DNA of 30,159 nucleotides from a virus: IMG/VR virus record IMGVR_UViG_3300025280_000115, positions 1 to 30,159 of that record. One strand, 5' to 3'. Shown piece by piece: positions 1-30,159 of the stretch (position 1 is its first letter; every line of letters begins with the position of its first letter). A program made the position numbers and the translations under genes. Below the pieces are notes generated by a model. That model ran no database searches and was not told the DNA's origin. It saw only the letters and a program-made list of their open reading frames with translations.

Positions 1-280
1 ATCGTGGGAATGGCGCGAAGGAATGCCAGGCGATGGAGATATGCCTGATTATTTTCACAAGGGCACGTTTAAAAACATTGAGGCTCAAGCTGCAGGCTAC
101 TCGAAACTGCTTAAGGATTTCCATAGCCGGCTGGGCGGATTTACAGGCGCACCCGAAAACTATGATTTTAAATTATCCGATGACATGGTTGAGAAGGGTG
201 TAACTTTTGATACCGAGAATCCATACTTCAAGGACTTTGCAGTTAGGGCAAAAGAATTGAACATGAGCCAAGACACATTT
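1..280. repeat. Left copy of the near-identical window ends
   Basis: Bases 1-280 align without gaps to 29880-30159. I count 14 mismatches, all between about positions 49 and 154; the last ~126 bases are identical. Only two mismatches change an amino acid (Asp to Glu and Ala to Glu), the rest being synonymous. This fits a circular genome whose contig ends came from two close strain variants, rather than a true duplication. Confidence 0.85.
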
Positions 281-724
281 TCAGAGATGTGCAAGATGTG
301 GGCGAACTCAAATCATGCCACTGCAGAAGCAGATGATGCTCTTTTTATCGAAAATTACAATCTGATGATTGAGCAAGAAGAAGCAGCTCTTGGAGCTGAA
401 GAGGCTCAAGCATTTGATCATGCGGTGCAACGAGCAGCTAACCTACCTGGAGTTTCTCAAGCAGGATTAGAGCAGATCATGGATTCGATTTGTACAGCAG
501 ATGCTGCAAGAGTTATGACCGCACTTATTAGCAACACAGGTCTCAGCACTGTGCCATCCGATGCTCATGTTGGTCAAGATGTATCTCACGAAGACCTTAT
601 GCAACGTCTGCAGGAGGTTCGTTCAATGTCGGGACCTGCTAGGGCGATGGCCGAAAAAAAGTTGAACGCAGACTATGCTAAACTATTTCCGGGCAATCGT
701 GAGTTTGGGGGTTACAATTCGTGA
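2..724 (+). CDS. Capsid scaffolding/assembly protein, 3' part
   Basis: This is the C-terminal 240 residues of a protein whose start lies at 29755 if the window is circular, giving 282 residues in all. It is helix-rich and acidic, with a GAPENYDF segment typical of podovirus scaffold proteins. Such proteins guide major capsid subunits into a procapsid around the portal and are then lost. Its place after the portal and a Bbp19-like gene fits. An internal ATG at 23 is not the real start, because the frame is open to the window edge and continues cleanly from 29755. The major capsid gene, normally next, is 1.7 kb away because the partition island intervenes. Confidence 0.75.
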   Translation, partial: SWEWREGMPGDGDMPDYFHKGTFKNIEAQAAGYSKLLKDFHSRLGGFTGAPENYDFKLSDDMVEKGVTFDTENPYFKDFAVRAKELNMSQDTFSEMCKMWANSNHATAEADDALFIENYNLMIEQEEAALGAEEAQAFDHAVQRAANLPGVSQAGLEQIMDSICTADAARVMTALISNTGLSTVPSDAHVGQDVSHEDLMQRLQEVRSMSGPARAMAEKKLNADYAKLFPGNREFGGYNS

Positions 725-737
725 TAGACGAACTCAT

Positions 738-769
738 GTCAGGCGCTTGTTTTCTCCTTGTCGCCTGAC
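738..769. terminator. Hairpin after scaffold gene
   Basis: GTCAGGCG at 738-745 is the perfect reverse complement of CGCCTGAC at 762-769, with a 16-base loop. No T-tract follows on either strand, so it is not a classical intrinsic terminator. Its position just after the scaffold stop suggests transcript ending or stabilisation. Confidence 0.4.
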
Positions 770-791
770 GTAACCCCCTCTTGTGCAAAGC

Positions 792-847
792 GGGTAGTAG
801 TTGTTAAGAAAATGGGTGTATCACTGATACCCTGTTGGCTGCTACCC
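792..847 (+). other. Nested stem structure, possible structured RNA
   Basis: GGGTAGTAG at 792-800 pairs over nine positions (one G-U) with CTGCTACCC at 839-847. Inside, GGGT at 814-817 can pair with ACCC at 829-832, and ATC/GAT pairs close a small loop. A pyrimidine-rich stretch follows. It could be a terminator, a processing site or a small RNA. Confidence 0.35.
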
Positions 848-1001
848 TCTTTCACTTTTGGTTAGCTTTTTGATCGCTCCCCTACTACGAAAATTTTGGG
901 TACGTCCAAACCGCCCTAGACCGTGGTTAACGTTCGGAGTCAGACGAACACGATCGATAGGGCGATTTGTAACAACAAGTTTAGACTAATTAGCGGTGAA
1001 T

Positions 1002-1301
1002 CTAACCGCACAATTTTAGTTCAGACTCCAGCATTTCTTTCTGTTCTTGTCTGGCTTGGGCGCGCTCCATCTTTCGTTGTGTTAGAGGAATCCAATCTTC
1101 AGGTTGCGTTATCCTTTGCCTATTTCTTTTAGCGTCTTCGATAAGATTTTGCTGATTAACTCTTTCTCTAGTGAGACCAGATTTAACGGCATCGATCAAT
1201 GCGAAGACAGCCACACTAAAAATTAGACACCCAGCGACATGTAGAATGACAACTCCAGTGTGTCCAAAATTAACGAGCATGTAGTGGTGCATCTTAAACA
1301 T
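1002..1301 (-). CDS. Small single-span membrane protein of the partition operon
   Basis: The product has 99 residues and I do not recognise its family. Near the N-terminus, about residues 13-37 form one hydrophobic segment (VVILHVAGCLIFSVAVFALI), followed by a charged, helix-prone C-terminal half rich in Glu, Arg and Gln. It probably sits in the inner membrane with the tail in the cytoplasm. The start at 1301 is chosen because AAGGAG lies at the right distance; a longer in-frame start at 1349 lacks such a site. The first codons overlap the end of the preceding ribbon-helix-helix gene by 8 bases, so the two are probably translationally coupled. It is the last gene of the par operon; a membrane role in partition is only a guess. 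Confidence 0.6.
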   Translation of the reverse strand: MFKMHHYMLVNFGHTGVVILHVAGCLIFSVAVFALIDAVKSGLTRERVNQQNLIEDAKRNRQRITQPEDWIPLTQRKMERAQARQEQKEMLESELKLCG

Positions 1302-1527
1302 TTTGCTTCTCCTTAACTTTGGCATCTGTATGCCTGGATGCCTTGGCATCTGTATTCATCAGATCAAATCCAGCAAGAAGTGTCTCCATCATGGTGCACT
1401 TATTGTCCAGACAATACTGTTTGATCTCCTTCCATTTCTCGGTTGGGATGCGCAAAGATGTCCTCGTAGTTTTTGGCTTCCCAGCCATGATTTTATCTAT
1501 TTGGTTAATTGATGGCCGTAAGCTCAT
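1294..1527 (-). CDS. Small ribbon-helix-helix partition partner of ParA
   Basis: The product has 77 residues. After a short tail comes a basic strand and helix pattern (TSLRIPTEKWKEIKQYCLDN, about residues 22-41), then a second helix to about residue 58. This is the layout of ribbon-helix-helix DNA-binding proteins, which pair with short ParA ATPases in type Ib partition systems (ParG-like). The start at 1527 has a strong AGGAG site six bases upstream and overlaps the end of parA by 23 bases; an internal ATG at 1488 lacks such a site. The C-terminal tail contains TDAK twice, encoded by copies of the same 8-bp DNA repeat that lies upstream of parA. I infer that the protein binds the repeats, represses the operon and loads ParA. 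Fold-level identification only. Confidence 0.65.
   Translation of the reverse strand: MSLRPSINQIDKIMAGKPKTTRTSLRIPTEKWKEIKQYCLDNKCTMMETLLAGFDLMNTDAKASRHTDAKVKEKQNV
1319..1350. repeat. Second cluster of GATGCC-type 8-bp units
   Basis: Four adjacent 8-base units (TTGGCATC, TGTATGCC, TGGATGCC, TTGGCATC) carry GATGCC or near-matches in both orientations, on the same 8-base spacing as the array at 2197-2284. They lie inside the 3' end of the ribbon-helix-helix gene. Confidence 0.6.
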
Positions 1528-2164
1528 TTTTCTCTCCTGCTAATATTTGTTCTAACTCTAAGCACACATGCTCAATCTCAAAATAGGTTTTGGATCCAGG
1601 AGTGTCTACCACAGACAATCCTCTTGATGCCAGACCTGCATAGCTCACTCTCTGGTTGATGCATGCTGAGAAGGCATCAATTTCTAATTCTCTGATAGCC
1701 ACTTTCGAATCATTATAGATATTAGTTCGTTCATTCACCCGATTAAAAAGTGTGTATACATGAGGCCTACCTGTCAGCTTTTGCCTTGACTTGGCAGCCA
1801 TGGCGATAGATTCAGTTCCCCAAAGATCTAAGTTACCAGGCTGCAAAGGAATAATAACAATGTCAGAGTGGATAATTATTTCTACCGACAATCCATCCAG
1901 ACCTGTTTTCCCTCCACCATCGACAAATATATAGTCAGCTTGCTTTGACAGTTTAGCCAATGTATCGATGGATTTAGGTGTGTGTAGAGACAAAAGTGGG
2001 ACTCTTAGATTCGACATTGTATGCCAGTCAGACAAGCTGCCCTGGACGTCAGTATCGACTAAGATCACAGATTTGTTTAACACTTTAGCAAAGTAAGCTG
2101 CAAAATTGCAGGTGAGGGTAGTTTTGCCAACTCCACCCTTCTCGTTTAAAAAAGATACAATCAT
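1505..2164 (-). CDS. parA: ParA-family partition ATPase
   Basis: The product has 219 residues, the short form without an N-terminal DNA-binding domain, as in type Ib partition systems. The deviant Walker A motif is EKGGVGKTT (residues 8-16), with the signature lysine K9 and K14. Walker A' is VDTDVQGS around D37, and the Walker B-like strand is YIFVDGGG with D82. VIIPLQPGNLDLWG follows, typical of the family. ParA dimers bind ATP and nonspecific nucleoid DNA and move cargo plasmids carrying the partner-centromere complex. The start at 2164 has AAGGAG upstream. It is transcribed from a consensus promoter inside a repeat array, against the direction of the neighbouring head genes. VirC1/MinD-like relatives look similar, but the small DNA-binding gene downstream favours partition. 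Confidence 0.9.
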   Translation of the reverse strand: MIVSFLNEKGGVGKTTLTCNFAAYFAKVLNKSVILVDTDVQGSLSDWHTMSNLRVPLLSLHTPKSIDTLAKLSKQADYIFVDGGGKTGLDGLSVEIIIHSDIVIIPLQPGNLDLWGTESIAMAAKSRQKLTGRPHVYTLFNRVNERTNIYNDSKVAIRELEIDAFSACINQRVSYAGLASRGLSVVDTPGSKTYFEIEHVCLELEQILAGEKNELTAIN

Positions 2165-2190
2165 AGTTTTCTCCTTGTTATGACTCTTAG

Positions 2191-2220
2191 ATTATAGATG
2201 CCTAGATGCCTGGGTGTCAA
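2191..2220 (-). promoter_or_regulatory. Consensus sigma-70 promoter of the par operon
   Basis: Read on the - strand, TTGACA (2215-2220) and TATAAT (2191-2196) are both perfect consensus hexamers separated by 18 bases. The spacer is made of two GATGCC repeat units. A protein bound to the array would cover the promoter, suggesting autorepression of parA. Confidence 0.85.
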
Positions 2221-2284
2221 GATGCCAAGATGCCAGGATGCCAAGATGCTTAGATGCTTAGAAATACTTATGCTTAGATGTGTC
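2197..2284. repeat. parS: 8-bp tandem repeat array, probable centromere and operator
   Basis: About eleven consecutive units keep a strict 8-base period. Starting at 2197 they read GATGCCTA, GATGCCTG, GGTGTCAA, GATGCCAA, GATGCCAG, GATGCCAA, GATGCTTA, GATGCTTA, then three weaker ones. The third unit departs from consensus exactly where it forms the -35 box of the parA promoter. Tandem short sites upstream of parA are how ribbon-helix-helix partition proteins bind their centromeres. Confidence 0.8.
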
Positions 2285-2465
2285 TAGTGAAAGCATTTGT
2301 GTCATGTGAAATAAATGTTGAATCATTTTTGTTCTTAATATAGTATTAAGCATGGAGAACGCACCGCGACAACTTCACTTTTTGCGGTCATTTGAAAGAA
2401 GAATCCAGCTGGGAACAACTTCAGAAATTTGACATTAATCTTAATCAAATTTATGGAGAACTGCT
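2285..2465 (+). promoter_or_regulatory. Leader region of the capsid operon
   Basis: This stretch separates the par array from the major capsid start and holds no gene. A weak promoter candidate is TTGAAT (2318-2323) with TAGTAT (2341-2346), spacing 17. A second TTGACA at 2429-2434 runs directly into TTAATCTTAA (2435-2444), a 10-mer also found at 25072-25081 ahead of the other late operon. The capsid gene needs its own promoter here because the par genes run the opposite way. Confidence 0.4.
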
Positions 2466-3299
2466 ATGCCAGCATCATTAAGTAATGTCGCCATCCAACA
2501 GTTCCATGATGTATTTACCAATGTTTACCAGGCTGCTGCAATGTTAGGCAACACCACTCAGAGCGTCTATGGCGCTCGTGGCGATGCGTACAAGTGGCCA
2601 GTGCAGGGTGATACAGTAATGGAAGAACGTGGCGCATATCAATCCCTAGTGCCTGTGAGTGACCTTGACTACGAACAGATCACTACTACGTTTAAAGACT
2701 TCGTACTAAATCTACCTTTAGATATTTTTCAGCAGGCTGAATTATTAACCGATGTGTTAAGCAATCTTGGCTCTGTTCATGCGAAGGCCGCTGGTCGTCG
2801 TGAAGATCAGAGTGTTTTGAATGCTCTCGACGCAGCTGTCGGAACAGGAACTATTGCCGACGGCGGTACTAATCTTTCAGTTGCTAAACTTACAGAAGCA
2901 GCCGCTATCCTTGATGAACAAAATGTTGACCCTCAGGATAGATATTTAGCCATGACACCTAGCCAGTTACAGGCTTTGTTGGGCGAAGATAAGCCAACCA
3001 ATACTTTATATGTTAATACACGTAATTTAATGGATGGTCAGGTTGAGTCTCTATGTGGCTTCCAAATCTACACCTTAGGAACGCGCGCAGAAGGCGGACT
3101 TCCAAAAGCTGGAAACATCCGTACTTGTTTCGCATGGCAGCGTACATCGATGGGCAGAGTGTACAGTATGACACCCGTTACAGAAATCGAGTGGTCAGCA
3201 CCTCACCAATCGTGGTTAACCATCAGCCGCATGCGTTTGGGATCCTCGGCCTTATTGCCGAAGGGTATTGTTAAAATCGATTGTGATGAATCTGTTTAA
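2466..3299 (+). CDS. Major capsid protein
   Basis: The product has 277 residues and forms the icosahedral head shell. The sequence begins with a helical N-arm (FHDVFTNVYQAAAMLG) followed by KWPVQGD, then a long helix-rich middle with DEQNVDPQDRYLAMTPSQLQ and a beta-rich C-terminal part (MTPVTEIEWS...RMRLGSSALLP). This layout is typical of podovirus capsid proteins of the HK97 fold, and the short length fits a small head. GGAG lies seven bases before the ATG. The decoration-type protein and tail genes follow. I see no protease, so maturation by cleavage is unlikely. Confidence 0.8.
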   Translation: MPASLSNVAIQQFHDVFTNVYQAAAMLGNTTQSVYGARGDAYKWPVQGDTVMEERGAYQSLVPVSDLDYEQITTTFKDFVLNLPLDIFQQAELLTDVLSNLGSVHAKAAGRREDQSVLNALDAAVGTGTIADGGTNLSVAKLTEAAAILDEQNVDPQDRYLAMTPSQLQALLGEDKPTNTLYVNTRNLMDGQVESLCGFQIYTLGTRAEGGLPKAGNIRTCFAWQRTSMGRVYSMTPVTEIEWSAPHQSWLTISRMRLGSSALLPKGIVKIDCDESV

Positions 3300-3314
3300 T
3301 CTGGGAGAAGAATA

Positions 3315-3995
3315 ATGGCTTTTAATACTCAAAAATTCGTTCGCACTTCTGCTGGTGAGTACAGTAATGACCAAGTACAGGCAGATTTTAAATACAACGG
3401 TACGGCAGAAAATACAAAAGCTGAAATTATCGCAGCTGATTATTTCTTGCCTATTTACTCTCAGCTTGCTGTTGGTAGTATCATTAACTTTTCAGCAAGT
3501 GATGCTGTGATGACTTTGGCATACGTAACTGCTGTAAGTTCCACCACAGTAACCATCTCTGAAATCACTGAGACATTGCCTCCGGGTTCTGTTGATACTG
3601 CTGATTTGGCAGATCTGTGTGTTACTACACCAAAAATTGCTTTGCTTGCTGTGACTAACGCACAGATGGCAGCTGGTGCAGCTTTAGCTAACTTAGCTCC
3701 TGCTTCTGTTACCGGCGCTAAAATTGCTGCAGCAACTGTTACTGCTACGAATATTGCAGCAACTGTTGGTATCAAAGTTCTAAGTGGTGGAGGCGCAGCA
3801 ACTGCTGCAACATCTACTGCTTTTACTGTTACTGGAACTTTAGCAACGGATAAAGCATATGCAACTATGACTGCTGGTTTTTCGCAGCCTATAGTTGGAG
3901 TTGTATGTACTGCTAATACTGTAACTGTACATTATGCAGCAGCAGCCTTAGTTACTGATACAGTCGACATTTCTGTATTCAGAGGTGCAGCATAA
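3315..3995 (+). CDS. Probable head decoration/head fibre protein
   Basis: The product has 226 residues, starting 15 bases after the capsid stop with GGGAG as ribosome-binding site. It is low in charged residues and very rich in Ala, Thr and Val. Residues about 95-155 show imperfect repeats of a beta-helix-like kind (VDTADLADLCVTTPKIA, VTNAQMAAGAALANLAPASV, VTGAKIAAATVTATNIAA). Such repeats occur in phage head fibres and decoration proteins. The last ~70 residues look like a small beta-sandwich. The role is inferred from position immediately after the major capsid gene and from composition; a fibre-like appendage elsewhere is possible. Confidence 0.55.
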   Translation: MAFNTQKFVRTSAGEYSNDQVQADFKYNGTAENTKAEIIAADYFLPIYSQLAVGSIINFSASDAVMTLAYVTAVSSTTVTISEITETLPPGSVDTADLADLCVTTPKIALLAVTNAQMAAGAALANLAPASVTGAKIAAATVTATNIAATVGIKVLSGGGAATAATSTAFTVTGTLATDKAYATMTAGFSQPIVGVVCTANTVTVHYAAAALVTDTVDISVFRGAA

Positions 3996-4010
3996 TAAAA
4001 AAGAATAAAG

Positions 4011-4033
4011 ATTGTTAAGGCTTGCTTAACAAT
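4011..4033. other. Perfect 9-bp stem-loop
   Basis: ATTGTTAAG (4011-4019) and CTTAACAAT (4025-4033) form a perfect stem with a five-base loop. Only the - strand has a T-rich stretch after it, so it is a poor terminator for the + strand head genes and may be an RNA-stability or processing element. Confidence 0.45.
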
Positions 4034-4061
4034 AATGGCTAAGATATATTGTCTCGGCTAA

Positions 4062-4075
4062 TCCGCGTAAGCGGA
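4062..4075 (+). other. Short hairpin with GTAA tetraloop
   Basis: TCCGC (4062-4066) and GCGGA (4071-4075) enclose GTAA, a GNRA-class tetraloop. It is the middle of three hairpins in the 139-base gap before the tail genes. Confidence 0.4.
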
Positions 4076-4085
4076 CTTTATGATG

Positions 4086-4122
4086 AAGGACGGAGGGTGG
4101 TGGCCCTCCATCCTTAATTTTA
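4086..4122 (+). terminator. GC-rich terminator or attenuator between head and tail genes
   Basis: AAGGA and GGAGGG (4086-4097) pair with CCCTCC and TCCTT (4104-4115), interrupted by one C/A mismatch, around a six-base loop. AATTTTAT follows. The weak T-tract suggests partial termination, which would keep tail transcripts below capsid transcripts. Confidence 0.65.
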
Positions 4123-4134
4123 TGAGGATTAGCA

Positions 4135-4698
4135 ATGGCCACAAAATTAGAAATTATAAACACAGCACTTTCTTATCTCGGCAACTTGCAAGTTAATACT
4201 CTCGACCTGACCAATCCTATTTTAGCCTCGATGTCCAAAATCTATGATTTAATTAAGCCTGATGAATTAGCAGGCCATCCTTGGCACTTTGCCATGAAAT
4301 GGGTAGTACTGACACAAGATCCTGCATCGCCAGAAGACCCTAATTACGGTTTCACATATCATTTGCCAACAGATTATATCCAAGCGTGGAACACCTATCC
4401 GGGAAGCAATTACACTATCATCTCAGACAAGCTGGTCTATGCAAATAATGCACCACCTTGGAAGTGGTTATATGTGGCTGATGTTTTGGAAAGTATGTTT
4501 CCATCTTACTTTACTAAATTACTGAGCTTGTGTTTGGCTTCTGAATGCGCATTAGTAGTTACTGAAAATCCAAGTATTGCTCAATATTGGGAAGCTAAGG
4601 CGAATTCTCAACGCGTAATAGCTAGAAATAGAGATTACACAGCACAACCTAATCCATCTATTCGCGATAATCAGCTTTGGGCTTGGCATTTTGTCTAG
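4135..4698 (+). CDS. Tail tubular protein A (gp11-like adaptor)
   Basis: The product has 187 residues, close to T7 gp11 (196). The opening (MATKLEIINTALSYLGN) followed by a helical stretch with LAGHPWHFAMKW and then YHLPTDYIQAWN is typical of tail tubular protein A. The C-terminal helix carries AKANSQRVIARNRD. The protein forms a ring between the portal and the tail nozzle. The start has GAGG upstream. The nozzle gene follows after 11 bases, as in T7-like phages. Confidence 0.85.
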   Translation: MATKLEIINTALSYLGNLQVNTLDLTNPILASMSKIYDLIKPDELAGHPWHFAMKWVVLTQDPASPEDPNYGFTYHLPTDYIQAWNTYPGSNYTIISDKLVYANNAPPWKWLYVADVLESMFPSYFTKLLSLCLASECALVVTENPSIAQYWEAKANSQRVIARNRDYTAQPNPSIRDNQLWAWHFV

Positions 4699-4709
4699 GA
4701 GGCCATTAA

Positions 4710-6773
4710 ATGGGCGTAATAGTATCGAATCATGACTTTACCCGAGGTGAACTTGATCCTTCATTATTTGCTAGATCTGATCTAGTCTTCTACAACAAGG
4801 CGGCTAAGACTTGTAAGAACTTTATAGTATTGCCAGGTGGAGGCGTTAAAAAAAGATTTGGAACTACTCTATTTGATGATGTGGCCCTTACGGCAGGATC
4901 TGACCATTTCCAGCTCTTTTCTTGGAGAACTGAAGAAAAAGACTTTCTGATAATAGTGACAAACATAAATGCAGCAGGACTTCTCGTTGTAGACATTTCA
5001 GTCAGTCCTTTTGTTGTATCTACTTTCACTAACCCTTATCACGCTGATGTCAGCTCAAGAACTGTTCGAGGAGCTCAAAATCAGAACGAATTTGTTTTGA
5101 CCTCAGGTCCGGTTGGAATATTACAAATTATTTTCGATCCCACTGCTGGAACTGTTTCAACATCGACATATTCTTTCAAGAACCCTCCCGTTCACGATTT
5201 TGACAACAATTATGATGACTGGACTTTTGAAGTTTCACCTGTCGAAGTTACTGTGGGAACTGCCTATTCTACTCTTACTTGCACCGCAGGGACAGGGTGG
5301 GGTGGTTTAACTGCTGATTATGTTGGTGGTGTGTTCGAAGCCCTTGGACCTACAACATCTACCACAATAGGTCGTGCTAGGATCATTTCAGTTAATGTGC
5401 CTGCACAAACTGCGGACATTCAGGTCATTACTCCCTTCGCTCAAACATCTGCTGGTCCTCCAACAGTTGGCTCTTTTCCTGGGACTCAATGTTTCATCGC
5501 TCAACCTGCGTATAGTGCACATTTGGGATGGCCTAGAACCATCTCTTTCTTCGAGGACAGGCTTGTTTTAGCGGGATCTCAATCATTACCTCAATCGATT
5601 TTCCTAAGTGCAACGGGAGATTTTCGTGATTTTGATACCGGAACAGGTCTAGCTTCTGATTCAATCGCATATAGCATCGCTTCGGGATCTCAAGACGCTA
5701 TTCGGAATGTAGTATCTTCTAGAACATTGCAGATCTTCACTAATTCTTCAGAGATGTCTACGCCGGCTGCTGATTCGCAGGGAGCAACACCGTCGAACTT
5801 CTCTATTCGCGCACAAACTAATAATGGTTCGGAACTTTGCACTCCTGTTGTGCTTGATAACTCTACTCTCTATATTAAAAAAGGTGGTCGCGCTGTCATG
5901 GCTTATAACTATGATTACACAGTTGAGGCCTATAATTCTTCAGATGCATCTCTGCTGAGCAGTCATCTCATTAAAAACCCTATCGATATGTCTGCATATA
6001 CTGAGAATACGACGTTCGATGCAAATATATTGATCGGAATAGATGAGGACTTTAATTTGTTCCTCTATGAGACATATGTAGAGCAAAATGTTGCGGCCTG
6101 GTCCAGTACTGCAACAAAAGAAGGCAGCTGGAGAAATGTTTGCGCAGTTGGGGGAAGTGTATTTTTCATCACTTTGCGTAACTCGACATATCACCTTGAA
6201 GAATTGACTTGGGAAAGATGTTTAGATTTTACCAGTTCATATACGCCAGCAGCCTCAGGAGAGGCGACAATTCCTTGTGGTGCAACCTATGCAAATATGA
6301 CTGTTGATATCGTAACAGATGTAGAAGTCCTTCCTGATGGCGCTAATCAGGCTACCTATATTGGAACAAGTGAAACTGATGGGTCGGGCGATACTTTGCT
6401 TAGCTTTCCTTTGGACTCTACTAAAACCTATATTTTTGGCTATGGAATTGATAGTACTCTTGAAACTATGCCAGCTCATATTATGTCCCAAGCAGGAGAT
6501 ACTTTGTACACAAAGAAAACTATCTATAAGGTCTATATTGATTTCATGAATAGCTATCCTTTTAAGGCAAATGATGTAGAAATTCCTATGTCGCATCTAT
6601 ATACACCAGAATCAGGAGGGATACTTTTGGATGATCCAGTTCCACCTGTGAGCGGAATATTCGCTTTGCCAACAAATATCACAGGGTGGGGACGCAGAGT
6701 GTCTGCCACTTGCGAATCAGATAAGCCATTGCCCTTGACCATTCGCGGCGTGGCAGTAGAAATATCAGTTTAG
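4710..6773 (+). CDS. Tail tubular protein B (gp12-like nozzle)
   Basis: The product has 687 residues and is beta-rich throughout. The N-terminus (NHDFTRGELDPSLFARSDL, then YNKAAKTCKNFIVLPGGGVK) is the standard opening of podovirus nozzle proteins: a stretch calling for few hits of self, then a conserved NFIVLPGGG. Such proteins form the hexameric tube through which DNA leaves the virion. A segment near residue 280 (GWPRTISFFEDRLVLAGSQS) is also family-typical. GGAGG lies before the ATG. It is shorter than T7 gp12 (794 residues). Confidence 0.85.
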   Translation: MGVIVSNHDFTRGELDPSLFARSDLVFYNKAAKTCKNFIVLPGGGVKKRFGTTLFDDVALTAGSDHFQLFSWRTEEKDFLIIVTNINAAGLLVVDISVSPFVVSTFTNPYHADVSSRTVRGAQNQNEFVLTSGPVGILQIIFDPTAGTVSTSTYSFKNPPVHDFDNNYDDWTFEVSPVEVTVGTAYSTLTCTAGTGWGGLTADYVGGVFEALGPTTSTTIGRARIISVNVPAQTADIQVITPFAQTSAGPPTVGSFPGTQCFIAQPAYSAHLGWPRTISFFEDRLVLAGSQSLPQSIFLSATGDFRDFDTGTGLASDSIAYSIASGSQDAIRNVVSSRTLQIFTNSSEMSTPAADSQGATPSNFSIRAQTNNGSELCTPVVLDNSTLYIKKGGRAVMAYNYDYTVEAYNSSDASLLSSHLIKNPIDMSAYTENTTFDANILIGIDEDFNLFLYETYVEQNVAAWSSTATKEGSWRNVCAVGGSVFFITLRNSTYHLEELTWERCLDFTSSYTPAASGEATIPCGATYANMTVDIVTDVEVLPDGANQATYIGTSETDGSGDTLLSFPLDSTKTYIFGYGIDSTLETMPAHIMSQAGDTLYTKKTIYKVYIDFMNSYPFKANDVEIPMSHLYTPESGGILLDDPVPPVSGIFALPTNITGWGRRVSATCESDKPLPLTIRGVAVEISV

Positions 6774-6782
6774 GAGAGAATA

Positions 6783-7382
6783 ATGGGTACAGCGTTAGCT
6801 ATAGCAGGACTAATAGGAGCAGGAGTAACTGCAGGCACATCTATTTACGAGGATGATCAGCAAGAGGAAGCACAAGAAGCCGCCGAACAAATGCAAGAGC
6901 AACAGCTTCGAATTAACGAAGATAGTGCAAGAGCTAAAGCCGCTCAACAGCAAATTGTGAGAGACAACCAGATACAGTCAGTCATGGCTCAACAGAAAGT
7001 CATAGCTGCGGCCCATGGCATGGCATTGAGCAGTGGCTCATTTCGCGCATTAGAAGAAGCTTCATACAACAATTTCGCTCGGGATACTCAGGTAGCAAAT
7101 ATGAATCTTCAGATCACAGAAGACGATCTCAATTCCAGAATGGATGCTGCTAGATCAGATCTCTCTTCTGAAAAATCGGCTGATTGGGCGCATGGAATTG
7201 AAAGTGCCGGTAGTTCTCTTTTTAATATGGGATCTTTAGCGGGGAAATACGGAAGTAAATCTCCGTCGGATGATGAAGCAGGCAATTACTCTTGGCAAGA
7301 CGAAGACGACCACAAATTGGATGATCCGAAGATTTCTTATTCTGACTGGGCATCTAATTATCAATCGAAGTTTTGGGAGTAA
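6783..7382 (+). CDS. Internal virion protein, gp14-like
   Basis: The product has 199 residues, very close to T7 gp14 (196). The N-terminus is a glycine/alanine-rich hydrophobic segment (ALAIAGLIGAGVTAGTSIY), followed by a long Gln/Glu/Ala coiled coil (about 25-130). The motif AAHGMALSSGSFRALEEASY is typical of small internal virion proteins. These are ejected first and may form a pore in the outer membrane. The C-terminal third is acidic and polar. AGGAGAG precedes the start. Confidence 0.75.
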   Translation: MGTALAIAGLIGAGVTAGTSIYEDDQQEEAQEAAEQMQEQQLRINEDSARAKAAQQQIVRDNQIQSVMAQQKVIAAAHGMALSSGSFRALEEASYNNFARDTQVANMNLQITEDDLNSRMDAARSDLSSEKSADWAHGIESAGSSLFNMGSLAGKYGSKSPSDDEAGNYSWQDEDDHKLDDPKISYSDWASNYQSKFWE

Positions 7383-7387
7383 TACTA

Positions 7388-9895
7388 ATGAGCAGAAGTT
7401 TTCCAAAATATAATCAGAGCGTACCAATTGAGGAAGTTCAACCCGATATGTCGGGAGCGCAGTCTAAACTCTATGAAGGCAAATTAGACCAGACCTTTGC
7501 TAATACTTTAGATACGCTTTCAAATAATATAACAGACAAGATAGCTACCGTGAAAGGGCGGCAAGATGCGGAGAAACAAGGCGAGAACTGGAAGCCTGCA
7601 ACCGATCTGACACAAGCTGGCCGTGATTATAATCTTTCCGGCCAAACTGTTGCCCGAAATTTTACGACCAATGATATGGGTATGGCTTATACCAAAATGT
7701 ATATGGGAGTAATAAATAAGCCCATAAATACCTCAAAAAATGGTTCTATTGCAGACCTACAAGGACAAATGGATAGCTATACCAAGCAATTAATGATTGG
7801 TAAATCTCCTGAAGTTCAGTCTTGGATTCAGCAAAATTATCAACATGCCCAAGCCATTTACATGCCACGGATTGCAGAAAAGGTAGCGTTACAACAACGT
7901 GCAACTTCTTCTGCAGCAGCGTTAGTAAATGCTGATTCTGCCGATAGTTTAGTTGAAAATGCTGCTTATGCTTATGCAAATTCTCCAGTTGGGTCAACTA
8001 AGGGCACCTCCGCTGAACAACAAGCTGCACAAAAAAACTCCGCTCTTGGAGAAGCATTTGCTCATGCGCAAGTACAATCACGAATAGCAAATAAGCAATT
8101 ATTAGCCCAGGGAGATATTAGACCAGAAGTATATGCAAACCGTATTGCTAACTCTAAATATAGAACAGCTCTCGCTCTACAAAAAGGAAAACTAGATTAT
8201 TATATTTCTAATTATAATCTTTTTGCTTCTAAATCGACGCCACAAGAAAATGCAGCCTATATTAAAAATATAGAGAACTACGGTGAAAACTACAGGAACT
8301 CTGGTTTAGATAATAATATAGAGGGCAAACAAAGAATAGCCAATTACTTAGATGGTCAAGTTAAATCGTTTATGACGATTCAAAGGTCTCAAAATGCTTC
8401 CGTCTTATCTGATGCTTCACAAGGTGTGGTTTTGGGTTATACCGGCAACCAAACCAAGATAAATTCGATATGGTCTAAATTAGCTCCTTTTGGAACTACA
8501 GAACAGAAAGTTAAGTATAAAGAAAGCGTATATGCTGGACAAGTTAGCAGAAGCTTGATGAATTCTGCCCCAACGATGCAGTCTTTAAATATCTTGCGCC
8601 AAAACTTGCTCACCAATCCTTCTTATGGTCAGAATCCTGAGCGAACCATTCCACAAGCGACTCTAGATAAAGCGCATCAATTTACCTTAGCTAAAATTTC
8701 AGAGCTTCAGCAAGCTGCTCATCATGATCCTGCTGCATTTATTATTAAAGGCAAAAATGCAATAGATTACATTCAGTCTATCCAAGATCATATTCCCGGA
8801 TCGACTGTTTCTCAAAGAGAGCAACACCAGGCTGTATTTAATGGAATTGTCAATAACTCAGCAGTATTAATGGATAATACACCATTCTCACCTGAGGTTT
8901 TAGCTGCAATTCAAAAGAAAGGAGACTTTCTAGTACAGCAAGAAAAAGCTAATGGCTTGTATCCAAAGATGACGACTAATGCTGATTTAGCAAATATGGT
9001 TCACATTATGAATACTTCCGATCTACACGTGGCTAAACAGCTGTACTCAAACATTATGAGAAATGATGCCCCTCATGCTTATATCTGGGAAGCTAATTTA
9101 ATTCAAGCTAAGTTATCGCCTAAAGTTTTCTGGTTTTCTATGCCAAGTGATAAAGCTTTAATCGATCATGCTGACTATTTCAATGATCCTAAAAACATGA
9201 AAACCGCTATGGAAATAACTGGAGTAAAGTCACTTAAATCGATGACAAACATGTTTATCTCTAATTCAAGTTTAATGGACAAACTTGCGAACTTAAGGAC
9301 TTCCTACTCTAACGTCTTTACCCCTCAAGCAACTTCAAATACATTAATGAACAGCCTAGAAACTCAAATAGCAAAAGAAGTTATGTACAGAAGCATGCAG
9401 GGAGGGGTTTCTTTTAAGTCTGGCTTGCAAACTTACGGTACTAAAGTTGTCCAAGATTTTCTATCATCAAAATACCAGAACCTAAGTCTACGAGTTCCTG
9501 TATCCATTACAACTAAATCCTATCCTCACGGCATAAAACTCAGTATGCCTAATATTACTTCTCTTATGGATTACACCAAATCAATGGCTTTGAAAAACCT
9601 CAATACAGATTATTACACCAAACATATAGAAAATAAAAATGAGAAAACTATTCATTTATCAATGACTAAAATTGCCATACAAAGTGGTAGGTTTGTACCA
9701 TCCCCTGATGGAAGAGGCCTTATACTAGTTGACTCTGTAGGTCATCCAGTAATGATGAAAAATGGGCAAATGGCAGGTTTTAGCTGGGAAGATTCGGTTG
9801 ATCCAACAAAGGTTCATCTAGCTCAATCTTCCAATAGTTCTCTGCCCTCTATTAGAAATGATTTTATTACAGATTTGATTGCAGGATTCATTTAA
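7388..9895 (+). CDS. Internal virion protein, gp15-like
   Basis: The product has 835 residues. The start at 7388 (ATG with GGGAG eight bases away) is preferred over an in-frame TTG at 7373. It is largely helical with many Gln, Asn and Lys residues and no membrane segment or catalytic motif that I can see. Its position after the gp14-like gene and before two further large proteins matches T7 gp15, a core protein ejected into the cell to form part of the DNA-translocating channel. The stop overlaps the next start (TAATG), so the two are coupled. Family assignment rests mainly on gene order and size. Confidence 0.6.
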   Translation: MSRSFPKYNQSVPIEEVQPDMSGAQSKLYEGKLDQTFANTLDTLSNNITDKIATVKGRQDAEKQGENWKPATDLTQAGRDYNLSGQTVARNFTTNDMGMAYTKMYMGVINKPINTSKNGSIADLQGQMDSYTKQLMIGKSPEVQSWIQQNYQHAQAIYMPRIAEKVALQQRATSSAAALVNADSADSLVENAAYAYANSPVGSTKGTSAEQQAAQKNSALGEAFAHAQVQSRIANKQLLAQGDIRPEVYANRIANSKYRTALALQKGKLDYYISNYNLFASKSTPQENAAYIKNIENYGENYRNSGLDNNIEGKQRIANYLDGQVKSFMTIQRSQNASVLSDASQGVVLGYTGNQTKINSIWSKLAPFGTTEQKVKYKESVYAGQVSRSLMNSAPTMQSLNILRQNLLTNPSYGQNPERTIPQATLDKAHQFTLAKISELQQAAHHDPAAFIIKGKNAIDYIQSIQDHIPGSTVSQREQHQAVFNGIVNNSAVLMDNTPFSPEVLAAIQKKGDFLVQQEKANGLYPKMTTNADLANMVHIMNTSDLHVAKQLYSNIMRNDAPHAYIWEANLIQAKLSPKVFWFSMPSDKALIDHADYFNDPKNMKTAMEITGVKSLKSMTNMFISNSSLMDKLANLRTSYSNVFTPQATSNTLMNSLETQIAKEVMYRSMQGGVSFKSGLQTYGTKVVQDFLSSKYQNLSLRVPVSITTKSYPHGIKLSMPNITSLMDYTKSMALKNLNTDYYTKHIENKNEKTIHLSMTKIAIQSGRFVPSPDGRGLILVDSVGHPVMMKNGQMAGFSWEDSVDPTKVHLAQSSNSSLPSIRNDFITDLIAGFI

Positions 9896-11622
9896 TGAAA
9901 GAGCCAATTATTTCCTCACCAGAAAACGAAGATCAATCAGATTGGCTGCCTACTATTGATGTGGACAATACAAACTACAATTCTTTACCTGCGAGCACAT
10001 TAATAACACAATCTCCGTCAGCAACTCAAGCCGCAATGTCCAAGATTAATCCTTCTCAGGACATTCCTAATCGCTGGTTTTCTTTGAAGGCCTCAATCTA
10101 TGCAGGAGTAATGTCTCCTTGGAATATCACGCATGATGCGTGGGCCGGCATGAAATACTTAGATGAGAGGTATATAGATAAAGATCCTGACGCAGCTTCT
10201 CAGTACCTTAAAAGCTGGGGTGATGCACAGAAACAAGCTCAATATGCTATAGCTTCTTTGCCAGATGACAGCTTTACTAACAAGTACCTCATTAAGGATG
10301 GTGGATCCTTGCTTGGTGGAATGCTCGACCCAATTACTTTAGGCATAGGAGCGAAAGTTCATGCAGGCGTAGAAGGATTAGAAGGCTTAGCAGCACTAAG
10401 TGAAGCTGGTAGGGCAAGTCAAATAGCTATGCGTGCAGCAAAAGGTGCTATCTCCGGAGCAGGCACAGCTTTATTAGCTGGCACAACTGCAGCTGCATTC
10501 AATCCTATCCTTCCCAACCATATTACAGTGGGACAAATTGGCAGACAAATGGGTGGCTGGGCTCTTTGGGGAGGAGCATTAGGTGGTATAGGCGGCGTAT
10601 TATCATCAGATGATGTAAAAGGTATAAATGGCGAAGGTAATGCGCAAGCTAAAGCTGATTCACGTGTAAACCCTGTGGCTACTGTCGACGCGGCATTAGA
10701 CGAAAATAACTCTAAATATGAAGAGCAAAACGGTGAAGAGAGAGACAATGAGACTATTTCTAAGCTTATCCAGAAAAGAGGAGATGTTCTGATAAATATG
10801 TCATCCTTAGCTGATCAAATATCTGACGATCCTGGCGTCCAGGAAGATATTCAAAACTTGGCTCTAACACCTCTTGTACAGCTAAATCACGAGAAAGGTA
10901 CCCTAGGCATCATCAAAGAGGGGTCGCCAGAGGTTTATAAAAAATTATCGTTTCTTCCTGATATGATTAAAACAGCCTTGTATGATTCCAATGCAGCCAA
11001 AAGAGTATCAGAAATAGCCGATTTACCTCCTGCAGAAGTCACTCCCGAAGACGAAGAATTTGTATCAAAGATGGGTACACATAAAGGGGAGCTTCAAGAA
11101 ATAGAAAATAGTCCAAGAGGAAATTCAGTAAATTCTGTTCATCTTAACGCCAGAAAAGAGCATCTAAGAGATTTGATAGCTAACCCTCCAGACAACAAGT
11201 TTCAATCAGATTATTTGCCCCAGCTTAATAAAGCTGCTTTACAACTATCGAAAATTAACGATTCCATTGCCTTATTAAACAATAAGAAGGAAATCTTTAA
11301 CACTTCTCGCGAAGCAGGTCGACCTACTTTTGTAAGTAATGCCACAGCCACTCTGGAGGGAGAAAATTCAGCAACTGGCCATCCCGACTCAGGTAAAATC
11401 ATCGATCAGAAATTAAACGAAGATGATCCCGGGAATGTAAAACCAGCTGAAGAAGAGTTTGAATCTGCCATGGAAAAGAGAATAAAAGATCTCCAAGAGA
11501 GCGGTAAGCTCACCCCTGAGGATGTCGAACTATTAGAGAGCGTTAAAGCTCTAAAAGCTGGTGATAAAAATGAGACTAAATTATTGAATGCAGCTATTAA
11601 ATGTATTGTAGGGGATGAATAA
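9895..11622 (+). CDS. Internal virion/ejection protein with hydrophobic core
   Basis: The product has 575 residues. The N-terminal ~70 residues are polar. Residues about 135-235 contain several glycine-rich hydrophobic stretches (SLLGGMLDPITLGIGAKVHA, AISGAGTALLAGTTAAAF, ALWGGALGGIGGVLSS), as in ejection proteins that insert into membranes. The C-terminal half is acidic and helical. I see no lytic transglycosylase motif, unlike T7 gp16. It is joined to both neighbours by TAATG overlaps. The function is inferred from context and composition. Confidence 0.55.
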   Translation: MKEPIISSPENEDQSDWLPTIDVDNTNYNSLPASTLITQSPSATQAAMSKINPSQDIPNRWFSLKASIYAGVMSPWNITHDAWAGMKYLDERYIDKDPDAASQYLKSWGDAQKQAQYAIASLPDDSFTNKYLIKDGGSLLGGMLDPITLGIGAKVHAGVEGLEGLAALSEAGRASQIAMRAAKGAISGAGTALLAGTTAAAFNPILPNHITVGQIGRQMGGWALWGGALGGIGGVLSSDDVKGINGEGNAQAKADSRVNPVATVDAALDENNSKYEEQNGEERDNETISKLIQKRGDVLINMSSLADQISDDPGVQEDIQNLALTPLVQLNHEKGTLGIIKEGSPEVYKKLSFLPDMIKTALYDSNAAKRVSEIADLPPAEVTPEDEEFVSKMGTHKGELQEIENSPRGNSVNSVHLNARKEHLRDLIANPPDNKFQSDYLPQLNKAALQLSKINDSIALLNNKKEIFNTSREAGRPTFVSNATATLEGENSATGHPDSGKIIDQKLNEDDPGNVKPAEEEFESAMEKRIKDLQESGKLTPEDVELLESVKALKAGDKNETKLLNAAIKCIVGDE

Positions 11623-14192
11623 TGGCAAAGAAAAACGAATGTGCAAAAGAGCTTTACAACCTTATAAATAAGAAAGACATCGATGGAAATTATGTATATC
11701 CAGAATATGAAGCCCAGAGAGAGCTAACACAGTCGGATCTCAATAAACTAGAAAGACAGCTCAGAGCTATGAGCGATAAAATAATGAAGGGCGATCCCTC
11801 ATTAACTCCAGCTGAAGCTAGGCTCAAAGTATTTAAAGTTAAAATGGATGATTTAAATACTTTAGTAGAAAACTACAAAAAACGAGTTCAGAAAAATATT
11901 TTAACGAAAAATGCAATTGATGTTATGCTAGAACTACAAAAGTATAACCCTAAGGCTGTGATGAGAAAATTGTTCGTTGGAGGAGGTCATGAAATAGACC
12001 TGAAAACTGGGGAAGGAACAGGAACCAAGGATGATATTAAAACGTCTGCTGAAGCTACTGCAAGCCTTTTTCTAAAATCATTTATTACAGATCTGGAGAA
12101 GATCAATGGTACTCCAGATTTGATGAAACAAGACACATCGGCTGCTGTGGCAGATCAAGTTATGAAAGGAGAATTTTCTGACGACAGAACTGGAAAGTTA
12201 GCTAGAATAGTAGCAAAACATTCTGCTCGTATGGTTAAATTTCTGCGGCAATCTTCAGTAGATATAAACGAACTAGAAGGGCGCATAGCTTACCAATTCC
12301 ATAATGCAGGAAAAATGCTTACTCCTTCGGGACTGAGCAAAGAAATTAGAAATCTGAAAGGATCAGGGGAATATGATGCTATAGTAAAAAATTCTAAACT
12401 TAAAAAATTTGATTCTCAGTTTGTAGCTAGACATATGTGGAAAAAATTTATTCTCCCAATTCTCGATCTTGCTCGATCCTTCCTTGATGTTGATACGAAT
12501 GACCCCAAAGCTATAGATGATGCATTAAATGAAGTCTGGGATCACATTATTAATACACAAACCACATCATTAGATAAATCTATCACTCCCCGGAAATCTT
12601 CGTTAGCAATGTCCATTGCGTCTAAGCAAAGGAAACTCTTTATTAAGGATGGTACCTCATATGTTAATTATCAGATTAAATATGGTGGAGGATCTCTGTT
12701 AGATACGATCGTAGCTGATACTATGAGAAACGCTATGAAAATAGCATTAATTGATCGCTTTGGGCCTGATGCCGAAGAAAACTTTAAATATATGACGGAC
12801 AAGCTCCAAGAAGCACATAAAGGAACTACCGCTGCGAATAAATCAATCAGGGACATGAAATACATGTTTCAAAATGCGTCAGGTAAAATTTATGGTATGG
12901 ATCATGGCAAGATCGGTACATTTTTCAAGAACATTCAGGTTTTTAATAATCTGACAAATATGGGCCAGACTATATACCGAGTTGTTACTGATATGCCCAA
13001 TCAATATGGATTAATGAGATATGGCTGGGGCATGGGAAGGATTGATGCGCTTAAAACCAATATCGACAGTCTAATGAACGCTTTTGGGACCTCTAGAGAG
13101 CAAAAAGATGTACTAGATCTTTGTCATGTGGTCTCCAAACAGTTCATAGGCTCTTCAAATGCCTTTGGAGCGAAAATAGATGGGTTGACTGGGGCAATGG
13201 CAAGGTTAAACAATCTACAATTTACTTTAAATTTGCTGAAATTTTGGGATAGAGGGATAAATAATGGTGCCCAGATAGGATTAGCTCGACATCTTTCAAA
13301 CTTTGCAGATAAAGATTTAAAATCCCTCCCTAAGGCTGCTCAGAAAACGTTAATGGCATATAATTATTCACCCGAAGAATGGGATCTTTGGCGACAACAT
13401 CAAACTCAAATTGAAGGCCATGGAAAATATCTTGTTCCAGACGCTTGGTCTGAGATGTCGGACAAAGAAATATCAGGTTTAACCGGTGCTAAAACATCAG
13501 ATGAAATTGCCGAGCAACGCCAGAAGCTACTCATTAAAGCTATCAGTATGTTTCACGATCAATATAAATATTGTGTTCCTGGATTCGATTATCTTCTTGA
13601 CTCCCATAAAAAAAGAATAATTGCATCTTCGCCTTGGGGTATGGCAGTCAACTTGCTAACGCAATACAAGTCTTATTCTGTCGGATTCTATAATAGGGTT
13701 TTAATGCGTGCTATCAGAGGATCAGATACCAAGGGTGAAATGCTTGCCCAGTTGGGACAAATAGTCACAGGAACTGCGGCATTAGGCATGATAGGAATGT
13801 ATGCTAAAGCCAAAATGGATAATAAACCATTTACTTTGGATATATTTTCAGATGATCCAAAAGAAAGATTACGAGCTGGCGCAAATATTGCAAAAGCCAC
13901 TTTGCCAGCAGGAGGAATTGCAGGAGATATTATTGGCGCCTTTGCTTCTCCTCACCCGTCTATCTTAGATGAAATGGGTCCTACTATTTCGGATGCTAAT
14001 TCAATTTTACTCTATCTTAATTCGTTAGCTCAACATACCACCAATTTTATGTTTGACGAAAATCGCGCATTTCGTAAAACCGCTTTGCAGCAGACAGAAC
14101 ATCTAGCTAAAAATCATATACCGTTTTCGAGAAACTGGATGGCCGTCTCAGTCTGGAACCATTTCTTTTCTCAACAAGAGAATCAACAATAG
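11622..14192 (+). CDS. Large internal virion/ejection protein
   Basis: The product has 856 residues and is mostly helical and basic. The N-terminal 100 residues are coiled-coil-like (LNKLERQLRAMSDKIMK). A hydrophobic segment near residues 710-725 (GQIVTGTAALGMIGMYAK) and glycine-rich helices near 755-775 could insert in a membrane. No enzyme motif was seen. By position it occupies the gp16 slot between core proteins and the tail fibre. The C-terminus ends with FSRNWMAVSVWNHFFSQ, an aromatic tail. Recognition is by gene order only. Confidence 0.5.
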   Translation: MAKKNECAKELYNLINKKDIDGNYVYPEYEAQRELTQSDLNKLERQLRAMSDKIMKGDPSLTPAEARLKVFKVKMDDLNTLVENYKKRVQKNILTKNAIDVMLELQKYNPKAVMRKLFVGGGHEIDLKTGEGTGTKDDIKTSAEATASLFLKSFITDLEKINGTPDLMKQDTSAAVADQVMKGEFSDDRTGKLARIVAKHSARMVKFLRQSSVDINELEGRIAYQFHNAGKMLTPSGLSKEIRNLKGSGEYDAIVKNSKLKKFDSQFVARHMWKKFILPILDLARSFLDVDTNDPKAIDDALNEVWDHIINTQTTSLDKSITPRKSSLAMSIASKQRKLFIKDGTSYVNYQIKYGGGSLLDTIVADTMRNAMKIALIDRFGPDAEENFKYMTDKLQEAHKGTTAANKSIRDMKYMFQNASGKIYGMDHGKIGTFFKNIQVFNNLTNMGQTIYRVVTDMPNQYGLMRYGWGMGRIDALKTNIDSLMNAFGTSREQKDVLDLCHVVSKQFIGSSNAFGAKIDGLTGAMARLNNLQFTLNLLKFWDRGINNGAQIGLARHLSNFADKDLKSLPKAAQKTLMAYNYSPEEWDLWRQHQTQIEGHGKYLVPDAWSEMSDKEISGLTGAKTSDEIAEQRQKLLIKAISMFHDQYKYCVPGFDYLLDSHKKRIIASSPWGMAVNLLTQYKSYSVGFYNRVLMRAIRGSDTKGEMLAQLGQIVTGTAALGMIGMYAKAKMDNKPFTLDIFSDDPKERLRAGANIAKATLPAGGIAGDIIGAFASPHPSILDEMGPTISDANSILLYLNSLAQHTTNFMFDENRAFRKTALQQTEHLAKNHIPFSRNWMAVSVWNHFFSQQENQQ

Positions 14193-14201
14193 GAGCAAAT
14201 T

Positions 14202-15536
14202 ATGCCTACTACTCCCGCAACGCAAACCGTTTATTCATTCGTCTCAACCGGTGCAGCTACTTATACACTTATCCCTCAATGGATTTTTCAGCAAGCTGAT
14301 ATTCGTGTCTACATTAATGGAACACTTCTGGATGATACAACTTACTCCGTTGACGCTATAACTTCAGGAGATACTGCGAGTTATTCCATTACGTTTACAA
14401 CGCCGCCTATCGTTGGAGCTACTATAGCTATAGTGAGAGACATAGAAATCTCAGAGCCAGATAATTTTGCACCCGGTGCGCCTTTAACTGCAGCCGATCT
14501 CAACAACAAATTCGACGTGAATTTTATCTTGGATAATGATCTTCAATATTATAGCGATAATATCACTCCAAAGTATAATATCCCGTCTTTGGTTGAGGGT
14601 GACCTAACCTCAAAAGATCTTGTCTTGCCTCAGCTTTCAACTCCAGGAGCTGGCGAAACTCCTAGAGTTTGGGCTAAAGATGAAACCGGAGATATAATAG
14701 ACGCTCCACTAGATCCAGGCGGAAAAACTGCAGCTGAACTCGAAACCGAACTGGCAGAGAATGCCGATGCTACGGGATCCGGCGCTACTATGATAGGCTA
14801 CTTCGATACGCAAACTACGACGCCTTCAAATGTGCAAACTGTTCTTGATACTAAAGCCAAGTATACTGGACCCACAGGGAAAATCGTGAGTGGCAATGGA
14901 CTAACTTCTGATGATTCATCAGCAGCTGCGACATGGGTGTACACTCTTCCGGCGAGTGGAGGATATGATAGAAATATAGTTCTAGGGAAAGAAAACCTTA
15001 ATTTCGCTACGTATATCCAAAGTAAGGCAGTGGAGGTGCGGACAGATATTCCAGGTGGCGCATTTTCTTGGGCTGAAGGCTCACCGAGCCCAACCGTTCC
15101 GGCTACAAGTTTCTCAGATACGACGCTGGCGACTAGAGGTTGGGTAGCTGAGAATACTATCGCTGTTGTAGATACGGGGGGTACCAAGAGAATATCTAGG
15201 GGCTGTGTGCATAGAGTTTATGAACACACCGAAGGAGGTGGAGGAGCTGGTGGAGTCATCTCTGTTACTAATACAGCAACAGTGAACACGTGGACTGATG
15301 GGATTATCCCCAATACTGCGGATCCAGCAAAAGTTAAAGCCGTTGTTATAACCAATTGGTATATTACTGTCCCTCCTGTTGGTGCTATGCCTTTGGCCAC
15401 TTGTGAGGCCGCAATGATGCAAACTACTCCTGGGGGAGTTCTTACGTATACGCTGACCGTAGAAGCAGTAACTCTTGCTGATCCTTATCCAGCAAATCAG
15501 ATCGATATGCTAATAATTTTCGATTATTTCGAATGA
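14202..15536 (+). CDS. Tail fibre/receptor-binding protein
   Basis: The product has 444 residues. The first ~150 residues resemble the T7 gp17 N-terminal adaptor that anchors fibres to the tail: QTVYSFVSTGAATYTLIPQW, then ADIRVYINGTLLDDTTYSVD and IVRDIEIS, with LTAADLNNKFD at the end. Residues about 150-300 are Thr/Gly/Ser-rich and repetitive. The C-terminal domain contains GGGGAGG near residue 347 and ends in beta-rich sequence, probably the receptor-binding tip. It should set host range. AGGAG lies upstream. No chaperone gene is evident next to it. Confidence 0.75.
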   Translation: MPTTPATQTVYSFVSTGAATYTLIPQWIFQQADIRVYINGTLLDDTTYSVDAITSGDTASYSITFTTPPIVGATIAIVRDIEISEPDNFAPGAPLTAADLNNKFDVNFILDNDLQYYSDNITPKYNIPSLVEGDLTSKDLVLPQLSTPGAGETPRVWAKDETGDIIDAPLDPGGKTAAELETELAENADATGSGATMIGYFDTQTTTPSNVQTVLDTKAKYTGPTGKIVSGNGLTSDDSSAAATWVYTLPASGGYDRNIVLGKENLNFATYIQSKAVEVRTDIPGGAFSWAEGSPSPTVPATSFSDTTLATRGWVAENTIAVVDTGGTKRISRGCVHRVYEHTEGGGGAGGVISVTNTATVNTWTDGIIPNTADPAKVKAVVITNWYITVPPVGAMPLATCEAAMMQTTPGGVLTYTLTVEAVTLADPYPANQIDMLIIFDYFE

Positions 15537-15546
15537 TAGGAAAACA

Positions 15547-16050
15547 ATGATTAACACGACCCAGCTTCTTAGACTCATCATCGATCCCGCTCTAGATGCG
15601 CTAAAGATGAATAGCGCGGCAGCAAGACGACTCTTGCTATTTACGTGTGCATCGGAGTCTAGAATGGGTACATATATCAAGCAATTCCCAGTCGGCCCTG
15701 CTTTGTCCATCTACCAATTGGAAAGGCGCACATATTATGACCTGTGGGACTCTGTCCTTGAGTACAAACCTCGTTTGACACGCAAAGTATTAAACATCTG
15801 TGAGTACGTTGCCGAACCTTCTGCAAATTGCTTAATGTGGGATCTGCGCCTTGCCACAGTAATGGCTCGAATTCAGTACTGGAGATGGCCTGAGAGGCTG
15901 CCAGAAGCCGATGACGAGGAGGGGCTAATTAAGTACTACTATAAATACTGGGCCCCTAATCCAAAATTTACGTCGCTAGAAGACGCTACTTCTAGAATCA
16001 ATTCAATACTTAACCTAGGAGACAAACATGAGTATACCAAAACCGCTTAA
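15547..16050 (+). CDS. Putative endolysin with lysozyme/transglycosylase-like motifs
   Basis: The product has 167 residues. The segment CASESRMG, with E37, is followed 13 residues later by GPALSIYQLERRT. This resembles the catalytic Glu and the GLMQ..P.T signature of lysozyme-like lytic transglycosylases. I infer an enzyme that cuts peptidoglycan to release virions. No signal peptide or membrane segment is evident, so a holin would be needed, and the next gene fits that role and overlaps by 23 bases. Similar proteins in podoviruses are usually left as hypothetical. The rest is helical and Trp/Tyr-rich (MARIQYWRWPERLPEAD). Confidence 0.5.
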   Translation: MINTTQLLRLIIDPALDALKMNSAAARRLLLFTCASESRMGTYIKQFPVGPALSIYQLERRTYYDLWDSVLEYKPRLTRKVLNICEYVAEPSANCLMWDLRLATVMARIQYWRWPERLPEADDEEGLIKYYYKYWAPNPKFTSLEDATSRINSILNLGDKHEYTKTA

Positions 16051-16264
16051 ATCTAGAAAATTATGGCTGACAATCCTCGGATTCGGAGTCACACTAGTCA
16101 CAAATATGTTGAATTTGCCTGCCGCTCTAGTTCATAATATCACAAATGTGATCGAACTATTGGTGCCCACCTATGTTGGGGCTCAAGGTTTTGTCGACGG
16201 TTTGAGATATCTTGCTGAACGACCAGCCAAGAAAACCACATCTAAGAGAAAAAATGCCGCTTAA
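16028..16264 (+). CDS. Putative holin
   Basis: The product has 78 residues. A basic N-terminus precedes a hydrophobic helix at about 13-31 (LWLTILGFGVTLVTNMLNL) and a second, weaker one at about 36-56 (NITNVIELLVPTYVGAQGF). The C-terminus is strongly basic (ERPAKKTTSKRKNAA). Size, two membrane helices and a charged tail fit a small holin that permeabilises the inner membrane for the endolysin. The start at 16028 has TAGGAGA upstream and lies inside the putative endolysin gene; the end overlaps the terminase start by 11 bases. Identification is by features, not by family. Confidence 0.6.
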   Translation: MSIPKPLKSRKLWLTILGFGVTLVTNMLNLPAALVHNITNVIELLVPTYVGAQGFVDGLRYLAERPAKKTTSKRKNAA

Positions 16265-17609
16265 TGTAGAGTATTTGCCGTACAAGTTCGAGCCGAGACC
16301 TTATCAAGCTGTCTTGATGCACGAATTGCTCGTAAAAAACACTAATAGAGCTATCATAAGTTGGCATCGTAGAAGTGGTAAAGACAAGACCTGCTGGATT
16401 ATTATGCTAATTAAAGCTCTACAGCGAAAGGGAAACTATTTCTATATTTTTCCCACGGCAAAACAAGGTCGGAAGGCATTGTGGACGGCTATTGATAGCG
16501 GGGGTGTTGCCTTTCTGGATCATTTGGCACCAACTATTATAAATAAAATTAATAATACTGAGATGCGCATCAACCTAGTGAATGGATCGACTATTCAGAT
16601 AGTAGGAGCTAGCCACTACAACTACGTGGTTGGTACGAATCCGGTCGGCATGGTATTCAGTGAGTATTCTCTTCAAACTCCCTTAGCATTTAGCTATTTG
16701 TCTCCGGCTGCTGTAGAAAACAAAGGTTGGATTATCTTAAATACCACTCCTCGTGGCCATAATCATGCTTACAGATTGTTTCAACACGCTTTGGGTAATG
16801 ATTCCTGGTATGTCGACAAAAGAGATGTCTTAGAAACCCTTTCAGCTGAGGGAGAAAGATATATCTCCGATTCTGATCTGGAAACTGCTGCAGGCGCCAT
16901 GTCGATTGAGAAATTCCAGCAGGAATTCTTCTGCGACTGGAGCTCCGCGCTCGAGAACAGCTATTTCTCTAACTATTTGAGAAAAGCGCGTTCTGAAAAT
17001 CGCATTGGAGGTTTTCCGTTGCCGGTTGAAAATCCTCTCTATACTGCGTGGGACTTAGGATTTAATGATCAGACTGCAATTTGGTTTTTTTATATTAAGA
17101 GAAATGGGGAAATAACTTTCGTTCATTATTATGAGAATAATCAGCAAGCGATGGAGCATTACATTAACTATGTTAAAAAATTTGGAGAGAGTAGGGGACT
17201 TGTATTCGCTCGTCATTTTGCCCCGCACGACATTTGCCACGCTGACTGGAGCACGGGCGAAAAAAGAATACATCGAGCTCAGCGTTTGGGTTTTACATTC
17301 ACAGCTGTCCCACGCAGCAAAGATAAGATGGATCAAATTGAGTACAGTCGCGCACTTTTCAAACGTTATCACTTTGATGAGAAAGAGTGTCGGATAGGTT
17401 TGGATGCACTAATGGAATACCATGCTCGAGAGAATTTAAATACCGGTGCACGCGGTGGTCCGTTCCATGATTGGAGCTCGAATGGCAGCGATGCATTTAT
17501 GATCGTCGCTCAAGCGTATCAAGCTGGCTTAATGCCAGAGCTTGGATATTCTAAAAACCCAATGACTCCGCAAATGAATTCTTTTGCATTGGAAAGTGTA
17601 ATAGGGTGA
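16254..17609 (+). CDS. terL: Terminase large subunit
   Basis: The product has 451 residues from ATG 16254; an in-frame TTG upstream is less likely. The ATPase domain shows Walker A SWHRRSGKDKT (36-46), a Walker B-type strand ending in E137 (GMVFSEYS) and coupling motif TTPRG (164-168). The nuclease domain begins with TAWDLGFNDQTA, whose Asp probably binds metal, and ends with FHDWSSNGSDAF (404-415), carrying further acidic residues. The enzyme cuts concatemeric DNA and pumps it through the portal. It is the last gene of the late operon and far from the small subunit gene at 25449, an unusual split. Confidence 0.9.
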   Translation: MPLNVEYLPYKFEPRPYQAVLMHELLVKNTNRAIISWHRRSGKDKTCWIIMLIKALQRKGNYFYIFPTAKQGRKALWTAIDSGGVAFLDHLAPTIINKINNTEMRINLVNGSTIQIVGASHYNYVVGTNPVGMVFSEYSLQTPLAFSYLSPAAVENKGWIILNTTPRGHNHAYRLFQHALGNDSWYVDKRDVLETLSAEGERYISDSDLETAAGAMSIEKFQQEFFCDWSSALENSYFSNYLRKARSENRIGGFPLPVENPLYTAWDLGFNDQTAIWFFYIKRNGEITFVHYYENNQQAMEHYINYVKKFGESRGLVFARHFAPHDICHADWSTGEKRIHRAQRLGFTFTAVPRSKDKMDQIEYSRALFKRYHFDEKECRIGLDALMEYHARENLNTGARGGPFHDWSSNGSDAFMIVAQAYQAGLMPELGYSKNPMTPQMNSFALESVIG

Positions 17610-17632
17610 TGATACATATATATAGATCTGCT

Positions 17633-17660
17633 ATTTCCTGTAATTAGTATTACAGGAAAT
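17633..17660. terminator. Perfect 12-bp palindromic hairpin between convergent genes
   Basis: ATTTCCTGTAAT (17633-17644) and ATTACAGGAAAT (17649-17660) form a perfect stem around TAGT. It lies between the terminase stop (+) and the end of the - strand operon at 17684. No clear T-tract follows, but its position suggests bidirectional transcript ending. Confidence 0.55.
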
Positions 17661-17683
17661 AAGGAATCTGTTGATTTTAGGCG

Positions 17684-17914
17684 CTATGTAACAGTTTTCA
17701 CCTGCCATTCGAGTTCTAAGATTCTATCCGACATTGCTGTGAATTCTTGCTTAAAGACTTTTAATTCTATATTTAATTCGTAAACTAAATTAGTTAGGTT
17801 TTCTATATCTTCTTCTCGGCAATACGTTGAACAATAATTAGTGCTCAACGTAAACCTAGATATCTCAGTTTGGCATACTATGCACTTTTTTAACATCATT
17901 GTGTTTAATCTCAC
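17684..17914 (-). CDS. Small zinc-binding-like protein with coiled coil
   Basis: The product has 76 residues and an unknown role. Residues about 11-32 hold four cysteines arranged CIVC...CSTYC (C-x2-C, then C-x3-C), suggesting a zinc site. The rest is a predicted helix with heptad-like spacing (LVYELNIELKVFKQEF). The GTG start at 17914 overlaps the upstream stop as GTGA; in-frame ATGs lie five and six codons later. It is the last gene of the - strand operon. Confidence 0.5.
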   Translation of the reverse strand: MRLNTMMLKKCIVCQTEISRFTLSTNYCSTYCREEDIENLTNLVYELNIELKVFKQEFTAMSDRILELEWQVKTVT

Positions 17915-18282
17915 TTTAATACTCTTTCAACGTCTTCAAGTTTCATGTCTCTACTTACAGGAATTTTATAATCTTTAAGTGGTAGGGCCTCGTGATTGCA
18001 GTATTGGCAAAGCCCAGTCTCTTCATATAAGAGGAAATCAGAATAATCTTTCCAAGATTTTTCATCTTCAAATCTTCGAACATGAATACACCATTCCTGC
18101 TTACTGTTCTTAAATTGATCCTCATATAGATGTTTTATATCTATTCCGACGGCATTCATAATTTCCGTAGCCACTCTCTCTATTTTACGCGTATGTATGG
18201 TTGTTCCCCATCCACACGTGCCTGAGTCTTCAAGATCTCCATAATCTGATTTAATATCATAAAAGTATAGTTTATCGCTCAT
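17911..18282 (-). CDS. Hypothetical early-operon protein
   Basis: The product has 123 residues and I do not recognise it. A C-x2-C pair near residue 92 (CQYCNHEALPLKDY) may bind metal with an upstream Cys or His. Trp and charged residues are frequent and no membrane segment is seen. A strong GGAGGGG site precedes ATG 18282, and the leader contains a perfect stem-loop at 18302-18325. Confidence 0.55.
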   Translation of the reverse strand: MSDKLYFYDIKSDYGDLEDSGTCGWGTTIHTRKIERVATEIMNAVGIDIKHLYEDQFKNSKQEWCIHVRRFEDEKSWKDYSDFLLYEETGLCQYCNHEALPLKDYKIPVSRDMKLEDVERVLK

Positions 18283-18301
18283 TTTCCCCTCCAGTTATTA
18301 C

Positions 18302-18325
18302 CTCTGATAAGAAAGTTTATCAGAG
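18302..18325. promoter_or_regulatory. Perfect 9-bp stem-loop in leader of a - strand gene
   Basis: CTCTGATAA (18302-18310) and TTATCAGAG (18317-18325) enclose a six-base loop, 20 bases before the 18282 start. It may stabilise or regulate the message. The rest of the gap 18326-18404 is AT-rich with no convincing gene. Confidence 0.45.
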
Positions 18326-18404
18326 ATATAAGATAGAAATTGTGTAATATATATGCCCTCCTCGGCAATTCTTTGTGTATATCCTATCGCCAAACCAAAA
18401 AGAA

Positions 18405-18737
18405 TTAACTCTCCGCATCATTTTTTGGAAAGAAAATATCTTTAATTTGATCTAGATTCTCTAACAATGCAGTTGCCGAATTGATCTTAGGAATGTCTGC
18501 CCGCTTCTTTCGATATGAGACAAATGTATCTTGCATTGCTGAGCTTTCCATGCGTAAGGACCAGTCTATTTCTTTTAAAAGCTCAATTAAAATCTCATAG
18601 TCCTTATCTTTGAATGTTCGTTTACGCAACAGGCGTTGGGCTTTATTTACGTCATTTAATAACTGTATTAGTTTATTTACGGTGGAATTTATTTTTGCTC
18701 CTAGAAATCTAGAATCAAATTCTTTATCTTCTATCAT
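18405..18737 (-). CDS. Hypothetical helical protein
   Basis: The product has 110 residues when started at ATG 18737, which has GAGAG upstream; a longer in-frame start at 18815 would run through the csrA terminator and is rejected. It is almost wholly helical with Leu/Lys/Asp repeats (VNKLIQLLNDVNKAQRLLRK) and no catalytic motif. It lies just after a strong terminator, so it may have its own promoter or depend on read-through. Confidence 0.5.
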   Translation of the reverse strand: MIEDKEFDSRFLGAKINSTVNKLIQLLNDVNKAQRLLRKRTFKDKDYEILIELLKEIDWSLRMESSAMQDTFVSYRKKRADIPKINSATALLENLDQIKDIFFPKNDAES

Positions 18738-18750
18738 TTTTATATCTCTC

Positions 18751-18780
18751 AAAAAAAAAGAGCCGCAATTAAGCAGCTCT
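18751..18780 (-). terminator. Rho-independent terminator after csrA
   Basis: On the - strand, AGAGC-GC and GC-GCTCT (18759-18780) form a stem around TTAATT, with one mismatch, followed immediately by eight or nine T residues. It begins 13 bases after the csrA stop. Confidence 0.85.
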
Positions 18781-18792
18781 AGGGGGTTTTTG

Positions 18793-18966
18793 CTATTTAG
18801 AAAGCAGAGGAGCATCGAGCTCTTCTCTCATTATCTTAACATCTTTCTCAGCACGGATGCCAAGCTTATTGTTGGGCAAAGATGTAACACTAATCTTTTG
18901 TTTCCCTACATAGATGTTAACAGTTTGTCCTTTTTCTCTAGATAGAATAAGATTACCTGCGCTCAT
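18793..18966 (-). CDS. csrA: CsrA/RsmA-like translational regulator
   Basis: The product has 57 residues: MSAGNLILSREKGQTVNIYV, then GKQKISVTSLPNNKLGIRAE and KDVKIMREELDAPLLSK. It aligns with E. coli CsrA over its length: NLILSREKGQTV with LILTRRVGETL, KLGIRAEKDV with VRIGVNAPKEV, and IMREEL with VHREEI. The Arg equivalent to R44 of CsrA, needed for RNA binding, is present as R47. The loop after the first strand is shortened by about five residues. CsrA dimers bind GGA motifs in 5' leaders and repress or stabilise mRNAs. AAGGAG precedes the ATG. It closes the recombination operon, 26 bases after the SSB-like gene and just before a strong terminator. Its targets, phage or host, are unknown. 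Confidence 0.87.
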   Translation of the reverse strand: MSAGNLILSREKGQTVNIYVGKQKISVTSLPNNKLGIRAEKDVKIMREELDAPLLSK

Positions 18967-18992
18967 GTTTTTTCTCCTTGTTTTTTTAAAAT

Positions 18993-19436
18993 TTAGAAGG
19001 GCACTTCTTCATCAGGAAATGGTTCTTCCTCACTTATGCAGTCAGTTTGAGGATTGTCTTTATCTTCGCGTTCAGCTTTTACCCAGCTTCCACGAACATA
19101 TCCCTTGTCGTCGAGTGATAATAACGCTTTGCCAGTTCGCTCCTTGAGTTTTTCGAAGTCGCAAATCCAAGCATCATTTTCAAAAACGATTTTCATCTCC
19201 TCATCCAAGCTGTCCACAAATTCATCGATGAATCGTGCCGCTCCCTCTGTTCCTACGAGCCAATTGTACAAAAGTGGTTTGCACTTTAAGCCCGTAGAAT
19301 CTGTGCAAGACAGACCCACAGTAATCATTGGGTTACCTGCTTTGCTCATTCCGTCTTTGAGAAAGGCCACGCGAAAATCCACTTCGCTGCCCTTCTCTGC
19401 CAAATCTTTTAAGTCAATATCATTAAATTCAGTCAT
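18993..19436 (-). CDS. SSB-like single-stranded DNA-binding protein
   Basis: The product has 147 residues from ATG 19436; the longer frame upstream overlaps recT and is rejected. The central part is beta-rich with alternating hydrophobic and charged residues, compatible with an OB fold. The C-terminus is acidic and ends PFPDEEVPF, matching the acidic DDDIPF-type tip by which SSBs recruit repair and replication proteins. With recT and exo directly upstream this forms a recombination module. The start overlaps the recT stop by eight bases. No clear match to classic SSB was seen, so the assignment rests on tail, size and context. Confidence 0.6.
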   Translation of the reverse strand: MTEFNDIDLKDLAEKGSEVDFRVAFLKDGMSKAGNPMITVGLSCTDSTGLKCKPLLYNWLVGTEGAARFIDEFVDSLDEEMKIVFENDAWICDFEKLKERTGKALLSLDDKGYVRGSWVKAEREDKDNPQTDCISEEEPFPDEEVPF

Positions 19437-20319
19437 TTTTAATATCCTTTTGTAGTTCTGAAGAAATTTCCTTATAAATTGTGCGAATTTTTTCTCGCTC
19501 TTTATCATCCAACGCTTTAATGTCGGGTAAAAAACTTTCTAATTCTTCCATTGATTCGCATAGAGAAATACAGGTCTTTAATTTCTCCAATGGAGATTTT
19601 TCATCTAACACCTCAGATTCTCCTTCAATAACGTTCGAAGCGGCATGAAAGTCAATCCCCTCGCCTGCCTCATCGTTTAAGTATTGTATCATATTATCCA
19701 CTTTCGGCGATCGACCTTTGCAAAAGTTAAGTGCTCTCTTCAACACTGTTTTAATCGCCATCCGATCATAAAAATCGACCCATGGTGATTTGCCACTCTT
19801 TCCGGAAGCACTTAGATTACGTATTTTATTCACTTCGTCGACATTCATCGTCTCAGTATAATAATCTTTGTCATTAAGCTTTAAACAAGCATACACACCA
19901 ATCATTTTGCCTCGATCACTCGAAAATGGATCATAGCTATGGGTTGGTTCTTCGGATATTCCATTCAGCTGAAATTCATCTGACTCATACACAATTCCAC
20001 ACTTAGCCATTCGACATGCACCGTCCTCAATGGCCGCTTTTAGCATTCCCTTGTAGCTAATGTCCAAGCAAATTGCACCACCGCGAGGTATTAAATATGC
20101 AAGCTGAGAGGCAGGATTTAACGAGAGTCCCATACCAGCAATATTCTTGACCGCAGCTATTGCCTGATTCGGATTCTTCAAAGCTACATCAGCTAAGAAT
20201 TTGTTTTTGTTGAAAGCCTGCATGGCAAATTCAGCTTCACGTCTAAAGGTTTCATCATCTAAAAAAGCACTCTTGGCTGGATCGATGATTGTTGATTGTA
20301 TTGTTGATAGTTGGTTCAT
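19429..20319 (-). CDS. recT: RecT-family single-strand annealing protein
   Basis: The product has 296 residues. The core is typical of RecT: NPNQAIAAVKNIAGMGLSLN, then QLAYLIPRGGAICLDISYKG and later SGKSGKSPWVDFYDRMAIKT with VLKRALNFC. It anneals complementary single strands and works with the exonuclease encoded directly upstream for recombination-dependent replication. The C-terminal ~80 residues are acidic, helical and variable. CAGGAGA precedes the ATG. The end overlaps the SSB-like start. Confidence 0.93.
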   Translation of the reverse strand: MNQLSTIQSTIIDPAKSAFLDDETFRREAEFAMQAFNKNKFLADVALKNPNQAIAAVKNIAGMGLSLNPASQLAYLIPRGGAICLDISYKGMLKAAIEDGACRMAKCGIVYESDEFQLNGISEEPTHSYDPFSSDRGKMIGVYACLKLNDKDYYTETMNVDEVNKIRNLSASGKSGKSPWVDFYDRMAIKTVLKRALNFCKGRSPKVDNMIQYLNDEAGEGIDFHAASNVIEGESEVLDEKSPLEKLKTCISLCESMEELESFLPDIKALDDKEREKIRTIYKEISSELQKDIKND

Positions 20320-20334
20320 TTTGTTTTCTCCTGT

Positions 20335-21201
20335 TTAACCATACGCACGGAATGTTCGATGGCCATTCTTATTAGCATTGAAGGTAGCTAATTTACGAGC
20401 TTTTCCCTCTTGGTTTGTGATTTTCAGCCCCAAATTAGGGCCAATCCTCGTTGTTAAAGCGTCCATAGCTTCTTTCTTTTTGCTTTGAAGCTGTTTTATT
20501 TCTTCATTTATCTGCTTCAGGTCATTCACGCATAATTCATCATCAACATTAGCTTCTTTCATCTTATCCGTCTTTGGTAAGGGAAATAAAAGTTTAACTT
20601 CTTCCTGAGTCATAGGCCTCGGAGGAATTCTTTTGACGACATGATCCCTCCAAAAAGTGATTAAATCGGCTCTCATGCGGGCGATGAACCCAGGGTCACG
20701 TTTAAACTTGTATAGTCTCACAGGATTAAACCCACCGAGAAATGCAAACATATGTCCTTCATTTAGACCTGTGACCATTAAATAATGCATAAGCTGATAG
20801 TAATATGATATTGGTATTGATGCTTGTGGATCATATCCATCCTCTACCGGCTCACCCCATTCATCAAAATGAGGCGAAGATAAGACTTTAATTTCCACTA
20901 CATGAGAATTTTCAACAATTCCATCTACATGAGCCAGTAAGAAATCATGCTTAGGATGAATTAAAAGGCCTGGGTTATAGCTGAGTTGCTGTCCTGTGAC
21001 CTCTTCATACAAATTAAGCATGCCTCCTTCGAGGGCACGTCCAATCTGCATCCGAATATTATCTGGTGTTTCCTCCGCTTCGCCTATCTTCTCGAGATAA
21101 ACATCTACCGGATTTCTCCATTTATTAACGCGGCAAATAGCTCCACTATCGCTACCGCCTATTCCTCGACGTCTTTCAGCCAAAAACTCTTCTCTACTCA
21201 T
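20335..21201 (-). CDS. exo: YqaJ/lambda-exo-type viral recombinase exonuclease
   Basis: The product has 288 residues. The N-terminus RRRGIGGSDSGAI (11-22) is the family signature. E58 lies in MQIGRALEGG, and the PD-(D/E)XK core is D93 (AHVDGIV) with E103-I-K105. A Gln-bearing helix follows (ISYYYQLMHYLMVTG). It degrades one strand of duplex ends to load RecT. A coiled coil fills about residues 215-245. GGAG lies seven bases before the ATG. The recT gene follows after 15 bases. Confidence 0.92.
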   Translation of the reverse strand: MSREEFLAERRRGIGGSDSGAICRVNKWRNPVDVYLEKIGEAEETPDNIRMQIGRALEGGMLNLYEEVTGQQLSYNPGLLIHPKHDFLLAHVDGIVENSHVVEIKVLSSPHFDEWGEPVEDGYDPQASIPISYYYQLMHYLMVTGLNEGHMFAFLGGFNPVRLYKFKRDPGFIARMRADLITFWRDHVVKRIPPRPMTQEEVKLLFPLPKTDKMKEANVDDELCVNDLKQINEEIKQLQSKKKEAMDALTTRIGPNLGLKITNQEGKARKLATFNANKNGHRTFRAYG

Positions 21202-21230
21202 TATTATTCTCCAAAATCAACAACATATAT

Positions 21231-21413
21231 CTACAATTTAAAGCTTCTTTTCCTCTGTTTTGGCGAAATAGCATCACGCATCCAATGCGTATAAACTTTT
21301 CTTACGTGAGGATTAAATGTAGTTTTATCCATAATTGGTGAGTGAAATTTCTTGAGATCGTCTGAATTCCGAGATATAGTGGTCTGGTATCTAAATGTTG
21401 CGCATGTGCTCAT
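21231..21413 (-). CDS. Small basic hypothetical protein
   Basis: The product has 60 residues and is rich in Lys, Arg, Thr and Ser, with a basic end (SPKQRKRSFKL). No family is recognised. A strong TAGGAGG site precedes ATG 21413. It lies between a terminator-like hairpin and exo; a nucleic-acid role is possible. Confidence 0.5.
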   Translation of the reverse strand: MSTCATFRYQTTISRNSDDLKKFHSPIMDKTTFNPHVRKVYTHWMRDAISPKQRKRSFKL

Positions 21414-21470
21414 GATATGTGCCTCCTAAGGGTATGTTTTTAACTAAACAACAATCGTTAAAAATTTTGC

Positions 21471-21504
21471 GGGCATCGACCTAAATCAGCGATGCCCTTT
21501 TTTT
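21471..21504. terminator. Strong hairpin with T-tract
   Basis: GGGCATCG (21471-21478) and CGATGCCC (21490-21497) form a perfect stem. Seven T residues follow on the + strand; on the - strand GCAAAATTTTT follows. It probably acts in both directions, separating the 45-residue gene from the 60-residue gene and exo. Confidence 0.7.
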
Positions 21505-21505
21505 A

Positions 21506-21643
21506 TTATATCTTAAAAATCTCGTGAGCGCGTTCAGATTCTATCTCTGAAAGCTCCCTTTGGAGATCTGAAATTAAAAGCTGTGTACGCCTTTCTATTT
21601 CCTGTAAAGACTTGATATCTTTTGTGCGGCGAATCTGCCCCAT
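21506..21643 (-). CDS. Small coiled-coil protein
   Basis: A 45-residue frame from ATG 21643 to TAA 21506. Most of it is a Glu/Arg/Leu helix (LQEIERRTQLLISDLQREL) with heptad-like spacing. The upstream AGG is weak. It fills the space between the 118-residue gene, whose end it approaches within 8 bases, and the hairpin at 21471. Confidence 0.45.
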   Translation of the reverse strand: MGQIRRTKDIKSLQEIERRTQLLISDLQRELSEIESERAHEIFKI

Positions 21644-21650
21644 ATACCTG

Positions 21651-22007
21651 TCAAATACTTTCAATTTTTACTATCCTTTCTATCAGTTTCATTTTATAAA
21701 GTAGATTGATTAAATCTTTTCTTTCCCAGCTAAAGTCGGTATATGGCCAAGACGTGTAGGGCTCACAGCAAATAGAATCTAATTCGTATAGAACAACCCT
21801 CCAGTCACTATCGACAAACTCGGAGATAAAAATAAAATTCTTTATGATTTTAAATTTAATATCGTTTTCCTCATCATCATATTCAACGAAAATGTATCCT
21901 CGATCGCCAAACCAATTAAGTACGTCCTCCTTAGTCCAGTCCTCACAATGATCATAACCTTCGCCACGCCACCAGTCGTCTAGTAAAAAAAGTTCAAAAT
22001 CTGTCAT
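21651..22007 (-). CDS. Acidic hypothetical early protein
   Basis: The product has 118 residues, rich in Asp, Glu, Trp and Tyr (LLDDWWRGEGYDHCEDW, VEYDDEEND). No family is recognised. A very strong AAGGAGGGG site precedes ATG 22007. The start overlaps the stop of a 25-codon ORF as ATGA. The acidic nature and early position suggest a host-takeover or anti-defence role, by inference only. Confidence 0.55.
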   Translation of the reverse strand: MTDFELFLLDDWWRGEGYDHCEDWTKEDVLNWFGDRGYIFVEYDDEENDIKFKIIKNFIFISEFVDSDWRVVLYELDSICCEPYTSWPYTDFSWERKDLINLLYKMKLIERIVKIESI

Positions 22008-22081
22008 AACCCCCCCTCCTTTTCCTTGTTACTTAAATGATCATCATTTATTAAAGAATCAATAATTTGTGAATCTTTCAT
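22004..22081 (-). CDS. 25-residue mini-ORF in an ATGA chain
   Basis: It starts at ATG 22081 with AAGGAGGGG upstream and ends with TGA overlapping the next start at 22007. It could be a real small protein or a coupling leader for the 118-residue gene; its own 3' end supplies that gene's ribosome-binding site. Confidence 0.4.
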   Translation of the reverse strand: MKDSQIIDSLINDDHLSNKEKEGGL

Positions 22082-22116
22082 TTTCTCCCCTCCTTAATAC
22101 TTTTTTCATTATTCAT
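22078..22116 (-). CDS. 12-residue mini-ORF in an ATGA chain
   Basis: It starts at ATG 22116 with GGAGGAAG upstream, overlaps the preceding gene's TGA, and ends in TGA overlapping the ATG at 22081. Most likely a translational relay rather than a functional peptide. Confidence 0.3.
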   Translation of the reverse strand: MNNEKSIKEGRK

Positions 22117-22352
22117 AATGCTTCCTCCTTCGTCATCCTACACCGCAACAACACCATTGTTCTTGCTCTGGCACGAGTAATAGCCTTTTGGGAAAGGTCA
22201 TATTTGTTTACTGTTGCCTCGGCTAAATCACAGTATTGAATGCACTGCTCATCAGTATCTGCCATGATTGATTTGCACAGCATCATGGTTAAACAATCCT
22301 CCGGATCATTAGGGTCAAGATTATCGTGAGGACTATCCTGTATAGTTGTCAT
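22113..22352 (-). CDS. Hypothetical early protein
   Basis: The product has 79 residues from ATG 22352, which has AAGGAGA upstream; the longer frame from 22397 is unlikely because it overlaps the previous gene and lacks such a site. The N-terminal half is acidic (SPHDNLDPNDPEDCLTMMLC), the C-terminal half basic and helical. No family is recognised. Confidence 0.55.
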   Translation of the reverse strand: MTTIQDSPHDNLDPNDPEDCLTMMLCKSIMADTDEQCIQYCDLAEATVNKYDLSQKAITRARARTMVLLRCRMTKEEAL

Positions 22353-22378
22353 TTTCTTCTCCTTGTTTTTAAAAAAAA

Positions 22379-22756
22379 TTAATATCCCGCTTCCCATGCA
22401 GGGTCAAACACATTGTTAAAAGGGCTCTCTTCAATTCTAGTATCTAGGGCGTTGTCAATAAGAAATCTAATGTAGTCGAGTCTCTCTTCTTCAAATTTGT
22501 CCCGAATTAGATTCAGGTAATAATCAGAATACCCTACTTTTCTAGCCATACACATGGCCCATTCGAAAATAGACATATCTTCAGAACACTCATCCGCCCA
22601 TTCATCGGCCGTAAAACAGCTGAAAATCTCTGAGATCGTAATAGTGGTAAAGATTTTATCTTGATCGCTAACCGGTAAATCATCGAAATCAGCATAGGTA
22701 TGCGCATAGTGTGTAAGGGCATCTGTAAAGTCAGGCCCAAGCTCATGGGTGTACAT
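22379..22756 (-). CDS. Highly acidic first gene of the early operon
   Basis: The product has 125 residues; by hand I count 28 Asp/Glu against 8 Lys/Arg. It is the first gene after the strong promoter at 22799-22828, with AAGGAGA before ATG 22756. No family is recognised. Small, very acidic, first-expressed phage proteins include DNA mimics such as T7 Ocr, which block restriction enzymes. That comparison is by character only, not by sequence. Confidence 0.6.
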   Translation of the reverse strand: MYTHELGPDFTDALTHYAHTYADFDDLPVSDQDKIFTTITISEIFSCFTADEWADECSEDMSIFEWAMCMARKVGYSDYYLNLIRDKFEEERLDYIRFLIDNALDTRIEESPFNNVFDPAWEAGY

Positions 22757-22798
22757 AAATTCTCTCCTTAGTAGTTTTTAAATCTAAACAACTAGACG

Positions 22799-22828
22799 AG
22801 TATACTACCCCATGAGACAGGATGTCAA
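22799..22828 (-). promoter_or_regulatory. Strong early leftward promoter
   Basis: On the - strand TTGACA (22823-22828) and TATACT (22799-22804) are separated by 18 bases. It drives the - strand operon starting at 22756. A dyad, GAC-AGGAT-GTC (22816-22826), overlaps the -35 box. Confidence 0.8.
22815..22826. promoter_or_regulatory. Candidate repressor operator, left
   Basis: AGACAGGA (22815-22822) followed by TGTC forms a short dyad over the -35 box. The same 8-mer occurs at 23486-23493 between the divergent control genes. Confidence 0.4.
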
Positions 22829-22863
22829 TAGAAAATAATACGGTAAATTTTAGTTTTTATTTA

Positions 22864-23091
22864 TTAGTTGTACCTACCAGCGGCAAAAAATAGCAAACCA
22901 GCACTAAAACTTATTATCTGATAAAAAGTTGTACTGTCCATGCTTAAGATAAAGCAGATCACAGCTAAAGTTAAACCAGATCCCATAACAACGAACTTTC
23001 TAAAGCTCGATATCTTAATATACGGTTTACCATTATAGGTTATAAGATTGGTAGATGTGCTGCTGAGGTCTATAGAGTCTTTATATTCCAT
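22864..23091 (-). CDS. Small two-span membrane protein
   Basis: The product has 75 residues from ATG 23091, which has AAGGA eight bases upstream; a GTG eight codons earlier is too close to its own purine-rich site. Two hydrophobic segments, FVVMGSGLTLAVICFILSM and FYQIISFSAGLLFFAAG, are joined by a short loop. It lies downstream of the Cro-like gene and may act in exclusion of other phages, by inference from its place. Confidence 0.5.
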   Translation of the reverse strand: MEYKDSIDLSSTSTNLITYNGKPYIKISSFRKFVVMGSGLTLAVICFILSMDSTTFYQIISFSAGLLFFAAGRYN

Positions 23092-23152
23092 AATAGAGTT
23101 CCTTAAATTTTGCACCTCCCTGCATGTTTTTGAAATTAAATTAAGTTAAATT

Positions 23153-23422
23153 TTATTTTCTCTGCCAGACCGCTCTTTGCGCTTCAACCATCACACGAGA
23201 ATAGACTTTAGGATGAGTAATACTCGGATCCATTTCATCTACCAATCTAGCTAATTTTAATGCTATCCACGGTGGACACGTCCCTGTCGAAGCTGAATAA
23301 TTGATGCTAGGCCGCGGCCAATCTAGGAGCTCGGCAAGTTTTTGCCTATTTCCAGCAATTTCCGTAGCCTTGCGCAGCGCAAAGCGTGTCATTTCTTCTT
23401 TGTTCATTTTTGTTGCATTCAT
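23153..23422 (-). CDS. Cro/YdaS-like transcriptional regulator
   Basis: The product has 89 residues. Residues about 14-60 form a helix-turn-helix of the Cro/YdaS type (ALRKATEIAGNRQKLAELLD, then WPRPSINYSASTGTCPPWIA). Such proteins control divergent early promoters in lambdoid phages. AAGGGG precedes ATG 23422. The gene is divergent from the initiator gene. No separate CI-like repressor was seen, so this may be the only lysis/maintenance switch protein, or a partner is unrecognised. Confidence 0.7.
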   Translation of the reverse strand: MNATKMNKEEMTRFALRKATEIAGNRQKLAELLDWPRPSINYSASTGTCPPWIALKLARLVDEMDPSITHPKVYSRVMVEAQRAVWQRK

Positions 23423-23448
23423 TTTGTTCCCCTTCGTGTGCTTAGAAT

Positions 23449-23477
23449 ATCATAAGGCATTGCGAAGGCTATTGCAA
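23449..23477 (-). promoter_or_regulatory. Promoter of the Cro-like gene
   Basis: On the - strand TTGCAA (23472-23477) and TATGAT (23449-23454) are separated by 17 bases. Two TTGC elements nearby could be part of an operator. Confidence 0.6.
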
Positions 23478-23485
23478 GTGTCATC

Positions 23486-23500
23486 AGACAGGAGTAGTCT
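23486..23500. promoter_or_regulatory. Candidate repressor operator, right
   Basis: AGAC (23486-23489) and GTCT (23497-23500) form a dyad around AGGAGTA. It shares AGACAGGA with the site at 22815 and lies before the initiator gene, whose own promoter is not clear. Confidence 0.4.
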
Positions 23501-23540
23501 AGTTCATGTTGTTTGTTTAGTTTTAAATGAGAGTTTCGCT

Positions 23541-24572
23541 ATGGCTAAAAAAGCCGATCCAGATTTTCGCAGCTTTAATATTAAGGATGCTCGTCATTTT
23601 GGTGTCTGCGAGGCGACAATCATTCAACAAATCATTTTTTGGAGTGGCCTTTGTAGCCGTGACCCTTCGGAAGGTATTTACCGTACCATTGAGGTCTGGT
23701 TAAAAGATCTTCCATATAATCGATCTAAATTTCTCCGCGCCACTTCTTGTCTAAAAAAATCTGGCGTTTTAAAGATCAGTCAAGGGGAAAATACACGCCA
23801 CAATCATACCGTATGGTATGCTCTAAATATGGACAAATTGGAGGAAATTCGCTCCGGCATTCCTACCGTTCTCCTCAATGTTAAGGATAAACAAAAGATG
23901 ACAAAATGTACTTTTAACCATTCGATCGAAGCCAGTAATTTATATAGAATTTCACAACTTGTAGTTGCAAAAGAGAACTACAACTTGGAGGACAATAACG
24001 ATCTTGTAGTTTCAAAATGCACAGATGTGGTTTCAAAAGAGAACTACAAAGAGGATGCACTCATTATATATATACAGAGACATCTACAGAAAGTTATTAG
24101 TGAAAATTTAAAAGATGGTCAATTGGATTATCTTGCAATATTAAAAATTCATGAACATTTTACATTTCGCACGAAACCACAACGCGAATATTTTAGGTCA
24201 ATGGTTGCACAATGGTCTCAAAGGAAAAGGGATCGTTTCATCCCCCGCTTTGCTGACCATCTGTTATTCATGTTGCTCAATCACGATACAAATTGCTGTG
24301 ACCGAGATTTGCTAATGGATCTTAAAGTAAACAAGAGCTTGTTTACCTGTGGCCTGACCAAAACAGGCACTGACTTTGTTTCAACTTGGCTAAACCCTAC
24401 CCCACCTCATGAGGATATATTTTATGATCGATTGCTCACTTCCAAACTTAAATCTTACGCAGGACACGGAAAACCGAGATCAAAGTCAAAAAACGTCATC
24501 TCCTTGTCCATCCACGAACAATTTAAAGCAAAAAAGCAACAGGCAGGCTATGACCCCCTCGTTGGGAGTTGA
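23541..24572 (+). CDS. Winged-helix replication initiator (lambda O-like role)
   Basis: The product has 343 residues from ATG 23541; an open frame 80 codons longer runs antisense through the Cro-like gene and is rejected. The N-terminal domain (about 15-97) matches winged-helix replication proteins of phages: DARHFGVCEATIIQQIIFWS, then YRTIEVWLKDLPYNRSKFLR and LKKSGVLKISQG, ending HTVWYALN. A linker follows and a second helical domain occupies about 175-260. Direct and inverted repeats inside the gene at 23959-24049 look like origin iterons. The helicase-loader gene follows with a 23-base overlap. Confidence 0.75.
   Translation: MAKKADPDFRSFNIKDARHFGVCEATIIQQIIFWSGLCSRDPSEGIYRTIEVWLKDLPYNRSKFLRATSCLKKSGVLKISQGENTRHNHTVWYALNMDKLEEIRSGIPTVLLNVKDKQKMTKCTFNHSIEASNLYRISQLVVAKENYNLEDNNDLVVSKCTDVVSKENYKEDALIIYIQRHLQKVISENLKDGQLDYLAILKIHEHFTFRTKPQREYFRSMVAQWSQRKRDRFIPRFADHLLFMLLNHDTNCCDRDLLMDLKVNKSLFTCGLTKTGTDFVSTWLNPTPPHEDIFYDRLLTSKLKSYAGHGKPRSKSKNVISLSIHEQFKAKKQQAGYDPLVGS
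23959..24049. repeat. ori: Iteron-like repeats, probable replication origin
   Basis: TTGTAGTT-GCAAAAGAG-AACTACAA spans 23959-23983. TTGTAGTTTCAAAA recurs at 24004, and GTGGTTTCAAAAGAGAACTACAA ends at 24049. The arms TTGTAGTT and AACTACAA are inverted copies. Repeats inside an initiator gene, next to AT-rich DNA (about 24058-24115, with ATTATATATATA), copy the layout of lambda ori. Confidence 0.65.
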
Positions 24573-25041
24573 AAACTCGAACCGCCTTTTTCCTCCTCCG
24601 GTTCTCTTCCGCTCCGAAGAGGAAGTCAGTATCGACGTCGACGACATCTTCGATAAGCTCAGTTTTGATTATTTTCAAAGGTTCACGAGCCAATGGCAAG
24701 ATAGCGACGCCTATATTTTCATGCGCAAGGCTTGGACTCTGCTTTGCATGCGGTTCTCTCGAGCGGTCATAAGAGAAGCATTCTTAAGGTGGGAAAATCC
24801 GATGGAAAATGATAAATTCGATAATAGCTGGCCACCTACCCCTGTGGACATTAGGAATCTTTGCCATCAATCTCACGAGTACCGCGAGGAAAGAAAAAAA
24901 CGTGCTTCCTCTTCAAGTTCTAACTTGCTCAGCGAAGAGCAATCGATTCAGAGTGCAATCGAGCTGTTCAAAGAACGAGGGGTCTGGCATCCAGAATCCA
25001 ACACTCCACAGTCTGTCAAAGATACTATCAAAAATATTTGA
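24550..25041 (+). CDS. Lambda P-like helicase loader
   Basis: The product has 163 residues from ATG 24550; a longer frame from 24409 overlaps the initiator heavily. Residues about 30-115 resemble the N-terminal part of lambda P family proteins: FDYFQRFTSQW, MRKAWTLLCMRFSRAVIREA and WPPTPVDIRNLCHQ, the last being the typical pro-rich end of the domain. These proteins bring host DnaB helicase to the origin. The length is shorter than lambda P (233 residues). The C-terminus is Ser-rich and charged. Confidence 0.55.
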   Translation: MTPSLGVENSNRLFPPPVLFRSEEEVSIDVDDIFDKLSFDYFQRFTSQWQDSDAYIFMRKAWTLLCMRFSRAVIREAFLRWENPMENDKFDNSWPPTPVDIRNLCHQSHEYREERKKRASSSSSNLLSEEQSIQSAIELFKERGVWHPESNTPQSVKDTIKNI

Positions 25042-25050
25042 TGTTTTTTG

Positions 25051-25090
25051 TTGACACGACTTGTTTATTTTTTAATCTTAAGTTAAGATT
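25051..25090 (+). promoter_or_regulatory. Candidate late promoter with palindromic operator
   Basis: TTGACA (25051-25056) is followed by an AT-rich spacer and a poor -10. AATCTTAA (25074-25081) and TTAAGATT (25083-25090) form a perfect 8-bp palindrome around one G, where a -10 would lie, six bases before the next ATG. This looks like a regulated start of the late operon. Confidence 0.5.
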
Positions 25091-25095
25091 GTCAA

Positions 25096-25584
25096 ATGCA
25101 AGCCTCAGAATATCAAATACAGTGCTCAATTGTTCAGTATTTGCATATTTTGAATCCACCGGCTGCGTGGTTTCACATACCCAACGGCGAGTATCGGTCT
25201 AAGCAGACAGGAGCCCGCCTAAAAAGAATGGGCGTGAAACCTGGGTGCCCTGATTTGTTTCTTGCCATGCCCAACCAGCACTTTGCTGGACTCTGGGTAG
25301 AACTTAAGAGCAAAAAAGGAAGCCCATCGGCAGTTCAGAAAGATTTTATGCAAAAATTGCTACTTTCTGGATACGCAGTGGTGGTTATTCGCTCTGTCGA
25401 AGAATTCATCCGCTGCTTTGAAGCTTACGCTAACATGGTGGATGATGAATGCAGGCTCAATTGGTTACAGAACTGGCAGATCGCCTCACGGACCCTGACC
25501 AAAAAAGACGTTTCGAAGCCTGCTGTCAAGAAATTGTTCTCGGAAGACCAACCAAATATGACGCGTCCAAGCATGATGCGCTAG
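25096..25584 (+). CDS. VRR-NUC domain nuclease
   Basis: The product has 162 residues. The core (about 5-110) carries QIQCSIVQYL, GVKPGCPDLFLA with D53, and WVELKSKKG with E69 and K71, the PD-(D/E)XK motif of VRR-NUC nucleases. SAVQKDFMQKLLLSGYAVVV completes the fold. Such enzymes cut branched DNA and could resolve replication or packaging intermediates. The last ~45 residues lie in a 136-base overlap with the small terminase gene and look unlike the family, so the natural end may once have been earlier. Confidence 0.8.
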   Translation: MQASEYQIQCSIVQYLHILNPPAAWFHIPNGEYRSKQTGARLKRMGVKPGCPDLFLAMPNQHFAGLWVELKSKKGSPSAVQKDFMQKLLLSGYAVVVIRSVEEFIRCFEAYANMVDDECRLNWLQNWQIASRTLTKKDVSKPAVKKLFSEDQPNMTRPSMMR

Positions 25585-26051
25585 TTATCTTCTACGCCGC
25601 TCAAGGATATTCAACCACGATGATCGCCTGTGAGTTTGGAATAGCTCGCTCAACTTTGTATCGCTGGCTTCGCGAAAATGAATCATTTTCGGTCAGCTAT
25701 AAAAGAGCGCGAAGTTTAGCGCTTGGTCATTGGGAAAAAATGCAACACAAAAATCTTGATGCAGGCAACCTAAGCATGCCTCAATTTTTGCAGCTCGAAT
25801 CAATTTTGCGCAAACGTTTTAATGGCCTCGACGCCGATTCGGTATCGATTCCAGGTTTTGCTGAGGCTAAAACGTGCGCAGAGCAGCTTTCGCTAGTCAT
25901 GTCGGCTATCACTAGCAGCGAAGTAAGCGTAGCAGCCGGCCTTAACATTATTTCGGCCATGAAGCAGGCAGCCGAGATCGAATCGATACCAGATCTTGTC
26001 CAGCAGTTGGACGATCTAAAAGAAAAACTCAAAACTCTAGGAGACAATTAA
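25449..26051 (+). CDS. terS: Terminase small subunit
   Basis: The product has 200 residues. GRPTKYD (32-38) leads into a helix-turn-helix (54-74: GYSTTMIACEFGIARSTLYRW), then ENESFSVSYKRARSLALGHW, the usual layout of phage small terminases that recognise the packaging site. The C-terminus is a helical oligomerisation-like region. The start lies 136 bases inside the VRR-NUC gene; no later Met occurs before the DNA-binding domain. The stop overlaps the next start as TAATG. Confidence 0.75.
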   Translation: MQAQLVTELADRLTDPDQKRRFEACCQEIVLGRPTKYDASKHDALVIFYAAQGYSTTMIACEFGIARSTLYRWLRENESFSVSYKRARSLALGHWEKMQHKNLDAGNLSMPQFLQLESILRKRFNGLDADSVSIPGFAEAKTCAEQLSLVMSAITSSEVSVAAGLNIISAMKQAAEIESIPDLVQQLDDLKEKLKTLGDN

Positions 26052-26368
26052 TGAAAGCTTATGGTCGTTCGCACACGCGTAAAGACACCAAAAAACCTAA
26101 AGACAAAGACATGGAAAAAATAAAGTCCAAACCTGGTATGTCGAATGCCGGCGAATACGAGGGCTTCGTTACAGCGGGTCCACACGGCACCTACCCCTTG
26201 GGTTATAGCAAAGGCACGATTTCACCTAAACGTGTTCGCGCTGCCCTTTCGCTTGCTCATCATCTTGGCAAAGCAGGCGAGAATAAGTTGCGCAAAAACA
26301 TTGCACGCATTCTCACCCAGAAACACAAGCTGCCATCTTTGGTCGCCAGAATTCGTAAAGGACAATAA
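26051..26368 (+). CDS. Hypothetical basic protein
   Basis: The product has 105 residues, with a Lys-rich N-terminus. The segment FVTAGPHGTYPLGYSKG followed by RVRAALSLAHHLG resembles short modules found in some phage head and protease proteins (the pattern G..gtYPi then r.RaAls.a). The role is unknown. GGAG lies upstream and the start overlaps the terS stop. Confidence 0.5.
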   Translation: MKAYGRSHTRKDTKKPKDKDMEKIKSKPGMSNAGEYEGFVTAGPHGTYPLGYSKGTISPKRVRAALSLAHHLGKAGENKLRKNIARILTQKHKLPSLVARIRKGQ

Positions 26369-26370
26369 AC

Positions 26371-26544
26371 ATGCATAAAACTACCGACAAACATTCAGGC
26401 GATACTCATGCTCGGCCGAACTTCGCAACGCATAAGCGTGTTCAACCATTCGGTAGTGACCGCAGTATCGTTCATCAGCATCCAGCCGTTAAAGATATCG
26501 AGCTTGGCGTGAAAACAATTAACAACAGCCATGGCGGCAAATGA
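26371..26544 (+). CDS. 57-residue hypothetical protein
   Basis: The frame runs from ATG 26371, with AAGGA nine bases upstream, to TGA 26542-26544. The product is His/Lys-rich (HQHPAVKDIELGVKTIN) with no recognised family. It starts two bases after the previous stop and ends in an ATGA overlap. Confidence 0.5.
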   Translation: MHKTTDKHSGDTHARPNFATHKRVQPFGSDRSIVHQHPAVKDIELGVKTINNSHGGK

Positions 26545-26591
26545 GCAGACGAGTTCCGCCACGCATACCACTTACGGAGATTAACAAATGA
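26541..26591 (+). CDS. 16-residue mini-ORF between two genes
   Basis: ATG 26541 overlaps the previous TGA, and its own TGA (26589-26591) overlaps ATG 26588, both as ATGA. It contains the GGAG that serves the next gene. It is likely a translational relay. Confidence 0.3.
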   Translation: MSRRVPPRIPLTEINK

Positions 26592-26995
26592 GCTCAGACC
26601 TTTTTTTACACAGCCTCAAAGATTACCAAGGTAATATCGTGGATGGCTGCTATAACATTGATTCGCCCGAACGCTTCTGTTGCTTCGCCGGGAATTCTGA
26701 TGCCTTCGCCATTACTCGGCCGCCAAAAACTCAAGCCATGGGTTTGGTTACCACATGCGGTGACTTATGGTGCAGCTACTCGGTATCTCTTACAGCGCCA
26801 CCATCTGCTCCACCAGCTTTGCCAGCCACATTGTCTCCGATTCAAGGCAACAGATTTCTTGTGCCTGATCGCGAACACATCGTTTGGTATTATGTGCCCG
26901 TTGGTGTTGACCTGATTAGTTTCTATGCTGGACGTCAAGGCAGCTTCATGGCTGTGTTCGTAAGAGCGCCATTGCAAATGCAGGACGCCGAATGA
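26588..26995 (+). CDS. Hypothetical virion-region protein
   Basis: The product has 135 residues. Two beta-rich parts are joined by a proline-rich linker (LTAPPSAPPALPATLSP, about 68-84). Aromatic and hydrophobic strands at the end (HIVWYYVPVGVDLISFYAG) suggest a compact fold. Not recognised. It may be a structural or assembly protein given its place before the portal. Confidence 0.5.
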   Translation: MSSDLFLHSLKDYQGNIVDGCYNIDSPERFCCFAGNSDAFAITRPPKTQAMGLVTTCGDLWCSYSVSLTAPPSAPPALPATLSPIQGNRFLVPDREHIVWYYVPVGVDLISFYAGRQGSFMAVFVRAPLQMQDAE

Positions 26996-27267
26996 CCAAC
27001 GTATTGACATTAAAACGTACGCTCGATCAGCTATCAAAGAAATGTGCTCGAGCAAATCAGTCGCAAAGTGTTTTGATTGCTTCTGATGTAGAAAGTGAAA
27101 ACAAGGAGATCGAATGTTTAAAAGGCACTTATGGCGTGGACGCTGGAACCCATACCATCTTTATCGTGCCGCTATACAAGTTTGGGACGAGTACACAGGA
27201 CTCGCTTTACCGTTCGTCGATAAGCGACCGCGAGAATTGTTTGTCGTCTTTAGGACTAGCGAGTTAA
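26992..27267 (+). CDS. Hypothetical protein with long 3' overlap
   Basis: The frame encodes 91 residues and starts by ATGA overlap. Its first ~41 residues look like a coding helix (LKRTLDQLSKKCARANQ). The remaining half overlaps the next gene, which has a stronger ribosome-binding site and more convincing sequence, so the natural product may be shorter or the frame may have lost a stop. Confidence 0.4.
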   Translation: MTNVLTLKRTLDQLSKKCARANQSQSVLIASDVESENKEIECLKGTYGVDAGTHTIFIVPLYKFGTSTQDSLYRSSISDRENCLSSLGLAS

Positions 27268-27650
27268 AGCGCAGTCAAATGATGCGCGAGTTCCAGCATG
27301 TAGCGGTGTTTGCATTGAGCGAAACGCCCGACAAGAAACAGTCGGCGATAGTGCAAGTCGAACACATTGTTAATAGAACTTCTTTTGGAGTTGTATTCCA
27401 AAAGGAAACTTCGGTCAGAAAATGGTTGAAGATTTTAGAAAGAATGGGAGCAACTGTCGTGCGATGCAACATAGCACCAATACACAATCGCATACAGTTC
27501 TTGCCAAGACTTAACCCCTATAACTGCATAGAGTTAACTAAGCAGTGTTTAGGTGTACGACTTTGGGGCGTCTACACGCCCTGGAGGTTGTACAAAGCGC
27601 TCGCAAAAAGAAACGATTGTTTAGTTATCATTAACCCGAAGGAGTTTTGA
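27114..27650 (+). CDS. Putative papain-like (circularly permuted) protein
   Basis: The product has 178 residues. AAGGAG lies six bases before ATG 27114. FQHVAVFAL (a His in a strand) comes before YNCIELTKQCLGVRLWGVYT (a Cys at a helix start). That His-then-Cys order is seen in permuted papain-like hydrolases, and NC.....K..LG......TP is common in small phage proteins. No enzyme activity is proven by this. It lies just upstream of the portal. Confidence 0.4.
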   Translation: MFKRHLWRGRWNPYHLYRAAIQVWDEYTGLALPFVDKRPRELFVVFRTSELKRSQMMREFQHVAVFALSETPDKKQSAIVQVEHIVNRTSFGVVFQKETSVRKWLKILERMGATVVRCNIAPIHNRIQFLPRLNPYNCIELTKQCLGVRLWGVYTPWRLYKALAKRNDCLVIINPKEF

Positions 27651-27651
27651 C

Positions 27652-27861
27652 ATGGGATCAGGCACAGACACGGCAGCTGGAAGTTATTCAAGTCCTGCCG
27701 AAAAAGAAGAAGAAGCTATGGAAGCTCAAATGAAGCAGGAAGAAGCTCAGGAAAAAGCTAAAAACAAGCTGCTTATGGAAAACCAAATCACTGCGATGCG
27801 TCGTTTTCGCGGCGGATGGACAGGATCAAGTGGTGGTACAGACACGACTTTAGGTGGCTAA
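27652..27861 (+). CDS. Small coiled-coil protein before the portal gene
   Basis: The product has 69 residues: a Ser/Gly N-terminus, a Glu/Lys/Ala/Gln helix (about 16-47) and a Gly/Thr tail (RGGWTGSSGGTDTTLGG). AAGGAG lies upstream. Short proteins like this are common beside T7-like portals; the role is unknown. Confidence 0.55.
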   Translation: MGSGTDTAAGSYSSPAEKEEEAMEAQMKQEEAQEKAKNKLLMENQITAMRRFRGGWTGSSGGTDTTLGG

Positions 27862-27862
27862 C

Positions 27863-29461
27863 ATGGCACTAGATCCGAGCAAAATATACGCGAGATATAC
27901 GCAGGCAAAAGCGAATTCAGATCTTTGGCTAAACATGAACCAACAGGCGTATCAATTGACGATGCCTAATCGCGCTGAGTTTGCGATTCATCATTGGACA
28001 CCTGGTTCACCACGAACATCACACGTGTACGATTCGACCGCGATAGTGGGTCTTAATAAGTTTGCAGCCAATCTTCAAAACTTGTTAATGCCCAGCGGTC
28101 GCCATTGGTGCCACTTTAAACCTGGCCACATGATCATGGACGGTAAGACTAATGTTGACATTCGCGAAGCGACAATACAGTGCGACAAGTGGGAAGACAT
28201 ATTTTTTGAGCAGCTTAATAAGAGCAATTTCCAAAATTGTATGTTCCAAGCCATCAAGGAGATGGGAATATCAACCGGCGTTATGTTGCTTAACGAAGGT
28301 ACGTATGATGATCCTTTGCGGTTTAAGTCTATACCGTTGCATCAGGTCTCTCTCGAACCAGGTCACACAGACCAGATTGAAAATGTTTTCCGCAAGTTCA
28401 AAACACCAGCCCGTCTGGTTCAAGAGACTTGGCCAAAAGCCACATTAAACGAAGCCATCAAGCGCCAATGTGAAAGTGATGGCTCATCCGAAGTCGAACT
28501 AATCGAAGGCACTGTTTACATGCCAGAGGTCAAGGGCAAAAACAAATACTGCTATTTCGTCCTTGATGAGGCCAGCAACAGTTTCATTCTCGAAGAGTAT
28601 CGAGACTATTCGCCTTGGATCGTGTTCAGATGGAACGTCTACGCAGGCGAAATCTTTGGGCGTGGACCTATCATTGATTTGCTGCCCTTCATCAAAGATC
28701 TCAACCGCATGGCAGAATTCGATCTGCGTGCCGCATCTTATAACAGCAATCCCATCTTCATGGTTGCATCAGGATCGGAGCTCAATCCTTACACAACTCG
28801 CATCGAGCCGGGCGCATTGATCCCTGTCCAACCAAATGGCGTATCTCAAAATCCGATTCAGCAGTTGGTCATTCAGGGCAATCCCAACTATTCGCAGCTC
28901 GTTCGAAGCGAGCTTGTCAATGCGGTTAATCTGTCGCTCAACATTAACCCAATTGTTCCCGAAGGTTCTGGAAACAAAACTGCCACTGAGGTGAACATAC
29001 AGAACGCAGAATGGATGCGTGAGAATCAAGCGATGACTAGTAGGTTTGAGCGTGAATGCAACCATCCAGTTGTGCGCAAAGTTTGGCGCGTCTTAAACAA
29101 GTTCGGCTATGTCAAACCATTTGAGATAGATGACAAAATGATCACTGTCGAGTATGACACTCCTGTCAAGGACGCTGAAAATCTTTTAGAGATTCAACGC
29201 CTGGTACAAACCAGCGAATACATAAATCAGATCCTTGGACCACAATATGGCGAGATGGGCGTGATGTATGGCTTAGACATCGAAAAGATTCCAGGCGAAG
29301 TGGCACGCAAGATGGGAATCAATGAAGATCTTTTGCGTAGTTCTTTAGCGCAAGCGCAGATGAAGCAAGCGATTGCAGGTCAAATGCAAGGCGGCGCACA
29401 AAATGCTCAACAACAACAGCCACAGCAAGCAGCCAACGTAATGCCAATGGGAGGCCAATAA
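27863..29461 (+). CDS. Portal (head-to-tail connector) protein
   Basis: The product has 532 residues, like T7 gp8 (536). The start at ATG 27863 is chosen over GTG 27854 for AGGTGG seven bases upstream. Family hallmarks are YQLTMPNRAEF, VGLNKFAANLQNLLMPSGRH, FRWNVYAGEIFGRGPIID, LNRMAEFDLRAASYNSNPIF and NKTATEVNIQNAEWM. It forms the dodecameric ring through which DNA enters and leaves. The C-terminus is Gln-rich (QQQQPQQAANV). Confidence 0.92.
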   Translation: MALDPSKIYARYTQAKANSDLWLNMNQQAYQLTMPNRAEFAIHHWTPGSPRTSHVYDSTAIVGLNKFAANLQNLLMPSGRHWCHFKPGHMIMDGKTNVDIREATIQCDKWEDIFFEQLNKSNFQNCMFQAIKEMGISTGVMLLNEGTYDDPLRFKSIPLHQVSLEPGHTDQIENVFRKFKTPARLVQETWPKATLNEAIKRQCESDGSSEVELIEGTVYMPEVKGKNKYCYFVLDEASNSFILEEYRDYSPWIVFRWNVYAGEIFGRGPIIDLLPFIKDLNRMAEFDLRAASYNSNPIFMVASGSELNPYTTRIEPGALIPVQPNGVSQNPIQQLVIQGNPNYSQLVRSELVNAVNLSLNINPIVPEGSGNKTATEVNIQNAEWMRENQAMTSRFERECNHPVVRKVWRVLNKFGYVKPFEIDDKMITVEYDTPVKDAENLLEIQRLVQTSEYINQILGPQYGEMGVMYGLDIEKIPGEVARKMGINEDLLRSSLAQAQMKQAIAGQMQGGAQNAQQQQPQQAANVMPMGGQ

Positions 29462-29758
29462 GTGTCGGACTTTTTATATGCTGATGGCCAGAACGCACTG
29501 GACGAAGCGAATAGGGTAGCTAAAAAAAACAACGAGAAAATGGAACGGTACAACTACTGTGCATATGAAGCACTCGAAGTAAATCCGTTCGGAAAAGAAT
29601 TGCTCAAGTTTTGGCACGAGCAATATATATGCAAGATCAATGGTCCTGCAGAACCTAACTTGACATACCATTCGGCGCAAACTGATTTTGTGCGTCTGAT
29701 ACATGGCATGGTTGCAAGCCACAAAGAACTAATAACCACCAAAGGAGAAACATCATGA
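29462..29758 (+). CDS. Bbp19-like small phage protein
   Basis: The product has 98 residues from GTG 29462, one base after the portal stop region, with GGGAGG upstream. The pattern NPFGKELLKFWHEQYICKIN then a Tyr/Asp helix resembles the short Bbp19-type proteins found between portal and scaffold in podoviruses. The role is unknown. It ends in ATGA overlap with the scaffold start. Confidence 0.55.
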   Translation: MSDFLYADGQNALDEANRVAKKNNEKMERYNYCAYEALEVNPFGKELLKFWHEQYICKINGPAEPNLTYHSAQTDFVRLIHGMVASHKELITTKGETS

Positions 29759-30159
29759 GCGAAACTTCAACAATGGACTCAGGAGCGACTACAGCGCCTT
29801 CAGCGGCCGATAATGCTACTGCACCTCAAGCCACACCTGTTGCGGATAATGTCCAACCTCACGCGGCAGAGCCCTCAGAATCGTGGGAATGGCGCGAAGG
29901 AATGCCAGGCGATGGAGATATGCCTGAGTATTTTCACAAGGGCACCTTCAAAAACATCGAAGCACAAGCCGAGGGCTATTCTAAACTGCTTAAGGATTTC
30001 CATAGCAGGCTAGGCGGATTTACAGGCGCACCAGAAAACTATGATTTTAAATTATCCGATGACATGGTTGAGAAGGGTGTAACTTTTGATACCGAGAATC
30101 CATACTTCAAGGACTTTGCAGTTAGGGCAAAAGAATTGAACATGAGCCAAGACACATTT
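29755..30159 (+). CDS. Capsid scaffolding/assembly protein, 5' part
   Basis: The first 135 residues of the scaffold, cut by the window edge. ATG 29755 overlaps the previous stop (ATGA) and has AAAGGAGA upstream. The first ~40 residues are Ala/Thr/Pro-rich and likely disordered; WEWREGMPGDGDMPEYF follows. The frame continues at base 2 of the window if the molecule is circular. Confidence 0.75.
   Translation, partial: MSETSTMDSGATTAPSAADNATAPQATPVADNVQPHAAEPSESWEWREGMPGDGDMPEYFHKGTFKNIEAQAEGYSKLLKDFHSRLGGFTGAPENYDFKLSDDMVEKGVTFDTENPYFKDFAVRAKELNMSQDTF
29880..30159. repeat. Right copy of the near-identical window ends
   Basis: Counterpart of bases 1-280, inside the 5' part of the scaffold gene. 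Joining the ends here restores one uninterrupted reading frame, which supports circularity and a unit length of about 29,879 bases. Confidence 0.85.

Follow-up and report, generated by a model that had tools for sequence, protein, structure and literature searches.

The window, the whole 30,159-nucleotide stretch of DNA that was analysed (IMG/VR record IMGVR_UViG_3300025280_000115), derives from an uncultured tailed, podovirus-like phage of 30 kb that encodes a portal protein, a major capsid protein, tail tubular proteins A and B, an internal virion protein and a terminase, along with a DnaD-like loader and a ParA-like protein. Within the block of virion genes, three large proteins (840, 575 and 444 aa; 7373-11622 and 14202-15536, plus strand) lacked a PHROG match at E ≤ 0.01 as well as any match to a curated Pfam family. 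The ParA-like partition ATPase is encoded at 1505-2164 on the minus strand, and the Pseudomonas phage phi297 likewise carries both ParA and csrA. No integrase was found among the phage proteins searched (a subset of the ORFs), and its absence from this set, combined with the presence of a ParA-like ATPase, hints at a plasmid-like prophage state.

A run of minus-strand genes encodes a YqaJ/RecE-like exonuclease (20335..21201; PF09588, 2.4e-24; phrog_434), a RecT-family single-strand annealing protein (19429..20319; PF03837, 1.7e-29; phrog_148), an acidic protein of 147 aa (18993..19436) whose C-terminal PFPDEEVPF resembles the tip of SSB and, in last position, a csrA-like gene. The 147-aa protein matched no Pfam, NCBIfam or PHROG family and, judging from its tail, is perhaps an unrecognised phage SSB. 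The best sigma-70-like sequence upstream of this leftward run (TTGACA-18-TATACT, 11/12; 22799..22828, minus strand) is a candidate early promoter, in a phage where the total number of such matches was not above that of shuffled sequences. Ahead of the exonuclease lies a 60-aa gene, and the gap upstream of this small gene contains a strong hairpin (GGGCAUCG...CGAUGCCC; 21410-21520, minus strand) with no close U-run, which could be a terminator, an attenuator or an RNA-processing site.

The csrA-like gene itself (MSAGNLILSREKGQTVNIYVGKQKISVTSLPNNKLGIRAEKDVKIMREELDAPLLSK) was identified from matches to the Pfam CsrA family, a profile of phage CsrAs and solved structures, and runs for 57 codons on the minus strand from an ATG at 18966 to 18793. 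It is preceded by the Shine-Dalgarno sequence ACAAGGAGA (ACAAGGAGAAAAAACATG; upstream stretch ACAAGGAGAAAAAAC) at 18973..18981, which also matches the CsrA-binding core ACARGGA, such that autoregulation through this site is possible. Immediately 3' of the gene lies an intrinsic terminator (18759..18780, minus strand) comprising an 8-bp stem, a 6-nt loop and a U8 tail, with a fold of -15.6 kcal/mol (z -2.9), which was also found by a terminator scan. An earlier note on this DNA had described a 57-codon gene that closes a recombination operon and carries its own terminator; the analysis bore out the exact coordinates, the terminator and the final position behind RecE/YqaJ, RecT and a third gene of the same orientation, and added the strand, which the note had left unstated. 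Three further small genes follow on the same strand beyond the terminator. One mechanically called ORF in this region (18405-18815, minus strand) starts within csrA and runs across its terminator, and the real start is likely the ATG at 18737, right after the terminator, giving a product of 110 aa.

The homology to CsrA claimed in the earlier note was upheld by profile searches. The 57-aa protein scored 30.2 bits against Pfam CsrA PF02599 (gathering cut-off 27; E = 4.5e-7) and matched phrog_9500 'CsrA-like regulator'. When a profile was built from 69 other distinct phage CsrAs, the protein scored 24.8 bits on it, compared with 8.5 bits for the best of 1000 shuffled versions. On the strength of these matches, the sequence identifies a real csrA-like gene and not a chance ORF. 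The protein fell short of the equivalog cut-offs for CsrA, with 24.7 bits for NCBIfam NF002469 (73 needed) and 20.9 bits for TIGR00202 (70.1 needed), and no csrA-related match to a defence profile was found. By sequence it is thus a member of the CsrA/RsmA family, but not an orthologue-grade CsrA: it scores above the profile cut-off, retains the equivalents of Arg44 and of L2, L4 and R6 in β1, and has the predicted monomer fold of the family.

Residues were compared in alignments with 51 phage CsrAs and an E. coli CsrA reference sequence, itself 100% identical to a record that its database annotates as carbon storage regulator. CsrA residues L2, L4, R6, A36, V40 and R44 are kept as L6, L8, R10, A39, V43 and R47, and the conserved RNA-binding arginine reported in the earlier note is therefore present. 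In RsmE and RsmN, the A(N)GGA loop is touched by β1, by β5 with its adjacent loop and by the equivalent of Arg44 (PMC4005645, PMC3791407), while Gln29 and Arg31 of RsmE touch bases of the RNA stem (PMC4005645). The stem-contacting Gln29 is absent from the 57-aa protein. CsrA Arg7, which is Arg in 67/69 phage CsrAs, is replaced by Glu, and Pro37, which is Pro in 64/69 and Glu in two, is also replaced by Glu. The 'shortened first loop' of the earlier note did not hold up, as the β1-β2 segment is of normal length and it is instead the β3-β4 hairpin that is shorter, by approximately four residues, while the β2-β3 loop is approximately three longer. A HMMER pairwise alignment placed these changes at +1/-2, in the same direction as +3/-4. 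The protein also has a 4-residue N-terminal extension and a short C-terminal tail, and the spacing from R6 to R44 is 37, compared with at least 38 in all 69 other phage CsrAs. From this pattern we infer that recognition of the GGA loop is kept and that of the RNA stem is weakened. As the elements that touch the RNA stem in RsmE, Gln29 and a portion of the β3-β4 hairpin, are missing and the GGA-loop contacts are retained, the protein is probably less dependent on an RNA stem than host CsrA.

Structure prediction, proposed in the earlier note as a check, was carried out for the monomer and gave solved RsmA/CsrA chains as the best match both with and without an alignment. The AlphaFold2 model built from a 52-sequence alignment (pLDDT 74) has three strands and a C-terminal helix, and its top seven VIA-align matches were RsmA/CsrA-family chains (Z 4.2-5.7 over 49-53 residues), followed by an unrelated chain at Z 2.8. 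The alignment-free model (pLDDT 74) has the same β2-β3-β4 meander, with RsmA/CsrA/RsmE chains at ranks 1-4 (Z 4.1-3.3) and unrelated chains close behind at 3.1. In absolute terms all of these Z values are low, as expected of so short a chain, and the fold matches are supportive only; Foldseek returned no match at E ≤ 0.001 for the models, a search in which 57 residues give little statistical power. The α-helix that RsmN/RsmF carries between β2 and β3 is absent, with a tight turn at this position in both models. The protein shares with canonical members such as P. aeruginosa RsmA (1vpz) and RsmE-hcnA (2jpp) the PF02599 profile, the β2-β3-β4 meander and the GGA-loop residues, but differs from them in its N-terminal extension, altered loops, Glu7 and Glu37, missing Gln29 and short C-terminal tail. 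The rearranged RsmN/RsmF of P. aeruginosa has likewise diverged from canonical CsrA around β2-β3, although there a whole helix was inserted, compared with only about three residues in the phage protein.

The earlier note had treated the phage setting as new, but csrA genes are already documented in phages (PMC7366521, PMC8450108, PMC9144972, PMC11879866). For example, csrA alleles were reported from 30/2517 phage genomes in 2020 (PMC7366521), and csrA/RsmA genes in GenBank and IMG/VR phages were proposed in 2021 to have an anti-CRISPR role (PMC8450108, Campa et al. 2021). In our searches, E. coli CsrA matched 85 records of the phage collection, a few of which are apparently bacterial or mislabelled, and CsrA of the Vibrio phage VvAW1 matched 81 viral stretches. 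Against this background the 57-aa protein was the most divergent copy compared, with 28 bits on the family profile versus 62-93 for the other viral CsrAs. Its single match in the GenBank phage collection was weak (a 595-kb metagenomic phage, E = 0.1), and its best plasmid match was 47% over 45 residues (E = 0.01). Searches of viral contigs with the CsrA, exonuclease and tail tube B proteins recovered no contigs other than ones with 99.9% identity to the window; csrA is intact in 3/3 records that cover it, which at this identity represent one phage population. What is known, then, is that phage CsrA genes are fairly common, and what is new is one highly divergent copy that lacks the stem contacts.

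Small csrA genes are likewise carried by the tailed phages VvAW1, phi297 (RsmM type), PTXU04 (gp28) and the Burkholderia podovirus JC1, although their CsrAs closely resemble those of hosts, unlike the 57-aa protein, and reach 60-90 bits on the family profile where this was measured. In VvAW1 the gene immediately before csrA encodes an exonuclease, and phi297 has csrA upstream of a PD-(D/E)XK nuclease and RecT within a single run. A RecT match was found in 8/47 other csrA-bearing viral records (above the cut-off in six). In each of these eight records (35-69 kb) csrA was located 1.2 to 5.6 kb from recT, in six of them on the same strand. Placement near a recombination module is thus recurrent, but it is not universal, since csrA of JC1 sits among structural genes, between virion genes, and not in a recombination operon; one CsrA peptide was seen in JC1 virions (PMC9144972). 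CsrA paralogues whose targets may lie in the host or in the element itself are also found on other mobile elements, such as RsmQ of the Pseudomonas plasmid pQBR103, which reprograms host behaviour (PMC9928087), and Legionella CsrT. Unlike the phage gene, these are carried by conjugative elements.

No close relative emerged when about 85,000 genomes were scanned with CsrA and the terminase as queries, the phage has no tRNAs, and the isolates nearest by portal protein, which share just 26-31% identity, infect Methylophilales, Pelagibacter and Vibrio; for these reasons no host is claimed. The probable explanation of the locus is a strongly diverged phage CsrA/RsmA that is made from the recombination operon and acts as a dimer to change translation through A(N)GGA. 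Expressed together with the exonuclease, RecT and the SSB-like protein, the 57-aa protein would, by analogy with the family, form a strand-swapped β-sheet dimer. This dimer would bind A(N)GGA where it overlaps ribosome-binding sites, altering the translation of selected host mRNAs, phage mRNAs or both, presumably early in infection. The gene, its family, its predicted fold, its place in the operon, its terminator and the conserved loop-recognition residues are the observed parts of this explanation, which draws on the Pfam and PHROG matches, the shuffles, the models ranking RsmA/CsrA/RsmE first, and the kept residues, as well as on the proximity of csrA to recT in 8/8 viral records and the knock-down of the PTXU04 phage CsrA, which led to smaller plaques in 2025 (PMC11879866). 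Counting against it are the lowest family score of any copy compared, Glu7 and Glu37, the lack of Gln29, the short C-terminal tail, a pLDDT of only 74, a model of the monomer alone, and a single known phage population.

A narrower version of this explanation is that the phage protein mimics host CsrA/RsmA and represses host mRNAs, such as those of cas operons or metabolism, to aid infection, in line with the anti-CRISPR-like proposal of Campa et al. 2021. We regard it as possible but put it well below an even chance: RsmA does repress cas mRNAs in Serratia, and the presence of RsmA/CsrA in phage and host correlates (PMC8450108), but the 57-aa protein shows a far weaker resemblance to host CsrA than the other phage copies do, which argues against simple imitation. 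Alternatively, the protein may be directed at the phage, binding phage leaders including its own and delaying or shutting off early or late genes, a timing role that was the second idea of the earlier note and that we consider doubtful. The motif ACARGGAKR occurs at six sites in the phage versus 1.57 expected, four of which serve as Shine-Dalgarno sequences, for csrA itself and for partition and small unknown genes. In addition, CAAGGA precedes the start of 14/52 phage csrA genes compared with 28/303 Shine-Dalgarno-bearing neighbours (a comparison with all neighbours was dropped because many control ORFs have no Shine-Dalgarno). However, the full motif is absent from all late structural genes that were identified, the A(N)GGA sites of the phage are indistinguishable from ordinary Shine-Dalgarno sequences, and csrA leaders from phages, being related to one another, are not independent. 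Enrichment of ACARGGA in leaders was rejected as proof of self-regulation because of the overlap between this motif and the Shine-Dalgarno consensus; autoregulation is only hinted at. No RNA family reached the gathering score in Rfam, and no CsrB/RsmZ-like sponge RNA was seen.

It is unlikely that the gene encodes a decaying or repurposed CsrA that has lost A(N)GGA binding and persists, for example, as a remnant or as a partner with a dominant-negative effect on host CsrA. The very low family score, the unusual glutamates and the missing Gln29 would fit such a fate, but the ORF is intact in every covering record (albeit near-identical ones), has a good Shine-Dalgarno and its own terminator, and retains R44, R6 and the hydrophobic positions of β1 and β5, and Glu37 recurs in two other distinct phage CsrAs. 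A chance ORF or an unrelated small β protein, to which the short length and middling structure scores might point, is extremely improbable given an E value beyond the Pfam cut-off, 0/1000 shuffles near the observed score, the Shine-Dalgarno, terminator and operon position, and a top rank for CsrA even with the alignment-free model. A more far-reaching reading, for which we see only a slim chance, is that the phage has reshaped its CsrA to recognise A(N)GGA while hardly requiring the usual RNA stem, and thereby to reach targets of its own; in its extreme form, the protein would join the recombination proteins on single-stranded nucleic acid. This form is suggested by the company of an exonuclease, an annealing protein and an SSB-like protein together with the binding of CsrA to GGA in DNA hairpins, as reported in work cited in PMC4005645.

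Phage CsrAs are fairly common but hardly tested, and the one knock-down shows that an effect on plaque size is possible. A natural CsrA with the GGA-loop contacts but without the stem contacts would separate the loop-reading half of CsrA-RNA recognition from the stem-reading half; such a copy would help to decide whether phage CsrAs copy the targets of the host or have targets of their own.
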